Source: Actinomycetes bacterium
GTDB lineage: Bacteria > Actinomycetota > Acidimicrobiia > Acidimicrobiales > RAAP-2
DNA: 64,000 nt
Assembly: GCA_021806045.1 (NCBI GenBank)
Contig: JAJZDI010000012.1
Span: 1-64,000, forward strand
Direction: 5' to 3'
Shown: in pieces, positions 1 through 64,000 of the stretch
Position numbering within the stretch: position 1 is the first letter of the stretch
Layout: each line of letters starts with the position of its first letter
Made by a program: the position numbers and the translations under genes
The notes under the pieces: generated by a model
The model's input: the letters and a program-made list of their open reading frames with translations, nothing else
What the model was told of the DNA's origin: nothing
Database searches by the model: none

Positions 1-1
1 C

Positions 2-232
2 TTCGTCGCCCTCCAACTGCTCCTCCTGGCCGAGGATGCCGGCCTCGGTGCCGCGTTCCTCGGCAACTTCCGCAACGAGGAGGCGGTGAAGGACGCCTTC
101 GGGATCCCGACGGCCATGGCGTGGACGGGAACGGTGCTCCTCGGCCACCGGGCGGCCGACGATCCGCCGTCGGCGTCCCTGGCCCGTGGCCGGCGGGCCG
201 TCGACGCCGCCGTCCACCGGGGTGGTTGGTAG
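2..232 (+). CDS. Nitroreductase-family protein, C-terminal fragment
   Basis: The frame is open from the left edge to a TAG and gives 76 residues. The text LLLLAEDAGLGAAFLGNF followed by FGIPTAMAWTGTVLLGH resembles the C-terminal half of FMN-dependent nitroreductases, where a helix and a G(A/C)xFxGxF element pack on the flavin and a 'P...v.lG' strand follows. The N-terminal FMN-binding part lies outside the window, so substrate cannot be judged. Family assignment rests on this short stretch only; another flavin reductase of the same fold is possible. Confidence 0.6.
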   Translation, partial: FVALQLLLLAEDAGLGAAFLGNFRNEEAVKDAFGIPTAMAWTGTVLLGHRAADDPPSASLARGRRAVDAAVHRGGW

Positions 233-364
233 GCGGGCGCCTGTCCCGCCGCCGGGACGATCACGGGGGCACCACCTGGCAGCAGGCGATCACCCGTCCG
301 GCCAGCTCCCCGGCAAGGTGACCAGCGCACCCTCGGGTGGAACCCGCCACCGATCGGAGGAACC

Positions 365-1111
365 GTGCCCACCGTCACCCCCACGCCCACCCCCACGTCC
401 GAGTCCACCCCCACATCGCTGCCGGCCGACGCACCCGCCGCTGCAACCACCACTGCCGGCACCGCACCCAGCCCCGTCGCACCCAGCCCCGTCGCCCGCC
501 GCCCGGGCCCACCGCTCGCCCTTCTGGCCGAGGCCGACCGGGCCACCCTGGTGATCACGCCGTGGGTCGACGACGTGGCCGACCCCTTCGGCGTCCACCC
601 GTGCTCCCGGTACGTCGAGCTCTACTGGCTGGGAATCCTGGGGCCGTCGACCACCTTCCTGCTGCGCCGCCTGGCCTACGGCCTCGACATCCACCCGGAC
701 GGCTTCACGCTGGACCTGGCCGAGACGGCCCGTGCACTGGGACTGGGCGACCGGCCGGGTGCCAACGCGCCCTTCCGGCGATCGCTGCGGCGCCTCCGGG
801 CCTTCGGGCTGGCACGGGAGTGCGGCCCGGGCGGCCTGGCCGTCCGCACCCGGATTCCTCCCCTCCCTCTCCGGCACCTGGCCCGACTCCCCGGGGCCCT
901 CCAGCAGAGCCATGCCCGCTGGCAGGCCGAGCAGCGCCTGGCACCGGCCGAGCAGCTACGGCGCAGGGCCCGGCGGCTGGCCGGAGGGCTGGCGGCAGCG
1001 GGCAGGACCCGTGACGAGATCGAAGCGCAGTTGGGCCGGTGGCAGTTCCACCCGGCCATCGCCTACCGGGCCGCCGAGGAGGCGTGCGCGGTCGGGGCAC
1101 GCCCCTCCTGA
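365..1111 (+). CDS. Hypothetical protein with Thr/Pro/Ala-rich N-terminus and possible winged-helix core
   Basis: The protein has 248 residues. GTG was chosen because GGAGG lies about 5 bases upstream. Residues 1-50 are a low-complexity Thr-Pro-Ala tail with a duplicated APSPV. After this comes a compact region, VELYWLGILGPSTTFLLRRL, then a helix-rich part with a basic helix (FRRSLRRLRAFGLAREC) that reads like a DNA-recognition helix followed by a wing. The C-terminus is a long Arg/Ala-rich helical segment. I recognise no named family; a small DNA-binding protein is only a guess. It is a stand-alone gene, 132 bases after the nitroreductase and convergent with pepA. Confidence 0.6.
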   Translation: MPTVTPTPTPTSESTPTSLPADAPAAATTTAGTAPSPVAPSPVARRPGPPLALLAEADRATLVITPWVDDVADPFGVHPCSRYVELYWLGILGPSTTFLLRRLAYGLDIHPDGFTLDLAETARALGLGDRPGANAPFRRSLRRLRAFGLARECGPGGLAVRTRIPPLPLRHLARLPGALQQSHARWQAEQRLAPAEQLRRRARRLAGGLAAAGRTRDEIEAQLGRWQFHPAIAYRAAEEACAVGARPS

Positions 1112-1147
1112 ACCCCTGACCCAGCCGGCGCCTGACCCAGCCGGCGC

Positions 1148-2755
1148 CTAACCCCGCCGGACGAGCGAGCGGGCGAAGGTCTCGGAGGTGGCCAGGTCGG
1201 TCAGCAGGCGCACGCCGAAGCCGGTGGCGCCCTTGGCCAGGTACCGGGTCGACTCCGACGACCGGCCCGTGCCGGCGATATCGAGGTGTGCCCACGGCAC
1301 CACCCCGACGAACTCGGCCAGGAGCAGTGCCGCGGCGATGGTCCCCGCCTGGCCGGCCCGCCCCATGTTGCGCATGTCGGCCACGTCGGAGTCGATGTGG
1401 CTCCGGTACTCCTCGGGGAGCGGCAGCCGCCACACCCGCTCGCCGGCACGGCTGCCGGCAGCGGACACGTCGTCGGCCAGCCTGTCGTCGTTGGCCAGCA
1501 GCCCGGCGATCTCGTTCCCCAGCGCCACCACCACCGCACCCGTCAGGGTGGCGACGTCGATGATGGCGTCGGGCTCGGCCTCGGCCGCCAGCGAGAGGGC
1601 GTCGGCCAGGACCAGGCGGCCCTCGGCGTCGGTGTTCAGCACCTCGATGGTCTTGCCGTTGCGGGCCACCAGCACGTCGCCGGGCTTGGTGGCCCGCCCG
1701 CCCGGCATGTTCTCGGTCAACGGGGTGAGGGCCGTGATCCGCATGGGCGATCCCAGGGCGGCGGCGGCGTCGAGCGCGCACAGCACGGTGGCGGCACCGG
1801 CCATGTCGGTCTTCATCGTCTCCATGCCCGAGGGCGTCTTCAGGGAGAGCCCGCCGGAGTCGAACGTGATGCCCTTCCCCACCAGCACCAGATGGGGCAC
1901 CCGCCCATCGACCTCGATCGGGGTGGGGGGGGTGTGCTCGACGCGCAGCATCCGGGGGGGCTGGCTCGAGCCCCGCGACACGCCCAGCAGGCCGCCCAGG
2001 CGCTCCTCGGCGATCCGGTGCTCGTCCCACACCTCGACCGACATGGTGGGGTCGTCGCGGAACCGGCGGGTGAAGATCTCCACGAAACGCTGCGGCGTCA
2101 TCCGGCTGGGCGGCTCGTTGACCAGGTCCCGGGCCAGCATCACCGACTCGGCGATCCGGGCACCCCGGACGGCGCCGCCGGCCGCCACCACCGCCTCGGC
2201 CGGCGCTTCGGCCGTCACCACCAGGCGGGCCAGGCGGCCAGGCCGCTCCCCCGTCTTGTGCGTCTCGAACCGGTAACCGGCCAGCGCCCCCCCTACGGCG
2301 ACCGCCTGGGCCGCGGCGGCCACGTCCAGTCGGAGCTGGCGCGGCAGCAGCAGAGCGGCCGCCGTGCCCTCGCCCACCGTGCGGACGAAGGCGGCCGCCG
2401 CCCGCCGGAGCGTCTCCAGGCCCTGGTCGCCCACCAACGCGTCGGCCTCGCCCAGCCCGACGAGGACGGTCGAGGGTCGCGGACGGTCGTCGGTCCCCGG
2501 GCCGCCGGCGCCGAGGAGGGGCAGCCGTGACGTGGCCGAGGCGACGGGATGGAAGACGAGCGTCTGGCCCGGCTTGCCGGTGAAGCCCTGGCGCCGGCAC
2601 CACACCGGGTCGAGGACATCGGGAACGTCGGCACCGGCGATGTCAGCGGTCACCCCCGACGCGGGCTGCGGGCCCTCGGGTCCCTGGAAGACGGGGACCC
2701 CGACGGCCTCGAGATCCCCGGGGAGCCCGTAGGCGGATGCGCCCTCGACCTTCAT
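1148..2755 (-). CDS. pepA: Leucyl aminopeptidase (M17 family)
   Basis: This is a 535-residue cytosolic metallo-exopeptidase that releases N-terminal residues from peptides. The M17 signature NTDAEGRL is present near residue 373. The metal-binding stretch VGKGITFDSGG followed by MKTDMAGAA supplies the usual Lys and Asp ligands. The variable N-terminal macro-like domain and the C-terminal catalytic domain are both complete, and the length is normal for the family. The start codon overlaps the stop of the upstream adenosyltransferase gene by 4 bases (ATGA), which implies one transcript and coupled translation. Function is certain at family level; the physiological peptides are unknown. Confidence 0.93.
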   Translation of the reverse strand: MKVEGASAYGLPGDLEAVGVPVFQGPEGPQPASGVTADIAGADVPDVLDPVWCRRQGFTGKPGQTLVFHPVASATSRLPLLGAGGPGTDDRPRPSTVLVGLGEADALVGDQGLETLRRAAAAFVRTVGEGTAAALLLPRQLRLDVAAAAQAVAVGGALAGYRFETHKTGERPGRLARLVVTAEAPAEAVVAAGGAVRGARIAESVMLARDLVNEPPSRMTPQRFVEIFTRRFRDDPTMSVEVWDEHRIAEERLGGLLGVSRGSSQPPRMLRVEHTPPTPIEVDGRVPHLVLVGKGITFDSGGLSLKTPSGMETMKTDMAGAATVLCALDAAAALGSPMRITALTPLTENMPGGRATKPGDVLVARNGKTIEVLNTDAEGRLVLADALSLAAEAEPDAIIDVATLTGAVVVALGNEIAGLLANDDRLADDVSAAGSRAGERVWRLPLPEEYRSHIDSDVADMRNMGRAGQAGTIAAALLLAEFVGVVPWAHLDIAGTGRSSESTRYLAKGATGFGVRLLTDLATSETFARSLVRRG

Positions 2756-3375
2756 GTCGCCTCCTCACTGCCGCCGTCGTCGCTGCCGCCGTCGTCGGTG
2801 CTGGCCACGCCCCCGGTGCCACCGGCGCCACGAGGGCGGGTCCGGGCCAGGAGGTGCCGGTCTCCCTCGGCCCACCGGGCCATCGTCCACAACAGGTCGG
2901 AGAGCCGGTTCAGGTACCGGACGACCTCGGAGCCGGGCACGGGGTCGGTCACGGCCAGGCGTTCGGCCCGGCGCACCACCGTGCGGGCCACGTCCAGGCA
3001 GGCCGACATGCGGTTGGTCCCCGGCACGACGAACTCCGCCGGCAGCTCGAACCCGGCGAGGAGCTCGTCGATCCTCGCCTCGAGGGCGGCCACCATCTCG
3101 GGGGTGACCAGCGACGCGCCGGGCACCAGACGATCCCGGTTGGCCTCGTCGGTCGCCACCTCGGCCATGAGCACGTACAGGTCCCGCTCGAGCCCCACCA
3201 GCTCGACGTCGAACTCCGAGCCGGGAACGGCCTCGGCCCGGGCCATGCCGATGGCCGCCTGCGCCTCGTCGACGGCCCCGTTGATCTGCATGACGGCTGC
3301 GTCCTTGCGGACACGACCCCCGTAGAGGAGCCCTGTCGTGCCGTCGTCACCCGTCTTCGTGTAGATCCTCACCAC
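2752..3375 (-). CDS. pduO: Cob(I)alamin adenosyltransferase, PduO type
   Basis: The protein has 207 residues. It transfers the 5'-deoxyadenosyl group of ATP to cob(I)alamin to make adenosylcobalamin. The N-terminus carries the PduO ATP-binding motif (IYTKTGDDGTTGLLYGGR). The later RMSACLDVARTVVRRAER and LNRLSDLLW stretches match the family's trimer and cobalamin-contact helices. The gene is divergent from metH across only 87 bases and is followed by pepA with a 4-base overlap. Adenosylcobalamin would serve mutases such as ethylmalonyl-CoA mutase, whose pathway partners lie at 45-51 kb. The start is one of two tandem GTG codons. A TAGCAT box lies 7 bases upstream of a 5-codon mini-ORF that overlaps it. 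Confidence 0.92.
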   Translation of the reverse strand: MVRIYTKTGDDGTTGLLYGGRVRKDAAVMQINGAVDEAQAAIGMARAEAVPGSEFDVELVGLERDLYVLMAEVATDEANRDRLVPGASLVTPEMVAALEARIDELLAGFELPAEFVVPGTNRMSACLDVARTVVRRAERLAVTDPVPGSEVVRYLNRLSDLLWTMARWAEGDRHLLARTRPRGAGGTGGVASTDDGGSDDGGSEEAT

Positions 3376-3393
3376 GAGCGCATCACGTGCCGG

Positions 3394-3454
3394 ATGCTAG
3401 CCACCCGACGCCGCCGCCCGTCCGGAAGGAGTGGCAGCTCCGCGCCGGTAACCT
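3394..3454. promoter_or_regulatory. Divergent promoter region pduO / metH
   Basis: The 87-base gap between the two cobalamin genes holds a minus-strand TAGCAT (3394-3399) and a plus-strand TAACCT (3449-3454). The latter ends 8 bases before the metH ATG, which suggests a leaderless or almost leaderless metH transcript. There is no room for a cobalamin riboswitch on either side. Assignment is by motif only. Confidence 0.4.
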
Positions 3455-3462
3455 GGAACGCC

Positions 3463-6400
3463 ATGGCAACGCGCCCGTCCGGCCCGTCCGACTACCTCAC
3501 CGCCACCCGAGAGCGGGTGGTCGTGTTCGACGGCGCCATGGGCACCAATCTCCAGCTGGCCGGGCTCACCGCCGACGACTTCGGCGGGCCCGACCTCGAG
3601 GGTTGCAACGAGCTGCTGGTCGTCACCCGACCGGACGTGGTCGCCGCCATCCACCGGTCCTTCTTCGAGGTCGGGTGCGACGTCGTGGAGACCGACACCT
3701 TCGGCGCCTTCGCCCCGGTCCTCGCCGAGTACGGCCAGGACCACCGGGTGGAGGAGCTGAACCTGGCCGCCGCCCGGCTGGCCCGCTCGGTGGCCGACGA
3801 GTTCGCCACCGCCGAGCGCCCCCGGTGGGTGGCCGGGTCGATGGGCCCCGGCACCAAGTTCCCCACCCTCGGCCAGATCCGCTACGCCGAGCTGCGCGAC
3901 GCCTACCAGCAGCAGGCAGCCGCCCTCCTCGCCGGCGGCGTCGACCTCATCCTCATCGAGACGGTCTTCGACCTGCTCCAGGCCAAGGCGGCGGTGAACG
4001 GGGCCCGCCGGGCCATGGCCGCGTCCGGGCGGGCCGTGCCCATCCAGGCACAGGTCACCATCGAGCTGACCGGGACCATGCTCCCCGGCACCGAGATCGG
4101 TGCCGCGCTGACCTCCCTCGAGGCGATGGGCGTGGACCTCGTCGGGCTCAACTGCGCCACCGGTCCGGCCGAGATGTTCGAACCGCTCCGGCACCTGACC
4201 GGGCACACCACACTGCCGGTGACGTGCCTCCCCAATGCCGGGTTGCCGTCGGTCGTCGACGGCGCCATGCACTACGACCTGACCCCGGACCAGCTGGCCG
4301 AGCACCATCGCCAGTTCGTCAGCGAGCTCGGCGTCTCGGTCATCGGCGGCTGCTGCGGCACGACACCCGCGCACCTGGCAGCCGTCGTCGACGCCTGCGC
4401 CGAGCTGACCCCGGCCACCCGCAGCCCGGCCATCGAGCCGGGTGCCGCGTCCATCTACACGGCGGTTCCCTTCGCCCAGGAGTCGTCCGTGCTGGTGGTG
4501 GGCGAGCGGACCAACGCAAACGGGTCGAAGAAGTTCCGCGAGGCCATGCTGGCCGGCGACTGGGACACGTGCGTGGCGATGGCCCGCGACCAGGTGGCCG
4601 AAGGCTCCCACCTCATCGACGTCTGCGTCGACTACACGGGTGCCGACGGCGTGTCCGACATGGACCAGCTCGTCGCCCGGCTGGCCACCCAGTCGACCGT
4701 GCCCCTCATGGTCGACTCCACCGAGGCGCCGGTGGTCGAGACCGCGCTCTCCTGGATCGGCGGGCGTGCGGTGATCAACTCGGTGAACCTCGAGGAAGGG
4801 GACGGACCCGGCACCCGCCTCGATTCGTTCCTCACCCTGGCCCGGGAGTTCGGCGCCGCGGTGGTGTGCACCTGCATCGACACCGAAGGCCAGGCCCGCA
4901 CGGCGGACTGGAAGGTGCGGGCCGCCCGGGCCATCCACGACATCGCCGTCGAGCGCTACGGGCTCCGCCCCGAGGACCTGCTCTTCGACCCCCTCGTCCT
5001 TCCCCTGTCCACCGGCATGGAGGAGAGCCGCCGCGACGGGATCGAGACGATCGAGGGCATCCGGCGCATCAAGGAGGCGCTGCCCGGCGTGGGGACCATC
5101 GTCGGCCTGTCGAACGTCTCCTTCGGGTTGAACCCGGCCGCTCGCCAGGTCCTCAACTCGGTCTTCCTGCACGAGTGCGCCGAGGCCGGCCTCGACGCCG
5201 CCATCGTCCACGCGTCGAAGATCCTTCCCCTGTCCCGGATCGACGAGCGCGCCCGGCAGGTCTGCCTCGACCTCATCTACGACCGGCGGACCGACACCTA
5301 CGACCCCCTGGCTGAGCTGCTCACCATGTTCGAGGGAGCCAGTACGACCCAGGCGGCAGCGGCCGAGGACCGGTCCGACTGGCCCGTAGAGCGCCGCCTC
5401 GAGCAGCGGATCGTCGACGGCGACCGCAACGGCCTCGAAGCAGACCTCGATGCGGCCATGGCCGCCGGCCACCGGCCCCTCGACATCGTCAACGACATCC
5501 TCCTGGCCGGCATGCGCACGGTCGGCGAGCTGTTCGCGTCCGGCGAGATGCAGCTCCCCTTCGTCCTCGGCTCGGCGGAGACGATGAAGTCCGCCGTCGC
5601 CCACCTCGAGCCCTTCATGGAGAAGGCCGATCAGGGGGGCAAGGGCTCGATCGTGCTGGCCACGGTGAAGGGCGACGTCCACGACATCGGCAAGAACCTG
5701 GTCGACATCATCCTCACCAACAACGGCTACACGGTGCACAACCTCGGCATCAAGGTCGGCATCGCCGAGATGGTGGCGGCGGTGGAGGAGCACGGGGCCG
5801 ACGCGTTGGGGATGAGCGGCCTGCTGGTGAAGTCGACGCTCATCATGCGGGAGAACCTGGAGGAGCTGAACCGGCGGGAGCTGTCGTCGGTGCCGGTGAT
5901 CCTGGGTGGTGCCGCCCTGACCCGCACCTATGTCGAACGCGACCTGCGCGGCGTCTACAGCGGGCCCCTCTTCTACGGCAAGGACGCCTTCGAGGGGTTG
6001 GCCACCATGGACCGGCTGGTCGAGCTGAAGCGGGCTGGCGAGGTGGACCCGGAGTTCGGCCGCACCCCGGCCGGACGCGACCTGCCCATGCGCAAGAGCG
6101 AGCAGCGCCGGCTGGCGGCGGCCGAGGCCGCCGCCCGGGGCGAGACCCTGCCGGCCCGCTCGCCCGAAGTGCCGATGGACAACAAGCTGTTCCCCCCGCC
6201 CTTCACCGGGAGCCGGGTCGCCCGGGGCATCGCACTCGACGACATCGCCGCCTTCCTCAACGAGACGGCGCTGTTCCGGAACCAGTGGGGCTACCGCCCC
6301 GAAGAGGGCGAGGACGACACCGAGTTCAAGACGCGCATCCGGTCGGTGCTGCGCGAGCAGCTGGCCGAGGCGAAGGCGGCCCAGCTCCTCGTGCCCCAAG

Positions 6401-6972
6401 TGGTCTGGGGTCACTTCGCCGCCAATGCCGACGGCGACGACCTCGTCATCTACAAGGACGAGGGCCGCCAGGCGGAGTGGATGCGCTTCACCTTCCCCCG
6501 CCAGGTGGTCGAGCCGTGGTTGTGCATCGCCGACTTCTTCCGCCCGGTCGAGTCGGGCGAGCACGACTGGGCCAGCTTCTTCGTGGTCACCATGGGGGGG
6601 CGGGTCTCCGAGGAGACCGCCCGCCTCTTCGCCGCCGACCGCTACCAGGACTACCTCCACCTCCACGGGTTGGGGGTCGAAATGGCCGAAGCCCTGGCCG
6701 AGTACTGGCACCTGCGCATCCGCGAGGAGCTCGGTTTTGCCGGCGAGGACGGGCCGAGCCTCGGCGGCCTCTTCCGGCAGCAGTACCGGGGCGGGCGCTA
6801 CTCCTGGGGCTATCCCGCCTGCCCCGACCTGGAGGACAACGCCAAAGTGGCCGAGCTCCTGGGCGCCGACCGGATCGGGGTCGAGGTGAGCGACGGCTTC
6901 CAGCTCCACCCGGAACAGACGACCACGGCCATCGTGTGCCACCACCCCCGGGCCAAGTACTTCGTCGCATGA
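3463..6972 (+). CDS. metH: Cobalamin-dependent methionine synthase
   Basis: The protein has 1169 residues, close to the usual ~1200. It transfers the methyl group of methyltetrahydrofolate to homocysteine through protein-bound cobalamin. Domains in order: homocysteine-binding TIM barrel (VFDGAMGTNLQ at the start; zinc cysteines in GLNCATG near 230 and GGCCGTT near 296), pterin-binding barrel (VVGERTNANGSKKF; DSTE), cobalamin cap and Rossmann domain (DVHDIGKN near 737, whose His is the lower axial ligand), and C-terminal AdoMet reactivation domain (RYSWGYPACPD). The ATG is preceded by TAACCT rather than a good Shine-Dalgarno. The open frame extends far upstream, but the upstream part has no MetH similarity. 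It overlaps the next gene by ATGA. Confidence 0.97.
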   Translation: MATRPSGPSDYLTATRERVVVFDGAMGTNLQLAGLTADDFGGPDLEGCNELLVVTRPDVVAAIHRSFFEVGCDVVETDTFGAFAPVLAEYGQDHRVEELNLAAARLARSVADEFATAERPRWVAGSMGPGTKFPTLGQIRYAELRDAYQQQAAALLAGGVDLILIETVFDLLQAKAAVNGARRAMAASGRAVPIQAQVTIELTGTMLPGTEIGAALTSLEAMGVDLVGLNCATGPAEMFEPLRHLTGHTTLPVTCLPNAGLPSVVDGAMHYDLTPDQLAEHHRQFVSELGVSVIGGCCGTTPAHLAAVVDACAELTPATRSPAIEPGAASIYTAVPFAQESSVLVVGERTNANGSKKFREAMLAGDWDTCVAMARDQVAEGSHLIDVCVDYTGADGVSDMDQLVARLATQSTVPLMVDSTEAPVVETALSWIGGRAVINSVNLEEGDGPGTRLDSFLTLAREFGAAVVCTCIDTEGQARTADWKVRAARAIHDIAVERYGLRPEDLLFDPLVLPLSTGMEESRRDGIETIEGIRRIKEALPGVGTIVGLSNVSFGLNPAARQVLNSVFLHECAEAGLDAAIVHASKILPLSRIDERARQVCLDLIYDRRTDTYDPLAELLTMFEGASTTQAAAAEDRSDWPVERRLEQRIVDGDRNGLEADLDAAMAAGHRPLDIVNDILLAGMRTVGELFASGEMQLPFVLGSAETMKSAVAHLEPFMEKADQGGKGSIVLATVKGDVHDIGKNLVDIILTNNGYTVHNLGIKVGIAEMVAAVEEHGADALGMSGLLVKSTLIMRENLEELNRRELSSVPVILGGAALTRTYVERDLRGVYSGPLFYGKDAFEGLATMDRLVELKRAGEVDPEFGRTPAGRDLPMRKSEQRRLAAAEAAARGETLPARSPEVPMDNKLFPPPFTGSRVARGIALDDIAAFLNETALFRNQWGYRPEEGEDDTEFKTRIRSVLREQLAEAKAAQLLVPQVVWGHFAANADGDDLVIYKDEGRQAEWMRFTFPRQVVEPWLCIADFFRPVESGEHDWASFFVVTMGGRVSEETARLFAADRYQDYLHLHGLGVEMAEALAEYWHLRIREELGFAGEDGPSLGGLFRQQYRGGRYSWGYPACPDLEDNAKVAELLGADRIGVEVSDGFQLHPEQTTTAIVCHHPRAKYFVA

Positions 6973-8183
6973 GACGACGACGTCCGGGGTGGCCTCGACA
7001 CGTCCTCGTGCGAACAGCCCTCCCGCTGGTGGCGGCCGCCTCGTTGGTGGCAGCCGCCGTGCCCGGGGGGCCGGCGGGGGCCTCCACCACGACGACCGTG
7101 CCGCTGGTTCCCCTCGGGCCGCTCGTCATGGGGGCGCCGTTCCCCGGCTTCACCGCGACCCCGCCGGGGCCGCTCAACGGGCCGCTGACCGCGTCCACGT
7201 GGGCCAGCTACTCCTCCGACCCTGCGGCCGGCTCCGAGTTCCGGCAGCTGGCCGCATCGCCGGGCTTCGCCGCCTACCTGCGGGAGTGGCGCGACGCACG
7301 GTCCCCGACCCAGGGGATGAACGCCGTCGTCTCGCTCGTGTTCCGGATCCCGGAGGCCCCGATCGCCTCGAGCTTCGAGACCGGTCTGGTCCGCTCCCTC
7401 GAGGCACCGCCGGCACAGCGTTGGGACGTCCCCTCCATCCCCGGCGCCCAGGGCCTGACGGTCACCGCCGCATCACCCGTGCCCGCCACCGTGCACGATG
7501 TGATCTTCCGTACGGGGATCTACGTCGTGATGGTGCAGCTGGCCTCGTCGGTGGGGCCGAAGAACACCCGACCCTTCACCATCGCCGACGCCATCTCCGC
7601 CTCCTACCTGCAATATGCACTGGTGGCGGTGGCCCCGGGCGGCGGCCGGCCGGTGCCGACGCAGAACGGCGGTGGCGGTGGTGGCGGTGGCGGTGGCGGT
7701 GGAGCCGTCGTGGGGGTGGTGATCGCCGCCCTCCTCCTGGCCATACTGGGGGCCGGCACCTGGTGGGTGCTGCAACGCCGGCGGGCCGGGGTCGGCGCTT
7801 CCGCGACCGGCGACACCACGGCAGGAGACACCACGGCAGGCGCCCCTCGAGACACCCTGGCAGGCGTCCGGAACGCCGTCCTCACCGGCACCCGGGCCGT
7901 CACCCGGTCCGTGGCTCGGGCCCTCTCCCGGATCGTGGCTCGGGTAGGCACGCGGCCGGGCACCCGGGCAGACGACGACGCCCTGGCGGCAACCCTGGAG
8001 GCCCTGGGAGCGGTGAAGTCGGCCACGACCGACGGCAGCTCCCGCCCGGCCGTGCCCGTTCCCGATCTGGCCGAGCACGCCGAGGCTGCCGGCTGGCTCC
8101 CGGACCCGTCGGGCAACCCGGACCGTGTCCGCTACTGGGATGGCAGCGGATGGACGGCCCACACCGCCGTACGGCAACGGTGA
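6969..8183 (+). CDS. Secreted/anchored protein with Gly-rich linker, membrane helix and DUF2510 tail
   Basis: The protein has 404 residues and overlaps the metH stop by 4 bases. It has an Arg-rich start and a signal-type hydrophobic helix (about residues 12-35), then an unrecognised domain of about 190 residues with no cysteines. Next come 12 consecutive glycines encoded by a GGT/GGC microsatellite, a second hydrophobic helix (VVGVVIAALLLAILGAGTWWV), a charged Thr/Ala/Arg region, and a final DUF2510 motif (GWLPDPSG...RYWDGSGWT). DUF2510 is a short Trp-rich module common at the ends of actinobacterial membrane proteins. Co-transcription with metH looks incidental. The specific role is unknown. 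Confidence 0.75.
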   Translation: MRRRRPGWPRHVLVRTALPLVAAASLVAAAVPGGPAGASTTTTVPLVPLGPLVMGAPFPGFTATPPGPLNGPLTASTWASYSSDPAAGSEFRQLAASPGFAAYLREWRDARSPTQGMNAVVSLVFRIPEAPIASSFETGLVRSLEAPPAQRWDVPSIPGAQGLTVTAASPVPATVHDVIFRTGIYVVMVQLASSVGPKNTRPFTIADAISASYLQYALVAVAPGGGRPVPTQNGGGGGGGGGGGGAVVGVVIAALLLAILGAGTWWVLQRRRAGVGASATGDTTAGDTTAGAPRDTLAGVRNAVLTGTRAVTRSVARALSRIVARVGTRPGTRADDDALAATLEALGAVKSATTDGSSRPAVPVPDLAEHAEAAGWLPDPSGNPDRVRYWDGSGWTAHTAVRQR

Positions 8184-8208
8184 CCGCCGCCTCGCTACGA
8201 TCATGACG

Positions 8209-8718
8209 ATGCACGGTGCGATGTCCCCCGTGATGGCAAGCGCCACCAACCTCCCCTCGTCCCACACCTTGTGGTTCGTGGAGGGCGGCGCCCTCGTCTT
8301 CATCGCGGTCGCCGTGGCCATCCTGCTCGGCCGCCGGGGGGCCCACCGGCGTGACCTGCGAAGGCGTCGGGCCGGCGCAGAAGCGTACTTCGACGCTGAC
8401 GTGGCTCACATGGGGCTGGGTCCCGCCGGGTTCCAGGGAGTCCGGGCCGCCTCGCAGGCCACGTCGAAGCCGCTGGCCCCCTCGTTCGGCCCGCCGGGGT
8501 CGATCGGCCAGCCCGCGGTCCCCGGGTTCGCCACCGCCCCCGCCCCGGGGGCGGCCACCACGTCCGGAGCGCCGTTCCCGGGTGGTCACCAGGAGATGCA
8601 CTCGGGAGTGGCGGCGGCGAGCCCTGCCGGCTGGTACCCGGATCCCAACGGCGATCCGTCGCTCCTCCGCTACTGGGACGGCAACGGGTGGACGGCCCAC
8701 GTGGAGCCTCGCCCCTAG
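8209..8718 (+). CDS. Small membrane protein with C-terminal DUF2510
   Basis: The protein has 169 residues. It has one N-terminal membrane helix (WFVEGGALVFIAVAVAILLG), an Arg-rich cytosolic flank, a Pro/Ala/Gly-rich linker and a C-terminal DUF2510 (GWYPDPNG...RYWDGNGWT). The start at 8209 was preferred because TACGAT (8196-8201) lies exactly 7 bases upstream, fitting a leaderless transcript; an in-frame ATG at 8203 is the alternative. It follows another DUF2510 membrane protein on the same strand, so the two may work together or be divergent copies of one design. No catalytic motif is visible. Confidence 0.7.
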   Translation: MHGAMSPVMASATNLPSSHTLWFVEGGALVFIAVAVAILLGRRGAHRRDLRRRRAGAEAYFDADVAHMGLGPAGFQGVRAASQATSKPLAPSFGPPGSIGQPAVPGFATAPAPGAATTSGAPFPGGHQEMHSGVAAASPAGWYPDPNGDPSLLRYWDGNGWTAHVEPRP

Positions 8719-8753
8719 CGCCAGCCGCCAGGCCGGCCGGGTGCCTCGGCCGG

Positions 8754-9485
8754 TCAGAGGGCGAGCGTCGACCCCCCGTCGATGACCAGCGCGGCGCCGT
8801 TCACGAACGCGGCGGGCTCGGAGCACAGGAAGGTGACGATCCTGCCGAAGTCCCCCGGATCGCCCATGGGCGTCCCCGCGGTCGCCCCGAGCTCACGCAT
8901 CCGGTCGGTGGCGTGGGGGCCCGGGCACGCCAGGTTCAGCGTGATCCCGCTCCCGGAGCGCGCCAGGTCCTGGGCCGCCGTCTTCGCCCACGCCCACAAC
9001 GCGGTCCGCGCCGTGTTGGAGAGTGCCAGCGTGGGTGCGGGCTGGACGATCGTGTAGGAGGTCACGCAGCAGATCCGCCCCCAACCGGCCTCGGTCATCG
9101 GCGGGACCGCGTGGCGCACCAGGCGGACCGACGCCAGGAGGTTGGCCTCGAGGGCGGCCCGCAGCCGCTCGTCGTCGACCTCGAGAGCCCGCCCGGGCGG
9201 CGGCCCGCCGGCATTCGCCACCACCACGTCGAGCCGCCCGAAGTGCTCCAGTGCCGCCTGCACCAGCTCACCGGGGACATCCGGGTCGGTCACGTCGGCA
9301 ACCACCGGCACCACCTCGGCACCCGCTTCCCGCAGCTGTGCCGTCGCTGCGGCCAGGGCCTCCTCCCCCCGGGCGGCGATGACCAGGTGGGCGCCTTCGG
9401 CGGCGAGCGCGTCGGCGGTCGCCCGCCCCAGCCCGCGCGACGCCGCCGTCACGACCGCGACCCGTCCTCGCAGTCCGAGCTCCAT
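8754..9485 (-). CDS. Atypical short-chain dehydrogenase/reductase lacking the catalytic Tyr
   Basis: The protein has 243 residues with an SDR Rossmann fold: TAASRGLG cofactor loop, VADVTD, NAGG, and a C-terminal VIDGG. At the place where classical SDRs have Tyr-x3-Lys the sequence reads LALSNTARTALWAWAKTAA. The Tyr is replaced and only a displaced Lys remains. This matches the 3-oxoacyl-ACP-reductase-like SDR subgroup known to lack a perfect tetrad, so reductase activity is uncertain. Its ATG overlaps the stop of a 15-codon leader ORF (TGATG), implying coupled translation. It is separated by about 100 bases from the M24 peptidase upstream on the same strand. Confidence 0.85.
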   Translation of the reverse strand: MELGLRGRVAVVTAASRGLGRATADALAAEGAHLVIAARGEEALAAATAQLREAGAEVVPVVADVTDPDVPGELVQAALEHFGRLDVVVANAGGPPPGRALEVDDERLRAALEANLLASVRLVRHAVPPMTEAGWGRICCVTSYTIVQPAPTLALSNTARTALWAWAKTAAQDLARSGSGITLNLACPGPHATDRMRELGATAGTPMGDPGDFGRIVTFLCSEPAAFVNGAALVIDGGSTLAL

Positions 9486-9532
9486 CAGCGCACCCCGCCC
9501 GACGGGACGGATCCTGCCGTCAATGCGTGCAT
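9485..9532 (-). CDS. Possible 15-codon leader ORF coupled to the SDR gene
   Basis: ATG is preceded by AGGAG at 5-6 bases, which is a better ribosome site than that of the SDR itself. The peptide is MHALTAGSVPSGGVR and its TGA shares one base with the SDR ATG (TGATG). This geometry suggests translational coupling. The peptide has no recognisable function, and chance cannot be excluded for so short a frame. Confidence 0.35.
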   Translation of the reverse strand: MHALTAGSVPSGGVR

Positions 9533-9584
9533 GCTTCTCCTCTCCAGCACCCGGTTCCCCGGTCTTCCTGCTCCCCGGCCCGGA

Positions 9585-10709
9585 TCAGGGATCGACGACG
9601 ACGAGCGAGCGGTCCGCCCCGTTGATGGACCGCCCGGTTCCATCAGGGTCGATGACGACGATGTCCTCCAGGCGCATGCCGAAACGACCCGGCTCGTAGA
9701 TGCCCGGTTCGATCGAGAAGGCATTCCCCGGGACGAGCACCTCCGGGTTGCCGGCCACCAGGTACGGGTCCTCGTGCTCCTCGACCCCGATGCCGTGCCC
9801 GGTGCGGTGGACGAAGCGGGCCCCGAAGCCGGCCTCGTCGATCACCGACCGGGCGGCCGCGTCGACGGCCGACGCCACCACGCCGGCCCGCGCCGTTGCA
9901 CGCCCTGCCGCCTGCGATGCCGCCAGCGCCTCGTAGCGGACGAGCACGTCGGCGGTGGGCTCGCCCACCGACAGCGTGCGGGTGATGTCCGAGCAGTACC
10001 CCGCGCCACTCGCCAGCGACAGGGTGCCGCCGAAGTCGCACACCACCGTGTCGCCGGCCACGATGACACGGTCGGTGGGCTCGTGGTGGGGGCTGGCCCC
10101 GTTGGGGCCCGAGGCGACGATGGCGAAGTTCACCCGCTGGTGACCCTCCTCGACCAGCCGGCGCCCGATGTCCGCGGCCACCTGGCGCTCGGTGCGCCCA
10201 CCCACCGGGATGGCACCGGACTGCAGGTCGGCGGCCACCCGGTCGGCGGAGGCCGCCGCGGCTTCGAGTGCGGCGATCTCGCTCGCATCCTTCACGGCAC
10301 GCACGGGGCCCGTCACCGTCGATGCCGGCGACCACCGGGCACCGGGCAACCGGTCCTGGAGGGCGAGGAGAGGCGCCGCCCACATCCGGTCCGACACGGC
10401 GAACGAACCGCGCCGGTCGGGCAGGGCCGCCGCCACCAGCTCGATGGGGTCCTCGTCCTCGGACCAGGCCCGCACCCCGGCCAGCTCCCGGGTCAAGGCC
10501 GGCACCCGGGGCTCCTCCAGCAGCGGGACGACGAGGAGGGGCTCGGAGGCGAGCGGGATGACCAGCATCGTCAGCCGCTCCAGGGGCATCGCCTCGTAGC
10601 CGGTCAGCCAGGGCAGGTCGGCCCCGAGGGACAGGAGGAGCGCGTCGATGCGAGCCACCTCCATGCCGGCCCGGACCCTCGCCAGGCGGGTGCCCTCCGC
10701 TGCCGTCAT
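9585..10709 (-). CDS. M24-family metallopeptidase (Xaa-Pro dipeptidase/aminopeptidase type)
   Basis: The protein has 374 residues, starting with ATG overlapping the lipoyl-synthase stop (ATGA). The N-terminal creatinase-like domain (WLTGYEAMPLERL) is followed by a pita-bread catalytic domain. Metal ligands are recognisable: Asp in VVCDFGG, Asp in SDITRTL, His in HRTGHGIG, Glu in SIEPGIY and Glu in MRLEDIVV. The enzyme would cleave N-terminal residues next to proline in the cytosol. It is the last gene of the lpdA-sucB-lipBA transcript, though it has no obvious metabolic link to lipoate. Exact specificity (PepQ or PepP) cannot be told. Confidence 0.88.
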   Translation of the reverse strand: MTAAEGTRLARVRAGMEVARIDALLLSLGADLPWLTGYEAMPLERLTMLVIPLASEPLLVVPLLEEPRVPALTRELAGVRAWSEDEDPIELVAAALPDRRGSFAVSDRMWAAPLLALQDRLPGARWSPASTVTGPVRAVKDASEIAALEAAAASADRVAADLQSGAIPVGGRTERQVAADIGRRLVEEGHQRVNFAIVASGPNGASPHHEPTDRVIVAGDTVVCDFGGTLSLASGAGYCSDITRTLSVGEPTADVLVRYEALAASQAAGRATARAGVVASAVDAAARSVIDEAGFGARFVHRTGHGIGVEEHEDPYLVAGNPEVLVPGNAFSIEPGIYEPGRFGMRLEDIVVIDPDGTGRSINGADRSLVVVDP

Positions 10710-12403
10710 CCCGGTGACCCCACCGTGGGCCGGCCCGCCAGCGCGCCCGGTGCCAACCCGGCCGCTGCGGCCGCCTCCGCCGCGTGATGGCTCGACCGGG
10801 TGAGCGGTGTCGCCTGGACGTGGGCGAACCCCATCTCCCGTCCAGCCCGGGCCAGTGCTGCCAGCTCGTCGGGGTGCCACCATCGGGCCACCGGCAGGTT
10901 GGCCGGGCCCGGCCGGAGGTACTGGCCGACGGTCAGCAGCGACACGCCGACGGCCCGCAGGTCGGCCATGGTGGCCAGGACCTCGTCCTCGTCCTCCCCC
11001 ATGCCGACGATGATCCCCGACTTCGTCACCACGCCGGTGCGGGCGGCCCGGGCCAAGACGGTCAGGCTGCGGGCGTACCCGGCCGATGGCCGTACCGCCC
11101 GCTGGAGGCGGGCGACCGTCTCGATGTTGTGGTTGAGGACGTCCGGGCCGGCGTCGAGGACCCGGGCCAGCGCGTCGGGGTCCCCCCGCATGTCGGACAC
11201 GAGGACCTCGACCGTCACTCCCGGGGCCTTCCGGCGGATGGCGGCGATGGTCTCGGCGAAGGCGCCGGCGCCACCGTCGGCGAGGTCGTCACGGGCGACA
11301 CACGTCACCACCGCGTGGGCAATGCCCATGGCGGCCACCGCGTCGGCGACCCGGTCGGGCTCCCCCGGGTCGAGCGGCTGCGGCCGCCCCGTGTCGACCT
11401 GGCAGAAGGCGCACGAGCGCGTGCAGCGGTCGCCGTTGATCATGAACGTCGCCGTGCCCTCCGCCCAGCATTCGAAGATGTTGGGACACCCGGCCTCTTC
11501 GCACACGGTGACGAGCGACCGCTGCTGCAGGTCACGCCGCAGGGGGAGGAAGGAGCCGGTCGTACGGGCGGGGACCCGCAACCACGGTGGCTTCCGCTGC
11601 GAGATCGGCAGCCCGGCACCGGGATCGATCCCCGCACGCGCCATGCGCCGCCCCAGGGCGACGGGCACGGCGTCCGGGGGCACGGCGTCCGGGGGGACGG
11701 CACTGGGGGGGAGCGGGACGGGCTGGCGCCCACGGACCTCGCCGGCGGCTCCCACCACCCGCTGGACATCGAGGGCAGGGGTGCCGGCGCCCAGCGCACC
11801 GGATGCGGCGACCACGGCGTCGACGAGCTCGTCCATGGTCACGTCGAGGCCTTCGGCCCGCAGCGAGGTGACGGGCATGTCCGAGATCCCGCACGGCACG
11901 ATGTGGCCGAACATCGACAGGTCGACGTCGACGTTGCAGGCGAAGCCGTGGGTGGTCCGGCCGCGGGCGGTACGGACACCCACGGCGGCGATCTTGCGGG
12001 GGCGGTCGCCGTCGGCCCCGATCCACACCCCCGGGTAGCCGTCCAGCCGCCCGACGGACCCCGAGCCGATCCCCACGGCCACCAGCGCGTCGATGACCAG
12101 TTGCTCCACCCGGTGGACGTGGGCAGGACCCTGGTGGGGGCCGGGCGGCACCGTCATGATCGGGTAGCCGACCAGTTGCCCGGGACCGTGGTAGGTCACG
12201 TCGCCGCCGCGGTCCACCTCCACCAGATCGGCGCCCACCGCTGACGGATCCACGAGAACGTGGGTCCGATCGGCATGGGCACCGAGCGTGTAGACGTGCG
12301 GGTGCTCGAGGAGGAGGAGGTAGTCGTCCGCGCCGGCTGCTAGGGCCCGCTGCAGGTCCCACGCCTCCCGGTAGGGGACGCGGCCCAACCACCGGACCCT
12401 CAC
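10706..12403 (-). CDS. lipB-lipA: Bifunctional octanoyltransferase / lipoyl synthase (LipB-LipA fusion)
   Basis: One uninterrupted frame of 565 codons encodes both lipoylation steps. Residues 1-215 are LipB: GGDVTYHGPGQL, Lys in RPRKIAAVG (~135) and the acyl-carrying Cys in GFACNVD (~154). Residues 215-245 are a Pro/Val/Ala linker with a repeated PPDAV. Residues 250-565 are LipA: auxiliary cluster CX4CX5C (CEEAGCPNIFEC, ~300), radical-SAM CX3CX2C (CTRSCAFC, ~326) and RSSHHA near 535, the usual RSSYxA element. LipB moves octanoate from ACP to E2 or GcvH; LipA inserts two sulfurs. GTG at 12403 starts RVRWLGRVPY, typical of LipB. No Shine-Dalgarno precedes the only plausible internal LipA start (ATG at 11644). 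Confidence 0.9.
   Translation of the reverse strand: MRVRWLGRVPYREAWDLQRALAAGADDYLLLLEHPHVYTLGAHADRTHVLVDPSAVGADLVEVDRGGDVTYHGPGQLVGYPIMTVPPGPHQGPAHVHRVEQLVIDALVAVGIGSGSVGRLDGYPGVWIGADGDRPRKIAAVGVRTARGRTTHGFACNVDVDLSMFGHIVPCGISDMPVTSLRAEGLDVTMDELVDAVVAASGALGAGTPALDVQRVVGAAGEVRGRQPVPLPPSAVPPDAVPPDAVPVALGRRMARAGIDPGAGLPISQRKPPWLRVPARTTGSFLPLRRDLQQRSLVTVCEEAGCPNIFECWAEGTATFMINGDRCTRSCAFCQVDTGRPQPLDPGEPDRVADAVAAMGIAHAVVTCVARDDLADGGAGAFAETIAAIRRKAPGVTVEVLVSDMRGDPDALARVLDAGPDVLNHNIETVARLQRAVRPSAGYARSLTVLARAARTGVVTKSGIIVGMGEDEDEVLATMADLRAVGVSLLTVGQYLRPGPANLPVARWWHPDELAALARAGREMGFAHVQATPLTRSSHHAAEAAAAAGLAPGALAGRPTVGSPG
11675..11712 (-). repeat. 15-bp tandem repeat in the LipB-LipA linker
   Basis: Near-identical 15-base units encode successive PP(S/D)AV pentapeptides in the interdomain linker. 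Slippage here would lengthen or shorten the linker in frame without touching either catalytic domain. Confidence 0.6.
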
Positions 12404-12434
12404 CGCGGGACCCCGGCGGCCGGGCGCCACACGA

Positions 12435-13784
12435 TCAGAGCTCGGCCGCCCAGTCCCGCTCGGCGAGCAGGCTCGCCACCCGGGCCAGGAACCGAGCGAC
12501 GTAGGCACCGTCCACGGCGCGGTGGTCGAAGGTGGCGGCGAGCAGTCCGACCGAGTGGATGGCGATGGCCTCGCTGCCGTCAGCGGCCTCGATCACGACC
12601 GGTTTGCGGGACACCCCGTCCGTCGAGAGGATCGCCACCTGGGGCTGGTTGATGATGGCTCCCGTGATGAGCGTCCCGAACGGTCCGGCATTGGTGATCG
12701 AGAACGTCCCACCCGAGATGTCGTCGGCGCTCAGGCGCCTGGCCCGGGCCCGGTCGGCAAGATCGCGGATACGGCGTGCCATGCCGCGGAGGGTCAGTTC
12801 CTCGGCGTGGTGCACCACGGGCACGATGAGGCCCTCGTTGTCCAGATCGACGGCGATGCCGAGGTGGACGTCGCGGTGGACGATGAGTGCGTCGTCACCG
12901 ACCGACGCGTTCAGGTGCGGGAACTCCGCCAGCGCCTCGACGGTGGCCCGCGCCGCGAACGGCAGGTAGGTGAGGTTGAACCCCTCCTCGTCGGCGAACC
13001 GGCGGCCGTGCTCCCGGCGCACCTGCTCGACCCGCTCGTAGTCGGCCTCCTTCACCATGAGGGTGTGGGCTGAGGTCGCCTTGGAGCGCACCATGTGCTC
13101 CGCCGTCCGCCGGCGGATGTTGCTGAAGGGGACGATCTCGTCCCGACCCGACACGACGGTGGCCGGCGGGGGGGGCGCCGGGACGGCCGGGGCGATGGGG
13201 GCTGCCGGGGCCGTGCCCGGTGCCGGTGCCGCGCCCGCTGCAGCCTCGACGTCTTCGCGGGTGATCCGGCCCCCGACGCCGGTGCCGGGGATGGAAGCGG
13301 CATCGAGCCCGTGGTCGGCGATCAGCTTGCGGACCATGGGCGACAGCACGGTGCCGGCTGGTGCCGGCACCGCTGCGACCTGCGGCGCCGGCGGTGCCGG
13401 GGGAGCAGGAACGGGTGCCGGGGGCACCACGGGGGTGGCCGCTGGCGCCGGAGGTGGTGTGGGAGGGGCGGCCTCGGCTGCCGGTACAGATGCCGGTGCG
13501 GCTGCCGGTGCCGCTTCGGCCGGGGCCGGTGCCGGCTCGGGCGCCTCGGCACTGTCGCCGATCACGGCCAGGCGGGTGCCGACGTCGACCGTGTCGCCCT
13601 CGGCGACGAGGATCTCCGCCAGCACGCCCGACGCCGGTGCCGGGACCTCGGAGTCGACCTTGTCGGTCGACACCTCGAACAACGGCTCGTCCCGGGCGAC
13701 CTGGTCGCCGACGGCCTTGAACCAGCGGGTGACCGTTCCTTCGGTCACGGTCTCGCCCAGCTGCGGCATCGTCACGTCAGCCAA
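12435..13784 (-). CDS. sucB: Dihydrolipoamide acyltransferase (E2) of a 2-oxoacid dehydrogenase
   Basis: The protein has 449 residues. It has a single N-terminal lipoyl domain with the lipoyl-lysine in STDKVDSEV (~42) and a long Ala/Pro linker. A peripheral-subunit-binding domain follows (VRKLIADHGLDAASIPGTG), then a second Ala/Pro linker and a catalytic acyltransferase domain ending in DHRAVDGAYVA with the active His and Asp. It carries acyl groups from E1 to CoA. It overlaps lpdA (E3) by 8 bases and is 31 bases before lipB-lipA, which makes its cofactor. With aceE just across the locus, pyruvate dehydrogenase E2 is likely. Actinobacterial SucB-type E2 can be shared between complexes, so the symbol is provisional. 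Confidence 0.9.
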   Translation of the reverse strand: MADVTMPQLGETVTEGTVTRWFKAVGDQVARDEPLFEVSTDKVDSEVPAPASGVLAEILVAEGDTVDVGTRLAVIGDSAEAPEPAPAPAEAAPAAAPASVPAAEAAPPTPPPAPAATPVVPPAPVPAPPAPPAPQVAAVPAPAGTVLSPMVRKLIADHGLDAASIPGTGVGGRITREDVEAAAGAAPAPGTAPAAPIAPAVPAPPPPATVVSGRDEIVPFSNIRRRTAEHMVRSKATSAHTLMVKEADYERVEQVRREHGRRFADEEGFNLTYLPFAARATVEALAEFPHLNASVGDDALIVHRDVHLGIAVDLDNEGLIVPVVHHAEELTLRGMARRIRDLADRARARRLSADDISGGTFSITNAGPFGTLITGAIINQPQVAILSTDGVSRKPVVIEAADGSEAIAIHSVGLLAATFDHRAVDGAYVARFLARVASLLAERDWAAEL

Positions 13785-15264
13785 CGTGGAGCCCCCTTCC
13801 GGTCAGGGCGAGGACCGTCTCGCCGAACGTCTCGGACAGCGACGGATGGGGCTGGACGAAGCGGGCCACCTCGTCAGGCGTCGCCTCCCAGTTGACCGCC
13901 AGGTAGCCGGCCCCCAGCTGTTCGGTCACCCACGGCCCGGCCATGTGGACGCCGAGGATGCGACCGGCCGACCCGTCCGGCCGGCGCTCGGCGATCACCT
14001 TGACCAGCCCGTCCGTCTCGCCGATGATCCGTGCCCGGCTGTTGCCCCCGAAGGGGTCCTTCTTCACGACCACGTCGATTCCGGCGGCGCGGGCCGCCGC
14101 CTCGGTCATCCCCGCGTAGGCCACCTCGGGATGGCAGTAGATCGCCCACGGGACGGCGCCGTAGTCGACCGGGGTGACCGGTTCGCCCAGCATCGAGCGG
14201 ATGGCGACAATCGCCTCGGCGAAGCCGACGTGGGCCAGCTGCGGGGTGCCCGCCACCACATCTCCCACCGCCCACACGCCCGGCTCGCCGGTGCGCATGT
14301 AGGCGTCGGCCACGACGAACCCCCGCTCGTCGACGACCACACCCGTGCCCGGCTCCACCAGCCCGTCGGACCGGGGCCGGCGGCCGACCGAGACCACGAC
14401 GGCCTCCACCGTCACCTGACCGCCCTCACCGAACGAGACCACCGTGCCCCCGCCCCCGGGAACAGGGGTGTGGCCGGTGACCTGGACCCCGGTGTGGACG
14501 TCGATCCCCCGCTTGCGGAACGACCGGGCGACCACGGCGGCGGCGTCCTCGTCGCACCCGGCCAGGATGGTGGGAAGCGCCTCGAGGACGGTCACCGATG
14601 CCCCCAGGTCGGAGAACATGGAGGCGAACTCGCAGCCGATCGCACCGCCACCGATCACGGCGACCGACGCCGGCACGTGCTCGAGGTCGAGCACCTCGTC
14701 GGACGTGAGCACGACGGTGCCGTCCACCTCGAAGCCCGGGATGGTGCGGGGAAGCGAACCGGCGGCCAGGACGACGTTGGCTCCTTCGAGCTCGCTGGTC
14801 GAACCGTCGGCGGCCGTCACCCGCACCCGCCGGCCGGGGAGGAGGGTGCCCGTCCCGGGGACGATCGTGATGCCACGTCCCTTCATCAGGCCCGACAGCC
14901 CGCGGAAGAGCTGGTCCACGACCTGTTGCTTGCGCTGCTGGCTCACCTCGAAGCGCACCTCGGGGGACGGGTCGCCCGCAGCCGGCCCGATGCCGAACGT
15001 CGACGCCCCGGCGACCGCCCGGCGGACGGTCGCCGTCTCGAGGAATTCCTTGGCCGGCACGCAGCCCCGGTGGAGGCAGGTGCCGCCGACCTTGTCGAGC
15101 TCAAGCACGGCGACGTCGAGCCCGGCGGCCGCCCCGTAGAGCGCAGTGGCGTACCCACCCGGTCCACCGCCGATCACGACGACGTCGAACGCCGTCCGTT
15201 TCGAACCGCTGTCCCCCCCCGATGTCCTGCCCTCACCTGCGCCATCGGGTGTCGTCCGAATCAC
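13777..15264 (-). CDS. lpdA: Dihydrolipoyl dehydrogenase (E3)
   Basis: The protein has 495 residues. This FAD enzyme reoxidises the dihydrolipoyl group of E2 with NAD+. VVVIGGGPGGYATALYG binds FAD. The redox disulfide is in GGTCLHRGCVPAKE (Cys ~63 and ~68). VIGGGAIGCEFA is the NAD-binding site, and the C-terminal HPSLSET supplies the catalytic His-Glu pair. The chosen GTG has GGAG 8 bases upstream, and a TAGAGT promoter box lies about 40 bases ahead. This gives a 25-residue hydrophilic N-terminus before FAD; a later start is possible but no in-frame ATG exists. It is the first gene of lpdA-sucB-lipBA-M24. Confidence 0.94.
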   Translation of the reverse strand: MIRTTPDGAGEGRTSGGDSGSKRTAFDVVVIGGGPGGYATALYGAAAGLDVAVLELDKVGGTCLHRGCVPAKEFLETATVRRAVAGASTFGIGPAAGDPSPEVRFEVSQQRKQQVVDQLFRGLSGLMKGRGITIVPGTGTLLPGRRVRVTAADGSTSELEGANVVLAAGSLPRTIPGFEVDGTVVLTSDEVLDLEHVPASVAVIGGGAIGCEFASMFSDLGASVTVLEALPTILAGCDEDAAAVVARSFRKRGIDVHTGVQVTGHTPVPGGGGTVVSFGEGGQVTVEAVVVSVGRRPRSDGLVEPGTGVVVDERGFVVADAYMRTGEPGVWAVGDVVAGTPQLAHVGFAEAIVAIRSMLGEPVTPVDYGAVPWAIYCHPEVAYAGMTEAAARAAGIDVVVKKDPFGGNSRARIIGETDGLVKVIAERRPDGSAGRILGVHMAGPWVTEQLGAGYLAVNWEATPDEVARFVQPHPSLSETFGETVLALTGRGLHVG

Positions 15265-15304
15265 CTCCGTAGCTCCGGCGACCGCGCTGGGGCCGCGCCG
15301 GTCC

Positions 15305-15310
15305 ACTCTA
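15305..15310 (-). promoter_or_regulatory. Candidate -10 box of the lpdA-sucB-lipBA operon
   Basis: TAGAGT on the minus strand would start transcription about 34 bases before the lpdA GTG. A GGAG ribosome site lies in between. Motif evidence only. Confidence 0.35.
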
Positions 15311-15385
15311 ACGGGGGCGCACCGATGGTGGCAGCGGCCGGCCCGGTCCCGACCACCCCGGGTCGGGCAGGTCACCCGAGCCCGA

Positions 15386-15441
15386 CCGCCCCGGGCCGGG
15401 CCGCCCCGGGCCGGGCCGCCTCAGGCCGGGCCGCCTCAGGG
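15386..15441. repeat. Four tandem copies of a 15-bp GC-rich unit
   Basis: Units ccgcc(cc/tc)(g/a)ggccggg repeat head to tail and run into the stop codon of the DUF2203 gene. They could fold as GC-rich stem-loops. They occupy most of the gap between lpdA and DUF2203, which otherwise holds only the lpdA promoter. Confidence 0.6.
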
Positions 15442-15798
15442 ACCGTCGGTGAAGGGCAGCGGCTTGCGGCCGGCGAAGCCCTCCTCGGCGAAGTGCCACC
15501 AGCCGAGGTCCTCCTCGCCGCTGCGCCAGCACAGCAGGTACACCCTCCCCGACGGGCTCCTCGCCGGGAAGTCCACGAGCCCATCCTCGGGGTCGCGGAC
15601 GACGACGTCCATCGCACGGAGCTCGGCCAGGGCCTCGGTGGCCGTGGGCGAGGCGGCCTCCCCGGGAGGAGGTGGGGCGACGCCGTGCCCGTTCGTGCCC
15701 GCACGGCGCTGCTGGCGCGCCGCACCGGCGACCACCTCGAGCAGCAGAGCGATCCGCGGCAGCGCCGCACGGGCCTCGTCTTCGCTCCAGTAGTGCAC
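15436..15798 (-). CDS. DUF2203 family protein
   Basis: The protein has about 120 residues. It has the DUF2203 pattern: an N-terminal helix beginning ARAALPRI, a central helix ELRAMDVVVRDPEDGLVDFPA, then a GRVYLLCWRSGE...WWHFAEEGFAGRKPL block with conserved Trp and His. The family is uncharacterised and cytosolic. GTG at 15798 is preceded by GAGGCGAGGG; an upstream ATG at 15831 would add 11 residues. It lies downstream of and co-directional with rnhA, 105 bases away. Confidence 0.8.
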   Translation of the reverse strand: MHYWSEDEARAALPRIALLLEVVAGAARQQRRAGTNGHGVAPPPPGEAASPTATEALAELRAMDVVVRDPEDGLVDFPARSPSGRVYLLCWRSGEEDLGWWHFAEEGFAGRKPLPFTDGP

Positions 15799-15903
15799 GA
15801 CCCTCGCCTCCCCCCAGCGGGCGCTCGGCAAACCCGACGGGTGCCCGCCCGGGCGACCGCCGCCACGAGCCTACGGGACCCGTCCCGGAAGCGGCGGCGG
15901 TGC

Positions 15904-16404
15904 TCAATTGCGATCAGCGGCCGACGTCGCCAACCGGTCCACCAGGTCGTTCATCGGGTCGCCGGAGTGCCCCTTCACCCAGTCGAAGGTCACCGTGCGG
16001 CCGCTGTCGACGACCAGGGCCAGCAGCGCCTCCCACAGGTCGCGGTTGGCCACCGGCTTGCCCTGCGAGTTCCGCCAGGACCGGCGGCGCCACCCCTGCC
16101 ACCACCGGTCCCGGAAGCAGTGGACCACGTAGGTCGAGTCGCTCACGACGTGCAGTGGTCCCGGCAGGGCCCGGACGGCCTCGAGGACGGCCGTGATCTC
16201 CATGCGCTGGTTGGTGGTCCTGGCCTCGCCGCCGCTGCCCGAGGGGCCGTCGGGGACGGCCCACGCCCACCCCCCGGGACCGGGGTTCCCCCGGCACGCG
16301 CCGTCCGTGTACACGACGGTCACCTGCTCGAGCCCGGTGCCGGAGCCCCCAGGCCGCGGCGCGTCGAACAGGGTCGGTTCGGAGGAACGGGTGACATGGG
16401 CCAT
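15904..16404 (-). CDS. rnhA: Ribonuclease HI
   Basis: The protein has 166 residues and degrades RNA in RNA-DNA hybrids. The DEDD catalytic residues are visible: Asp in YTDGACRGNPGPGG, Glu in QRMEITAV, Asp in VVSDSTYVV and Asp in KGHSGDPMNDLVDRLA. The basic handle helix (WWQGWRRRSWRNSQG) is present, so this is a prokaryotic handle-containing form. The start is uncertain: ATG at 16404 is next to a too-close GGAGGG, and GTG or ATG codons lie up to 13 codons upstream. It is divergent from aceE. Confidence 0.93.
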   Translation of the reverse strand: MAHVTRSSEPTLFDAPRPGGSGTGLEQVTVVYTDGACRGNPGPGGWAWAVPDGPSGSGGEARTTNQRMEITAVLEAVRALPGPLHVVSDSTYVVHCFRDRWWQGWRRRSWRNSQGKPVANRDLWEALLALVVDSGRTVTFDWVKGHSGDPMNDLVDRLATSAADRN

Positions 16405-16547
16405 CCCTCCAGCATGCCCAACCGCCGCACCGCCCACCGCCATGCCACCGGGTCGGCCACCGGACGTGCCACCGTGTCGGACACCGGACGTGCGCCCACA
16501 GCGAGCGTCGCCGGGCGCTCTGGCGGTGGCTCCCGACGGGTGGCAGC

Positions 16548-19265
16548 ATGGCTCCAGTGCTCTTCGACGGTGTGAGCAACCAGCTTCCTGACAGCGACAC
16601 CAGCGAGACGTCCGAATGGCTGGCGGCGTTCGACGACGTCGTCGACGTCCACGGACGCACCCGGGCCCGCTACCTGTTGCTCCGGCTGCTGGAACGGGCG
16701 GCGGCCCGCCACGTCGAGTTCCCCGCCAGCGTCTCCACGCCCTACGTCAACACCATCCCCACCTCCCAGGAGCCCGAGTTCCCCGGGGACGAGCACCTCG
16801 AGCGGCGGATCCGCGCCTACATCCGGTGGAACGCGGCGGTGATGGTCACCCGGGCCAACATGCGCTCCGATGCCATCGGCGGGCACCTCTCGACCTACGC
16901 CAGCTCCGCCGCGCTCTACGAGGTCGGCTTCAACCACTTCTTCCGGGGCAAGGACGCCCCCGGTGGCGGTGACCAGGTCTTCTTCCAGGGTCACGCATCA
17001 CCGGGCATGTACGCCAGGGCCTTCGTCGAGGGGCGCCTGAGCGAGACGGAGCTGGACAACTTCCGCTTCGAGGTCGGGGGCGACGGCCTGGCCTCCTACC
17101 CCCATCCGCGGCTGATGCCCGACTTCTGGGAGTTCCCCACCGTCTCGATGGGGCTCGGCCCCATGAACGCCATCGCCCAGGCCCACGTCAACCGGTACCT
17201 GGCGGCCAGGGAGGTGGCGCCGTCGGGTGAGGGCCGCGTGTGGTGCTTCGTCGGCGACGGCGAGTTCGACGAGCCGGAGACGACCGGGGCCCTCGGCCTC
17301 GCCGGCCGTGAGCACCTCGACAACCTGACCTTCGTGGTGAACTGCAACCTCCAGCGCCTGGACGGTCCTGTGCGGGGCAACGGCAAGGTGATCCAGGAGT
17401 TCGAGGCCCTCTTCCGCGGCAACGGCTGGAACGTGATCAAGGTGATCTGGGGACGGGGCTGGGACAGGCTGCTCGCCCGTGACGTCGACGGCGTCCTCCT
17501 CGACAAGATGAACACGACGGTGGACGGCGAGTTCCAGAAGTACGCGACGGAGTCCGGCGCCTACATCCGTGAGCACTTCTTCGGCCCCGACCCCCGCCTG
17601 GCCACCATGGTGGCCGACCTGAGCGACGAGGAGCTCCAGGCCCTGCCGAGGGGTGGCCACGACTACCTGAAGCTGTACGCCGCCTACCGGGCCGCCGTCG
17701 AGCACCGGGGAGCGCCGACGGCCATCCTGGCCAAGACGATCAAGGGGTGGACGCTCGGGCCCGAGATCGAGGCCCGGAACGCCACCCACCAGATCAAGAA
17801 GATGTCGCGCGACCAGCTCCGGACCCTGCGTGACCGCCTCCACCTCCACGAGGAGATCCCCGAGAGCGCGCTCGACGCCGACGACCCTCCCTACTACCGG
17901 CCGCCGCCCGGGTCGGACGCGGCCCGCTACCTGGCCGAGCGGCGGCAGGCGCTGGGCGGCCCGCTCCCCCGGCGGGTGGTGCGCACCCGGCCGATCGATC
18001 CTCCCGACGCCAAGGCGTTCGCCGAGCTCCTGTCCGGATCGGGCGCCCAGGCGGCATCCACCACCATGGCGTTCGCACGCCTGCTGCGGGGCCTCGTGCG
18101 TGATCCGACCATCGGCCCCCGGGTGGTGCCCATCGTGCCCGACGAGGCCCGCACCTTCGGGCTCGAGTCGCTGATCAGCCAGGTGGGGATCTATGCGGTG
18201 GGCGGGCAGCGCTACACGCCGGTCGACGCCGGCCTGCCGCTCCACTACGCGGAGAGCGAGACGGGCCAGATCCTCGAGGAGGGGATCACCGAGGCAGGGG
18301 CGACGGCGGCGTTCACCGCCCTGGCCACGTCGTACGCCACCTGGGGGGAGTCGACCATCCCCTTCTACCTCTTCTACTCGATGTTCGGCTTCCAGCGGGT
18401 GGGGGACCTGCTGTGGGCGCTCGGCGACATCCGGGGCCGGGGGTTCCTGCTCGGCTGCACGGCGGGGCGGACCACGCTGAACGGCGAGGGCCTCCAGCAC
18501 CAGGACGGGCACTCGCTCGTGCTGGCCTCGGTGATCCCGAGCGTCGCCGCCTACGATCCCGCGTTCGCCTACGAGATCGCCGTGATCGTCGAAGACGGCA
18601 TCCGCCGCATGCTGGGGCCAGACGGCGAGGACCGGGTCTGGTACCTCACCCTCTACAACGAGAACTACGTCATGCCGTCGCTGCCGGAGGACCCGGCCGA
18701 GGCGGCCCGGGTGCGCACGGGGATCGTGGACGGCCTCTACCGCTACGAGCCGCCCCCCGACGCGGCGGGACCCACCGCGTCGGTCCTGTTCTCCGGGACC
18801 GCATGGCAGGCCGCCGTCGAGGCGCGGCAGCTCCTGGCCGGCGACTGGGGGGTGGCGGTGGACACATGGTCGGTGACCTCCTACAAGGCCCTCCGGGAAC
18901 AGGCGCTGTCGGTGGAGCGCTGGAACCGCCTCCACCCCGGTGACGAGCCCCGAGTCCCACTGGTGACCTCGGCGCTGGCGGCGACGTCCGGTCCGGTGGT
19001 GGCCGTCACCGACTTCATGCGGGCCGTTCCCGACCAGGTCGCCCGCTTCGTCGGCCGTCCGTTCACCTCGCTCGGCACCGACGGCTTCGGCCGCTCCGAC
19101 ACCCGCCCCGCGCTGCGCCGCTTCTTCGAGACCGACGCCGCCCACATCGCCGTCGCCGTGCTCGCCGGTCTGGCCGGCCAGGGCCTCCTCGACCGGTCGG
19201 TCGTGAGCGAGGCGATCGCCCGCTACGGCGTCGAGCCCGAGCGGGCGGACCCCTGGGGGGCGTGA
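16548..19265 (+). CDS. aceE: Pyruvate dehydrogenase E1 component, homodimeric
   Basis: The protein has 905 residues, normal for AceE. It decarboxylates pyruvate with thiamine diphosphate and reductively acetylates the E2 lipoyl group. The ThDP/Mg motif is GDGEFDEPETTG (~237) ending in FVVNCNLQ. The N-terminal TIPTSQEPEFPGDEHLERRIR and the central EEGITEAGA and YYMFG-like stretch (FYLFYSMFGFQR) match the E. coli-type enzyme. Its E2 and E3 partners lie on the opposite strand 3 kb away, and thiE, for thiamine phosphate, follows on the same strand. It starts 144 bases from rnhA with a weak GGGTGG ribosome site. Confidence 0.96.
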   Translation: MAPVLFDGVSNQLPDSDTSETSEWLAAFDDVVDVHGRTRARYLLLRLLERAAARHVEFPASVSTPYVNTIPTSQEPEFPGDEHLERRIRAYIRWNAAVMVTRANMRSDAIGGHLSTYASSAALYEVGFNHFFRGKDAPGGGDQVFFQGHASPGMYARAFVEGRLSETELDNFRFEVGGDGLASYPHPRLMPDFWEFPTVSMGLGPMNAIAQAHVNRYLAAREVAPSGEGRVWCFVGDGEFDEPETTGALGLAGREHLDNLTFVVNCNLQRLDGPVRGNGKVIQEFEALFRGNGWNVIKVIWGRGWDRLLARDVDGVLLDKMNTTVDGEFQKYATESGAYIREHFFGPDPRLATMVADLSDEELQALPRGGHDYLKLYAAYRAAVEHRGAPTAILAKTIKGWTLGPEIEARNATHQIKKMSRDQLRTLRDRLHLHEEIPESALDADDPPYYRPPPGSDAARYLAERRQALGGPLPRRVVRTRPIDPPDAKAFAELLSGSGAQAASTTMAFARLLRGLVRDPTIGPRVVPIVPDEARTFGLESLISQVGIYAVGGQRYTPVDAGLPLHYAESETGQILEEGITEAGATAAFTALATSYATWGESTIPFYLFYSMFGFQRVGDLLWALGDIRGRGFLLGCTAGRTTLNGEGLQHQDGHSLVLASVIPSVAAYDPAFAYEIAVIVEDGIRRMLGPDGEDRVWYLTLYNENYVMPSLPEDPAEAARVRTGIVDGLYRYEPPPDAAGPTASVLFSGTAWQAAVEARQLLAGDWGVAVDTWSVTSYKALREQALSVERWNRLHPGDEPRVPLVTSALAATSGPVVAVTDFMRAVPDQVARFVGRPFTSLGTDGFGRSDTRPALRRFFETDAAHIAVAVLAGLAGQGLLDRSVVSEAIARYGVEPERADPWGA

Positions 19266-19287
19266 GACCGTCCTGCGGCAGGGGTGC

Positions 19288-19293
19288 CACAAT
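19288..19293 (+). promoter_or_regulatory. Candidate -10 box for leaderless HhH-GPD gene
   Basis: CACAAT ends 6 bases before the ATG at 19300, the same spacing seen at several other genes here. It is a weaker match than TANNNT. Confidence 0.3.
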
Positions 19294-19299
19294 CGGGTC

Positions 19300-19908
19300 A
19301 TGGCCCGCTCCCAGAACCCTCCCTCGCTGCCCCTCACCGGTGATCCCGAGGCCGACCGCCTCCTGGCCACCGACCCCCTCGCCCTACTGATCGGCATGGT
19401 CCTCGACCAGCAGATCCCCCTCGAGCGGGCATTCCGCTCTCCGCTTGAGCTGCAGGAGCGCCTGGGCGGGCGGCTCGACGCCGCCGACATCGCGGCCCGA
19501 CCGCCCGAGGAGCTGGCCGCGGCCTTCTCGCAGAAGCCGGCCCTGCACCGGTTCCCCGGGTCGATGGCAGGGCGGGTCCAGCAGGTGTGCCAGGTCCTCG
19601 TCGACCACTACGGCGGCGATGCCGCCGCCCTGTGGGAGGGCGCCGGGGACGGTGACGAGCTGCTCCGACGGGTGGCGTCGCTGCCGGGCTTCGGCGACCA
19701 GAAGGCGCGCATCTTCGTCGCCCTGCTCGGCAAGCAGCTGGGGGTCCGGCCCCCCGGGTGGGAAGAGGCGTGCGCCCCCTTCGGCCGACCGGGCACCCAC
19801 CAGTCGGTCGCCGACATCGACTCGCCGGAAGCCCTGGCCCGGGTCCGGGAGCACAAGGCGGCGATGAAGGCGGCATCGAAGGCGGGGGCAGGTGCCCGGG
19901 GAGCCTGA
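19300..19908 (+). CDS. HhH-GPD family protein (actinobacterial TIGR03252-like)
   Basis: The protein has 202 residues. The all-helical protein contains MVLDQQIPLERAF, resembling the QQ-containing helix of HhH-GPD DNA glycosylases. A helix-hairpin-helix-like VASLPGFGDQKARIFVALLGKQLG follows, but there is no iron-sulfur cysteine cluster and the usual downstream catalytic Asp block is only loosely kept (QSVADIDSPEAL). The family is conserved in actinobacteria with unproven base-excision function. Its end overlaps the thiE start by 17 bases. Role inferred from fold only. Confidence 0.8.
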   Translation: MARSQNPPSLPLTGDPEADRLLATDPLALLIGMVLDQQIPLERAFRSPLELQERLGGRLDAADIAARPPEELAAAFSQKPALHRFPGSMAGRVQQVCQVLVDHYGGDAAALWEGAGDGDELLRRVASLPGFGDQKARIFVALLGKQLGVRPPGWEEACAPFGRPGTHQSVADIDSPEALARVREHKAAMKAASKAGAGARGA

Positions 19909-20587
19909 TCCGGCCGCCGGACGGGCCCGGTGGCGGCTGGACCAGCGGCGCCTCTACCTGTGCACCCCGGACCGGCCCGACCTCGAGCGGTTCGTCGCCG
20001 CGTGCATCGGCGGCGGCGTCGACGTCGTCCAGCTACGCGAGAAGCACCTTCCCGACCGGGAGCTGGTACGGCGAGCCAGCCTGGTGGCCCGGGTGTGCAA
20101 CGACGCCGGCGTGCCCTTCGTGCTGAACGACCGCCCCGACCTGGCCGTGGTCTGCGGCGCCGACGGCGTGCACGTCGGCCAGGACGACACACCGCCGCAC
20201 GAGGCGCGCCTGCTCGTCGGCGACGACCTCCTCGTCGGCCGATCGACCCACGCCCCGGACGAGCTCGAGCGGGCACTGGGCGAGCCGGTCGACTACGTGT
20301 CGGCCGGACCGGTGGTGCCCACCCCAACCAAGCCGGGGCGGCCAGGCACCGGGGCCGGCTACGCCGGCTGGGCCACCGGCCGGGCGCCGTGCACCGTGTG
20401 GGTGACGGGCGGGGTCGCACCGGAGACCGTCGGCCACCTCGCCGCCGCCGGGGCCCGGCACTTCGTGGTGGTCCGCTGGTTGACCGAGGCCGGCGACCCG
20501 GGGGCCGCCGCCCGGGCGCTCCGGGGCGCCATCGACGCCGCCGTCTCGGCTGCGGCGGGGGACGGAGCGGCGGCGGGCGCCGGCTAG
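19892..20587 (+). CDS. thiE: Thiamine-phosphate synthase
   Basis: The protein has 231 residues in a TIM barrel that joins hydroxymethylpyrimidine pyrophosphate and thiazole phosphate. VVQLREK, FVLNDRPDLA, DGVHVGQDD, GRSTHAPDEL, YVSAGPVVPTPTKPG and VTGGV appear in the family order and provide the pyrophosphate and Mg contacts. GTG starts inside the end of the HhH-GPD gene. It is downstream of aceE, a ThDP enzyme, though no TPP riboswitch is seen. Its stop overlaps the stop of the convergent gene by 4 bases. Confidence 0.92.
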   Translation: MPGEPDPAAGRARWRLDQRRLYLCTPDRPDLERFVAACIGGGVDVVQLREKHLPDRELVRRASLVARVCNDAGVPFVLNDRPDLAVVCGADGVHVGQDDTPPHEARLLVGDDLLVGRSTHAPDELERALGEPVDYVSAGPVVPTPTKPGRPGTGAGYAGWATGRAPCTVWVTGGVAPETVGHLAAAGARHFVVVRWLTEAGDPGAAARALRGAIDAAVSAAAGDGAAAGAG

Positions 20588-21258
20588 GACTGGCCGGACC
20601 CGGCCGGCGTGGCGACGTCGATGGTCTGGTACTGGGTGGCCCCGTAGCCGGTCATCGCCACCGTGATGGTGCCGATCGTGCCGCCGACGACCGTCACCGC
20701 CATCGACGCCCTGGCCTGGTCGACGGTGAAGCCGGGCAGGCCGGGCTGGGCCACCTCCCGGGCCGGCACGCTGAACGTGTAGGTGTTGCCGCGCCACGTC
20801 ACATTCGCCGCCGAGGCGATCAGCGACAGGTAGCGATCGAACCCGGCCGCCAGCCGGCCGATGGCGTCGGACTCGGTCGTCTGCGTCGTCGTGGTCACCC
20901 GCCCCGTCGTGACCGAGGTCACCAGCTGGTCACCGGCCGCCGACATCGACGTGGTCGTGGTGCTCCCCCCCGTCACCGGGGTGACCGCCTCCGTCAGGCG
21001 AGCCGACGCAGGTGTGACCGTGAGGTATGAGGTGAGGGACGGCAGCTGGGGCGTGCCGCCCGCTGTCGGCACGGGTGACGTGAGCACCGTCGTGGAGACG
21101 GCGTAGGTGGCCAGCGACCTGGTGGCGGCCACGGCACGTTCGAGCCCGACCGGCTGGGGGCCGGGCGACCAGGCGATCCCCGTCACCGCACCGGCCAGGG
21201 CGGCCACGGTGAGGAGGCCCAGCATCAGATACCCGATCGACACCCGCACTCGAACCAC
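20584..21258 (-). CDS. Secreted or membrane-anchored hypothetical protein
   Basis: The protein has 224 residues. The GTG at 21258 was chosen because GAGGGGAG lies 6 bases upstream; an ATG eight codons earlier is the alternative. One N-terminal hydrophobic helix (YLMLGLLTVAALAGAVTGIAW) is followed by an extracytoplasmic Thr/Ser/Val-rich domain without cysteines. Short beta-strand-like segments (NTYTFSVPAREV, TITVAMTGYG) alternate with turns. The next gene upstream on the strand has the same architecture and size, with YTFVEPSIGQFTVTVAGPYA, so the pair may be diverged copies. No lipobox is present. Function unknown. Confidence 0.65.
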   Translation of the reverse strand: MVRVRVSIGYLMLGLLTVAALAGAVTGIAWSPGPQPVGLERAVAATRSLATYAVSTTVLTSPVPTAGGTPQLPSLTSYLTVTPASARLTEAVTPVTGGSTTTTSMSAAGDQLVTSVTTGRVTTTTQTTESDAIGRLAAGFDRYLSLIASAANVTWRGNTYTFSVPAREVAQPGLPGFTVDQARASMAVTVVGGTIGTITVAMTGYGATQYQTIDVATPAGSGQS

Positions 21259-21423
21259 GTTTCGCTCCCCTCTTCTCCCCATGTCCCTGCGGCGTTCGCA
21301 GGCGCCTCGCTCCGGACGGGGCCCGGCGCACCTGACGCGCCCCCGGACCGGGTCGATGTCCCCGACCGGGCTGATCCCCAGGTGACGACAGTAGCGGCCC
21401 CGGCCGACCCCGTACGGCCGCGC

Positions 21424-22041
21424 TCAGCCGACCAGCTGTGACCCTGAGGGCACGAACGCCGGCGGCGACGAGTCGATCCGGCTGACGTCGAGCGCGATCG
21501 ACCCGCCGGCGGCGTGCAGCACCACCGACGTGGCGTAGGGACCGGCCACGGTGACCGTGAACTGTCCGATGCTCGGCTCGACGAAGGTGTAGACGTCGCC
21601 CGCCCGCTTCACGTCGGTCGCCCGGAGCACCGCGCCGAGGACCTGCTGGACCGGGTCGATGGCAGCTGCCGGTCGGGACGGTTGGGCCAGGTACCTTGCA
21701 CCGATCGGGCCACTGGCCGAAGGGCCGGCGATGCCCTGGTAGAGGCGCGAGCTGTCGGCCGCGATGTACAGGCGCCGGCCGCCGATGAGCTGGTAGCCCG
21801 ACAGGCGGCCCGGCGCCTGGTAGACGAGGTGGAGCTCCTCGGTTCCCTGGGGAACCGTCTGCTTGAAGTCCTCGGTGTAGCCCGACGCCCGGAGGGTCGC
21901 CTGCGCCGCCGAGTGGAGACCCAGACGTGCCTGTTCGGCGCCGGAGGGGGCCTGCACCACGCCCAGCGCGGCGGCCACGGCCACCACGGCGGCCAACGCG
22001 GCGAGCATGAGCCAGGGCGACGGCCCCCGGTTGGTGGTCAA
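21424..22041 (-). CDS. Secreted or membrane-anchored hypothetical protein (related to its neighbour)
   Basis: The protein has 205 residues, probably starting at TTG with GGGGG about 8 bases upstream. An N-terminal helix (WLMLAALAAVVAVAAALGVVQ) precedes an extracytoplasmic domain with YxxxF-type strands and sequence such as ELHLVYQAPGRLSGYQLIGGRRLYI. This resembles, in outline, lipid-binding LppX/LprG-type half-barrels, but without a lipobox. That comparison is a guess from pattern, not a match. It follows the DUF1707 gene by 18 bases and is likely co-transcribed. Confidence 0.6.
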   Translation of the reverse strand: MTTNRGPSPWLMLAALAAVVAVAAALGVVQAPSGAEQARLGLHSAAQATLRASGYTEDFKQTVPQGTEELHLVYQAPGRLSGYQLIGGRRLYIAADSSRLYQGIAGPSASGPIGARYLAQPSRPAAAIDPVQQVLGAVLRATDVKRAGDVYTFVEPSIGQFTVTVAGPYATSVVLHAAGGSIALDVSRIDSSPPAFVPSGSQLVG

Positions 22042-22059
22042 CGTGACCGCCCCCGTACG

Positions 22060-22296
22060 TCAACGGCGGTGCCGGCCGGTCGACGGCGGCGGGAAGGGCA
22101 GGTCGCGGCACACCCGGTAGAGGTCACCGAGCCGCCGGGCCGACAGGACGGCCTCCAGCCGGCGCTGGAATTCCTCGTCGTCGAGCATGCCCGTGCCGTA
22201 GTGGTAGCGGAGGAGGTCGACGAAGCGGTCGCGATCGGCGTCCGACGCGCGGGGGTCGCTCCAGTCGCTGGTGGGTTCACCGGGCTCCTCATCCAT
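22060..22296 (-). CDS. DUF1707 (SHOCT-like) small protein
   Basis: The protein has 78 residues. The core SDADRDRFVDLLRYHYGTGMLDDEEFQRRLEAVLSARRLGDLYRVCRDLP is the DUF1707 pattern: an acidic 'R.sDaDRe' start, two short helices with a Gly-x-Leu turn, and the closing DLP. This module is usually N-terminal to membrane segments; here it stands alone. The function is not established; binding or oligomerisation is suggested for SHOCT-like domains. GATACT lies 6 bases before the ATG, consistent with leaderless expression. First gene of a three-gene minus-strand run. Confidence 0.8.
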   Translation of the reverse strand: MDEEPGEPTSDWSDPRASDADRDRFVDLLRYHYGTGMLDDEEFQRRLEAVLSARRLGDLYRVCRDLPFPPPSTGRHRR

Positions 22297-22342
22297 GGCT
22301 CCAGTATCGCGGCGGGGCGCGAACCGGCGCCCGGCGCCCCGG

Positions 22343-23458
22343 TCAGATCCCGATCCTCTGGGCCAGGAGCTCCCGGTGGTAGGTGGGGTCGCCGAAGAGC
22401 AGCTCGGATGACTTGGCCCGCTTGAAGTACAGGTGGGCCGGGTGCTCCCAGGTGAACCCGATGCCGCCGTGGATCTGGATCATCTCGGCAGCGGCGTGGA
22501 AGTACGCCTCGGAGCAGTACGACTTGGCCAGGCTGGCCACCACCGGCAGCTCGTCGGAGCCCTCGGCAGCTGCCCACCCCGCGTAGTAGGCGGCCGACTT
22601 GGCCGACTCCACCTCGAGGAGCATGTCGGCGCACTTGTGCTTGATGGCCTGGAAGCTGCCGATCGGCCGGCCGAACTGGATCCGGGTCTTCGCGTACTCG
22701 ACCGACGTGTCCAGGCAGCGCTGCGCCCCGCCCACCTGCTCGGCGGCCAGGGCCACGGCGGCCAGGTCGAGGGTCGTGGCCAGGCCTGCCGCCGCTCCAC
22801 CTTCCGTGCCGACCAGGGTGGCCGGCGTGCCGGCGAACTCCAGGCGGGCCTGCTTGCGGGTCTGGTCCATGGTGGCGAGGGGGGTGCGGGTGAGGCCGGG
22901 GGCGTCGCCCTCGACGGCGAACAGGCTCACGCCCCCCGGCGTGCGTGCGGCAACCAGCACGAGCGACGCGATGTGCCCGTCGAGGACGAAGCTCTTGTGC
23001 CCGTCGAGCGTCCAACCGTCGCCGGCGGCCGTGGCCGCCAGCTCGACCGAGTCGACGTCCCACCGGCCGGCGTCCTCGGTGAGGGCGAGGGTGGCGATCG
23101 TCTCACCGGAGGCGATCCCGGGCAGGTGGCGGGCCTTCGCCTCGTCGTCGCCCGACGTCAGCAGGGCGTTGGCGGCGAGGACGGCCGATGAGAAGTACGG
23201 CGCACACAGGAGCGCGGCACCCATCTCCTCCAGCACGACCACCAGCTCGACGAAGGAGAAGCCGGCGCCGCCGTACTCCTCGGGGATGGCGAGCGACTGG
23301 AGGCCGAGCTGGTCGGCCATCTGGGACCACACGGCGGGGTCGTAGCCCTCGGCCGTGGCCATCAGCCGCCGGACCTCGGTCTCGGGCGACTTGTCCTCGA
23401 GGAAGCGGCGCACCGAACGCCGCAGCTCCTCCTGCTCCTCGCTGAAGGCGAAGTTCAT
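22343..23458 (-). CDS. Acyl-CoA dehydrogenase
   Basis: The protein has 371 residues. This FAD enzyme oxidises acyl-CoA to enoyl-CoA and passes electrons to ETF. Order: N-terminal helical domain (MNFAFSEEQEELRRSVRRFL), beta domain (LALTEDAGRW), and C-terminal helical domain with the R-x-x-F-G-x-P-I element (TRIQFGRPIGSFQAIKH) and the closing IQIHGGIGFTWEHPAHLYFKRA. The usual catalytic Glu is not obvious at the canonical late position, as in many FadE-type or steroid-degradation partners that act as heteromers. ATG has GGGAG 6 bases upstream. No partner gene is adjacent. Confidence 0.9.
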   Translation of the reverse strand: MNFAFSEEQEELRRSVRRFLEDKSPETEVRRLMATAEGYDPAVWSQMADQLGLQSLAIPEEYGGAGFSFVELVVVLEEMGAALLCAPYFSSAVLAANALLTSGDDEAKARHLPGIASGETIATLALTEDAGRWDVDSVELAATAAGDGWTLDGHKSFVLDGHIASLVLVAARTPGGVSLFAVEGDAPGLTRTPLATMDQTRKQARLEFAGTPATLVGTEGGAAAGLATTLDLAAVALAAEQVGGAQRCLDTSVEYAKTRIQFGRPIGSFQAIKHKCADMLLEVESAKSAAYYAGWAAAEGSDELPVVASLAKSYCSEAYFHAAAEMIQIHGGIGFTWEHPAHLYFKRAKSSELLFGDPTYHRELLAQRIGI

Positions 23459-23700
23459 CAGTAACTCCCAGCCCCAATTGGCGGCCCCCCGGTGGGGCGT
23501 GACGCTCGTTGGTCTACCAGAGTCGGAGCACCGGTGACCAACGGGCACGGGCGCGGCGGTGGCGGTGGCGCCGACCTGCGCCCGGGGTGGCAGGGGACGG
23601 CCCGGGGCGGCCCGGTACGCTGACCGGTGGGCCGTCACGGCCGGTGACGGCACCCGCCCATCGCACGGCGCCCCGGAGATCGACAGCAGAGGAACGGGCC

Positions 23701-24318
23701 ATGGCCGCCACCACCATCGACTACCAGGACGCCACCGTCGAGGTCCACCGTGTCGTCGTCGGCCCGGTGGACAACAACGTCTACGTGGTCCGGTGCCGGC
23801 GGACGGGCGACGCCCTGCTCATCGACGCGGCCAACGAGCACGACCTGCTCCTCGACCTGTGCCGTGGTCTCGGGGTGCGCCGGGTGGTCGAGACGCACGG
23901 CCACTGGGACCACATCCAGGCGGTCTCCGCCGTGCGCGATGCCGGGTTCGACGTCGGGGTCACCGCCGCCGACGCGTCGATGCTGCCGTCCTACGACTCC
24001 GTGCTCGAGGACGAGTCGGTCATCGAGGTCGGCGACCTGCGGGTGGCCACCATCGCCACCCCCGGCCACACGCCGGGCTCCATGTGCTTCTCGCTGGAGG
24101 GGACGCCGCTGTTGTTCACCGGCGACACCCTCTTCCCCGGGGGACCGGGCAACACGTCGTTCGACCACTCCGACTTCGGGGACATCATCCGCTCGATCGA
24201 GCAGCGGATCTTCGCCCACTTCGACCCGGGCACGCTCGTCCTGCCGGGCCACGGGGCGGGCACCACCGTTGGCGCCGAGTCGCCCCACCTCGAGGAGTGG
24301 GTGGCCCGGGGCTGGTAG
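23701..24318 (+). CDS. MBL-fold metallo-hydrolase (glyoxalase II-like)
   Basis: The protein has 205 residues. The metallo-beta-lactamase motif HGHWDH (normally HxHxDH) is complete. Further ligands are in TPGHTPGSMC, FTGDTLF and VLPGHG. The VDNNVYVVRC opening resembles hydroxyacylglutathione-hydrolase or persulfide-dioxygenase relatives, so a thioester-type substrate is plausible. Start ATG has GAGGAAC at 6 bases. A TACGCT box about 80 bases upstream could give a leadered transcript. It stands alone between a divergent dehydrogenase and a convergent debranching enzyme. Confidence 0.87.
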   Translation: MAATTIDYQDATVEVHRVVVGPVDNNVYVVRCRRTGDALLIDAANEHDLLLDLCRGLGVRRVVETHGHWDHIQAVSAVRDAGFDVGVTAADASMLPSYDSVLEDESVIEVGDLRVATIATPGHTPGSMCFSLEGTPLLFTGDTLFPGGPGNTSFDHSDFGDIIRSIEQRIFAHFDPGTLVLPGHGAGTTVGAESPHLEEWVARGW

Positions 24319-24345
24319 GGGCTGAGGGGAGCGGCCCGGCGGCGC

Positions 24346-26544
24346 TCACACCGCGCTCGAGGGCCGCCGGGGCTCACGGACGAGCTCGATGCCCTCCGGC
24401 AGGCCCACGACGGCGACCCCCCCGTCCACACCCTCGCCCACCTCGACGGTGACGCGAGCCCCGGCCAGCGGGATGCCCTCGACCTTCAGGTAGCCGATGC
24501 CCTCGGGCAGCCGGGGGTGGAGCCACGTCTTGCCGTAGGGCACCCATGGGTCGAGCCGCAGGAGGATCCGGAGGCACAGCAGAGGCGAGGCCGCCGCCCA
24601 CGCCTGGGGCGAGCACGACGTCGGGTAGGCGACCGGCACGCCCACGTCCTCGCGGTCGAGCCCGCTGAAGAGCTCGGGCAGGCGCCCACCCTGGGCGACC
24701 GCCGCGTCGATCAGCCCCATCACCAGCCGGAGCGCCTCGTCCTCGAACCCGTAGCGGGCCAGGCCGGCTGCGACGATGGCGGTGTCGTGGGGCCACACCG
24801 ACCCGCAGTGGTAGCTGATCGGGTTGTAGCCGCCGCTGTCCGACGCCAGCGTCCGCACCCCCCAGCCCGAGTACATCTCCGGCGACATGAGGCGCTCGGC
24901 CACGATGGCCGCCTTGTCCTCGTCGACGATGCCCGTCCACAGGCAGTGCCCGATGTTGGACGTGAGCGAGTCGATGGGACGCTTGTCGGCGTCGAGGCCG
25001 ACGGCGAACCACCCCCGGTCCGGGAGCCAATAGTCCCGGTTGAACGCCGCCTTCAGCTGGCGCGCCTTGGACCGGAACCGCTCGTAGGTCCCGGTGTCGC
25101 CCGCCTCGAACGCGAAGTGGGCCCGGGCCAGGTAGGCGCCGTAGACATAGGCCTGCACCTCGCAGAGGGCGATCGGCGCCTGGGCCACGGTCCCGTCCGC
25201 GAACCGGACGCCGTCCCAGCTGTCCTTCCACCCCTGGTTGACGAGGCCGCGGTCGGTCGCCCGGTGGTACTCGACGTAGCCGTCGCCGTCCGAGTCGCCG
25301 TATCGCTCGATCCACTCGATGGCCCGCTCGGCGTTCGGGAGGAGCTCGTCGACCAGTTCCCGGGCCACCCCCCACCGGCGCAGCTCGCCCAGCAGCATGA
25401 CGAAGAGCGGGGTGGCGTCGGCCGTGCCGTAGTAGATGCTGCCGCCGCCCAGCGACAGCGAGGCAGCCTCGCCGAAGCGCATCTCGTGGAGGATCCGTCC
25501 GGGCTCCTCCTCGTGGCGGGGATCGACCTCCACGCCCTGGAACCGGGCGAGGGTCTGGAGGACGCCGAGAGCCAGGTCCGGATCGACCAGGAGGGCCATC
25601 CACGCCGTGATGAGCGAGTCCCGGCCGAACACGGTCATGAACCACGGTGCGCCGGCGGCCACCACCACCCGTTCGGGGAAGTCGGGGTCGAAGATCCGCA
25701 GCGCTCCAAGGTCCTCCGAGCTGCGCAGCACCACCTCCCGCAGGCCGGCGTGGTCCGTCTCCACCTGCGGGACCCGGCGGCGCCATCGGGCCAGGCGCTC
25801 CGCCGGCTCGGCACGCTCGACGGGCTGCCCCCGCCGGTACCGGGGCTCGATGACCGTCCCGTCGATGACCGGGGCCACCTCGATGGTGGTGGTCCACTCG
25901 CCGCGCGCCGGGACGATGACCTCGAAGGTGGCCAGGTCCTCCGCACCGATGGTGGCGCCGTCGAAGCGGACCTCCACGCCGCGGTTCACACCGCCCCGGC
26001 GGTAGGAGTGGGCGATGACCCCGGCCTCGGCAGCACCGGGCACGGCTCCCCCCTCGGCCCCGTTGCCGAAGACGACGGCGCCCCCCTCGCCGGGCGGCGC
26101 GTGGGTCCCGGCCCGGCCCTCCTTGACGGCGAACAGGTCGGCGAAGTCGGCGCCGACGAACACCTCGACCGAGCAGAAGGTGGGCTCGTCGCCGAAGTTG
26201 CGCACCGTCACGTCCTCGCGCAGGCCCTGGCCCACGTAGCGCGACCGGAACACCATGACGGTGGAATCCGCGCGGCCGGGCGGCGGCAGGCAGCGGGAGA
26301 CGAACGTGGCCGAGAACGGGTCCTCCGACAGGGTGGAGAGCGGTTCGGTGGGCGCCCCGTTCACCATGACCTCGAAGCGGTCCAGGATCCGCGTGTCCCG
26401 CACGAACAGCCCCTGGGCGCCGCCCCGGTGGATGTCGCCGGCGCCGTCGCTGATGGCGAAGGTCGACTCGTCGACCAGGGTCACCACACCCGAACCGGAC
26501 CTGGTCCCCGTCACCGGACCCGAGAAGTTCCAGGGATCGGCCAC
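24346..26544 (-). CDS. Glycogen-debranching-type amylo-alpha-1,6-glucosidase
   Basis: The protein has 732 residues. An N-terminal GDE_N_bis domain (STFAISDGAGDIHRGGAQGLFVRDTRILDRFEV) is followed by a C-terminal (alpha/alpha)6 barrel of the amylo-alpha-1,6-glucosidase type. Typical stretches are MTVFGRDSLITAWMAL, WKDSWDG, NIGHCLWTGIV and CGSVWPHDTAIVAAGLARYG, which carry the acidic residues of the GH63/133-like barrel. Likely acts on branched alpha-glucans in the cytosol, as no signal peptide is seen. GTG at 26544 lies 6 bases after TACGGT, supporting a leaderless start and excluding the longer upstream frame. It is divergent from sufC1 without a functional link. Confidence 0.88.
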   Translation of the reverse strand: MADPWNFSGPVTGTRSGSGVVTLVDESTFAISDGAGDIHRGGAQGLFVRDTRILDRFEVMVNGAPTEPLSTLSEDPFSATFVSRCLPPPGRADSTVMVFRSRYVGQGLREDVTVRNFGDEPTFCSVEVFVGADFADLFAVKEGRAGTHAPPGEGGAVVFGNGAEGGAVPGAAEAGVIAHSYRRGGVNRGVEVRFDGATIGAEDLATFEVIVPARGEWTTTIEVAPVIDGTVIEPRYRRGQPVERAEPAERLARWRRRVPQVETDHAGLREVVLRSSEDLGALRIFDPDFPERVVVAAGAPWFMTVFGRDSLITAWMALLVDPDLALGVLQTLARFQGVEVDPRHEEEPGRILHEMRFGEAASLSLGGGSIYYGTADATPLFVMLLGELRRWGVARELVDELLPNAERAIEWIERYGDSDGDGYVEYHRATDRGLVNQGWKDSWDGVRFADGTVAQAPIALCEVQAYVYGAYLARAHFAFEAGDTGTYERFRSKARQLKAAFNRDYWLPDRGWFAVGLDADKRPIDSLTSNIGHCLWTGIVDEDKAAIVAERLMSPEMYSGWGVRTLASDSGGYNPISYHCGSVWPHDTAIVAAGLARYGFEDEALRLVMGLIDAAVAQGGRLPELFSGLDREDVGVPVAYPTSCSPQAWAAASPLLCLRILLRLDPWVPYGKTWLHPRLPEGIGYLKVEGIPLAGARVTVEVGEGVDGGVAVVGLPEGIELVREPRRPSSAV

Positions 26545-26550
26545 CGGGTC

Positions 26551-26556
26551 ACCGTA
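26551..26556 (-). promoter_or_regulatory. -10 box for leaderless debranching-enzyme mRNA
   Basis: TACGGT on the minus strand ends 6 bases before the GTG start codon, the spacing of leaderless actinobacterial promoters. Confidence 0.45.
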
Positions 26557-26657
26557 CCGGACGGGCGGCCACCGCCTGCAACCCACGTGGCCCGGCACCG
26601 TCCGCCGAGCCGGGGACGGCGCCGCGGCGGCGGCAGGTGGACCGGCCACCGCCCACA

Positions 26658-26680
26658 TTCCACCTACGCCGGTAGTGGAA
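26658..26680. promoter_or_regulatory. Palindromic operator candidate upstream of sufC1
   Basis: TTCCAC-N11-GTGGAA encloses CTAC-GCCG-GTAG (26664-26675). The site sits in the -35 region of the sufC1 promoter. The inner 14-mer cctacgccggtagt recurs with two changes upstream of sufB (34775-34788). A common iron-sulfur regulator (SufR- or Rrf2-type) binding both is my inference; no such regulator gene is in the window. Confidence 0.5.
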
Positions 26681-26694
26681 ACCCCGGAGGGGAG

Positions 26695-26700
26695 TACACT
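26695..26700 (+). promoter_or_regulatory. -10 box for leaderless sufC1-sufS transcript
   Basis: TACACT ends 6 bases before the GTG at 26707. The palindrome at 26658-26680 overlaps where the -35 would lie. Confidence 0.5.
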
Positions 26701-26706
26701 CGGGGC

Positions 26707-27474
26707 GTGCCCGATGACCCGCCGCCCCCTGGCGCCCCGCTCCTCCAGATCGAGGGCCTCACCGTCGCCGCCGGCGACACCGAGATCCTCCACGGCGTCG
26801 ACCTGACCGTCGAGGCCGGCTCGGTCCATGCCCTGATGGGCCCCAACGGATCGGGCAAGTCCACCCTGGCCAAGGTCCTCCTCGGCAACCCCGCGCTACG
26901 CGTCACCTCCGGCTCGATCCGCCTGGCCGGCGAGGACGTCACCGCGTGGCCGACGGACGTCCGGGCCAAGGCCGGCATGTTCCTCGCCTTCCAGGATCCC
27001 GAGGCCATCAGCGGTCTGCCCGTCCTCCAGTTCCTGCGCCAGGCCATGTCGGCCCGCCAGGGGATCGACCTCTCGGTGCTCGAGGTGCGCCTGGCCATGC
27101 TCGAATGGATGGAGAAGCTGGGGATGGACCCCTCCTTCGGCGAGCGCCACCTGAACGACGGCTTCTCGGGCGGCGAGCGGAAGCGCAACGAGATCCTGCA
27201 GATGGCCCTGCTCGACCCGGTGGTGGCCGTCCTTGACGAGACGGACTCCGGGCTCGACGTCGACGCGCTGAAGGCGGTCGCCCGGGGTGTGGGGATCGTG
27301 CGCCAGACACGCACCGACCTCGGCGTGCTCGTCATCACCCACTACCAGCGCCTCCTCGAGGAGCTGGCACCCGACCGCGTCCACCTGCTGGTGGACGGGG
27401 TCGTCGTGGCCGAGGGTGGGCCCGAGCTGGCCGCCCAGCTCGAGGCCGAGGGCTACGACCGGTGGCGGGCGTGA
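26707..27474 (+). CDS. sufC: SufC ATPase, copy 1 (Fe-S cluster assembly)
   Basis: The protein has 255 residues. SufC is the ATPase of the SufBCD scaffold. Walker A GPNGSGKST (~45), Q-loop FQDPEAISG, signature SGGERKRNE (~153), Walker B VVAVLDETDSG and the switch His in ITHYQR are all intact. The SufC-specific LDETDSGLDVDAL is present. It leads sufC1-sufS-sufU on the plus strand, its stop overlapping sufS (GTGA). A second complete SufC is encoded at 29443 on the other strand. This copy is the more canonical in sequence. Confidence 0.94.
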   Translation: MPDDPPPPGAPLLQIEGLTVAAGDTEILHGVDLTVEAGSVHALMGPNGSGKSTLAKVLLGNPALRVTSGSIRLAGEDVTAWPTDVRAKAGMFLAFQDPEAISGLPVLQFLRQAMSARQGIDLSVLEVRLAMLEWMEKLGMDPSFGERHLNDGFSGGERKRNEILQMALLDPVVAVLDETDSGLDVDALKAVARGVGIVRQTRTDLGVLVITHYQRLLEELAPDRVHLLVDGVVVAEGGPELAAQLEAEGYDRWRA

Positions 27475-28724
27475 CCGGCACCCGGGTGCCCCCCGCCCTC
27501 GACGTGGCCACCGTCCGCAAGGAGTTCGCCCTGCTGTCGGCCGACCGTGGCGGCCGCCCGCTCGCCTACCTCGACTCGGCCGCATCGTCGCAGCGCCCCG
27601 CCCGCGTCCTCGACGCCATGCGCTCCTACGAGGAGACGACCCACGCGAACGTCCACCGGGGCGTCTACGCGGTGGCGGAGGAGGCGACCCGGCGCTTCGA
27701 GGCGGCCCGGGTGGCGACCGGTCGCTTCATCGGCGCCCCGGTCCCCGACCGCGAAGTGGTCTTCACCAAGAACGCCACCGAGTCGCTCAACCTGGTGGCC
27801 CACACGTGGGGACGGCGGAACCTGCACGCCGGCGACGTGGTCGTCCTCACGGAGATGGAGCACCACGCCAACGTGGTCCCGTGGCTGATGCTGGCCGAGG
27901 AGCGTGGCCTCGAGCTGCGGTGGATCCCCATCGACGACCACGGGTTCCTCGTCCTCGACGACCTGGACCGCCTGGTGGACGGGGCCGGACTGGTCGCCGT
28001 CACCGCCATGTCGAACGTGCTGGGGACCCTGAACCCGCTGGCGGAGATCGCCGAGGTGGCCCACGCCGCCGGGGCGCTGGTGGTGGCCGACGGCGCCCAG
28101 TCGGTCCCCCACCTGGCCACCGACGTGACCGCGCTGGGCTGCGACTTCATCGCCTTCAGCGCCCACAAGATGCTCGGGCCCACCGGCATCGGCGTGCTGT
28201 GGGGACGTGAGGCGCTCCTCGCCGACCTGCCCCCGTTCCTGGGAGGCGGCGAGATGATCCTGGACGTCCGCAAGGACGGCTTCACGCCGAACGACATCCC
28301 CTGGCGGTTCGAGGCCGGCACCCCGCCCATCGCCGAGGCCATCGGCCTCCACGCCGCCATTGACTACCTGGGCGAGCTGGGCATGGACGCGGTCCGGGCC
28401 CACGAGATCGACCTGACCGCCTACGCGCTGGACGTGCTGGCCGACCGGTTCGGCGCCGACATCACCGTGTACGGCCCCCCGGCCGCTGACGAGCGGGGCG
28501 GCGTGATCTCCTTCACCCACCGCGACATCCACCCCCACGACCTCTCCCAGGTACTCGACCAGCACGGGGTGTGCATCCGAGCCGGCCACCACTGCGCCAA
28601 GCCGCTCATGCGTCGACTGGGGGTGACGGCGACGGCCCGGGCGTCCTTCGGTCCCTACAACGACCGCACCGACGTCGACCGCCTGGCCGACGCGCTGGAC
28701 GAGGCGGCGAGGTTCTTCGCGTGA
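27471..28724 (+). CDS. sufS: Cysteine desulfurase SufS
   Basis: The protein has 417 residues and is PLP-dependent. It takes sulfur from L-cysteine as a persulfide and hands it to SufU. Schiff-base Lys is in FSAHKMLGPTG (~232). PLP contacts include NATESLNLVA and VADGAQSVPH. The catalytic Cys sits in GHHCAKPLM (~374), the short-loop SufS type. GTG overlaps the sufC1 stop; another GTG three codons earlier is possible. The position right after sufC1 and before sufU is the usual actinobacterial order. Confidence 0.95.
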   Translation: MTGTRVPPALDVATVRKEFALLSADRGGRPLAYLDSAASSQRPARVLDAMRSYEETTHANVHRGVYAVAEEATRRFEAARVATGRFIGAPVPDREVVFTKNATESLNLVAHTWGRRNLHAGDVVVLTEMEHHANVVPWLMLAEERGLELRWIPIDDHGFLVLDDLDRLVDGAGLVAVTAMSNVLGTLNPLAEIAEVAHAAGALVVADGAQSVPHLATDVTALGCDFIAFSAHKMLGPTGIGVLWGREALLADLPPFLGGGEMILDVRKDGFTPNDIPWRFEAGTPPIAEAIGLHAAIDYLGELGMDAVRAHEIDLTAYALDVLADRFGADITVYGPPAADERGGVISFTHRDIHPHDLSQVLDQHGVCIRAGHHCAKPLMRRLGVTATARASFGPYNDRTDVDRLADALDEAARFFA

Positions 28725-28771
28725 GCGCCGGTGCGCTGGCGGGCCGTGGCACGCCGGCAGGTACGGCCCGC

Positions 28772-28777
28772 TACCCT
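28772..28777 (+). promoter_or_regulatory. -10 box for a leaderless start just before sufU
   Basis: TACCCT ends exactly 6 bases before the GTG of a 26-codon ORF that overlaps sufU. This suggests an internal promoter between sufS and sufU. Confidence 0.4.
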
Positions 28778-28783
28778 GGCCGC

Positions 28784-28864
28784 GTGAGGACGGCGCACGA
28801 CCACGGCCACCACGACCACGGGTTCCACGGCATCGGCATCGGCAGGACCGGGGAGCGGGCCTGA
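28784..28864 (+). CDS. Possible 26-residue His-rich leader peptide coupled to sufU
   Basis: The ORF starts with GTG, has 26 codons, and its TGA shares one base with the sufU ATG (TGATG). The middle reads HDHGHHDHGFHG, seven His and three Asp in 12-15 residues, a composition typical of Ni, Zn or Cu binding. The GTG lies 6 bases after TACCCT, the leaderless spacing used elsewhere in this window. SufU is a zinc protein, so a metal-related role is conceivable. A short His/Asp run can also arise by chance from cac/gac-rich DNA; expression is unproven. Confidence 0.4.
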   Translation: MRTAHDHGHHDHGFHGIGIGRTGERA

Positions 28865-29364
28865 TGGCCGGGCTCGAGGATCTCTACCGGGAGATCATCC
28901 TGGACCACTACCGCTCGCCCCGTAACCGGGGTGAGTTGCCGTCGCCACCTGCCCACCGGGTCGAGGGCTTCAACCCGCTGTGCGGCGACGAGATCGTCGT
29001 CTCCCTGCAGGTGGAGGACGGCGTGCTGTCGGACATCAAGATCGGGGGCAGCGGCTGCTCGATCAGCCAGTCCTCGGCGTCGCTGATGTCGGCAGCGGTC
29101 AAGGGAAAGCCGGTCGACGAGGTGCGGGAGCTGATCGGCACCTTCAAGGCCATGATGTCGATCCACGAGGCGACGCTCCCCCGCGACGGCGACGGTGGCG
29201 ACGACCACGAGGATCCCTCACTGGACGCCGCACCGGTCGACGTGGGCTCGCTCGGCGAACTGGCCGCCCTCCAGGGCGTGGTGAAGTTCCCGGTGCGCAT
29301 CAAGTGCGCCACACTGAGCTGGAACACGCTGGCCCAGGGACTGGACGAGGTCGCTCCCGCCTGA
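28864..29364 (+). CDS. sufU: SufU zinc-dependent sulfur transfer protein
   Basis: The protein has 166 residues. SufU accepts the persulfide from SufS by zinc-ligand swapping and supplies the SufBCD scaffold. The three cysteines occur in NPLCGDE (~40), GSGCSISQSSASLM (~65) and RIKCATLSW (~148), with Asp42 as the fourth ligand. The insert between the second and third cysteines that separates SufU from IscU is present and unusually acidic and Gly-rich (DGDGGDDHEDP). It is last in the plus-strand half of the SUF locus and convergent with sufC2. Confidence 0.95.
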   Translation: MAGLEDLYREIILDHYRSPRNRGELPSPPAHRVEGFNPLCGDEIVVSLQVEDGVLSDIKIGGSGCSISQSSASLMSAAVKGKPVDEVRELIGTFKAMMSIHEATLPRDGDGGDDHEDPSLDAAPVDVGSLGELAALQGVVKFPVRIKCATLSWNTLAQGLDEVAPA

Positions 29365-29442
29365 TCCGCTGATCCGCCGCCCCGGTCCGCCCGGGCCGGC
29401 GCTCACACGATCCGGCGCCCCGACGTCCAGGCGCTCAGGCGC

Positions 29443-30210
29443 TCAGGCGAATGCCTGGTACCCGGCCCGGTCGACGGACATGGCGAGCTCGGCGCCACCG
29501 GTCGCCACCACCCGGCCGTCGACGAACACGTGGACGACATCGGGCACCAGCACGTCGAGAAGCCGGCGGAAGTGGGTGATGGCGAGCACGCCGAGCCCCC
29601 ACTCCCCCACACCTTCCCGTACCCGGTGGGCCACCGCTGCCAGGGCATCGACGTCGAGGCCCGAGTCGATCTCGTCGAGCACGGCGAAGCGGGGCCGGGC
29701 CGTGGCCAGCTGGACCGTCTCGTTGCGCTTCCGCTCGCCCCCGGACAGGTCGACGTTGAGGGCCCGATCGAGCAGCGACGCGTCCAGGCCGATCCTCGCC
29801 GCCTCGGTCGACAGCAGGCCGGCCACATGGGCGGCGCGTGCCTCCTCGGCCGCCCGGTCCGTCGCCTCGACCGATCCGGCCAGCGGAGCCGAGCCGGCCA
29901 GCAGGGCGTCGAGGGTGGAGACCCCCGGAACCTCGGTCGGGTGCTGGAGGGTGAGGAAGAGCCCCACCCGGGCCCGCTGCCAGGTGGGCAGGGCGAGCAG
30001 GTCCACGCCGTCGAGGGTCACCGTCCCCCCGGTCACCTCGTAGCCGGGGCGGCCCAGGAGCACGTGGGCCAGGGTCGACTTGCCCGACCCGTTCGGGCCC
30101 ATGACGGCGTGGACCTCACCGGCCCGCACCACGAGGTCGACGCCCCGCAGGATCTCCCGCCCGGGGACCCCGGCCCGCAGGCCCTCGACGACCAGCTCTC
30201 CGGCGCTCAC
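29443..30210 (-). CDS. sufC: SufC ATPase, copy 2
   Basis: The protein has 255 residues, the same length as copy 1. Walker A GPNGSGKST, Q-loop LQHPTEVPG, signature LSGGERKRNE, Walker B FAVLDEIDSGLDVDAL and ITHFRR are complete, so it should be active. It differs from copy 1 most in the helical subdomain, which here is Ala/Ser-rich (GSAPLAGSVEATDRAAEEARAA). GTG overlaps the Rieske stop (GTGA), giving sufD-Rieske-sufC2 coupling. This copy probably sits with SufD in the scaffold; whether both copies are used together, or replace each other, is unknown. Confidence 0.93.
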   Translation of the reverse strand: MSAGELVVEGLRAGVPGREILRGVDLVVRAGEVHAVMGPNGSGKSTLAHVLLGRPGYEVTGGTVTLDGVDLLALPTWQRARVGLFLTLQHPTEVPGVSTLDALLAGSAPLAGSVEATDRAAEEARAAHVAGLLSTEAARIGLDASLLDRALNVDLSGGERKRNETVQLATARPRFAVLDEIDSGLDVDALAAVAHRVREGVGEWGLGVLAITHFRRLLDVLVPDVVHVFVDGRVVATGGAELAMSVDRAGYQAFA

Positions 30211-30524
30211 CCGACGACCACCCACACGTCGTCGCCCTCGACCTCGACGTCGAAGACGGGGACCGGCGTGGTGGCCGGCAGCGAGCACGGCTCGCCCGTC
30301 CGCAGGTCGAACGTCGAGCCGTGGCGCGCGCACTCGATCTCGAGCTCGCTCTCCCACACCTCGCCCTCGGCCAGGGAGAAGTCCTCGTGGCTGCAGCGAT
30401 CGCCGATGACGTAGAAATCGTCGCCGATGCGTACGACGGCCACCCGCAGGTCGCCGACGTCGAAGCGGCGGGCCTGGCCCGGTGCCACGTCGTCGGGGCT
30501 GCACACCCGCACCCGGTCAGCCAC
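30207..30524 (-). CDS. Rieske-type [2Fe-2S] ferredoxin of the SUF operon
   Basis: The protein has 105 residues. The Rieske pattern CSH...CARHGSTFD gives two Cys and two His ligands for a [2Fe-2S] cluster (DRCSHEDFSLAEG and IECARHGSTFDLRTG). Small ferredoxins of this kind sit between sufD and sufC in many actinobacteria and are assumed to supply electrons to cluster assembly. GTG at 30524 overlaps the sufD stop by 8 bases and gives the usual length; the ATG at 30572 would add 16 unlikely residues. No signal peptide. Confidence 0.92.
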   Translation of the reverse strand: MADRVRVCSPDDVAPGQARRFDVGDLRVAVVRIGDDFYVIGDRCSHEDFSLAEGEVWESELEIECARHGSTFDLRTGEPCSLPATTPVPVFDVEVEGDDVWVVVG

Positions 30525-31851
30525 GGGAACCCCCGGGGGCGGGAGCTGCCAGCCGGGCAGCGAGCAGGTCACGCACGACGCTCTCGGCCGCCGGCACCGG
30601 CACCTGGGTGGCGATGTCGGCGAAGAACCCCCGGACGATGAGCCGCTCGGCCTCGTCGCTGGGAACGCCCCGGGTCTCGAGGTAGTACCGCTGCTCCTCG
30701 TCGACAGGACCGACGGTGGATCCGTGCGAGCAGCGCACGTCGTTCTCCTCGATGTCGAGATTGGGCACAGAGTCGGCGTGCGCCCCGTCGTCGAGGACCA
30801 GGTTGTGGTTGGTCTGCGCCGCGTCCGACTTCACCGCTCCCTGCCGGATGCGGATCATGCCGCTGTAGACGGAGTGGGCCTGCTCGCGCACGGCACCGGT
30901 GAAGAGCAGGTCACTGGTGGTCCGGGGCGCCACGTGGTCCTGGAGGGTGCGGAAGTCGAGCATCTGGTCGCCCCGGCCCAGGTAGGCGGCACGGAGCTCC
31001 GATCGTGCGCCCTCACCGGACAGCGTGGCGTCGGTCCGCTGCCTGGCGTAGCTGCCGCCCAGCGCCACCGTGAAGCTCTGGAGCAGGCCGTCCGCTCCCA
31101 CCCGGCCGACCTGGGAGGCCAGGTGCCAGGCACCGGCATCGGGCTGCTCCACGGCCACGTAGGCGAGCCGGGCACCGGCTGCCACGTCGAGCTCGACGAC
31201 GGGGACGACCAGGTGGGGGTGGCCCTCCCCCCCCGCCGAGCCGCCGGTGAGCGTGTCGGCGCCGACGGTCAGCGCGATGACCGCCCCGTGTGCCCCCTCG
31301 CCGGCCCGGACGACCGTCCGGGGGAAGGCGGCGCTCCCGGCGCCCGCGGCACCGACGACGTGGACGACGACCACCGGATCGGCGGGCGGTGCGCCGGGAT
31401 CGAAGGTGATCACCACGGGATCGGGCGCGAAGGCGTCGTTCAGGAGCCCGAAGTCGGCGGGCTCGGACGCCACCGAGCCGAGGACGCGGCCGGCGGCGTC
31501 ATCGGATGCGCCCCCGGCCGGCCGGGCGACCGTGAGCCCGCTGACCTCGATGGGCGGTCCGGCGGCGACGCTCCCGTCGACGGTGACGACCAGCCCGGCA
31601 CGTGCCCCGAAGCGGTCGGCCAGGGCCACGGCGGCATCTACCAGTGACGGCGCCGGCTGCGCCGGCGCGGGAACGGGGCCGAACGCCTCGAGATCGAGCC
31701 GGTCGATGCGGCTGTAGCGCCAGACCTCGTCCTTCGGGGTCGGCAGGGGCGCCGCCCCGAACCGCTCGGCCGCGGCGGACCGCCGCTCGGCAAGCCAGGT
31801 GGGCCCGGGAAGGGCGCGTGCGAGGTCGGGAGTGAAGGCGGGGGGCGTCAT
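30517..31851 (-). CDS. sufD: SufD, Fe-S scaffold subunit
   Basis: The protein has 444 residues. SufD pairs with SufB and SufC in the scaffold. An N-terminal variable part (PLPTPKDEVWRYSRIDRLDL, the 'ExWRYT' element) is followed by a right-handed beta-helix and the conserved C-terminal block: VYSGMIRIRQGAVKSDAAQTNHNLVLDDGAHADSVPNLDIEENDVRCSHGSTVG, with the His used in cluster assembly, and RYYLETRGVPSDEAERLIVRGFF. The start is ATG at 31851 with no clear ribosome site. It is expected to be transcribed independently of sufB, because a plus-strand gene lies between. Confidence 0.94.
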   Translation of the reverse strand: MTPPAFTPDLARALPGPTWLAERRSAAAERFGAAPLPTPKDEVWRYSRIDRLDLEAFGPVPAPAQPAPSLVDAAVALADRFGARAGLVVTVDGSVAAGPPIEVSGLTVARPAGGASDDAAGRVLGSVASEPADFGLLNDAFAPDPVVITFDPGAPPADPVVVVHVVGAAGAGSAAFPRTVVRAGEGAHGAVIALTVGADTLTGGSAGGEGHPHLVVPVVELDVAAGARLAYVAVEQPDAGAWHLASQVGRVGADGLLQSFTVALGGSYARQRTDATLSGEGARSELRAAYLGRGDQMLDFRTLQDHVAPRTTSDLLFTGAVREQAHSVYSGMIRIRQGAVKSDAAQTNHNLVLDDGAHADSVPNLDIEENDVRCSHGSTVGPVDEEQRYYLETRGVPSDEAERLIVRGFFADIATQVPVPAAESVVRDLLAARLAAPAPGGSRG

Positions 31852-31927
31852 TGGTCGATCAGGGGACTGCGGGGCGTTGCGGGTGCCACACGGCTCGACC
31901 ACGAGCCCTGCCCCGCCATGATATCCG

Positions 31928-31967
31928 CCGGCCATGCCGGCCATGCCGGCCATGCCGGCCATGCCGG
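31928..31967. repeat. 9-bp tandem repeat (4.4 copies)
   Basis: ccggccatg repeats head to tail in the gap between sufD and the divergent enoyl-CoA isomerase-like gene, about 30 bases before the latter's promoter box. Copy number may vary between strains. No regulator site is recognised in it. Confidence 0.75.
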
Positions 31968-31997
31968 GCCGGACGTGCCGAGAGCGCGGCCGCACCC

Positions 31998-32003
31998 TAC
32001 GCT
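31998..32003 (+). promoter_or_regulatory. -10 box for leaderless crotonase-family gene
   Basis: TACGCT ends 6 bases before the ATG at 32010. Confidence 0.45.
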
Positions 32004-32009
32004 GCCCCC

Positions 32010-32891
32010 ATGGCTCACGACGATCCCACCCCACCCGCTGCGGAGCACGGCGGGGATGCCCAGCCGTTCCGGTCCGAGGTGCTCTCGATCGAGGTCGACG
32101 GTCATGTCGCCACCGTGTGGCTGGACCGGCCGGAGAAGCGGAACGCCCTCGGCCCCGCGTTCTGGGAGGACCTCCCCCGGGCCATGGAATGCGTCACCGG
32201 CGATCCCGACGTGCGCGTCGTGGTCATCGCCGCCCGCGGGCCCCACTTCAGCGTGGGCCTCGACCTCACCGCCATGGGTGGGCTGTCCGGGCAGGTGGGC
32301 CCGGGCGGCGGCAGCTCGGTGGCGGCCCGGGCGGCGGCCACCCGTGCCGAGGTGCTGCGCCTGCAGGCATCGGTGACGTCGGTCGCCACCTGCCCGAAGC
32401 CGGTCATCGCCGCCGTCCACGGCTACTGCATCGGCGGGGGGGTGGACCTCATCGCCGCCTGCGACATCCGCCTGGCCAGCGCGGACGCCATCTTCTCGGT
32501 GCGGGAGACGAAGGTGGCCATCGTCGCCGATCTCGGGAGCCTGCAGCGCCTGCCCGGGATCATCGGGCGCGGTCACATGGCCGAGCTCGCCTACACCGGC
32601 AAGGACATCGACGCGACCCGGGCTGCGGAGATCGGGCTGGTCAACCACGTGGTGGCCGACGAGGCGGCCCTTGCCGACGCCGCCTCGGCACTCGCCTCCG
32701 AGATCGCCGCCAACTCGCCGCTGGCCGTCCAGGGCACGAAGGCGGTGCTGTCCGCCGCCGACCATCGCCGGGTGGCCGAGGGCCTGGAGTACGTGGCCGT
32801 CTGGAACGCAGCATTCCTCGCCTCGAACGACCTGACGGAGGCCATGGGCGCGTTCCTGGAGAAGCGTCCCGCCACCTTCAGCGGCACCTGA
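32010..32891 (+). CDS. Enoyl-CoA hydratase/isomerase family, ECH1 (dienoyl-CoA isomerase)-like
   Basis: The protein has 293 residues with a crotonase fold. Oxyanion-hole strands are recognisable (PHFSVGLDLTAM; VHGYCIGGGVDLIAACDIRLAS). The segment ETKVAIVADLGSLQRLPGIIGRGHMAELAYTG closely follows delta3,5-delta2,4-dienoyl-CoA isomerases, including the 'D-x-G-x-LQRLP' element whose Asp is catalytic. That activity shifts double bases of polyunsaturated acyl-CoA for beta-oxidation. The gene lies between sufB and sufD on the opposite strand and has no evident link to Fe-S assembly; it probably marks a rearrangement point. An alternative is a plain enoyl-CoA hydratase. Confidence 0.88.
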   Translation: MAHDDPTPPAAEHGGDAQPFRSEVLSIEVDGHVATVWLDRPEKRNALGPAFWEDLPRAMECVTGDPDVRVVVIAARGPHFSVGLDLTAMGGLSGQVGPGGGSSVAARAAATRAEVLRLQASVTSVATCPKPVIAAVHGYCIGGGVDLIAACDIRLASADAIFSVRETKVAIVADLGSLQRLPGIIGRGHMAELAYTGKDIDATRAAEIGLVNHVVADEAALADAASALASEIAANSPLAVQGTKAVLSAADHRRVAEGLEYVAVWNAAFLASNDLTEAMGAFLEKRPATFSGT

Positions 32892-32944
32892 CGCCGCCCG
32901 ACCCCGTCCGACCCCGGTGGCCGCCGGGGAGGGACCCCGGCGCC

Positions 32945-33295
32945 TCAACGGCGTTTGCGCCACCACCGGCTGCGGGAGCGCTGCTGGCGGGCCTCCTCCG
33001 CCTCGACATCGGCGAGGATGGCCGGCCCGGCCGCGTTCACGATGTCCTCGGCCGAGTCGAGCAGGGTGGCCGCGTCGTCGTCGGGGACGGGCGGCATGTC
33101 CTCGATGGCCGGCTCGACCAACGATCCGTGCTCCCATCCCACGTCGGCCATCCGCGGCTGGTAGGAGGGGCAGTTCTCCGGGCACTTCCACGGGGCGTCG
33201 GGGGCGAGGTCGAGCGAGCAGAAGCGCGCCACCTCCCCGGAGTCGTACGTCCGGCTCTGGAAGTGCTTGCACTCCTCACGCATGGCCATGGCCAC
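32945..33295 (-). CDS. Small four-Cys protein adjacent to sufB
   Basis: The protein has 116 residues of unrecognised family. The N-terminal third holds CKHF...FCSLDLAPDAPWKCPENCPSY, a C-x-H...C...C-x3-C arrangement suited to a zinc or Fe-S site. The middle is acidic (VPDDDAATLLDSAEDIV) and the C-terminus very basic (RQQRSRSRWWRKRR). It lies 42 bases downstream of sufB on the same strand. CAGAAT lies 6 bases before the first of three tandem ATG-GCC codons, so it may also have its own leaderless start. A role in Fe-S biogenesis is suggested by position only. Confidence 0.65.
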   Translation of the reverse strand: MAMAMREECKHFQSRTYDSGEVARFCSLDLAPDAPWKCPENCPSYQPRMADVGWEHGSLVEPAIEDMPPVPDDDAATLLDSAEDIVNAAGPAILADVEAEEARQQRSRSRWWRKRR

Positions 33296-33337
33296 ATTCT
33301 GCCTTGCGGGTGACGGGGATCGGCCGGCGGGGGCCGC

Positions 33338-34735
33338 TCAGCCGATGGCGCCTTCCATCTGCAGCTCGATCAGGCGCGACCACTCCACCGCGTACTCCAT
33401 GGGGAGGGTCCGGGTGATGGGCTCGATGAACCCGTTGACGATCATCCCCATGGCCTGCTGCTCGGACAGGCCCCGGCTCATCAGGTAGAAGAGCTGGTCG
33501 TCACCGACCTTGGACACGGTGGCCTCGTGGCCGATGCGGGCGTCGCGCTCCCCCACCTCCATGTAGGGCTTCGTCTCCGAGACCGACCGCTCGTCGAGCA
33601 GCAGGGCGTCGCAGCGCACGAAGCTCCGCGAGTTCTTGGCGCCCTCGTCGACATGGACCAGGCCCCGGTAGGTGGTGGCACCGCCGTCCTTAGAGATCGA
33701 CTTCGACACGATGGTCGAGGTGGTCTCGGGTGCGGCGTGGATCATCTTCGCCCCCGCGTCCTGGTGCTGGCCGGCACCGGCGTAGGCGACGGAGAGGACC
33801 TCGCCGGAGGCCTTCGGACCCATCAGGTAGACGGAGGGGTACTTCATCGTCAGGCGGGAGCCGATGTTGCCGTCGATCCACTCCACGTGGGCCTCCGCCT
33901 CGGCCCGAGCCCGCTTGGTCACCAGGTTGTAGACGTTGTTGGACCAGTTCTGGATGGTCGTGTAGGTGATCCGGCTGCCAGGGAGGGCGATCAGCTCGAC
34001 CACCGCCGAGTGCAGGGAGTCGGTGCTGTAGACGGGGGCGGAACAGCCCTCGACGTAGTGCACCTGGGAGCCCTCGTCGGCGATGATCAGCGTCCGCTCG
34101 AACTGGCCCATGTTCTCGGCGTTGATGCGGAAGTAGGCCTGGAGGGGCTGGTCGACGACGACGCCCGGCGGCACGTAGATGAACGACCCGCCCGACCACA
34201 CCGCCGAGTTGAGGGCGGCGAACTTGTTGTCGTTCGGGGGGATCACCGTCCCGAAGTACGTGCGCACCAGCTCCGGGTACTCCCGCACGGCGGTGTCCAT
34301 GTCGCAGAACAGGACGCCCATGGCCTCGAGGTCGGCACGGTTGCGGTGGAACACCACCTCGGACTCGTACTGGGCGGTCACGCCGGCCAGGTACTTGCGC
34401 TCCGCCTCCGGGATCCCCAGCTTCTCGTAGGTGTTCTTGATGGAGGCCGGCAGGTCGTCCCAGTCCTTGGCCTGCTCCGTGGTGGGCTTGATGTAGTAGT
34501 AGATGTCGTCGAAGTCCAGGTCGGGCATGTTGACGGCGAACCACTGGGCCATCGGCCGGCGGTCGAAGCGGGCCAGGGCGCGCAGGCGGAACTCGCGCAT
34601 CCACTCCGGCTCGTGCTTCATGGCCGACATCTCTCGGACGATCTCCTCGTTCAAGCCCTTCTTCGGCTTGAAGACGTAGTCCTCCTCGTCGGACCATCCG
34701 AGCGAGTAGCGGCCGAGATCGAGATCGGTGGTCAT
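33338..34735 (-). CDS. sufB: SufB, Fe-S scaffold subunit
   Basis: The protein has 465 residues. SufB assembles the nascent cluster in the SufBCD complex. N-terminal [35 protein letters not shown] is diagnostic, as are [42 protein letters not shown] with the cluster-linked Cys, and the C-terminal [53 protein letters not shown] follows GGGAG at 5 bases. A TACTAT box about 50 bases upstream overlaps the palindrome shared with sufC1. It is separated from sufD by 1.5 kb and an inserted opposite-strand gene. Confidence 0.97.
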
Positions 34736-34774
34736 GGCGCTCCCAACGGGCCGCCCGAGTGGCGGCCGATTTCT

Positions 34775-34788
34775 CCTACCCCGATAGT
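34775..34788. promoter_or_regulatory. Operator candidate upstream of sufB, shared with sufC1
   Basis: cctaccccgatagt differs at two positions from cctacgccggtagt upstream of sufC1. It has the quasi-palindrome CTAC-CCCG-ATAG and overlaps a minus-strand TACTAT -10 element (34783-34788 region), an ideal place for a repressor. Only these two copies were noticed in the window. Confidence 0.5.
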
Positions 34789-34844
34789 AACAACTAGCGA
34801 CACGGCCACGGACACCCCGGGGCGGACACCGGCCCCCAGCGTGC

Positions 34845-34850
34845 CATCCT
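34845..34850 (+). promoter_or_regulatory. Candidate -10 box for leaderless oligopeptidase gene
   Basis: CATCCT ends 6 bases before the ATG at 34857. It is a weaker match than TANNNT but has the same spacing. Confidence 0.3.
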
Positions 34851-34856
34851 GGGCCG

Positions 34857-37007
34857 ATGACCGACGCCACCGCCCCCATCCCACCGGTCCCCGCGCGACG
34901 GCCGACCCGGCTCGAGGCCCACGGCGACGTCCGGGTGGACGAGTGGTACTGGCTCCGTGACCGGGACGACCCCGCCGTCCTCGACCACCTGCGGGCGGAG
35001 AACGCCCACACCGGGGCGGCCACCGCCCACACCGCCGCCCTCCAGGAGGCCCTCTACGACGAGATCGTGGCCCGCATCGAGGAGACGGACCTCTCGGTGC
35101 CCAGCCGCAAGGGACCGTGGCTGTACTACCACCGCACCGAAGAAGGGAAGCAGTACGGGATCCACTGCCGCCGGCCGGCCGGTGGCGCCGGCGCCGACGA
35201 GGTCCTCCCGCCGGGCTCGCCCCCCCCGGCCGACGAGCAGGTCATCCTCGACGAGAACGCACTGGCCGAGGGCCATGACTATTTCGCCCTCGGCAACCTG
35301 TCGGTCAGCCCCGACCACCGGTGGCTCGTCTACTCCACCGACGTCACCGGTGGCGAGCGCTACACGTTGCGGGTCCTCGACCTCGACAGCGGCGAGCTGT
35401 CCCCCGAGGCGATCGAGGACACCTCCTACGGGTGTGCCTGGTTCGACGACAACGCCACCATCCTCTACGTCCGGGTCGACGAGGCCATGCGACCCCACCA
35501 GCTCTGGCGCCACCGGGTGGGCGGCGACCCGGCCGCCGACACGCTCGTCCTGGAGGAGCCGGACGAGCACTTCTTCCTGGGGGTGGGGCGGACGCGCGAC
35601 GACCGGTTCGTGGTGTGCGCCCTCGACTCGAAGACGACGTCCGAGGTCCACGTGCTCGAGGCCGGCGACCCGGACGGCACCTTCCGGCCACTCGCCCCGA
35701 GGCGGCCCGGCGTCGAGTACCACGTCGAGCACGACCGCGCCGGGCGGGACGGCGCCGGGCGGTTCCTCGTCACGACGAACGACGGGGCGCCGGACTTCCG
35801 GCTCCTCGACGCGCCCGACGACCCGTCGGACCCGTCGTCGTGGACCGAGGTCCTCCCCCACCGCCCGGGTGTCCGCCTCGAGGGGGTGGACGCCTTCGCC
35901 GGGCACCTCGTCGTCTACGAGCGGGACGGGGGGGAGTCGCGGGCCCGGGTGGTGGACCGGGCCACCGGTGCCTCCGCCCCCATCGCACAGCCGGAGTCTC
36001 CCTCCACCGTGTGGGGGGCGGCCAACCCCGAGTACGACAGCGCCGTCGTGCGCTACGAGTACACGTCGCTCGTCACCCCCCGATCCGTCTACGACCTCGA
36101 CATGGCGAGCGGCGAGCGCCGCCTGCGCAAGCGCCAGCCCGTCCTCGGCGACTTCGACCCCACCCGCTACCGGACCGAGCGCCGGTGGGTCGCCGCCGGG
36201 GACGGGGTCGAGGTGCCCGTGTCGCTCGTGTGGCGGGCGGACCTGGTGGGCGAGGTGCCCGGGGCCAACGGTCCGTCACCCTGCCTCCTCTACGGCTACG
36301 GCTCCTACGAGGCGTCGATGGACCCCACCTTCTCGTCGATCCGCCTGAGCCTGCTCGACCGGGGGTTCGTCTACGCCATCGCCCACGTGCGCGGTGGCGG
36401 CGAGCTGGGCCGGCGGTGGTACGAGGAGGGCAAGCTGGCGGCCAAGCCCCACACGTTCTCCGACTTCGTCGCCTGCGCCCGGGCGCTGGTCGACACCGGA
36501 GTCACCGCCCCGGACCGCCTGGTGGCCCGGGGGGGGAGCGCCGGCGGCCTCCTCATGGGCGCGGTGGCCAACGCGGCGCCCGACCTGTTCCGGGCCATCG
36601 TGGCCGAGGTCCCCTTCGTCGACTGCCTGACCACGATGATGGACCCGACGCTGCCGCTCACCGTGACCGAGTGGGAGGAGTGGGGCAACCCGGTGGAGGA
36701 CGAGGCCATCTACCGGGTGATGAAGTCCTACTCGCCCTACGACAACGTGCGCGCCACCGACGGGCACGGCCGCCCCGTCCGCTACCCGGACATCCTGGCC
36801 ACCGCCGGCCTGTCCGACCCGCGGGTCGGCTTCTGGGAGCCGGCCAAGTGGGTGGCACGCCTGCGTGCCGCCAACCCGGACAACCGGGTCCTCCTCCGGG
36901 TGGAGCTCGACGCCGGCCACGGGGGCCCGTCCGGCCGCTACGAAGCCTGGCGGGACGAGGCCTTCGTGCTGGCCTTCGTGCTCGACGCGGTGGGGATGGG
37001 CGCCTGA
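34857..37007 (+). CDS. ptrB: Oligopeptidase B (S9A serine peptidase)
   Basis: The protein has 716 residues. A seven-bladed propeller (residues ~80-410) guards an alpha/beta-hydrolase domain. [22 protein letters not shown] opens the protein as in OpB. The nucleophile Ser (~561) is in [16 protein letters not shown] and the catalytic His (~688) in [39 protein letters not shown] and [12 protein letters not shown] are typical. Cytosolic, with no signal peptide, it cleaves short peptides, usually after basic residues. Downstream of it lies a convergent gene with only 7 bases between stops. Confidence 0.93.
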
Positions 37008-37014
37008 GGCAGGG

Positions 37015-38073
37015 TCAGCCGCCAGCGCCCGATCCGGTCCCGGCCGGAGACGTCGTGGCCGAGGCGGGAGGCGCTGTCGTGGGTGGCGACGTGGTCGGTG
37101 GCGCTGTGGTCGGTGGCGCTGTCGTGGGTGGGACGGTCGTCACGGGTGACGTGGTCGAGGGCGACGTGGCGGGCGGCGTCGACCCCTGGGGGACGAACGT
37201 CGCGGTGAAGGGTGTGTGGCTCCCCGTGGGCATGACCACGGGTACCCCGTCCACCTGGAGGTTCGCCGGCGCCCCGATCAGGACCGAGACGGTCCCCGTG
37301 GCGTCGATCGTCTGTGCCTGATTCGAGGGGATGGTCCCGGTGAACAGCACCGACCCCGACGACGCGCTGGTGGCCTGGACCCACGACGGTCCGGCACCGG
37401 CGGTCACCGTCACCCGGTAGGTGGCCGACGCCACCGGGAAGGTGGCCGCCTGGGCCGTGCTGGAGGTGGCCACCACCTGAGCCGGGGCGGTGGTCGTGGT
37501 CGACGGCACCGTCGTCCCCGTCGGGTGGACGGCACGCGGCCGCGTTGTGGCCGTGGTGCGGCTCGTCCGGTGCCCGGCGGCCCGTGAGCCGATGAGGGCG
37601 AGGGCGCCGATCACGACCACCGCCGCGATGGCGGCAGCCACCGGGGCCATGCTCCTGCTCCGGCGGTTCATGGTGGTGAGGGCGTTGCGCCTGGTCCGAT
37701 CGGAGCGGAAGGCGGCGCTCGGCGCGCCACTGGTGCCAGTGGCGCCGTCCGCCGCCTGGCCGGCACCTGCGTCGTCGAAGACCAGCGGCACGCCCGCACC
37801 GGCTCCGGGAGCGCCCGGGCCGGCGCCCGTCGGAGCGCCCGGGATCAGGTCGTCGGGCGGGGCGACCTGGCCCCCGTCTTCGCCCGGGCGGCCGAGGATC
37901 CTGATGGCGGGACGCTCGGTTCGGTGGGTGATCGTCTCGATGGTGCCCAGCGCGTCGTGGTAACGCTCGACCGAGTGCAGCTCGTCGGTCGACGCACGGC
38001 GCCCGAGGCGCGCCAGGACCACACCCAGCGCCACCGCCACGACTGCCAGCACCACGACCACCATCCCGTCCAT
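37015..38073 (-). CDS. Two-helix membrane protein with RodZ-C (DUF4115)-like extracytoplasmic domain
   Basis: The protein has 352 residues. An N-terminal membrane helix (MVVVVLAVVAVALGVVLARLG) is followed by a cytosolic region with SVERYHDALGTIETI and a Gly/Ala/Pro-rich part. A second helix (MAPVAAAIAAVVVIGALALIG) comes next, then a beta-rich domain YRVTVTAGAGPSWVQATSAS...LFTGTIPSNQAQTID...VLIGAPANLQVDGV. That domain follows the RodZ C-terminal pattern (Trp-x-Val, 'L..G.l..G....'). The tail is a run of TTxPPT repeats, probably spanning the cell wall. RodZ normally has an HTH before its membrane helix; none is visible here. A cell-envelope role is inferred. Confidence 0.7.
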   Translation of the reverse strand: MDGMVVVVLAVVAVALGVVLARLGRRASTDELHSVERYHDALGTIETITHRTERPAIRILGRPGEDGGQVAPPDDLIPGAPTGAGPGAPGAGAGVPLVFDDAGAGQAADGATGTSGAPSAAFRSDRTRRNALTTMNRRSRSMAPVAAAIAAVVVIGALALIGSRAAGHRTSRTTATTRPRAVHPTGTTVPSTTTTAPAQVVATSSTAQAATFPVASATYRVTVTAGAGPSWVQATSASSGSVLFTGTIPSNQAQTIDATGTVSVLIGAPANLQVDGVPVVMPTGSHTPFTATFVPQGSTPPATSPSTTSPVTTVPPTTAPPTTAPPTTSPPTTAPPASATTSPAGTGSGAGG

Positions 38074-38120
38074 TCAACCGGATACCGGACCGGCGGTGCG
38101 TGCGGCCCGGCGGGAGCCCC

Positions 38121-39080
38121 TCAGATGGCGGTGACGGACGTCATCCCCCCGTCCACGACCAGGTGTGTCCCCGTCACGAACGACGCCTCGTCGGACAGGA
38201 GGAAGCGGATGGGCCGGGCGATCTCGGCAGGATCGGCGATGCGGCCGAGCGGGGTCCGCTCCTCGATGCGCTGGCGGAACCCCGGGAGGTCGAAGGCGGG
38301 AATGAGCATCGGGGTCGCCACCGCCCCCGGGCACACCGCGTTGACCCGGAACCCGTCGATCGCATAGCGGTGGGCCACCGAGCGCATGAGGCCCAGCACC
38401 GCCGCCTTCGACGAGCAGTAGGCGGCCAGCATGGCGCTGCCGAACAGGCCCTCGATGGACGAGACGAGCACGGCGGCCGAGCCGGGTCCGGCGGCCCGGA
38501 AGGGCTCGAGCAGGGCGCGCAGCAGGAGCGCGGCGGCACGGACGTTCACGTCGAGGACCGGGTCCCAGGTGGCCTCGTCGATGAAGTCGATCGACATGGG
38601 ACCCGAGATCCCGGCGGCGTGCACGAAGCCGCCGATCGACTCCAGGGAATCGAGCGCCTCGGCCAGGGCCGGTCCGTGGGCGGAGCTGTCCGTCACGTCG
38701 ATGGTCGCCGCACAGGCCCGCACCCCGTGGGTGCGGGCGCACATCTCGGCGGTCTCGGCCGCCCCGTCGCCGTCCATGTCCCACACCGCGACCGGCCGGC
38801 CAGCCTCGGCCACCGCCAGGGCGGTGGCCCGCCCGATACCCGAAGCGCCGCCGGTGACGAGGACGCCGGTGCCGGGGACGGCCGGCGCCACGTGGCCCGG
38901 CGTGGCCCGGCGCGGCCTGGGGCGGGCGGCCGCCCCCGCCGCCGTGCGCGTTGACGACGTCGAGCGGGGGGTCGAGCGGCGGGCGGCGTTCGACGGCGCC
39001 TTCGTCCCCGTCCCCGTCCTGCGGGCGGGGCCGTTCCGGGGCCCGGGCGTGCCCGCTGGGGTGCCGGCTCCAGGTGTCAT
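38121..39080 (-). CDS. Short-chain dehydrogenase/reductase with basic N-terminal extension
   Basis: The protein has 319 residues. The last ~245 are a classical SDR: TGGASGIGRATA, VWDMDGDGAA (an acidic residue favouring NAD), HAAGISG for NNAG, Ser in LVSSIEG, YCSSKAAVLG for the YxxxK, and VVDGG. The first ~75 residues are low-complexity Thr/Pro/Ala/Arg with many Arg (RRTGTGTK, RPRPRRATPG). The long start is supported by GAAGGA 8 bases before the ATG. A GTG at the SDR boundary has no ribosome site. The extension is unusual for this family; its role is unknown. Confidence 0.82.
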   Translation of the reverse strand: MTPGAGTPAGTPGPRNGPARRTGTGTKAPSNAARRSTPRSTSSTRTAAGAAARPRPRRATPGHVAPAVPGTGVLVTGGASGIGRATALAVAEAGRPVAVWDMDGDGAAETAEMCARTHGVRACAATIDVTDSSAHGPALAEALDSLESIGGFVHAAGISGPMSIDFIDEATWDPVLDVNVRAAALLLRALLEPFRAAGPGSAAVLVSSIEGLFGSAMLAAYCSSKAAVLGLMRSVAHRYAIDGFRVNAVCPGAVATPMLIPAFDLPGFRQRIEERTPLGRIADPAEIARPIRFLLSDEASFVTGTHLVVDGGMTSVTAI

Positions 39081-39171
39081 GTGGTCCGTCCTTCCCGGGC
39101 GGGGCAGCGTGCCCACCCGATCATGACCGCCGGCCATCCCGACCGGCGGGGCCGGGTGCCGGCGGGACAGG

Positions 39172-39723
39172 TCAGGTCCGCAGCCCCATCGTGGGCATGA
39201 GGTGCGGCTCGAGCTCCCGCCGGAGCGGGTTCGTCCGGTCGCGCTCGGAGACGACCGGGGCGTCGACGCCCCAGTCGGCGGCGATCTCGGGGTCGTCCCA
39301 TGCGACCCCCAGCTCGTCGGCAGGGTTGTAGTAGGAGTCGACGAGGTACCAGAGGGTGATGTCGGAGAGGGCGGCGAACCCGTGGGCGACACCGGGCGGG
39401 ATGAACAGTCCCCGGTCGGTGCCGCCGTCCAGATCGAGACCGAGCGTGGCGCCTTCGGTGGGCGAGCCGCGGCGGAGGTCGTGGAGGACGACCCGTGCCG
39501 TGCCCGCCAGCACGTACCAGTAGTCGGCCTGGTGGAGGTGGTAGTGGAGACCGACCAGGGCCCCCCCTTCCTTCACCGATCGGTTCCCCTGGACCATCTC
39601 GCGGCCGAGCGGGAACCACGAGCGCCGGTAGGTCTCCACGAACCTGCCCCGCTCGTCGCCGTGGACGTCGGGCTCGACGACGACCACATCGGCGATGACA
39701 TCGGACTGGGTGATCACGGGCAT
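39172..39723 (-). CDS. rfbC: dTDP-4-dehydrorhamnose 3,5-epimerase family protein (RmlC-like)
   Basis: The protein has 183 residues with a cupin jelly-roll. PDVHGDERGRFVETYR, QGNRSVKEGGALVGLHYHLHQADYWYVLAGTARVVLHDLR and FIPPGVAHGFAALSDITLWYLVDSYYNPADELGVAWDDPEIAADW follow RmlC closely, including the catalytic His in LHYH and a Tyr. The canonical motif is 'RGLHyq'; here it reads VGLHYH, so specificity may differ among sugar epimerases. It starts 2 bases after the flavin reductase and looks co-transcribed with it and the MBL hydrolase. No other deoxysugar gene is nearby. Confidence 0.88.
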   Translation of the reverse strand: MPVITQSDVIADVVVVEPDVHGDERGRFVETYRRSWFPLGREMVQGNRSVKEGGALVGLHYHLHQADYWYVLAGTARVVLHDLRRGSPTEGATLGLDLDGGTDRGLFIPPGVAHGFAALSDITLWYLVDSYYNPADELGVAWDDPEIAADWGVDAPVVSERDRTNPLRRELEPHLMPTMGLRT

Positions 39724-39725
39724 GG

Positions 39726-40247
39726 TCAGTCGTCTCCCTCCAGTGGCCCCCCCGCTTCGAGGCGGGCGAAGTCGCGGTCGTAGAACACCAGCGGCCGGCC
39801 GTCGCCCGTCCCCAGGTCGAGGACGCGACCGATGACGATCTCGTGATCCCCGGCGTCGTGGGTCAGCTCGAGCCTGCAGTCCACCCACGCCAGCGAGCCC
39901 TGGAGCCTCGGCGAGCCCGTCAGCTCGGCCGGCTCCCACCGCACGTCGGAGAACTTGTCGGCACCCGACGCCGCGAACCGCCGGGCCAGCTCCTCCTGGC
40001 CCTCGGCCAGGATGTTCACGCAGAACGCCCCGGCCCGCTGGATGCGGGGCCAGCTGGTCGAGGTCTTCGCAGGGGCGAGCGACACGAAGGGCGGGTCGAT
40101 CGACAGCGAGACGAAGCTCTGGCAGGTGAAGCCGGCCGGCGATCCCTCCTCCAGCGCGGTGACGATGGTGACGCCGGTTGCGAACCTGGCCATCACGTCC
40201 TTGAAGGCCGCCACGTCGATGCCCGGCCGGGCCGCCCCCCCGGTCAC
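39726..40247 (-). CDS. Flavin reductase-like FMN-binding protein
   Basis: The protein has 173 residues of the split-barrel flavin reductase family (HpaC/DIM6-NTAB type). FATGVTIVTALEEGSPAGFTCQSFVSLSIDPPFVSLAPAKTSTSWPRI is the FMN-binding half; FCVNILAEGQEELARRFA and DHEIVIGRVLDL follow. Such enzymes supply reduced flavin to a monooxygenase or act alone. No partner oxygenase is adjacent. GTG overlaps the MBL-gene stop by 4 bases (GTGA). Confidence 0.9.
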   Translation of the reverse strand: MTGGAARPGIDVAAFKDVMARFATGVTIVTALEEGSPAGFTCQSFVSLSIDPPFVSLAPAKTSTSWPRIQRAGAFCVNILAEGQEELARRFAASGADKFSDVRWEPAELTGSPRLQGSLAWVDCRLELTHDAGDHEIVIGRVLDLGTGDGRPLVFYDRDFARLEAGGPLEGDD

Positions 40248-41098
40248 GCCTCCTCCAGCTCGACCGTCGTGCCCTCGGCGGCTGCCGCGACCTCGACGCT
40301 CCGTCGCGGTGCCAGCCTGCGGGCTCGCACGAGCATCTGGTCGATGTCGCGGTCGCCGTGGGCGGGGTCGTGGTGGAACAGGGACAGCCGCTTCGCCCCC
40401 GACTCGAGGGCCACGTGGACGGCATAGGCGATGGTCGAGTGCCCCCAGTCGGCGCGGGTGAGGAACTCGTCATCGGTGTACTGGGCGTCGTGGATGAGCA
40501 GGTCGACGTCCTCGCACAGTTCGAGGACCCGGTCGTCGATGGCCCGGCGGTCGGCGGGTGCCTGATGGTCCGGGAGGTAGGCGAGCGAGCGCCCGCCATG
40601 CTCGATGCGGAACCCAAGGGTCTCGCCCCGGTGGGGGACGTGCCTGGCCCGCACGGTGAACCCGCCCACCGTCAGGTCGCCGGTGCCGTCCACCTCGTGG
40701 ACCCGGATGTCCCCCCGGAACTCGCCGAGGTGGATGGGGAAGAAGGGCGGTTTGACCGCGTCGGTGAGGACCTCGCTCAGCGGTTGGCCGGGTTGTCGGG
40801 GCCCGTAGATGTCGAGGAGGGCGCCCGGCTCACGCAGGGGGGCGAAGAAGGGGAGGCCGAGGATGTGGTCGTAGTGCAGGTGGGTCAGGAACGCGGTGGC
40901 CGCCAGCGGGACGCCCGACTGGCGCAGCGGTCGCTCCAAAGCCTCGCCCAGCGGACGCAGTCCCGTCCCCAGGTCGAGAACGACGGGCGGCTCCCTGTCC
41001 GCCTCGACCAGCACGCACGAGGTGTTGCCCCCGTAGCGCCGTTGGCGGTCGGATGAGCATGGGCACGAGCCCCGGACGCCGTAGTAGGTGACCTTCAC
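40244..41098 (-). CDS. MBL-fold metallo-hydrolase (PhnP/Lactamase_B_2-like)
   Basis: The protein has 284 residues. It opens with KVTYYGVRGSCPCSS, typical of the phosphodiesterase-like MBL group, then YGGNTSCVLVE, LDLGTGLRPLGEAL, metal motif THLHYDHILGLPFFAPL, RHVPHRGETLGFRIE, a YLPDHQAP loop and LLIHDAQYTDDEF...WGHSTIAYAV. All zinc ligands look intact. Substrate unknown; phosphodiester or cyclic nucleotide-type bonds are typical for this branch. GTG start follows a TAGCCT box by 9 bases. It leads a three-gene unit with the flavin reductase and the epimerase. Confidence 0.87.
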   Translation of the reverse strand: MKVTYYGVRGSCPCSSDRQRRYGGNTSCVLVEADREPPVVLDLGTGLRPLGEALERPLRQSGVPLAATAFLTHLHYDHILGLPFFAPLREPGALLDIYGPRQPGQPLSEVLTDAVKPPFFPIHLGEFRGDIRVHEVDGTGDLTVGGFTVRARHVPHRGETLGFRIEHGGRSLAYLPDHQAPADRRAIDDRVLELCEDVDLLIHDAQYTDDEFLTRADWGHSTIAYAVHVALESGAKRLSLFHHDPAHGDRDIDQMLVRARRLAPRRSVEVAAAAEGTTVELEEA

Positions 41099-41158
41099 CG
41101 AGGCAGGAGGCTACCCGCGACCGGCCGCCGGCTCCCGGTCCCGCCCCAGGCAGGACGG

Positions 41159-41164
41159 TAGGGT
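41159..41164 (+). promoter_or_regulatory. -10 box for leaderless epoxide-hydrolase-like gene
   Basis: TAGGGT ends 7 bases before the ATG at 41172. Confidence 0.45.
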
Positions 41165-41171
41165 GCCGGCC

Positions 41172-42071
41172 ATGGACCCCTCGCCGCAGCCGCCGGACCT
41201 CCACCCCATCCGCACCGTCCGGGTGAACGGGACGGAGATCGCCGCACTCGTGTCCGGGCCGGCCACCGGTCCGCTCGCCCTGTGCCTCCACGGCTTCCCC
41301 GACAGTCCCCACACCTGGCGCCACCTCACCCCCCGACTGGTCGAGGCCGGCTTCCGCGTCGTGGCGCCGTTCATGCGCGGCTACGCACCGAGCGCGGTCC
41401 CCGCCGACGGCCGCTACGACATCGGCACGCTCGGCCTCGACGCATGCGCCCTCCACGACGCCTTCGGAGGCGGCGACGACGCGGTGATCATCGGCCACGA
41501 CTGGGGGGCGTTCGCCACCTACGCGGCGGCCGCGCACCAGCCGGAGCGGTGGCGGCGGGTGGTCACGGCGTCGGTGGCTCCCCAGGCCTCCATGGCCGAG
41601 GGCTTCCTCACCTACGACCAGCTCCGGCGGAGCTGGTACGTCTTCTTCTTCCAGACACCGCTGGCCGAGTTCGCCGTGCCTGCGGAGAACATGGCCTTCA
41701 TCGAACGGCTGTGGGCCGACTGGTCGCCCGGCTACGACGCCAACGACGACGTGGCCCGGGTGAAGGAGGCCATCGGGGCACCCGAGCACCTCGGTGCCGC
41801 CCTCGGGTACTACCGGGCCATGTTCGCCGGCCCGCCCGACGACCCGGACGCTGCGGCGGCCCAGGCAGCCTCGGCCACCGTCGCCCCCCAACCCACCCTC
41901 TACCTGCACGGGTCGACCGACGGCTGCATGGGCGTCGACATCATCGGACCCGTGGCCGACCATCTCGCACCCGGATCGCGGGTCGAGATCGTCGAGGGCG
42001 CGGGCCACTTCCTCCACCTCGAACAACCCGACCTGGTCGGGGACCACATCATCGGCTTCCTCACCGAGTGA
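41172..42071 (+). CDS. Alpha/beta hydrolase, epoxide-hydrolase-like
   Basis: The protein has 299 residues. LCLHGFPDSPHTWRHLTPRL gives the HGxP oxyanion loop. The nucleophile is Asp (~111) in VIIGHDWGAFATYAAA, as in epoxide hydrolases and dehalogenases rather than Ser esterases. The catalytic His is in VEGAGHFLHLEQPD (~277). A cap domain lies between (FFFQTPLAEFAVPAENM); a cap Tyr (GYYRAMF) could be the epoxide-opening residue. Epoxide hydrolase is the best reading; haloalkane dehalogenase is less likely. Confidence 0.87.
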   Translation: MDPSPQPPDLHPIRTVRVNGTEIAALVSGPATGPLALCLHGFPDSPHTWRHLTPRLVEAGFRVVAPFMRGYAPSAVPADGRYDIGTLGLDACALHDAFGGGDDAVIIGHDWGAFATYAAAAHQPERWRRVVTASVAPQASMAEGFLTYDQLRRSWYVFFFQTPLAEFAVPAENMAFIERLWADWSPGYDANDDVARVKEAIGAPEHLGAALGYYRAMFAGPPDDPDAAAAQAASATVAPQPTLYLHGSTDGCMGVDIIGPVADHLAPGSRVEIVEGAGHFLHLEQPDLVGDHIIGFLTE

Positions 42072-42084
42072 GGCCGGGAGCAGC

Positions 42085-44124
42085 GTGGGGCACGCCGGCC
42101 GGCGACGACGCCGGGCCACACGGCCTGCGGTCGGGGTCGTGGCCGTCGCCGCCACGGCGGTCATCGCCGCCGGCATCGTCGCCGCACGCCCGTCCGGGCC
42201 GGCCGGCCACCGCCCACCCCCTGGCCGCGGCGTCGCCGCCGGGCTCCAGTGGTCTCCACCCCGCACCGTCGATGCAGCACCCCCGTTCGGCCCGTCGAAC
42301 CACCTGACCGCGCTGGCCTGCCCCGCCACCACCATGTGCGTCGCCGGTGACGCCGGCGGCCGGGTACTGGTCACTTCGGAGCCCACCGGTGGCGCGGCGT
42401 CGTGGACGGCGGAGCCGGTCGATCCCGGGGGCTCGATCACCGCACTGGCCTGCCCCACGCCCACCATGTGCGTCGCCGGTGACGCCGGTGGCCGGGTGCT
42501 GGTCACCACCGACCCCACCGGTGGAGCGGCATCGTGGACGACCGAGCCGGTCGATCCCCGGGGCTCGATCACCGCACTGGCCTGCCCCACCACCACCAGG
42601 TGCGTCGCCGGTGACGCCGGTGGCCGGGTGCTGGTCACCACCGACCCCACCGGTGGAGCGGCATCGTGGACGACCGAGCCGGTCGATCCCGGTGGCTCGA
42701 TCACCGCACTGGCCTGCCCCACCCCCACCAGGTGCGTCGCCGGTGACGCCGGTGGCCGGGTGCTGGTCACCACCGACCCCACCGGTGGCGCGGCATCGTG
42801 GACGGCGGCGCCGGTCGATCCCGGCACGCGGGTGCTCGCACTGGCGTGCCCGTCGGCGGTGCTGTGCCTGGCCGGCCTGTCGGGCGGCCGGATCGCCCGG
42901 TCGTCGGCACCGTGGGCGGCGGGAGCGTGGAGGGCCACCGACGTGGACGCGGGGAACTGGGTGTCCGCACTCGCTTGCCCGACAGCGTCGCTCTGCGTGG
43001 GGGCTGACTCGTGGGGGGACACGCTGGCCTCCACCGACCCCGCCGCGCCGTCGCCCCGGTGGACCGTCGACGCCGTCGCCGTCACCGGCACGAGTGACTA
43101 CGCGCCGGCCGTCTCGTGCCCCGGCGGGAGCGCGCTGTGCGTCGCCGTCGACCAGCGGGGCCTGGCCCTCACATCACGGAGCCCCGGCGGTCCCGCCCGT
43201 GCGTGGACGGCCACCCTCATCGAAGCCACCAACCAGATCGACGCCGTCACGTGCGCGTCACCCCGGCTGTGTGTGGCGGGCGATTCGGCCGGGAGCGTGC
43301 TCGCCTCCGCAGGTCCGGCCGGGACCAGCGGCGGCGGCCGGCCCCGGTGGTCGAAGGGATCGGTCGACCCCGGCGTCGCCCTCGACGCCGTCGCCTGCCC
43401 GACGGTCCACCTGTGCGTGGCCGCCGATGCAGCCGGGGCGATCCTCACCTCTGCCGACCCCGGGGCCGACCCCGGCACCTGGACGCGGATCGACGTCGAC
43501 GGCCAGCGTGCCCTGTGGGGGCTCTCGTGCCCGTCGACCACGTTGTGCTTGGCCTCGGACGGGTCCGGTCGGGTCCTCGTCTCCGGCGATCCCGGTCGTC
43601 CCGGCGGTGGGACATGGCGGGTCGAGGACATCGACGGGTCCACCGTCATCTGGGCCGTCGCCTGCCCCACGGCGTCGCTGTGCGTCGCCGTCGATCAGGC
43701 GGGCCGTATCCTCACCACCACCCGACCGGGAACGCCCGGATCGTGGGTTCGGTCCGCCCCCGTCGCCGCAGCGGGAATCGGCGTGGTCGCCTGCCCGTCG
43801 AGCCACCTGTGCGTGGCCGGGGACGGCGCCGGGCAGATCCTCACCTCCGACCACCCGGCCGGCGGAGGCGCCTCGTGGCGGACCACCGAGATCGACCCCG
43901 GCCGGTTCGTCGCCTCACTGGCCTGCCCGTCGACCACGTTGTGCGTGGCCGGGGACAGCTCCGGGGGCGTAGTCACCTCCACCGATCCGGCCGGTGGCCT
44001 GTCCGCGTGGTCCCGGCAGTCGATTGACGGAAACACCGTCGTGTGGACGGTCGCCTGCCCGTCGCCTTCGTCCTGCGTCGCCGGCGACGCTGCCGGGCGT
44101 GTACTGGCCGGCACCGCCCACTGA
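42085..44124 (+). CDS. Secreted/anchored 14-repeat beta-propeller-like protein with paired cysteines
   Basis: The protein has 679 residues. GTG is preceded by GGGAG. Arg-rich start, then a hydrophobic helix (VGVVAVAATAVIAAGIVAA) for export. The rest is 14 repeats of about 44 residues, each with (A/S)CPxxxxCVAxD followed by GGRVLVT and a W-containing strand. Each unit resembles one propeller blade; 14 fits two seven-bladed propellers. Both cysteines are conserved in essentially all repeats, suggesting one disulfide per blade outside the cell. No active-site residues are seen; binding or scaffold function is likely. It is 13 bases after the epoxide hydrolase. Confidence 0.8.
   Translation: MGHAGRRRRRATRPAVGVVAVAATAVIAAGIVAARPSGPAGHRPPPGRGVAAGLQWSPPRTVDAAPPFGPSNHLTALACPATTMCVAGDAGGRVLVTSEPTGGAASWTAEPVDPGGSITALACPTPTMCVAGDAGGRVLVTTDPTGGAASWTTEPVDPRGSITALACPTTTRCVAGDAGGRVLVTTDPTGGAASWTTEPVDPGGSITALACPTPTRCVAGDAGGRVLVTTDPTGGAASWTAAPVDPGTRVLALACPSAVLCLAGLSGGRIARSSAPWAAGAWRATDVDAGNWVSALACPTASLCVGADSWGDTLASTDPAAPSPRWTVDAVAVTGTSDYAPAVSCPGGSALCVAVDQRGLALTSRSPGGPARAWTATLIEATNQIDAVTCASPRLCVAGDSAGSVLASAGPAGTSGGGRPRWSKGSVDPGVALDAVACPTVHLCVAADAAGAILTSADPGADPGTWTRIDVDGQRALWGLSCPSTTLCLASDGSGRVLVSGDPGRPGGGTWRVEDIDGSTVIWAVACPTASLCVAVDQAGRILTTTRPGTPGSWVRSAPVAAAGIGVVACPSSHLCVAGDGAGQILTSDHPAGGGASWRTTEIDPGRFVASLACPSTTLCVAGDSSGGVVTSTDPAGGLSAWSRQSIDGNTVVWTVACPSPSSCVAGDAAGRVLAGTAH
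42304..42831 (+). repeat. Four near-identical 132-bp tandem repeats inside the propeller gene
   Basis: The codons for the second Cys of blades 1-4 fall at 42337, 42469, 42601 and 42733, an exact 132-base (44-codon) period. The DNA of these units is almost identical, unlike the diverged blades 5-14. This points to recent duplication or ongoing copy-number change within the gene, always in frame. Confidence 0.9.
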
Positions 44125-44146
44125 GCCGGCGGGCGTTCCCACTCGC

Positions 44147-45037
44147 TCAGGGCAGCTCGAGGAGGTCCCCCCGCCGGACGGCCAGGCCCTCGGCCACCAG
44201 GCTCTCGGCTACCCGGGCCGCCCGCTCGGGATCGTCTGGCCATCCAGCGGCAACGGCGACGGCGGAGGTGGGCACGGGTGCGGCTCGGAGCGCAGCCACC
44301 AGCCGGCCCCTGCCCTGGCGGTCGGAACCGGCGAAGGTGGACTGGGGCACGGACACGCCGGCGGAGCGGTGGGCCGGATCAGGCGCCGGCCATCCGGCAG
44401 CCCGCCACGCGCACCGTGCGGCGATCGGGCACCCGTCGCAGCGGGGGCGCTGCGACGTGCAGACGAGCGAGCCCACGTCGAGCAGGGCCTGATTGCACGC
44501 CCACCCGCCCCCGGGGGGCACGATCGCGTCGGCCAGCGCCTGGGCCTCCCTGTCCCCCAGCCGGCGCCCGGCAACGGCTCGGGCCAGGACCCGGCCCGCG
44601 TTGGTGTCGAGCACCCCGACGTCGGCCTCGAAGGCGAAGGCCAGCACGGCCCGGGCTGTGTACGGGCCCACTCCGGGCAGCGCCAGCAGGTCGTCGAGCG
44701 CACCGGGGACGGTCCCGCCGTGGACCTCCGCGACGACCGTCGCCGCCGCGTGCAGGTTCCTCGCCCGGCGGTTGTAGCCGAGGCCCGCCCATGCCCGGAG
44801 CACCTCGCCCACCGGAGCGGCCGCGCACGACAGCGCGTCGGGGAACCGGGCGAGGAAGGCCTCGTAGGCGGGCACCACTCTGGCCAGCTGGGTCTGCTGG
44901 GCCATCACCTCGCTCACCAGGACCGCCCACGGGTCGCGGGTGAGGCGCCAGGGCAGGTCCGGACGCATCGACGCCCCCTGGGCGCCGAGGGCGGCACCGA
45001 ACGAGCGCAGGCGAGCGGGAGCGACGCCCGCGATCAC
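44147..45037 (-). CDS. mutY: A/G-specific adenine DNA glycosylase
   Basis: The protein has 296 residues. MutY removes adenine mispaired with 8-oxoguanine. VMAQQTQLARVVPAYEAFLARFP carries the catalytic Glu-region helix, LPGVGPYTARAV the helix-hairpin-helix, LDTNAGRVLAR the catalytic Asp, and CTSQRPRCDGCPIAARC the [4Fe-4S] C-x6-C-x2-C-x5-C ligands. The NUDIX-like C-terminal domain of E. coli MutY is replaced by a short winged-helix-like tail. GTG lies 10 bases after the meaC-like stop, so the two may share a transcript. Confidence 0.94.
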   Translation of the reverse strand: MIAGVAPARLRSFGAALGAQGASMRPDLPWRLTRDPWAVLVSEVMAQQTQLARVVPAYEAFLARFPDALSCAAAPVGEVLRAWAGLGYNRRARNLHAAATVVAEVHGGTVPGALDDLLALPGVGPYTARAVLAFAFEADVGVLDTNAGRVLARAVAGRRLGDREAQALADAIVPPGGGWACNQALLDVGSLVCTSQRPRCDGCPIAARCAWRAAGWPAPDPAHRSAGVSVPQSTFAGSDRQGRGRLVAALRAAPVPTSAVAVAAGWPDDPERAARVAESLVAEGLAVRRGDLLELP

Positions 45038-45047
45038 GGGACGGCGA

Positions 45048-45560
45048 TCAGTCCCAGACGTCGTCCGGATAGGGCCGCCGGCGCGCCGGCGCGGCGGCCC
45101 GCTTCCACACCATGACCTTGCGGCGGAAGAAGCACACCTCGTCACCGTTCTGGTTGAACGCCTTGGTCTCGACCGTCACCACGCCACGGTCGTCCCTCGA
45201 CTTCGACTCGACCTTGTCGATCACCTTCGTCTCGGCGTAGATCGTGTCACCGTGGAAGGTCGGCTTGCGGTGGATCAACGACTCGACCTCGAGGTTGGCG
45301 ATGGCAGCCCCGCTCACGTCGGGGACGCTCATGCCGAGGACCAGCGAGTAGACGAGGTTGCCCACAACGACGTTCCTGCCGTGCACCGTCTCGTTCTCCG
45401 CGAACCACACGTTGGTGTGGAGCGGGTGGTGGTTCATGGTGAGCATGCAGAAGAAGTGGTCGTCCGCCTCGGTGATCGTCTTGCCCGGCCAGTGACGGTA
45501 GACGTCACCGACCTCGAAGTCCTCGAACGTGCGGCCGAAGGGACGGTCGTAAGTGGTCAT
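45048..45560 (-). CDS. meaC: MaoC-family dehydratase, mesaconyl-CoA hydratase (MeaC)-like
   Basis: The protein has 170 residues with a single hot-dog domain. FGRTFEDFEVGDVYRHWPGKTITEADDHFFCMLTMNHHPLH has the hydratase-2 Asp and His (ADDHFFCMLTMNHHPLH). NVVVGNLVYSLVLGMSVPDVSG and YVETK-like VTVETKAFNQNGDEVC are very similar to the Streptomyces protein of the ethylmalonyl-CoA cluster as I remember it. There it hydrates mesaconyl-C1-CoA to beta-methylmalyl-CoA. mcd and a malyl-CoA-lyase-like gene lie within 6 kb. Name rests on sequence memory and context; a generic (R)-hydratase is the alternative. Confidence 0.82.
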   Translation of the reverse strand: MTTYDRPFGRTFEDFEVGDVYRHWPGKTITEADDHFFCMLTMNHHPLHTNVWFAENETVHGRNVVVGNLVYSLVLGMSVPDVSGAAIANLEVESLIHRKPTFHGDTIYAETKVIDKVESKSRDDRGVVTVETKAFNQNGDEVCFFRRKVMVWKRAAAPARRRPYPDDVWD

Positions 45561-45631
45561 GCCCCTTGGTCTAGTCGGTGCCGCACATCCGCTTCCAGGT
45601 CGGCAGGGGCGGAGGGGGCGGCGCGCCCGGA

Positions 45632-46066
45632 TCAGGCGTCAGCGACGCGGGCGGGCCGGGTCGAGAAGGCCACCGACCAGTCCGCCCGGGTCTCGCCGTC
45701 GATCGACAACTTCCACGTGTAGCGGCGGTCGGGGGGCAGCGGCAGGGGCCCCAGGTTGACGGCGAAGGGCATGTCGATGGGTGACCCCTCGGCCAACCCG
45801 GGGGGCCGTCCCACGCTGAACTCGCCCCGGACCTCGATGGGCTGGTGGCCGTCGGGCGTCTCCACCAGCACCGGGCCCCCGTCCTCGTCCTCGAGGTAGA
45901 GCTCCCAGTGGTGCTGGCGGTCGGCCTCGTGCCAGTCCACGTCGACCTTGAGGGCGAGCGCGCTGGGTGCCGGATCGGGGCCGATCATGCTCCACCCGCC
46001 ACCGAGGATGAACAGCTTGCCATCGGCCACCTGGGCCGAGTCGCACAGCATCATGGTCACCTTCAC
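45632..46066 (-). CDS. DUF6941-like conserved hypothetical protein
   Basis: The protein has 144 residues. It opens KVTMMLCDSAQVADGKLFILGGGWSMIGP, then strands such as WELYLEDEDGGPVL and YTWKLSIDGETRADWSVAF, giving an all-beta sandwich. This matches a small uncharacterised actinobacterial family (DUF6941) by pattern. GTG lies 7 bases after TAGCCT (46074-46079, minus strand), a leaderless start. It is divergent from the methyltransferase. No catalytic motif is visible. Confidence 0.75.
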   Translation of the reverse strand: MKVTMMLCDSAQVADGKLFILGGGWSMIGPDPAPSALALKVDVDWHEADRQHHWELYLEDEDGGPVLVETPDGHQPIEVRGEFSVGRPPGLAEGSPIDMPFAVNLGPLPLPPDRRYTWKLSIDGETRADWSVAFSTRPARVADA

Positions 46067-46073
46067 GGGTGGG

Positions 46074-46079
46074 AGGCTA
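46074..46079 (-). promoter_or_regulatory. -10 box for leaderless DUF6941 gene
   Basis: TAGCCT on the minus strand ends 7 bases before the GTG start. Confidence 0.45.
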
Positions 46080-46122
46080 TCCGCGCCGGCGCGTGCCGAG
46101 GCGGCCGGGCGCGGCGTGCCGG

Positions 46123-46128
46123 TAGCGT
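46123..46128 (+). promoter_or_regulatory. -10 box for leaderless methyltransferase gene
   Basis: TAGCGT ends 6 bases before the ATG at 46135; it is back to back with the divergent promoter at 46074. Confidence 0.5.
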
Positions 46129-46134
46129 GGCGCC

Positions 46135-46776
46135 ATGCAGGGACTGCGCGACGACGTCTACCGCCGGCCGTTGGCCACCGCGCTTGAGCGGCTCGGCATC
46201 GGCCCGGGGTGGACGTGCGCCGACGTGGGTGCGGGCGGTGGCGACGTGTCGGTCGCCCTGGCCGAGATCGTCGGTCGCGACGGGCGCGTCTACGCCGTCG
46301 ACAGCGACCCGTCCAGCCGCGACGTGGTGGCCGAGGCAGCGGCGGCCCACAGCCAGGTGCTGGCCGTCACCCAGGCGGGGGAGGACCTCCGGCTACCCGA
46401 GCCCGTCGACCTGGCCTTCTGCCGGTTCCTCCTCATGCACGTCCTCGACCCCCTGGTCGTCCTGTCCCGGATGGCCGGGGCCACCCGGCCCGGCGGGTGG
46501 GTCGTCGCCCAGGAGCCGATCACCTCCGCCGGCAGGATCGACGGCACCCCGTTCTCGATGCCCGGCGCCCGCCACCCGGACGTCGGGGCCCTCCTCCCGG
46601 CCCTGGTGCGTGACGCCGGCCTGGACGTGGTCGACGCGTGGGCGGAGGCTCAAGCCGGCGCAGGCCCGGGCCCGGTGGCGGCATACGTGGAGACGCTCTC
46701 GGGCGTCGACCCCGGGGACGACCCCGTGATCCTCCCCCCGCTGGTGACCGTGCTCGGACGGGTACCCGGCGCCTGA
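46135..46776 (+). CDS. SAM-dependent methyltransferase (class I)
   Basis: The protein has 213 residues. ADVGAGGGDVSVALAE is motif I, VYAVDSDPSSRD motif II, LAFCRFLLMHVLDP and GWVVAQEPI later motifs of the Rossmann methyltransferase fold. The 'R...HV.dP' segment resembles ubiquinone/menaquinone-type or small-molecule methyltransferases. The C-terminus contains VAAYVETL. Substrate unknown. Two 17-base direct repeats follow the stop (46777-46811). The gene sits between the meaC-like and mcd genes but has no evident role in that pathway. Confidence 0.85.
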   Translation: MQGLRDDVYRRPLATALERLGIGPGWTCADVGAGGGDVSVALAEIVGRDGRVYAVDSDPSSRDVVAEAAAAHSQVLAVTQAGEDLRLPEPVDLAFCRFLLMHVLDPLVVLSRMAGATRPGGWVVAQEPITSAGRIDGTPFSMPGARHPDVGALLPALVRDAGLDVVDAWAEAQAGAGPGPVAAYVETLSGVDPGDDPVILPPLVTVLGRVPGA

Positions 46777-46811
46777 GCACCCGGCGTGCCCGGTGCACCC
46801 GGCGTGCCCGG
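46777..46811. repeat. Two copies of a 17-bp direct repeat
   Basis: gcacccggcgtgcccgg occurs at 46777-46793 and 46795-46811, just after the methyltransferase stop. The unit could form part of a GC-rich hairpin; no function recognised. Confidence 0.7.
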
Positions 46812-46874
46812 CCTGACCGAACCGGTCGGGGCTGGGCGGGCGGTCCGGGGGTGCTGGGTGCGGTGACCTACCGG

Positions 46875-46880
46875 TAACCT
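46875..46880 (+). promoter_or_regulatory. -10 box for leaderless mcd mRNA
   Basis: TAACCT ends 6 bases before the GTG at 46887. Confidence 0.5.
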
Positions 46881-46886
46881 CAGGGC

Positions 46887-48500
46887 GTGACCACCACCGA
46901 TTCCCTCCCCGCACCCGACCTCGACGCCGCCGCTGCAGCCCTCGCCGTCGCCCAGGACGTCGTCCGGTCGGGCATCGCCTCCCTGCGCGACGCCGGGGGT
47001 CCCGACGTCGCCCAGGTGCTCGCCTACGACGTCGCACACGCGGCCGCCGCCGTCCGGACCGCCGAGGCTGCGCTGGAGTACGGCGGGCGTGGCACGACCG
47101 AGGCGGCCATCGCCTGCGCCTTCGCCGCCGACGCCCTGGCGGACCTGGCATCGCGCATCGTGGGTCGCGAGCGGGCGTGGGGTGTCGACGCCCGCTGGTT
47201 GGAGCCGGCGGCCGGGTTCGTCGCCACCTTCCGCGAGCCGTCGTTCCTCGCCACGCTGGCTGAGACCGAGGGCGACCGCCATCTCGACCCGGACTTCGAG
47301 CTGGTCCGTGACACGTTTCACCGATTCGCCGGCGAGCAGATCCGGCCGCGTGCCGAGCACATCCACCGGGAGAACACCGACATCCCGGAGGAGATCATCG
47401 CCGGCATGGCCGAGATGGGCGGCTTTGGCATGTCGGTCCCCGAGGAGTTCGGCGGCTTCGCGTCAGGCGGTGAGAGCGACTACATGGGGATGGTCGTCGC
47501 CACCGAGGAGCTGTCGTGGGGATCGCTCGGGGCCGGCGGATCGCTGATCACCCGACCGGAGATCCTCACCCGGGCCATCGTCCACGGCGGCACCGACGAG
47601 CAGAAGCAGTCGTGGCTGCCCCGCCTGGCCTCCGCCGAGATCATGGGAGCGGTCGCAGTGACCGAGCCGGACTACGGGTCCGACGTCGCCGGCGTGGTCA
47701 CGAGCGCGACCCCGACCGATGGCGGGTGGCTCATCAACGGGGTGAAGACCTGGTGCACGTTCGCGGCGCGGGCAGACGTGCTCCTCCTGCTGGCCCGCAC
47801 CGATCCCGATCGCTCCAAGGGGCACCGGGGCCTGTCACTGTTCCTGGTGGAGAAGCCGCAGGCGGAGGGGCACGGCTTCGTGTTCAACCAGGAGGCGACC
47901 GCCGACCGTCCGGCCGGCCGCATGGAGGGCAGGGCCATCGACACCCTCGGCTATCGCGGCATGCACTCCTACGAGGTGGCGTTCGAGAACTGGTTCGTGC
48001 CGTCCGCCAACCTGATCGGTGGCGAGGCAGGGCTGGGCAAGGGCTTCTACCTCCAGATGCAAGGGTTCGAGAACGGCCGGCTGCAGACCGCGGCACGCGC
48101 CGTCGGCGTGATGCAGGCCGCCTACGAGGCGGCGCTCGACTATGCACGCGAGCGCAAGGTCTTCGGTGCGCCGATCCTCGACTACCAGCTGACCCAGGCC
48201 AAGCTGGCCCGGATGGCGGTGGTCATCCAGTGCACGCGCCAGTTCGCCTACCAGGTCGCCCGCCTCATGGCCAAGGGCGAGGGGTCCCTCGAGGCGTCGA
48301 TGGTCAAGGCCTACGTGTGCCGGGCCGCCGAGTGGGTCACCCGGGAGGCCATGCAGATCCACGGCGGCATGGGGTATGCCGAGGAGTTCCCGGTCAGCCG
48401 GTACTTCGTCGATGCCCGGGTGCTGTCGATCTTCGAAGGTGCGGACGAGACGCTCTGCCTGAAGGTCGTCGCCCGGCGGCTGCTCGACCAGGCGTCGTAG
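46887..48500 (+). CDS. mcd: (2S)-methylsuccinyl-CoA dehydrogenase (acyl-CoA dehydrogenase family)
   Basis: The protein has 537 residues, about 150 longer than ordinary acyl-CoA dehydrogenases. The N-terminal ~140 residues are Ala-rich helices (VLAYDVAHAAAAVRTAEAALEYGGRG...ADALADLASRI). This extension is characteristic of Mcd of the ethylmalonyl-CoA pathway, which oxidises methylsuccinyl-CoA to mesaconyl-CoA. The FAD/acyl-CoA core follows: MGAVAVTEPDYGSDVAG, IDTLGYRGMHSYEVAFENWFVP, KVFGAPILDYQLTQAKLA and MQIHGGMGYAEEFPVSRYFVDARVLSIFEGADE. Leaderless GTG start. MeaC-like hydratase and CoA-ester lyase genes nearby support the assignment. Confidence 0.85.
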   Translation: MTTTDSLPAPDLDAAAAALAVAQDVVRSGIASLRDAGGPDVAQVLAYDVAHAAAAVRTAEAALEYGGRGTTEAAIACAFAADALADLASRIVGRERAWGVDARWLEPAAGFVATFREPSFLATLAETEGDRHLDPDFELVRDTFHRFAGEQIRPRAEHIHRENTDIPEEIIAGMAEMGGFGMSVPEEFGGFASGGESDYMGMVVATEELSWGSLGAGGSLITRPEILTRAIVHGGTDEQKQSWLPRLASAEIMGAVAVTEPDYGSDVAGVVTSATPTDGGWLINGVKTWCTFAARADVLLLLARTDPDRSKGHRGLSLFLVEKPQAEGHGFVFNQEATADRPAGRMEGRAIDTLGYRGMHSYEVAFENWFVPSANLIGGEAGLGKGFYLQMQGFENGRLQTAARAVGVMQAAYEAALDYARERKVFGAPILDYQLTQAKLARMAVVIQCTRQFAYQVARLMAKGEGSLEASMVKAYVCRAAEWVTREAMQIHGGMGYAEEFPVSRYFVDARVLSIFEGADETLCLKVVARRLLDQAS

Positions 48501-48522
48501 CGCCGCACGCCGATCGCCGGTG

Positions 48523-48547
48523 ACCGGGCCGGGCGATCCGGCCCGGT
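48523..48547 (+). terminator. Hairpin after mcd, probable terminator
   Basis: A perfect 10-base inverted repeat (ACCGGGCCGG / CCGGCCCGGT) with a 5-base loop begins 23 bases after the mcd stop. There is no U-tract, as is common for GC-rich actinobacterial terminators. Confidence 0.55.
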
Positions 48548-48611
48548 GGTCGGCGCCCATGATCGGGGCCCATGATCGGGGCGGGCATCGACGGAGGCCA
48601 CGTCACGGACC

Positions 48612-48617
48612 TACGCT
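48612..48617 (+). promoter_or_regulatory. Candidate -10 box for the polyproline membrane protein
   Basis: TACGCT lies 48 bases before the GTG at 48665, predicting a leader of about 40 bases that carries the GAGGGGGA ribosome site. Confidence 0.35.
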
Positions 48618-48664
48618 GTCAGTTCGTCGCGCATGTGGGGCGCGCCGGCAACGAGGGGGAAGAC

Positions 48665-50554
48665 GTGAGCGACCAAGCTCCTGGACCGGGCTGGTGGATC
48701 GCGGCCGACGGCCAGTGGTACCCACCCGAGCTCCATCCCAGCGCGCTCCCTCCACCGCCTCCACCGCCTCCACCGCCTCCACCGCCTCCACCGCCTCCGC
48801 CGCCTCCGCCGCCTCCGGGCTTACAGCCGCCGCCTCCACCACCAGTGCCGCCGACGCCACCCGTACAGCAGACCGCGGCACCCTCCGACTCTCTGGAGGC
48901 CGATCTGCCTCCTCTCGGGGGTCTCGGATCCCAGCCGAGCGGGCCTACTGACCACCTGACACCGTCGAGCGGCGCCCAGCTTCCTCCGCTGGGGGGCGCG
49001 CCGGTGCCCGCCGGTCCGGGTCCGGTGCCGGCATCGCAGCCGGTACCGGCCGGGCCACCCGGACAGCCGTCCTCGAGCGCTCCCGACGCAGGAACCCTGC
49101 CCCCACTCGGTGGCATCGCACCACCACCACCACCACCACCACCACCACCACCACCGCCACCGCCACCACCACCGCCACCGCCACCACCGCCGCCACCGCC
49201 GCCACCGCCGCCACCGGCGCCACCGGCGGACCTGCCCATGGCCCCACCACCGCCACCACCGCCATCGGCACCACCCCTCAGGTCCTCGATGGCCATGCCC
49301 CCTTCCCCGGGCCTTCCGGCGCCGCCACCACCACCGCCTTCGCCGTTTCCGTCAGCCCCGACGCCCGAACCCGGCTCGCCCCTGCTCCCTGCCTCACCGG
49401 CAACGGACCTTCCGGCGGAGCGGGGGCCGTCACCGGCACCAGACCCATCCCACGATCCAGGCAGTATCGCTCTGCCGCACATCCCGGAGCCGGGCGCGTT
49501 GCCTCCCCTCGGTGGCGTTCCTGCCAGCCCTCCGCCCCCTGCGTCGATACTGGCGACGCCCGGTCCCACGCCGCCCGGACTGGCGCCGCCACCACCCACC
49601 CACCTGTTCACCGGCAACCCGGTGGCACCGGTCCCCGGAACCAGCGCACCGGTCGAGTCGGCCACTCCGCCCCTCGGCGGTGTTCCGGCCCCGGCCGGTC
49701 CTCCGACCGCCAGCGCAGGTGGCGCACCGGTCGGTACAGAGCTGCCTCCCCTCGGCGGTGTTCCAGCCCCGGCCGGTCCTCCGACCGCCAGCGCAGGTGG
49801 CGCACCGGTCGGGACAGAGCTGCCGCCCCTCGGCGGCGTCACCGTCAGCCGCGACGATGTGACGCCACCGCGCGGCATGCCGGCAGTCGCCCAGGCTGCA
49901 CCGCCGCCGACGTTCGCCGGACCGTCTCAGCCGGCCCGGGACCGCGCTCCCCATCCTGACCCCGCAGCTGCAGGAGGAACACCCGGGACGAAGCCTGCTG
50001 CGAAGCCCACCGGACCGAGCCGTTCACGTGGCCCACTCGTGGCCCTCGTCGGGCTGATCGCGGTCGTGGTGATCGGCGGCATCGTGGTGGTCGCCATGCT
50101 GGGACGGACGACGGTCCAGACCCAGGGCGCCATCGTGAACTCGTCGGTCGGCGCGGCCCAGGACCGGGCGGCGCAGTCCAACCTGAACACGGAGGCGACC
50201 GCCATGCGATCGCTCTACATCTCGTCGAACGAGTCCTACACGACGATCACCCCGTCCCAGGCGATGACGGCGGAACCGACCCTGCAGGTCGTGACCGGCA
50301 GCCAGCCATCGACGGGTCCCTCCACGATCAGCCTGGCCGTCGGCGATCAGTCATTCGTCATCGCCGCACGGTCGGCATCGGGGACGTGTTGGTTCAACTT
50401 CGTCAACGACTCGGCCACCGCCGCGCCCGCGGTGTCAGGACTGCCCTACGGGAACGGAGACCTCTTCGGTTCGGCCCAATCGGCAGGCAGCTGCACCGCC
50501 GACGCGGCGACGTCGGTGCGGAACTGGAGCCAGCAGTTCCCCATCAGCGGTTGA
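48665..50554 (+). CDS. Polyproline-rich membrane protein with N-terminal DUF2510-like motif and PPLGG repeats
   Basis: The protein has 629 residues; GTG with GAGGGGGA upstream. Residues 1-25 contain GWWIAADGQWYPPE, a DUF2510-type Trp motif. Residues ~25-450 are cytosolic and disordered, with a run of ~23 prolines, another of ~33, and seven copies of a PPLGG motif (LPPLGGxx). One membrane helix (LVALVGLIAVVVIGGIVVVAML) leads to a ~130-residue extracytoplasmic domain with two Cys (GTCWFNFVND; GSCTADA), pilin-like in pattern. It may be a scaffold that recruits partners through PPLGG and polyproline. No enzyme motif. Confidence 0.75.
   Translation: MSDQAPGPGWWIAADGQWYPPELHPSALPPPPPPPPPPPPPPPPPPPPPPPGLQPPPPPPVPPTPPVQQTAAPSDSLEADLPPLGGLGSQPSGPTDHLTPSSGAQLPPLGGAPVPAGPGPVPASQPVPAGPPGQPSSSAPDAGTLPPLGGIAPPPPPPPPPPPPPPPPPPPPPPPPPPPPPPPPAPPADLPMAPPPPPPPSAPPLRSSMAMPPSPGLPAPPPPPPSPFPSAPTPEPGSPLLPASPATDLPAERGPSPAPDPSHDPGSIALPHIPEPGALPPLGGVPASPPPPASILATPGPTPPGLAPPPPTHLFTGNPVAPVPGTSAPVESATPPLGGVPAPAGPPTASAGGAPVGTELPPLGGVPAPAGPPTASAGGAPVGTELPPLGGVTVSRDDVTPPRGMPAVAQAAPPPTFAGPSQPARDRAPHPDPAAAGGTPGTKPAAKPTGPSRSRGPLVALVGLIAVVVIGGIVVVAMLGRTTVQTQGAIVNSSVGAAQDRAAQSNLNTEATAMRSLYISSNESYTTITPSQAMTAEPTLQVVTGSQPSTGPSTISLAVGDQSFVIAARSASGTCWFNFVNDSATAAPAVSGLPYGNGDLFGSAQSAGSCTADAATSVRNWSQQFPISG
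48749..48819 (+). repeat. ccaccgcct-type microsatellite coding for polyproline
   Basis: Tandem 9-base and 3-base units encode the first polyproline run. Length change would stay in frame. Confidence 0.8.
49120..49218 (+). repeat. cca/ccg trinucleotide microsatellite coding for polyproline
   Basis: About 33 consecutive proline codons, starting as pure cac/cca triplets and ending as ccaccg units. Prone to slippage and to assembly error; always in frame. Confidence 0.85.
49672..49830 (+). repeat. Near-identical tandem duplication (PPLGGVPAPAG unit)
   Basis: Two almost identical stretches of about 75 bases encode LGGVPAPAGPPTASAGGAPVG-type segments. They indicate recent duplication of the PPLGG-bearing unit. 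Confidence 0.75.
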
Positions 50555-50599
50555 GCTCCGGGAGGCGGCGGCCGCGACGGCCGGCTGGCCGGCGCTGCG

Positions 50600-51538
50600 T
50601 CAGTCGGCAGATCGGGAGAGGCCGGCGCGCTCGCCTCGGGTGACGAACTTCGTCGCCATCTTCCGGGAGGCCTCGTCGATCATCTCGTCGCCGAACATGA
50701 CGGCACCCGTCCGGTCCTCCTCGGTGGCCTTCCGGTAGGCGTCGAGGATGTCCCAAGCCCGGTCGAACTGTTCCTGCGTGGGCGAGTAGACCTCGTTCAG
50801 GACACCCACCTGGTCCGGCGTCAGCGCCCACTTGCCGTCATAGCCGAGCACGCGGGTGCGCTGGGCGAACTCGCGCAGGGAGTCGAGCTCCCGGATCTTG
50901 AGGAACGGCCCGTCGATGACCTGCAGGCCGTTCGCTCGCCCGGCCATCAGGATCTTCGAGAAGACGTAGTTGAAGTGGTCACCGGGGTACTCGGGGATGG
51001 CGACCCCGCCGGTCAGCACGGGCATCTCCATCGAGGCGGCGAAGTCGGCCGGGCCGAAGATGATCGTCTCCAGCCGGGGGGACGCCGCGCAGATCTCCTC
51101 GACGTTGATCAGGCCGCGCGTCGTCTCGATCTGAGCCTCGATCCCGATGTGCCCGACCGGCAGGCCCGACTTCTTCTCCACCTGCGTCAGGAGGAGATCG
51201 AGTGCCACCACCTCGGCCGCCGACTGCACCTTGGGCAGCATGACCTCGTCGAGCCGGGTACCGGCGTTGCCGACCACCTCGATGACATCGCCGTAGGTCC
51301 ACTCGGTGTCCCACGCGTTGATCCGGACGCAGAGCACCCGATCGTCCCACGGCAGGTTCCGGATGGCGTCGACCACCTTGACCCGAGCCGCCTCCTTCTC
51401 CAGCGGGGCTACCGAGTCCTCGAGGTCGAGGAAGCTCATGTCGGCTGCGACGGTCGGTGCCTTGGTGAGGAACTTCTCGTTCGACCCCGGGGACGACATG
51501 CAGGATCGGCGCGGCAGGTTACGGGAGCGTTCGGACAT
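50600..51538 (-). CDS. mcl: CoA-ester lyase of the CitE/malyl-CoA lyase family
   Basis: The protein has 312 residues in a TIM barrel. RRSCMSSPGSNEKFLTKAPTVAADMSFLDLEDSVAP contains the N-terminal phosphate-loop and the Asp-Glu pair. RINAWDTEWTYGDVIEVV, IGIEAQIETTRGLINVEEIC with the Mg-binding Glu, IIFGPADFAASM with the Mg-binding Asp, and GKWALTPDQVGVLNEVYSPT complete the family. It would cleave beta-methylmalyl-CoA or malyl-CoA to glyoxylate plus propionyl- or acetyl-CoA, closing the ethylmalonyl-CoA pathway with the meaC-like and mcd genes. ATG lies 6 bases after TACGAT, a leaderless start. Confidence 0.87.
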   Translation of the reverse strand: MSERSRNLPRRSCMSSPGSNEKFLTKAPTVAADMSFLDLEDSVAPLEKEAARVKVVDAIRNLPWDDRVLCVRINAWDTEWTYGDVIEVVGNAGTRLDEVMLPKVQSAAEVVALDLLLTQVEKKSGLPVGHIGIEAQIETTRGLINVEEICAASPRLETIIFGPADFAASMEMPVLTGGVAIPEYPGDHFNYVFSKILMAGRANGLQVIDGPFLKIRELDSLREFAQRTRVLGYDGKWALTPDQVGVLNEVYSPTQEQFDRAWDILDAYRKATEEDRTGAVMFGDEMIDEASRKMATKFVTRGERAGLSRSAD

Positions 51539-51544
51539 GGCCAG

Positions 51545-51550
51545 ATCGTA
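51545..51550 (-). promoter_or_regulatory. -10 box for leaderless CoA-ester lyase mRNA
   Basis: TACGAT on the minus strand ends 6 bases before the ATG at 51538. Confidence 0.5.
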
Positions 51551-51603
51551 CGGGCCGTCGGGAGGGGCGGGCAAAGGCGCCGGGAAGGCGGCGCCCATCG
51601 CCC

Positions 51604-52854
51604 CTACGGAGCCGCTGCCTGCACCGCGACGAGGTCGGCCGGGAGCAGTTGCTCGGTGATCAGGCGTTCGAAGCGCGACGGATCCCCGCCGACGAACGCC
51701 CGGCAGCGCGGCATGCCCTCGACATAGCAGGTCACGTACGCCCGCCACGTGGGGTGGGTCAGGAACTGGACCGCCTTGGCCGCCCGCTCCCTCGGAAGCA
51801 GGCCGTGACGGGCGACCTCGTCGATCACGGTGTCGGGGTCGGCGCCGTCCTCGTGGAGGCGGAAGGCGGCATTCTGCCGGACGCCTCCGAGCACCTCGAG
51901 GGGCCCCGCCAGTGCGGCGATGGCGTCGGCGTCGTAGCGGATGCCGAGCGGCCGCAGGATGGACCCGACCACGCCCTCGGGCCGGGGCCCGAGGACGACC
52001 TCCAGCCCCAGATCGGCCAGCCCCTCGGCCATCAGGCACTGGGGGGTGCCGACGAGGAAGATCGACTCCTCCCACCACCGGCGGCGGCGGACGAGCCCCG
52101 CTTCCTTGCGGGCGTGCTCGGTGTGGTGGCCCGGATAGGCCTCGTGTGCCACCAGGTGGGCGAGCCCGGTCGAGAGGACAGGCAGGTCGGTGTTGACGGC
52201 GACCCGGCTCCGCAGGTTCCCCAGGTAGTAGTTGAAGCCCGCCCACGGCTCGTCCCGCACCAGCTCGAAGTCGACGTGCTCCCCGTCGGGCAGGCCGAAG
52301 AGGACGGCGGTGCGGGCGCGGAGCTCCTCGGCCAGCGCGGCGATGGCCGTGCCGAGCCGTTCCGGCGGGACGGTGTGGGCGTCACGCCACGCCTCGAGGC
52401 GCTCGGCCAGCGGTCCGGTGCCCGGGAGCACCTCGTCCAACTGGCGGTGGGCGGCGGCGAAGGCCCCCTCGTCCGCCCGGACCGGGCGCACGCCGTAACA
52501 GCGCTCGACCTCGTCGGCGTACGGGACGGGCTCGCCGGCGAGGCGCCGGGCCGTCGTCTCCAACCCGACCACCTGGGCCCGCAGCCACCGGCGCCGGCCG
52601 GCGTCCGCCCCCGACGGCGGCTCCGCCCCGTCATCGGCAGGGTCTCCCAGATCGCCGCCATCGTCGAGGTCGATGACCAGCCGGCGGGCCGACTCGGCCA
52701 GCGCCCCCGGCAGTGGTGCCGGCGCTGCCGCCACGGCTGCAGCCAGCCCGGCGGGACCGTAGTAGGCGTCGACCAGACCGTCGATGTGGCGCCCGAGCTC
52801 GAGGCCCAGGCGGAGGTACCGCTCGACCAGCCCGGGACCGGCCGGGCCGGTCAC
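51604..52854 (-). CDS. Zincin-like metallopeptidase-family hypothetical protein (HExxxGHH)
   Basis: The protein has 416 residues, mostly helical. A possible metal site is HLVAHEAYPGHHTEHARKE near residue 235, resembling the HEAxPGHH motif of DUF885-type proteins. A second conserved-looking part is FLVGTPQCLMAEGLADLGLEV, where a downstream Glu may complete the site as in gluzincins. No signal peptide. The start is GTG; no promoter box was recognised. The neighbour downstream on the strand is a CoA-ester lyase with no obvious link. Catalytic activity has not been shown for this group as far as I know. Confidence 0.75.
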   Translation of the reverse strand: MTGPAGPGLVERYLRLGLELGRHIDGLVDAYYGPAGLAAAVAAAPAPLPGALAESARRLVIDLDDGGDLGDPADDGAEPPSGADAGRRRWLRAQVVGLETTARRLAGEPVPYADEVERCYGVRPVRADEGAFAAAHRQLDEVLPGTGPLAERLEAWRDAHTVPPERLGTAIAALAEELRARTAVLFGLPDGEHVDFELVRDEPWAGFNYYLGNLRSRVAVNTDLPVLSTGLAHLVAHEAYPGHHTEHARKEAGLVRRRRWWEESIFLVGTPQCLMAEGLADLGLEVVLGPRPEGVVGSILRPLGIRYDADAIAALAGPLEVLGGVRQNAAFRLHEDGADPDTVIDEVARHGLLPRERAAKAVQFLTHPTWRAYVTCYVEGMPRCRAFVGGDPSRFERLITEQLLPADLVAVQAAAP

Positions 52855-52885
52855 GGACGCACCGGTCGCCGGATCCCGGCTCCGA

Positions 52886-53569
52886 TCATCCGAGGCGCTC
52901 GCGCAGGAAGGTGGTCGTCCGGTCCCACAGCTCCGACGCCGCCGCCGCGTCGTAGACCTCGGGACGGTCCTCGTTGAAGAACGCGTGATCGGCGCTGTCG
53001 TAGTGGACGAACTCGACGTCCTTGCCGAGGTCGCGCAGCTGGGCCTCGAGGGCGTGGGCGGCGTCGGGGGTGAAGAAGCCGTCCCTCCCGGCCACGTGCG
53101 CGAGCACGGCGCCTTCGAGCTTCGAGTAGTCCGGCGCCGCGTCGGGCCAGGGGATCAGCCCGTAGGCAGGGACGACTGCGTGGACGGCATCGGGCCGCTG
53201 GGTGGCGAGGACCAGTGCCAGCCCCCCACCCATGCAGAAGCCGACCACGCCCACCGACGGCCGCCCAGTACGGCGGAGGAGCTCGTCGACTGCACCGCTC
53301 AGATCCTTCGCCGCCGTGTCCATCCGCATGGCCATCATCTGCTTGCCCGCCTCGTCCGGCTCGGTCAGCGGGACCTGCGTACCGTGGTAGAGGTCGGGAG
53401 CCAGGGCGGTGAAGCCGGCATCGGCGAACCGGTCGCACGTCCTCGTGATCTGGTCGACCAGCCCCCACCACTCCTGGAGGACGATGACGCCTGGGCCGCC
53501 ACCTTCCGGTGTGGCCAGATAGCCACCGCAGGTCGAACCGTTGCTCGGGAATTCGATCATCTCACCCAT
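52886..53569 (-). CDS. Dienelactone hydrolase family protein
   Basis: The protein has 227 residues with an alpha/beta hydrolase fold and a Cys nucleophile. Glu in VLQEWWGL, Cys in VGFCMGGGLAL (~110), Asp in HVAGRDGFFTPD and His in DSADHAFFNEDRPEVYD give the dienelactone hydrolase set. Such enzymes open lactones in aromatic degradation or act as general esterases. ATG lies 7 bases after TAGCGT (53577-53582), a leaderless start that excludes the longer frame. No aromatic-degradation genes are nearby. Confidence 0.9.
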   Translation of the reverse strand: MGEMIEFPSNGSTCGGYLATPEGGGPGVIVLQEWWGLVDQITRTCDRFADAGFTALAPDLYHGTQVPLTEPDEAGKQMMAMRMDTAAKDLSGAVDELLRRTGRPSVGVVGFCMGGGLALVLATQRPDAVHAVVPAYGLIPWPDAAPDYSKLEGAVLAHVAGRDGFFTPDAAHALEAQLRDLGKDVEFVHYDSADHAFFNEDRPEVYDAAAASELWDRTTTFLRERLG

Positions 53570-53576
53570 GCATCGA

Positions 53577-53582
53577 ACGCTA
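53577..53582 (-). promoter_or_regulatory. -10 box for leaderless dienelactone hydrolase mRNA
   Basis: TAGCGT on the minus strand ends 7 bases before the ATG at 53569. Confidence 0.45.
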
Positions 53583-53635
53583 TCCGCCCCGCCGGTGACC
53601 GGCACGGCGCGACGGAGAAGCAGGTCAGCGGGGCT

Positions 53636-53665
53636 GTTCACGGGGAGTCCTTGCAGCTTGTGAAC
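53636..53665 (+). promoter_or_regulatory. Inverted repeat upstream of the NlpC/P60 gene
   Basis: GTTCAC (53636-53641) and GTGAAC (53660-53665) face each other 25 bases before the start codon. It could be an operator or a leader hairpin. No c-di-AMP riboswitch consensus was recognised. Confidence 0.3.
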
Positions 53666-53689
53666 CGACGGACTAGAAAGAGCGCCGTT

Positions 53690-54892
53690 GTGACTGACGT
53701 CGAGCAGTGTTCGACGGCGAGGCCGGTCCCTGGTGGCGGGGTCCGAGTCCGCTCCCGCTGGGGTGCGGCCATGGTCCTTGGAGTGGCCATCGTCACAGGC
53801 ATCACCTCCGTGGTGTCTGGATCAGCGCGCCCCGCCGGCGCCGACCAGATCTCGTCCGCCAAGGCCCAGGCCGCCCAGGTGAACGCACAGATCCAGGCGG
53901 CGAACGCCCACATCGACCAGCTGTCCCAGCAGTACGACGCGGCCACGTACCACCTCCAGCAGGTCAACGCCCAGATCGCCGCCGGCAAGCAGCAGCTGGC
54001 GAAGGATCAGCAGCAGGTGGCCCAGGACCACACCAAGCTGCGGAAGCAGGCCGTCAACGCCTACATGACAGCGGGCACGTCGACGCCGCTCAGCCAGTAC
54101 TTCTCCACGAACGGCTCGGCCGCCGGGATCAGCAACGAGTACACGTCGATCGCCGACGGCAACGTAACCACCACCATCGACCAGCTCCACACGGCCCAGA
54201 ACCAGCTCCAGACCGAGCAGCAGGTCCTCACCCGCCAGCAGCAGCAGGCGGCGGCTGACCAGGCGTCGATCGCCACGGCACGCAACCAGGCCAACGCCCT
54301 GGTGGCCCAGGAACAGAGCACGCTCAACGGGCTCGACGCCCACATCCACCAGCTCGTCATCCAGCAGCAGCAGGCGCAGGAGGCGGCTGCCCGTGCCGCT
54401 GCCCAGGCCGCGTACCAGGCGCAGCTGGCCGCGTCCCGTGCCGCTCAGGCAGCCCAGGCGGCCCAGGCCGCAGTTCAGAACCAGGGTGGCCAGTCGAGCG
54501 GGCCCGCACCCGGTTCGGCGGTCCCGCCCGTCTCGCAGAACGCAGCCGGGGCGGTGGCGGCTGCCGAGAGCCAGATCGGCGTCCCCTACCAGTGGGGTGC
54601 AGAGGACCCGGGTGTGGCCTTCGACTGCTCCGGTCTGACCGCGTGGGCGTGGGGCCAGGCCGGCCACCCGCTCCCCCACTACTCGGGCGCCCAGTACGAC
54701 GACACGGTGCGCATCCCACTGGCCGCCATGCAGCCCGGTGACCTGCTCTTCTACGGCCCGGGCGGTTCCGAGCACGTGGCCATGTACGTGGGCGGCGGGA
54801 TGATGATCGAGGCCCCCCACACCGGTGCGTCGGTGTGGGTCACGCCGGTGCGGACCGGCTACGGCTTCGTCGGCGTCGGGCGGGTCGAGTAG
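53690..54892 (+). CDS. NlpC/P60 peptidoglycan endopeptidase with coiled-coil N-terminus
   Basis: The protein has 400 residues. An export signal (MVLGVAIVTGITSVVSGSARPAGA) precedes a ~230-residue Gln/Ala-rich coiled coil, a short Gly/Pro/Ser linker and a C-terminal NlpC/P60 domain. Catalytic Cys is in AFDCSGLTAWAWGQAG (~313) and His in SEHVAMYVGGGMMIEAPHTG (~362). GVPYQWGAEDPG is the usual substrate-loop start. The architecture matches RipA-type and PcsB-like wall hydrolases that cut the peptide stem during division, with the coiled coil restraining activity. Start GTG is preceded by AAAGAG; other upstream codons lack the signal context. Confidence 0.9.
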   Translation: MTDVEQCSTARPVPGGGVRVRSRWGAAMVLGVAIVTGITSVVSGSARPAGADQISSAKAQAAQVNAQIQAANAHIDQLSQQYDAATYHLQQVNAQIAAGKQQLAKDQQQVAQDHTKLRKQAVNAYMTAGTSTPLSQYFSTNGSAAGISNEYTSIADGNVTTTIDQLHTAQNQLQTEQQVLTRQQQQAAADQASIATARNQANALVAQEQSTLNGLDAHIHQLVIQQQQAQEAAARAAAQAAYQAQLAASRAAQAAQAAQAAVQNQGGQSSGPAPGSAVPPVSQNAAGAVAAAESQIGVPYQWGAEDPGVAFDCSGLTAWAWGQAGHPLPHYSGAQYDDTVRIPLAAMQPGDLLFYGPGGSEHVAMYVGGGMMIEAPHTGASVWVTPVRTGYGFVGVGRVE

Positions 54893-55012
54893 TCCCGACC
54901 ACCGCCCGATCGGCGTCACACGGGCAGGTGGCGACCGGTCCATGCGTCTGACGGGTACCCTGGGCACGGCGAGGCGCGCTGCGAGCCGCACACTGCCCCG
55001 CACGGTTCCGAC

Positions 55013-55978
55013 ATGAGACCCATCCCCGTCGCCTTCCACATCTGGTTCATCGAGGTCCACACCTACGGGATCGGGCTGGCGCTGACCTTCTGGTTCGGCC
55101 TCCGCTACCTGGAGCGGCGGATGCGGCGGGCCGGTTACCCCTGGCAGTGGGTGACGACGATGTTCCTCTGGGTCGTCCTCTCCGCCATCGTCGGCGCACG
55201 CTTCATGCACGTGGTGGCGAATTGGGGCTACTACTCGGCCCACCTGGACCAGGTCCTCTCCATCTGGCAGGGCGGGCTGTCGTCCTTCGGCGGGCTGCTC
55301 TTCGCTGTGCCCACCGCCATCGTCGTCGCCCGCCGCCGCTGCCCCGAGGTGCGGATCGCCCGCCTCCTCGATCTGGTGGCCCCGGTCCTGGTGGCCAGCT
55401 GGGCCCTCGGGCGGCTGCTCGGGCCGCAGCTCATGCGGGCCGGGGGCGGCCACCCGACCACCCAGTGGTTCGGCATGTACTACGCGGACCAGGTGGGCAA
55501 GCGGCTTCCGGTGCCCATCTTCCAGGCCATGGAGGACGCCGCCATCTTCGGCGTCCTGCTCCTGATCGAGCGCTGGCTCCGGAACGTGGCACCCCGGTCC
55601 ATCGTGCCCGTCGGTGGCACCCCCGTCGCCGAGGCGGACCTGCCCCCGGCCGGGATCGTCCTCGGTGTGACCATGGCCCTGTGGGGCGTCGAGCGGTTCC
55701 TCGACGAGCACCTGTGGCTGAGCGGCGGCGGGCTCGGTTCCGACCTCGTCCAACTGGCCGGCATCGCCCTCTTCGTCGCCGGGGTGGCCGTGCTCGTCAC
55801 ACGGGTGCGGCCCCTGGCCATCTGGCGGGCGGGCGGAGCGGAAGCCGATTCCCCGGCCGGCGGCGACGGGGACGAGGCGGCCGGGGAGCTCCCCGACGAC
55901 TCCCCGGAGGAGCCGGTGTCGGTTCCCGATGCCGGTCGCGGCGGCCTGCCGGGCGCCATCCCCGAACTGCCCACCTGA
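55013..55978 (+). CDS. Divergent Lgt-like (prolipoprotein diacylglyceryl transferase family) membrane protein
   Basis: The protein has 321 residues with about seven hydrophobic helices. The order follows Lgt: HTYGIGLALTFWFGLRYLERR, VGARFMHVVANWGYY, WQGGLSSFGGLL and LLDLVAPVLVASWALGRLLG. The canonical GRxGNFxNxE block is changed: after GR comes LLGPQLMRAGGG, so the usual Asn and Glu are missing. A late WGVERFLDEHLW replaces the 'R..E..R' element. True Lgt transfers diacylglycerol to the lipobox Cys. Here activity is doubtful, and a bona fide lgt may exist elsewhere. A charged cytosolic C-terminal tail of ~55 residues is Asp/Glu/Pro-rich. Confidence 0.72.
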   Translation: MRPIPVAFHIWFIEVHTYGIGLALTFWFGLRYLERRMRRAGYPWQWVTTMFLWVVLSAIVGARFMHVVANWGYYSAHLDQVLSIWQGGLSSFGGLLFAVPTAIVVARRRCPEVRIARLLDLVAPVLVASWALGRLLGPQLMRAGGGHPTTQWFGMYYADQVGKRLPVPIFQAMEDAAIFGVLLLIERWLRNVAPRSIVPVGGTPVAEADLPPAGIVLGVTMALWGVERFLDEHLWLSGGGLGSDLVQLAGIALFVAGVAVLVTRVRPLAIWRAGGAEADSPAGGDGDEAAGELPDDSPEEPVSVPDAGRGGLPGAIPELPT

Positions 55979-56056
55979 GACCTCGCCCTCCCCGGGCTGG
56001 CCACCTGGCACGCGGCCAGGCGGTCTACCGACGCGAGACAGACACCGTGGAACCGG

Positions 56057-56980
56057 TCAGGAACCTGCGGCGTCCTTCTCGGCGGCCGCTTTCGCCTCAG
56101 CCGCCTTGCGGTAGGCCTCCAGCTGGTCGAGGAGGGGCATCCGCTCCTGGCCCACCGTCGAGTCCAACCGCTCGGCGATCTGCTCGGGCGTCCACCGGCC
56201 CTCGGCGTAGACGGCCCGCACCTCGCGGGGCTGGTTCCACACGGCGATCTTCGGCCCCACCGCCGTGTAGACCTGGCCGGTGATGTGGCGGGCCCGCTCG
56301 GAGAGCAGGTAGACGACCAGCGGTGCCACGTCCTCGGGATCGCCCATCTCGGCCAGGTCCATCGGCACGTTGGCCGACATCCGGGTGCGGGCCACCGGGG
56401 CGATGGCGTTGGCGGTGATCCCGTAGCGGTGCAGGCCGGCGGCCGCCGAGCGGACCAGGGACACGATCCCGCCCTTGGCCGCCGCGTAGTTGGCCTGGGC
56501 CACGCTCCCGGCGAAGGCGCCCGAGGTGAAGGCGACGAGCGATCCGCCGCCCTCCTGCTTGCGCATGATCGCCGAGGCGGCCCGGAAGACGGTGAAGTGC
56601 CCCTTCAGGTGCGTCTCGATGACGGCGTCCCACTCGTCCTCCGACATGTTGAAGAGCATCCGCTCCCGGAGGATCCCGGCCACCGCCACCACGCCGTCGA
56701 TCCGCCCCCAGCGCTCCACCCCGGCCGCCACGATCCGCTCGCCACCGGCCAGCGTGGTCACGCTCTCGGCCACCGCCACCGCCTGGCCGCCGGCGGCCTC
56801 GATCTCGGCCACCACCTTCTCGGCCACCTCGCTGGTGGGGTCCTCCCCGGCCATCGACACGCCGATGTCGGCCACGACGACCCGGGCGCCTTCGGCCGCG
56901 GCGGCCAGTGCCACCGCCCGGCCGATGCCGCCGCCGGCGCCGGTGATGGCAACCACCTTGTCCTGCAGGAATCCGCTCAT
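56057..56980 (-). CDS. SDR family (3R)-hydroxyacyl-CoA dehydrogenase-like protein
   Basis: The protein has 307 residues. ITGAGGGIGRAVALA is the cofactor loop, VVVADIGVSMAG an NAD-type strand end, and VVAVAGILRERMLFNMSEDEWDAVIETHLKGHFTVFRAA is typical of the MFE2/HSD17B4-type SDRs. The catalytic Ser is in AFTSGAF and Tyr-Lys in NYAAAKGG. The ~45-residue C-terminal extension (WTPEQIAERLDS...) is also family-like. Likely oxidises a hydroxyacyl-CoA in beta-oxidation or sterol side-chain breakdown. ATG follows GGAG at 8 bases. It is divergent from fadD; a KstR-like palindrome lies between them. Confidence 0.88.
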   Translation of the reverse strand: MSGFLQDKVVAITGAGGGIGRAVALAAAAEGARVVVADIGVSMAGEDPTSEVAEKVVAEIEAAGGQAVAVAESVTTLAGGERIVAAGVERWGRIDGVVAVAGILRERMLFNMSEDEWDAVIETHLKGHFTVFRAASAIMRKQEGGGSLVAFTSGAFAGSVAQANYAAAKGGIVSLVRSAAAGLHRYGITANAIAPVARTRMSANVPMDLAEMGDPEDVAPLVVYLLSERARHITGQVYTAVGPKIAVWNQPREVRAVYAEGRWTPEQIAERLDSTVGQERMPLLDQLEAYRKAAEAKAAAEKDAAGS

Positions 56981-57049
56981 CGCTCGTTCTCCATCGTTCG
57001 TCGGTAGGCCGGGGCGGCCAGGGCGTCCGCCCGCTGGTTGACCCGCGCG

Positions 57050-57063
57050 AGAACATGTTCTAG
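57050..57063. promoter_or_regulatory. KstR-like palindrome between SDR and fadD
   Basis: AGAACATGTTCTAG contains the perfect 12-base palindrome AGAACATGTTCT. It fits the TNNAACNNGTTNNA pattern of the mycobacterial TetR-type regulator KstR at all fixed positions except the first T. Placed between divergent acyl-CoA genes, it could control both. A related site lies at 62306-62323. Confidence 0.5.
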
Positions 57064-57158
57064 CGTCGCCGCTGGGCCGGCGCCACCCGGCGGGGCCACG
57101 ATCGACCGGTGCCGGCACCTCTGCCGGCCCACGCGCACGGAGGGGGACGGCGAGCGAC

Positions 57159-58709
57159 ATGGGTGACCTCGGGTTCTGGGCACTGGCACACGAGGATCCG
57201 GCGCACCTGGCGCTGGTCGACCCCGAGGGCGGCGAGCTGACGGCCGGGGAGCTCCTGGGCCGGGCCAACCAGGTCGTCCACGGGCTGCGGCGCTTCGACC
57301 TCAAGCCGGGTGACGTGGTGGCCACCCTGCTCCCCAACTGCACGGAGATGTTCGAGCTCTACCTGGCCGCCCTCCAGGCCGGGTGGTACCTGGTGCCCAT
57401 CAACCACCACCTCGTCGCCCCCGAGGTCGCCTACATCCTCAAGGACTCGGAGGCCAAGGTGTTCGTGGCTCACGAGCGGTTCGCCGACGTGGCCCTCGAC
57501 GCGGCCGACGAGGCCGAGATCCCCTCGTCCACCTGCTTCGCGGTGGGGGACATCATCGGGTTCAGCTCGTATGCGGCCATGCGTGACGCCCAGCCCATCA
57601 CCGATCCGCCCGACCGGACCATCGGCGACGTCATGAACTACACCTCGGGCACCACCGGCAACCCCAAGGGCGTGTTCCGCCCGCTGTCGGGGGCCACGCC
57701 CGAGCAGGCCGCCCTCGGGCTCAGCGGAATCCTCATGCTGTTCGGCATCAACCCTCAGGACGACAACGTCCACATCGTCGGCTCCCCCCTCTACCACACG
57801 GCCGTGCTGCGCTTCGGTGGCGGTTCGATCCACTTCGGGCACACGGTGGTCCTCATGGACAAGTGGACCCCCGAGGGGATGCTCGAGCTCATCGAGCGCT
57901 ACAAGGTCACCACCTCGCACATGGTCCCCACCCAGTTCCACCGGTTGCTCTCCCTGCCCGAGGAGGTGCGGAACCGCTACGACCTGTCGTCGCTCCGCCA
58001 CATGATCCACGCCGCCGCACCGTGCCCGGTCGACGTGAAGCACAAGATGATCGAGTGGTGGGGCCCCGTCATCGACGAGTACTACGCGGCCAGCGAGGGC
58101 GGCGGGACCGTGGTCAACACCGAGGAGTGGCTGCGCAAGCCGGGCACCGTCGGACGTCCCTGGCCCATCTCCGAGATCGCCATCTTCGACGACGCCGGCA
58201 ACCGGATCGAGGAGCCGGGCACCATCGGCACCGTCTACATGGCCATGCAGACCGGTGACTTCACCTACCACCACGACGAGGAGAAGACGGCGAAGAACCG
58301 AATCGGCGCGTTCTTCACCGTCGGCGACGTGGGGTTCCTCGACGAGGACGGCTACCTGTTCCTGCGTGACCGCAAGATCGACATGATCATCTCGGGCGGG
58401 GCCAACATCTACCCGGCCGAGATCGAGAACGCCCTCCTCGGCCACCCGGCGGTGGCCGACGTGGCCGTCTTCGGCATCCCCGACGAGGACTGGGGCGAGC
58501 AGGTGAAGGCCGTCATCGAACCGGCCGCTGGCATGGAGCCCACCCCCGAGCTCGAGGCGGAGATCCTGGCCTTCTGCGAGGGCAGGCTGGCCAAGTTCAA
58601 GATGCCCAAGTCGATCGACTTCATCGCCGAGATGCCCCGCGACCCCAACGGCAAGCTCTACAAGCGCAAGCTCCGTGACCCCTACTGGGAGGGTCGCCAG
58701 AAGATCTGA
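57159..58709 (+). CDS. fadD: Acyl-CoA synthetase (AMP-forming)
   Basis: The protein has 516 residues. It activates a carboxylic acid to acyl-CoA through an acyl-adenylate. A3 motif YTSGTTGNPKG (~160), A5 YYAASEGGG, A7 VGDVGFLDEDGYLFLRDR and A8/A10 IISGGANIYPAEIE and PRDPNGKLYKRKL with the adenylating Lys are complete. The YHTAVLRFGGG loop is common in FadD3/FadD17-like enzymes of steroid or branched substrates, so a bulky acid is possible. ATG has GGAGGGGGA about 11 bases upstream. It is convergent with alkB. Confidence 0.91.
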   Translation: MGDLGFWALAHEDPAHLALVDPEGGELTAGELLGRANQVVHGLRRFDLKPGDVVATLLPNCTEMFELYLAALQAGWYLVPINHHLVAPEVAYILKDSEAKVFVAHERFADVALDAADEAEIPSSTCFAVGDIIGFSSYAAMRDAQPITDPPDRTIGDVMNYTSGTTGNPKGVFRPLSGATPEQAALGLSGILMLFGINPQDDNVHIVGSPLYHTAVLRFGGGSIHFGHTVVLMDKWTPEGMLELIERYKVTTSHMVPTQFHRLLSLPEEVRNRYDLSSLRHMIHAAAPCPVDVKHKMIEWWGPVIDEYYAASEGGGTVVNTEEWLRKPGTVGRPWPISEIAIFDDAGNRIEEPGTIGTVYMAMQTGDFTYHHDEEKTAKNRIGAFFTVGDVGFLDEDGYLFLRDRKIDMIISGGANIYPAEIENALLGHPAVADVAVFGIPDEDWGEQVKAVIEPAAGMEPTPELEAEILAFCEGRLAKFKMPKSIDFIAEMPRDPNGKLYKRKLRDPYWEGRQKI

Positions 58710-58754
58710 GCAGGCGCCCTCGCCCGGGCCGGCCCTCCACCACGCCGAGCAGGA

Positions 58755-59930
58755 TCAGCGGCCGGCGCCGTAGCGGGCCAGGATCCGCTCCCGCTTGGGC
58801 GGGTGGATGTTGGCCAGGGTGACGTCGCCGCCGTAGAGATCGAGGACCCGGTGGTCCATCACCCGGCGCCACACGGGGGGCACGTAGGCCAGCCCGATCA
58901 TCAGGCCGTAGCCGGACGGGAGCTGGGGGGCCTCCTCGAAGTTCCGCAGCGTCTGGTAGCGGCGGGTGGGGTTGGCGTGGTGGTCCGAGTGCCGCTCGAG
59001 GTTGTAGAGGGCCAGGTTCGACGCCCGGTGGTTGGAGTTCCAGCTGTGGCGGGGCATCGTCCGCTCGTAGCGGCCGTTCGCCACCTTCTGGCGCAGGAGC
59101 CCGTAGTGCTCCACGTAGTTGACCACCTCGAGGAGGGAGAACCCGAAGACGGCCTGGGCGGCCAGGAACGGCACCACCCGCCAGCCGAACACCCCGATGA
59201 GCGTGCCGTAGAGGGCGACGGACATGGCCCACGCCTGGAGGATCTTGTTGGACGGGTGGAGCGGGCGGTGGCCGTTGCGGGCCAGGCGACCGGCCTCGAG
59301 GGACCAGCCCGAGCGCAGGCTCCCGATCACCGTCCGGGGCAGGAACGCCCAGAACGTCTCGCCCAGGCGGGAGCTGGCCGGGTCCTCCGGAGTGGCCACC
59401 CGGGAGTGGTGCCCCCGGTTGTGCTCGACGTAGAAGTGCCCGTAGAGGGTCTGGGCCAGGGCGACCCGCGACATCCACCGCTCGGTGTCGTCGCGCTTGT
59501 GGCCGAGCTCGTGGGCGGCGTTGATGCCGGCCCCCCCGACCAGACCGAGGGTCATCGCCCACCCGATGGTCTCCACCACCGACAGGTGGTTGTGGGCCAC
59601 GATCCAGGTGGCCCACACCAGGCCCGCGTACTGCAGCGGCAGGTAGAGGTAGGTACACCACCGGTAGAAGCGGTTCGCCTCCAGCGCGGGGACGGCCGAC
59701 TCGGGCGGGTTGGACGGATCCTCGCCCAGCCACCAGTCGAGGAGGGGGATCAACAGGTAGATCCAGATCGGTCCCATCCACAGGAACACGCTCGTCCCCG
59801 TACCGCGGAACAGCGCCCACCCGACGGCGGGGAGCACGGGGACGACCAGGCCGATCAGCCACCGTCCCCGGTGGCGGTCTCGCCAGGGTGGTGCGTCGGT
59901 GGTGGTGGCGACGGCTTCCGTGGTGGTCAT
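58755..59930 (-). CDS. alkB: Alkane 1-monooxygenase (AlkB family)
   Basis: The protein has 391 residues. This membrane di-iron hydroxylase oxidises terminal methyl groups of alkanes. Hydrophobic segments surround the His boxes HELGHK (~139), EHNRGHH (~169), NYVEHYGL (~267) and LERHSDHHA (~310), the full AlkB set. There is no fused rubredoxin at the C-terminus, and no rubredoxin gene is visible nearby, so electrons must come from a distant partner. ATG follows GAGGAG at 6 bases. The tetR gene lies 113 bases upstream on the same strand, a usual arrangement for alkane genes. Confidence 0.94.
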   Translation of the reverse strand: MTTTEAVATTTDAPPWRDRHRGRWLIGLVVPVLPAVGWALFRGTGTSVFLWMGPIWIYLLIPLLDWWLGEDPSNPPESAVPALEANRFYRWCTYLYLPLQYAGLVWATWIVAHNHLSVVETIGWAMTLGLVGGAGINAAHELGHKRDDTERWMSRVALAQTLYGHFYVEHNRGHHSRVATPEDPASSRLGETFWAFLPRTVIGSLRSGWSLEAGRLARNGHRPLHPSNKILQAWAMSVALYGTLIGVFGWRVVPFLAAQAVFGFSLLEVVNYVEHYGLLRQKVANGRYERTMPRHSWNSNHRASNLALYNLERHSDHHANPTRRYQTLRNFEEAPQLPSGYGLMIGLAYVPPVWRRVMDHRVLDLYGGDVTLANIHPPKRERILARYGAGR

Positions 59931-60043
59931 CGGGTCTCCTCGGGGTGTCGTGCTTCGGGGTGTCGAGCTACGGCGATCAGGAAGGGTGGACAGGTGTCGC
60001 GGGAGGGCCGGGTGTGGTGCCGGGCGGCCGGATGCGATCGTGG

Positions 60044-60652
60044 TCAGCCGGTGGCCACCGCGCCGGGGGACGTCGCCCCTTCGACCGGACCGGGGGCCAG
60101 CACCCCTCCGATGATCATCGAGGTCAGGCTGCGGGCCAGCTCCTCGGGCGGAACGTCGGGCGGCCCCACCGCATAGCTGACGAGCAGGCGGGCCAGGGCG
60201 TCGGCGGCCACCGCCCGCCTGGCCGGGGCCACCTCGGCGAACCGGGATGCCGTGATCTCGTCGATGGCCGTGCGGGCCAGGCCGACCACCGGTCCGTCAG
60301 GGGCGATGAGGACGCCGAGGATCGACTCCGGCTCCGTCCGCAGCAGCCGGTCGAGGAGGGGATGGTCCCGTGCCACCGACAGGGTGGTGAAGACCCCGGC
60401 GAACAGCGCCTCGCCCGGGTCGTCGAACTGCTCCGCCGCGCTCACCACCTGGCGGACGACGTCGGCCGCCTCGCGGGCCACCGCCTCCGACACCAGCGCC
60501 TGCTTGGACGGGAAGTACTTGTAGAGGGTCTGGCGCGACAGGCCGGCCAGGTGGGCGACGTCCCCCACCGACAGCCGGGCGATCCCGTGGTCGGCCGCCG
60601 CCGCCAGGGTGGCGTCGATGATGCGGTCACGGGCGGTCCGGTCGTGCTCCAC
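60044..60652 (-). CDS. TetR-family transcriptional regulator
   Basis: The protein has 202 residues. The N-terminal HTH is clear: RDRIIDATLAAAADHGIARLSVGDVAHLAGLSRQTLYKYFPSKQALV. The C-terminal ligand domain has FDDPGEALFAGVFTTLSVARDHPLLDRLLRTEPESILGVL, seen in regulators near acyl-CoA and alkane genes. GTG lies 6 bases after TAACTT with TTGACA at 16 bases, a strong leaderless promoter. A palindrome sits between the two boxes, so autoregulation is likely. It probably controls alkB just downstream; the effector may be a fatty acid or acyl-CoA. Confidence 0.92.
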   Translation of the reverse strand: MEHDRTARDRIIDATLAAAADHGIARLSVGDVAHLAGLSRQTLYKYFPSKQALVSEAVAREAADVVRQVVSAAEQFDDPGEALFAGVFTTLSVARDHPLLDRLLRTEPESILGVLIAPDGPVVGLARTAIDEITASRFAEVAPARRAVAADALARLLVSYAVGPPDVPPEELARSLTSMIIGGVLAPGPVEGATSPGAVATG

Positions 60653-60658
60653 GTTTAC

Positions 60659-60686
60659 AAGTTAACAGATTGTGTGAATCTGTCAA
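60659..60686 (-). promoter_or_regulatory. tetR promoter with operator palindrome
   Basis: Minus strand: TTGACA (60681-60686), 16-base spacer, TAACTT (60659-60664), 6 bases, GTG. The spacer holds ACAGATT-GTGTG-AATCTGT (60665-60683), a perfect 7-base inverted repeat well placed for TetR repression. The half-site ACAGATT recurs at 62309-62315 near the enoyl-CoA hydratase gene. Confidence 0.7.
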
Positions 60687-60731
60687 CCCCAGTGGATCCG
60701 ACCCAGATGGACCGCCGGCCGGCCCCGGACG

Positions 60732-61430
60732 TCAGTCGGTGAACCCCTCCCGGTCGACCCGGCGCGCCTCGGCCCGGATGGCCTCGACGATCGTCGGGTC
60801 GGCACTGTCCACGTTGGCTTCGGCGATGGCCAGCATCTGCTCCGGTGCCACCTCGATGAAGATCCCCTCGGCCTCGGCGGTGAGCTCGTCACCGGCGTAC
60901 ATGCCGGCCCAGGTGCTGATCTTGCGGCCCGACCGCTCGACGAACCGTGCCTCGAGCCGTATGTCGGTGCGCAACGGGGTGGGCCTGCGGTAGCGGACCT
61001 TCAGCGTGCCGGTCATCCCTGGCGCCCCGGCCACCAGGTTGGCCGAGCCAAGCATCTCGTCGAAAACCTCGGCGATCACCCCACCGTGCACGCACGTGGG
61101 CGGCCCCTCGTAGCGGTAGTCGAAGTTCGCCGTGCCGGCGATCTCCCGCCCACCCCCCTCGCCCGTCACGGCCCACAGGTGCACGGGCGGCGCGATCGGG
61201 TTGTGGGACCCCATCACCGGGCTGGCCGGGAAAAAGTCCGCCGGCGATCCCTCCACGTCGGGGCGCTCCCGGGGCGGGCGACCCGGTCCCGCCCGCTCCT
61301 CCAGGCGCGACGCCAGCCCGGCCAGCTCGCCGGCGGCGGCACCCAGGTCGGCGTCGTCGAGCACGCCGGCCACGGCCAGCACCCCCAGGCGGCGGAGGGC
61401 GGCGGCCACGTCGGCCCGGGGATCGCTCAC
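60732..61430 (-). CDS. PaaI-type hot-dog thioesterase
   Basis: The protein has 232 residues. The C-terminal ~130 residues are a hot-dog domain: [30 protein letters not shown] contains the HGG...DE pattern of PaaI/YbgC-like acyl-CoA thioesterases, followed by [29 protein letters not shown]. The N-terminal ~75 residues are helical and Ala/Arg-rich, with a Pro-rich joint. It likely hydrolyses an acyl-CoA intermediate. GTG overlaps the enoyl-CoA hydratase stop (GTGA), so the two are translated together. Confidence 0.88.
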
Positions 61431-62221
61431 CGGCGCTGGAAGACGGCCGGGCGCTTCTCGGCGAAGGCTCGTTGGCCTTCCTTGGCGTCCTCGGTGGCGA
61501 AGATGGGCCAGCCCAGCTCCAGTTCGATCTTGAGCGCCTCCGGCTCGGGCAGGCCCTCGGTGGCCCGCACCGACGCCTTGATGGCCTCGACGGCGAGCGG
61601 CCCGTTGGCGCCGATGGTGGCGGCGATCTCGAGAGCGGCGTCGAGGGCGGTACCGTCGGGGACGATCCTGCCGATGAGCCCGATGCGCAGGGCCTCCTCG
61701 GCGCTGACCTCCCGGCCGGTGAGGAGGAGATCCATGGCGACGGTGTAGGGGATCTGGCGGCGGAGGCGCACGGTGGAGCCGCCCACCGGGAACAGGCCCC
61801 GCCGGGCCTCGAACACGCCGAACTTCGCCCCTTCGCCCGCCACCCGGATGTCGGTGGCCTGGAGGATCTCTGTCCCGCCGGCCACCGCATAGCCCTCGAC
61901 GGCCGCGATGAGCGGCTTGCGGAGCGAGTAGTGGCGCAACAGCGCCTTCCAGTGGAGGTCGGGATCGGCGGCGAACCGCTCGGCGACCGCCTCGGCCCCC
62001 GCCCCACCCTGGGACTTGAGGTCCATGCCGGTGCAGAAGTTGCCACCCGCCCCGGTGAGGACGGCGCAGCGGATCGAGTCGTCGCCGTCGATCTCGGCCC
62101 AGGCGTCGGCCATACCGACCAGCATCGCTCCCGAGAGGGCGTTCTTCGCCTCCGTTCGGTTCATGGTGACGATGGCCGTCGAGCCGTCGCGCTCGAAGGT
62201 CAGGTGCTCGGTACCGATCAC
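61427..62221 (-). CDS. Enoyl-CoA hydratase/isomerase (crotonase family)
   Basis: The protein has 264 residues. Oxyanion segments [18 protein letters not shown] and [40 protein letters not shown] are typical. The second catalytic Glu of hydratases is replaced by GGSTVRLRR, as in many crotonase-fold isomerases or hydrolases. The late [15 protein letters not shown] closing is family-like. GTG follows GGAGG at 8 bases. It is coupled to a PaaI thioesterase. Its upstream region carries a KstR-like site. Likely part of fatty acid or sterol side-chain catabolism. Confidence 0.9.
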
Positions 62222-62305
62222 GGTCCGTCCTCCCCTAGCCGGCCGGTACCCGGTCGGCGCCGGTCGCCGCCGGGGCCACCCACCAGGGTGACGGCCCTCT
62301 CAACA

Positions 62306-62323
62306 AGAACAGATTCTAGTTCT
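62306..62323. promoter_or_regulatory. Degenerate KstR-like site upstream of enoyl-CoA hydratase
   Basis: AGAAC-N8-GTTCT inverted repeat; the left part AGAACAgaTTCTAG differs by two central bases from AGAACAtgTTCTAG at 57050. It also contains ACAGATT, a half-site of the tetR operator. The rest of the 223-base gap to the next gene holds nothing I recognise. Confidence 0.4.
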
Positions 62324-62444
62324 GGACGCCACCCCGGGTGAGCTGCGGGCCTGGCCTCCCAGCAACGCCCCTGCCGTCCTGGCCTCCGACCCTACCGCCG
62401 CGATGGCAGCCCTCCCAGGACTTGGCACGGTGGACCCGCCGCCG

Positions 62445-64000
62445 TCACGCCACTGCGGAGGGCGGCGGTGGCAACCCGGCCGGGCCGCAGAACGCGTGCA
62501 CCTCCTCGGACCCGACCGCCAGCACCAGCCCGTCGGCCGCGGTGACCGCCGGGAAGCTGGTGGCCACCGCACCGACGGCGAACCGCTGCACGGTGGCCCC
62601 GGTGGCCGGATCGAGCGCCTCGACCACCCCGCCCCGCGTCTCGGACCACACCAGCCCCCCGGCCACCACCGGCGGGCCGCTGGCGCCGCCGGCCGCCACC
62701 CAGCTCGGCGACAGGGACGGCGGGGAGGTCCCGACGGCGACGGCCTGGATCCCCCTCGAGCAGGGGATGTAGAGGACGCCGGCGTTCCACGCGCTGCCGC
62801 CGTCGGCATCGTTGCCACCGCCCCCCGGGCACAGCCGGGCGCTGGCGGCCTGGCCGCCGATCCCGCCGAGTGCCCCCTGGTGGAGCAGGTAGCCGGTCTG
62901 GGACTTCCCGATCTGGAACACCAGGCCGTCGCCGAGGACCATCGGCGCCGTCGAGCCCAGGTCCGCGTCGACGGCGTTGTCCGAGCGCCACGACGACGGG
63001 GCGAAGTACTGGAGCAGCTGCATGGTCGGCGACAGCTCCAGGACGGCGTCGCTGTGGTCGTAGGGCGCGCCCGGCCGGGTGGTCGAGCCGTTCCCGGTGG
63101 CGACCCATACGTTCCCCGAGGCGTCGATGGCCGGGGCCGCGCCCCCCATCCACACGGCTCCCTCCCGCTGACCGGGCGCGCTGTCGACGGCGAACACGTC
63201 AGCCGGGCCACCACCCTCCGGCACGGAGACGACCAGGCCGTGGTAGGGACCGCAGTCGCCGTAGTTGCCGCCGAAGCCGGCGATGACCCGGCCGGCGGAC
63301 AGGGCCAGCCCGGCCCGCTGCAGCTGGAAGGGCGGGTCGGTGCCGGCCGGGTCGATGACCTGGTCGAGGAGGACCGCTCCGGTGGCGAGGTCGAGGCCGA
63401 TCAGGTGGTGGGCCGCACCCGAGGGTCCCACCTGCTCGTCGGCCACCACGAACACCTCGCCTCGCCCCACGTCGACGACGGGGGTGGAGGTGATCCCGAC
63501 GGTGGGCGAGATGTCGCCGCACAGCCCCGGCACGGTCGAGGGGCGGAAGGGCGTCCCCACCGTCCGCTTCCACAGCACGGCGCCGGAGCGGGCGGACAGC
63601 ACCGCCACGGTGTCGCCCTCGGTGGCGGCGATGACCCGGCCGGCCACCACCAGGGGCTCGGCGTAGATCCGCCCGCCGAGGGGCACCGACGTCCACGCCG
63701 GCCTGGCCGGTGACAGCGAGGCACCGGCGGGGTCCACCCCGGTGCGGGCCCCGTTCCCGTGGTAGGTCGGCCAGTCGGCGCCGGCCGGTGGCGCCGCGCC
63801 GCCCGTCGTCGGGGCCGGGGACGTGGAGGTCGTCGGGGCCGTCGAGGTCGCCGGCGCGACGTGGGCGCCGGCCGACGGTGCCCCGAGCGGCGTCAGGGAC
63901 GGACTCGAACCCGAACTGACCAGGGCGGTGACGGCGGCCGCTGACGCGGCCACCACCACGCCCGCCACCACGGCGACGACCACCCGCCGGCGTCGCCCGG
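62445..64000 (-). CDS. Exported PQQ-like beta-propeller protein (5' end outside window)
   Basis: At least 518 residues; the frame stays open into the right edge with Arg codons before a GTG at 63983, so the true start lies outside. A hydrophobic export or anchor helix (VAVVAGVVVAASAAAVTALV) is followed by a Thr/Pro/Ala linker and a propeller. DWPTYHGNGARTGVDP, RIYAEPLVVAGRVIAATEGDTVAVLSARSGAVLWKRTVG and AIDASGNVWVATGNG are typical of PQQ-repeat proteins. Cysteine pairs (GLCGDISP, YGDCGP, ARLCPGG, IPCSRG) suggest disulfides. Ligands for PQQ and Ca are not clear, so dehydrogenase activity is not claimed. Confidence 0.85.
   Translation of the reverse strand, partial: GRRRRVVVAVVAGVVVAASAAAVTALVSSGSSPSLTPLGAPSAGAHVAPATSTAPTTSTSPAPTTGGAAPPAGADWPTYHGNGARTGVDPAGASLSPARPAWTSVPLGGRIYAEPLVVAGRVIAATEGDTVAVLSARSGAVLWKRTVGTPFRPSTVPGLCGDISPTVGITSTPVVDVGRGEVFVVADEQVGPSGAAHHLIGLDLATGAVLLDQVIDPAGTDPPFQLQRAGLALSAGRVIAGFGGNYGDCGPYHGLVVSVPEGGGPADVFAVDSAPGQREGAVWMGGAAPAIDASGNVWVATGNGSTTRPGAPYDHSDAVLELSPTMQLLQYFAPSSWRSDNAVDADLGSTAPMVLGDGLVFQIGKSQTGYLLHQGALGGIGGQAASARLCPGGGGNDADGGSAWNAGVLYIPCSRGIQAVAVGTSPPSLSPSWVAAGGASGPPVVAGGLVWSETRGGVVEALDPATGATVQRFAVGAVATSFPAVTAADGLVLAVGSEEVHAFCGPAGLPPPPSAVA

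Follow-up and report, generated by a model that had tools for sequence, protein, structure and literature searches.

The two steps of lipoyl assembly are usually treated as the work of separate enzymes, the octanoyltransferase LipB and the lipoyl synthase LipA. In the window, the whole stretch of 64,000 nucleotides analysed here, both appeared to be specified by one gene. A sequence-only reading had proposed that a single polypeptide is made, encoded in an operon with its own E2 and E3 and next to aceE. Is this arrangement a true gene fusion, how widely does it occur, and could the joining be of use to the cell?

The fused gene and its surroundings

The central claim, one stop-free frame with a complete LipB domain, a linker and a complete LipA domain, was borne out by translation, Pfam and NCBIfam. 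The gene, designated lipBA, terminates with TGA at 10708-10706; the frame is open upstream to a GTG at 12508, and the likely start is GTG 12403-12401, which gives a product of 565 aa. The strand was absent from the sequence-only reading; lipBA is located on the minus strand. The following features were assigned:

9585..10709, minus: M24 metallopeptidase (PF00557, PF01321)
10706..12403, minus: lipBA fusion gene, 565 codons plus TGA (translation, Pfam, NCBIfam, class-wide fused frame)
10754..11656, minus: LipA (lipoyl synthase) domain, residues ~250-550 (TIGR00510, PRK12928, PRK05481)
11657..11758, minus: linker, residues ~216-249, with PPSAV-PPDAV-PPDAV (pLDDT <50 at residues 220-246)
11663..11692, plus: 15-nt direct tandem repeat in the linker (sequence)
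11759..12403, minus: LipB (octanoyltransferase) domain, residues ~1-215 (PF21948, TIGR00214, PRK14345)
11893-11891, minus: C171 of the LipB dyad (invariant in 141/141 class rows)
11995-11993, minus: K137 of the LipB dyad (invariant in 141/141 class rows)
12435..13784, minus: E2 of a 2-oxoacid dehydrogenase with lipoyl, E3-binding and catalytic domains (PF00364, PF02817, PF00198)
13777..15375, minus: E3, dihydrolipoyl dehydrogenase (TIGR01350, 430.4 bits, cut-off 408.8; PF07992)
16548..19265, plus: aceE, homodimeric pyruvate dehydrogenase E1 (TIGR00759, 1283.7 bits, cut-off 859.9)

Both halves were recognised by profiles above their cut-offs: PF21948 LplA-B_cat (128.8 bits, cut-off 27) and PF04055 Radical_SAM (69.1, 29.5) from Pfam, and TIGR00214 lipB (124.6, 83.55), PRK14345 (186.6, 155) and TIGR00510 lipA (324.3, 310.25) from NCBIfam. 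Fold matches were obtained to 2qhs (Z 28.4 over 198 residues) and 1w66 (Z 28.3 over 196) for the LipB domain, and to 5exk_I (Z 42.8 over 294) for the LipA domain. With LipB (TIGR00214; M. tuberculosis 1w66, 2qhs) the protein shares the full domain, the Lys/Cys dyad, the HGPGQ motif and the fold (Z ~28), but its LipB half has no stop codon of its own and runs C-terminally into LipA. With LipA (TIGR00510; M. tuberculosis 5exi/5exj/5exk, human LIAS 8ugo) the cluster motifs, the RSS sequence and the fold (Z ~43) are shared, the difference being the LipB domain that precedes LipA in lipBA.

Conservation was followed in an alignment of 141 rows from the class of the window, in which some rows are one gene fetched twice. 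K137 and C171, the LipB catalytic dyad, do not vary. The LipB cysteine had been placed at about residue 154, probably meaning C156 of 'FACN'; this was a misplacement, since the catalytic Cys is C171, and position 156 is Leu in 123 of the rows and Cys in four. All six cysteines of the LipA domain are invariant (141/141), C301/C306/C312 in the CX4CX5C motif of the auxiliary cluster and C327/C331/C334 in the CX3CX2C motif of the radical-SAM cluster. The C-terminal RSS motif of LipA is represented by R536 in 140 rows and by S537 and S538 in 139, the remainder being gaps. The acyl-Cys of LipB is named in passages of PMC9307952.

The linker is coding-like, its third-position GC of 0.89 being close to that of LipB (0.91) and LipA (0.93), and it is predicted to be disordered. 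Its length ranges from 24 to 77 aa in 60 rows, taken between residues 205 and 252, and from 14 to 86 in 141 rows, a variation that argues against a precise channel. The description of the linker as built from PPDAV repeats was right in that the repeats, a 15-nt tandem pair, are real; they are a local oddity, however, since a copy from the same genus (L005) is devoid of them.

The E2 gene, whose match to TIGR02927 (420.7 bits) is slightly below the cut-off of 423.45, stops 31 bp ahead of the lipBA start. It is overlapped by the E3 ORF by 8 bp; the true start of E3 is probably near 15200, because the PF07992 domain begins only at ORF residue 63. Downstream, the ATG of the M24 metallopeptidase gene overlaps the lipBA stop (ATGA). 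The proposed operon with E2 and E3 therefore stands, but aceE, whose start lies ~4 kb off and on the other strand, is a divergent neighbour outside of it. Among named loci, E2 was directly upstream of the fusion in 23 of 34, and E3 was found in 29 of 34. A single LipA, the fusion itself, was found in the genome, and one GcvH encoded elsewhere; the E2 lipoyl domain is also present. With GcvH elsewhere and only one LipA, the fusion cannot serve solely the E2 of its own operon.

Distribution and origins of LipB-LipA fusions

In the window's class, Acidimicrobiia, 275 of 296 sampled genomes matched lipBA. Since open-frame length in the genome search reads through stops, fusions were counted only from full-span rows without a stop or from translated loci. 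By this count, the fused frame from LipB into LipA was present in all 222 resolved genomes of the 275, two of them with a frameshift inside LipA, downstream of the join; outside the 222 were two class genomes cut by contig ends and 51 genomes with a single match. All 150 class rows listed span both domains, 116 counting no stop and the other 34 being stop-free across both when translated. The nearest named records also belong to Acidimicrobiia. Judged by sequence, lipBA is a true gene fusion, stop-free across both domains and the same in relatives, and this conservation excludes chance as the source of the frame. The class survey and the named loci strengthened the proposal of one polypeptide in an E2/E3 operon. 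Some of the single-match class scores (such as G146, G232 and G242) fit only part of the protein.

No fusion was found at 24 loci of other Actinomycetota, eight of which have lipB directly upstream of lipA as separate genes. Such neighbour pairs, found also in loci titled Anaerolineae, Aliifodinibius, Myxococcota and Opitutia, have the same gene order as lipBA, but the two genes are kept apart by one or more stop codons or by a change of frame. One separate pair (L254) adjoins E2. Unfused neighbours of this kind outside the class are the precursor state of the fusion.

Eight relatives of Pelosinus (Negativicutes) have a LipB-LipA fusion of a second type, in which a linker is nearly lacking; loci of this type are L124, L208-L214 and L217. 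This fusion shares with lipBA the domain order and the upstream E2 and E3 genes, E3 in 8/8 fused loci and E2 in 7/8, the eighth being cut short. This setting is not special to fusions, because E2 and E3 likewise precede two unfused pairs from the Pelosinus side (L215, L216). The Pelosinus-type fusion differs from lipBA in its near lack of a linker, in a lower pTM of its structural model and in its separate origin. In the LipA tree, 33 class fusions lie on one side of a branch with a support of 87, a value not starred in this quick tree, and the eight Pelosinus-type fusions do likewise (99). Fused and unfused states are explained by two changes, and one common fused clade was rejected (AU p = 1.45e-05). 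The Pelosinus-type fusion thus arose independently, as a second origin; a single origin within the class is favoured by the tree, though not firmly supported.

Several further candidates were dismissed. The open-frame length of G610 and G611 suggested joining, and translation revealed stops between the genes. G623 and G640, also with suggestive open frames, each contain two genes (L215 and L216), as does G818, from the phylum of G612, with a spanning match of 605.8 bits and one stop. Among the matches listed for that phylum (179 of 188 genomes match), the one spanning row contains stops, and the same is true for both spanning rows among those listed for the phylum of G611 (129 of 151). G992 was judged by stop count alone. 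A fused locus titled Acidobacteria (L128) has match statistics identical to those of L198/G065, which is placed in the window's class, and was therefore not counted as a third origin. In plasmid records, none of the best 10 of 214 carries a fused annotation; this is by annotation, and six of the ten have no annotated feature.

Function of the joined protein and competing explanations

As judged from its domains, the lipBA product very probably has both activities, octanoyltransferase and lipoyl synthase, and acts on E2 and GcvH. The LipB domain would take octanoate from octanoyl-ACP and pass it, via C171, to the lysine in the lipoyl domain of E2 and GcvH; LipA, the radical-SAM half with its two 4Fe-4S clusters, would then insert sulfur into this octanoyl-lysine at C6 and C8. 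Most likely, the fusion was born once, at the base of Acidimicrobiia, when the stop between lipB and lipA was lost in an E3-E2-lipB-lipA operon, and it has been retained since. Joining would fix a 1:1 ratio of LipB and LipA.

The AlphaFold2 model of the window protein (P0001) reached a pTM of 0.89 and that of the Pelosinus fusion L124 0.59, a comparison confounded by L124 alignment rows that are mostly non-cognate, from Acidimicrobiia, and made on scores without coordinates or PAE. The models give a hint that the LipB and LipA domains may dock in Acidimicrobiia. Interdomain covariation (MI-APC, 141 rows, Neff 112) placed 94 of the 200 top pairs between the domains, 0.47 against an expected 0.483, and is uninformative either way. 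In passages of PMC12246082, residues 66-110 of human LIAS are described as a belt at the H-protein interface; LIAS 67-365 (8ugo_A) aligns with model residues 262-551. LipB may be kept on a short tether from the N-terminal LipA segment that, by this homology, wraps the lipoyl-domain acceptor, and the octanoylated domain would meet LipA immediately. The octanoyl-E2 handover from LipB to LipA that had been suggested is plausible, its chances as a real kinetic handover being somewhat below even. Rather unlikely is a fixed docking in Acidimicrobiia with a shared acceptor surface, by which the octanoylated lipoyl domain, still bound to the enzyme, would swing directly to LipA, and a comparable solution in the Pelosinus relatives.

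The sequence-only reading had named two findings that would speak against a fusion. An error of sequencing or assembly concealing a stop between two genes might be considered, the source of the window being a draft genome of 43 contigs, but the same open frame occurs in genomes that are independent of each other and represent dozens of family groups, the single-contig G038, G042, G062, G073 and G086 among them, and this explanation has practically no probability left and is regarded as excluded. The other was an internal start near 11644, from which the same frame might also yield free LipA beside the fusion. An in-frame ATG (M254) is indeed located at the LipB/LipA boundary, and the linker region has ATG, GTG or TTG codons in all 60 rows; so has almost every control window taken from this GC-rich gene. 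The alignment speaks against a conserved start, with Met at position 254 in 16 and Leu in 108 of 141 rows, and an SD-like sequence with an in-frame linker start, present in 27 of 60 rows, is no more frequent than in the control windows, of which there were eight (10-36). Free LipA from this start is accordingly very unlikely, and with LipB lacking its own stop, the fusion would be made in any case.

Harder to set aside, with a probability only just short of even, is a neutral collapse of the operon, in which the chain was fixed by drift and the domains act as if alone, with neither handover nor docking. This explanation shares the bifunctional chain with the preferred one and differs only on benefit. 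It would fit a linker that is variable and predicted to be disordered, the uninformative covariation, the frequency of direct lipB-lipA neighbours as precursors (8/24 loci outside the class) and the finding that unfused pairs also adjoin E2/E3. On the other hand, the fusion was kept in 222 of 222 resolved genomes, even in assemblies of ~1 Mb, relatives of Pelosinus fused this pair convergently and with unchanged order, and the pTM of the window protein is 0.89. That the join was retained throughout the class and originated twice is evidence from nature that the two enzymes work in proximity on one acceptor. lipBA also offers a ready single chain for trapping LipB and LipA together with a lipoyl domain and for measuring handover, and it is usable as a single lipoylation gene in engineered cells.

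Related fusions in databases and literature

A description of a LipB-LipA fusion was not found among the titles and abstract openings listed, in passages of PMC10332631, PMC3917532, PMC12246082 and PMC9307952, or by term search of PMC4921024. None of the 13 NCBIfam families matching the lipBA product describes the pair, which constitutes an annotation gap. UniProt may carry automatic 'multifunctional fusion protein' names, so automated records of the LipB-LipA architecture may exist there. The closest described arrangement is NF053790 LplA_LipA_fuse (bifunctional lipoate-protein ligase/lipoyl synthase), in which, as in lipBA, an acyl-attaching enzyme is N-terminal to LipA; by its name this half is an LplA ligase, whereas that of lipBA is LipB. 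The lipBA product scored 336.8 bits against its cut-off of 800, matching only profile positions 331-605 of 606. A fusion of an acyl-attaching enzyme with LipA is therefore already curated, and LipB-LipA is a variant thereof.

The lipBA gene and its product

The coordinates assigned to lipBA in the sequence-only reading were correct, and the gene is a single frame of 565 codons extending from GTG at 12403 to TGA at 10706. Its start lies 31 bp beyond the stop of the E2 gene, which in turn shares 8 bp with the E3 gene; the lipBA stop is overlapped by the ATG of an M24 peptidase gene. A further long ORF of the window resembles, judging by its translation alone, cobalamin-dependent methionine synthase (MetH).

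2737-6972: long ORF, presumably MetH
10706-12403, minus strand: lipBA
11663-11692: perfect 15-nt tandem repeat in the linker, encoding PPDAV twice
12435-13784: E2 gene

LipB forms the N-terminal and LipA the C-terminal half of the protein, both scoring above the curated cut-offs of Pfam and NCBIfam. Sequence matches in the PDB were 1w66 (residues 2-202) and 2qhs (residues 4-202) for the LipB part and 5exi (residues 248-544) for the LipA part. AlphaFold2 yielded a model (32 rows) with a pLDDT of 88.1 and a pTM of 0.89, in which residues 220-246 fell below 50 pLDDT. Its LipB half superimposed on 2qhs (Z 28.4, rmsd 1.7, 198 aligned) and its LipA half on 5exk_I (Z 42.8, rmsd 1.7, 294 aligned). Judged from its value alone, the pTM is a hint that the two domains may be placed confidently relative to each other.

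H72, K137, C171 and six LipA cysteines are invariant in 60 rows and in a 141-row set in which some loci represent a single gene fetched twice. The catalytic cysteine, previously placed at about 154, is C171. The segment between residues 205 and 252 varied from 24 to 77 aa (median 40.5) in the 60 rows. A linker piece like DLSxFSRGxGPG recurs, F[STAV]RG being present in 24/60 and 57/141 rows; class fusions such as L026, L037 and L053 contain a piece resembling DLSxFSRGEGPG. A conserved start codon within the linker was not found in the class rows. The PPDAV repeat is missing from L005, the copy of the same genus, and therefore probably arose by recent duplication in a linker that tolerates change.

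Fusion genes in Acidimicrobiia

Matches to lipBA were detected in 57 of 61 near relatives of the window genome and, at E 1e-20 or better, in 275 of 296 sampled genomes of the class. The 275 consist of 222 resolved genomes, two with the locus at a contig end and 51 single-match genomes outside the matches listed. LipB and LipA were joined in one frame in 222/222 resolved genomes, two of which showed a later frameshift. Among the matches listed, 150 genomes had a single match, which in every case began no later than query residue 4 and ended no earlier than 544; 116 were without a stop and 34 had one counted stop. All 34 are fused: five are known stop-free frames (L030, L037, L040, L056, L060), and in the 29 translated rows the stop is located at the gene end. 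For the 74 genomes with at least two matches, a second search used a profile built from 60 fusions and matched 74/74. Thirty of the loci obtained were fused on translation and nine further rows cover both domains without a stop. From 31 additional genomes fetched, 29 were fused on translation, some being truncated at contig ends; in the other two (G239, G329) the locus begins at a contig end. The last four comprise G110 with a fused copy (L253), G199 with a fused fragment (L251), and G261 and G257, in which the frame runs from LipB into the beginning of LipA and is then broken by a frameshift inside LipA. These frameshifted genes, L247 (G261:C1:767500-771000) and L250 (G257:C13), reflect either assembly errors or broken genes. 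G110 also harbors a second, divergent and unfused lipB-lipA pair (L248; G110:C83, 1-3501) on a 5-kb contig, which is contamination or was acquired from elsewhere. Small genomes of genus code g95, with assemblies of 0.7-1.1 Mb that are often incomplete, retain the fusion (L200-L207, L273-L285).

In the survey of named records, 34/80 loci were fused, 33 assigned to the class and one from Pelosinus (L124). Fusion-bearing records are named Acidimicrobiia, Acidimicrobiales, Acidimicrobiaceae, Acidimicrobium, Ferrithrix and Ca. Microthrix; other titles are unspecific (Actinobacteria, Actinomycetes, Actinomycetota, bacterium) or Acidobacteria (L128). In the LipA tree, L094, L103 and L107, titled Acidimicrobiia, Acidimicrobiales and Acidimicrobium, lie among the fusions of the class. 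These titles and tree positions point to Acidimicrobiia as the window's class. L128 ('Acidobacteria bacterium isolate ATN3') has the same match statistics as L198/G065, assigned to the class of the window, and is probably a misnamed genome. L115 had appeared as separate genes; this was rejected, since its LipA match ran beyond the terminal stop and translation gave one frame. Among 34 named loci, namely the 33 class fusions plus L122, on a contig that starts within LipA, E2 was directly upstream in 23 and E3 was found in 29.

No description of a LipB-LipA fusion was found in the literature reached by full-text searches, UniProt and most subscription papers lying outside their range. It adds to a fusion type already curated as LplA-LipA (NCBIfam NF053790), a family outside which the lipBA protein falls.

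Unfused relatives and Pelosinus-type fusions

In a sample of the phylum, 245 of 296 genomes matched, 27 of the 245 belonging to the class. Among the matches listed, three rows from other classes extend over almost the whole of both domains; each is interrupted by stops, specifies two genes and was rejected as a fusion. None of 24 loci from other classes of the phylum (20 chosen plus four) was fused. lipB was directly upstream of lipA in eight, about 0.9 kb upstream in one and on the far side of lipA in three, while no lipB match was detected nearby in 12. From the eight directly upstream, the precursor of the fusion was likely an adjoining lipB-lipA pair. This gene order exists outside Actinomycetota too, L254 (G818) showing a gene for an E2-like lipoyl protein followed by separate lipB and lipA.

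A second kind of fusion, with almost no linker, is present in Pelosinus fermentans UBA6563 (L124; Negativicutes). Three lipB-lipA pairs lie within about 60 kb on one contig of this genome (G608:C27 56615-115557); fusion was demonstrated for one of the three. The AlphaFold2 model of L124, from a mostly non-cognate alignment, had domains as confident as those of the lipBA model (pLDDT 88.8) but a pTM of 0.59. Matches were present in 26/100 relatives, this genome included. One locus was translated in each of ten of the 26, which are Negativicutes as follows from the way relatives were chosen; eight were fused (L208-L214, L217) and two separate (L215, L216). E3 accompanied the fused loci in 8/8 and E2 in 7/8 cases, the genes upstream of L209 resembling E1-beta, E2 and E3; both unfused loci likewise have E2/E3 (2/2). 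In a LipA tree of 80 rows, obtained by a quick method, one branch sets off the 33 class fusions (SH-aLRT 87, not starred) and another the eight Pelosinus-type fusions (99, starred), with two changes between fused and unfused state. Forcing all fusions together changed the log-likelihood by -61.2 units (p-AU 1.45e-05), which rejects a common fused clade and points to a separate, second origin of the Pelosinus-type fusion.

Lipoyl clients and possible acceptor handover

LipB transfers octanoate from ACP via its own cysteine to the lysine of a lipoyl domain, and LipA inserts two sulfurs, as outlined in PMC9307952 and PMC12246082. The window's own genome (97.5% complete) contains one LipA match, a lipoyl domain in the E2 of the operon and GcvH on another contig; from this gene content, the fusion should supply the sulfur step to all lipoyl clients. 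In human LIAS, a belt made of residues 66-110 lies at one side of the interface with the H-protein (PMC12246082). It aligns with the model from about residue 262 on, so that LipB would be joined by a short tether to the LipA segment expected to hold the acceptor. By this analogy, handover of the acceptor from LipB to LipA would be plausible.

A second protein of the LplA/LipB fold, a weak match to which no name clearly applies, is also encoded in the genome (37.4 bits; NCBIfam LplAB 25.8 bits versus a cut-off of 550). This protein (L003; G000:C39:99270-99749) carries an RRRSGGGAVW motif and is possibly a lipoate or other acyl ligase.
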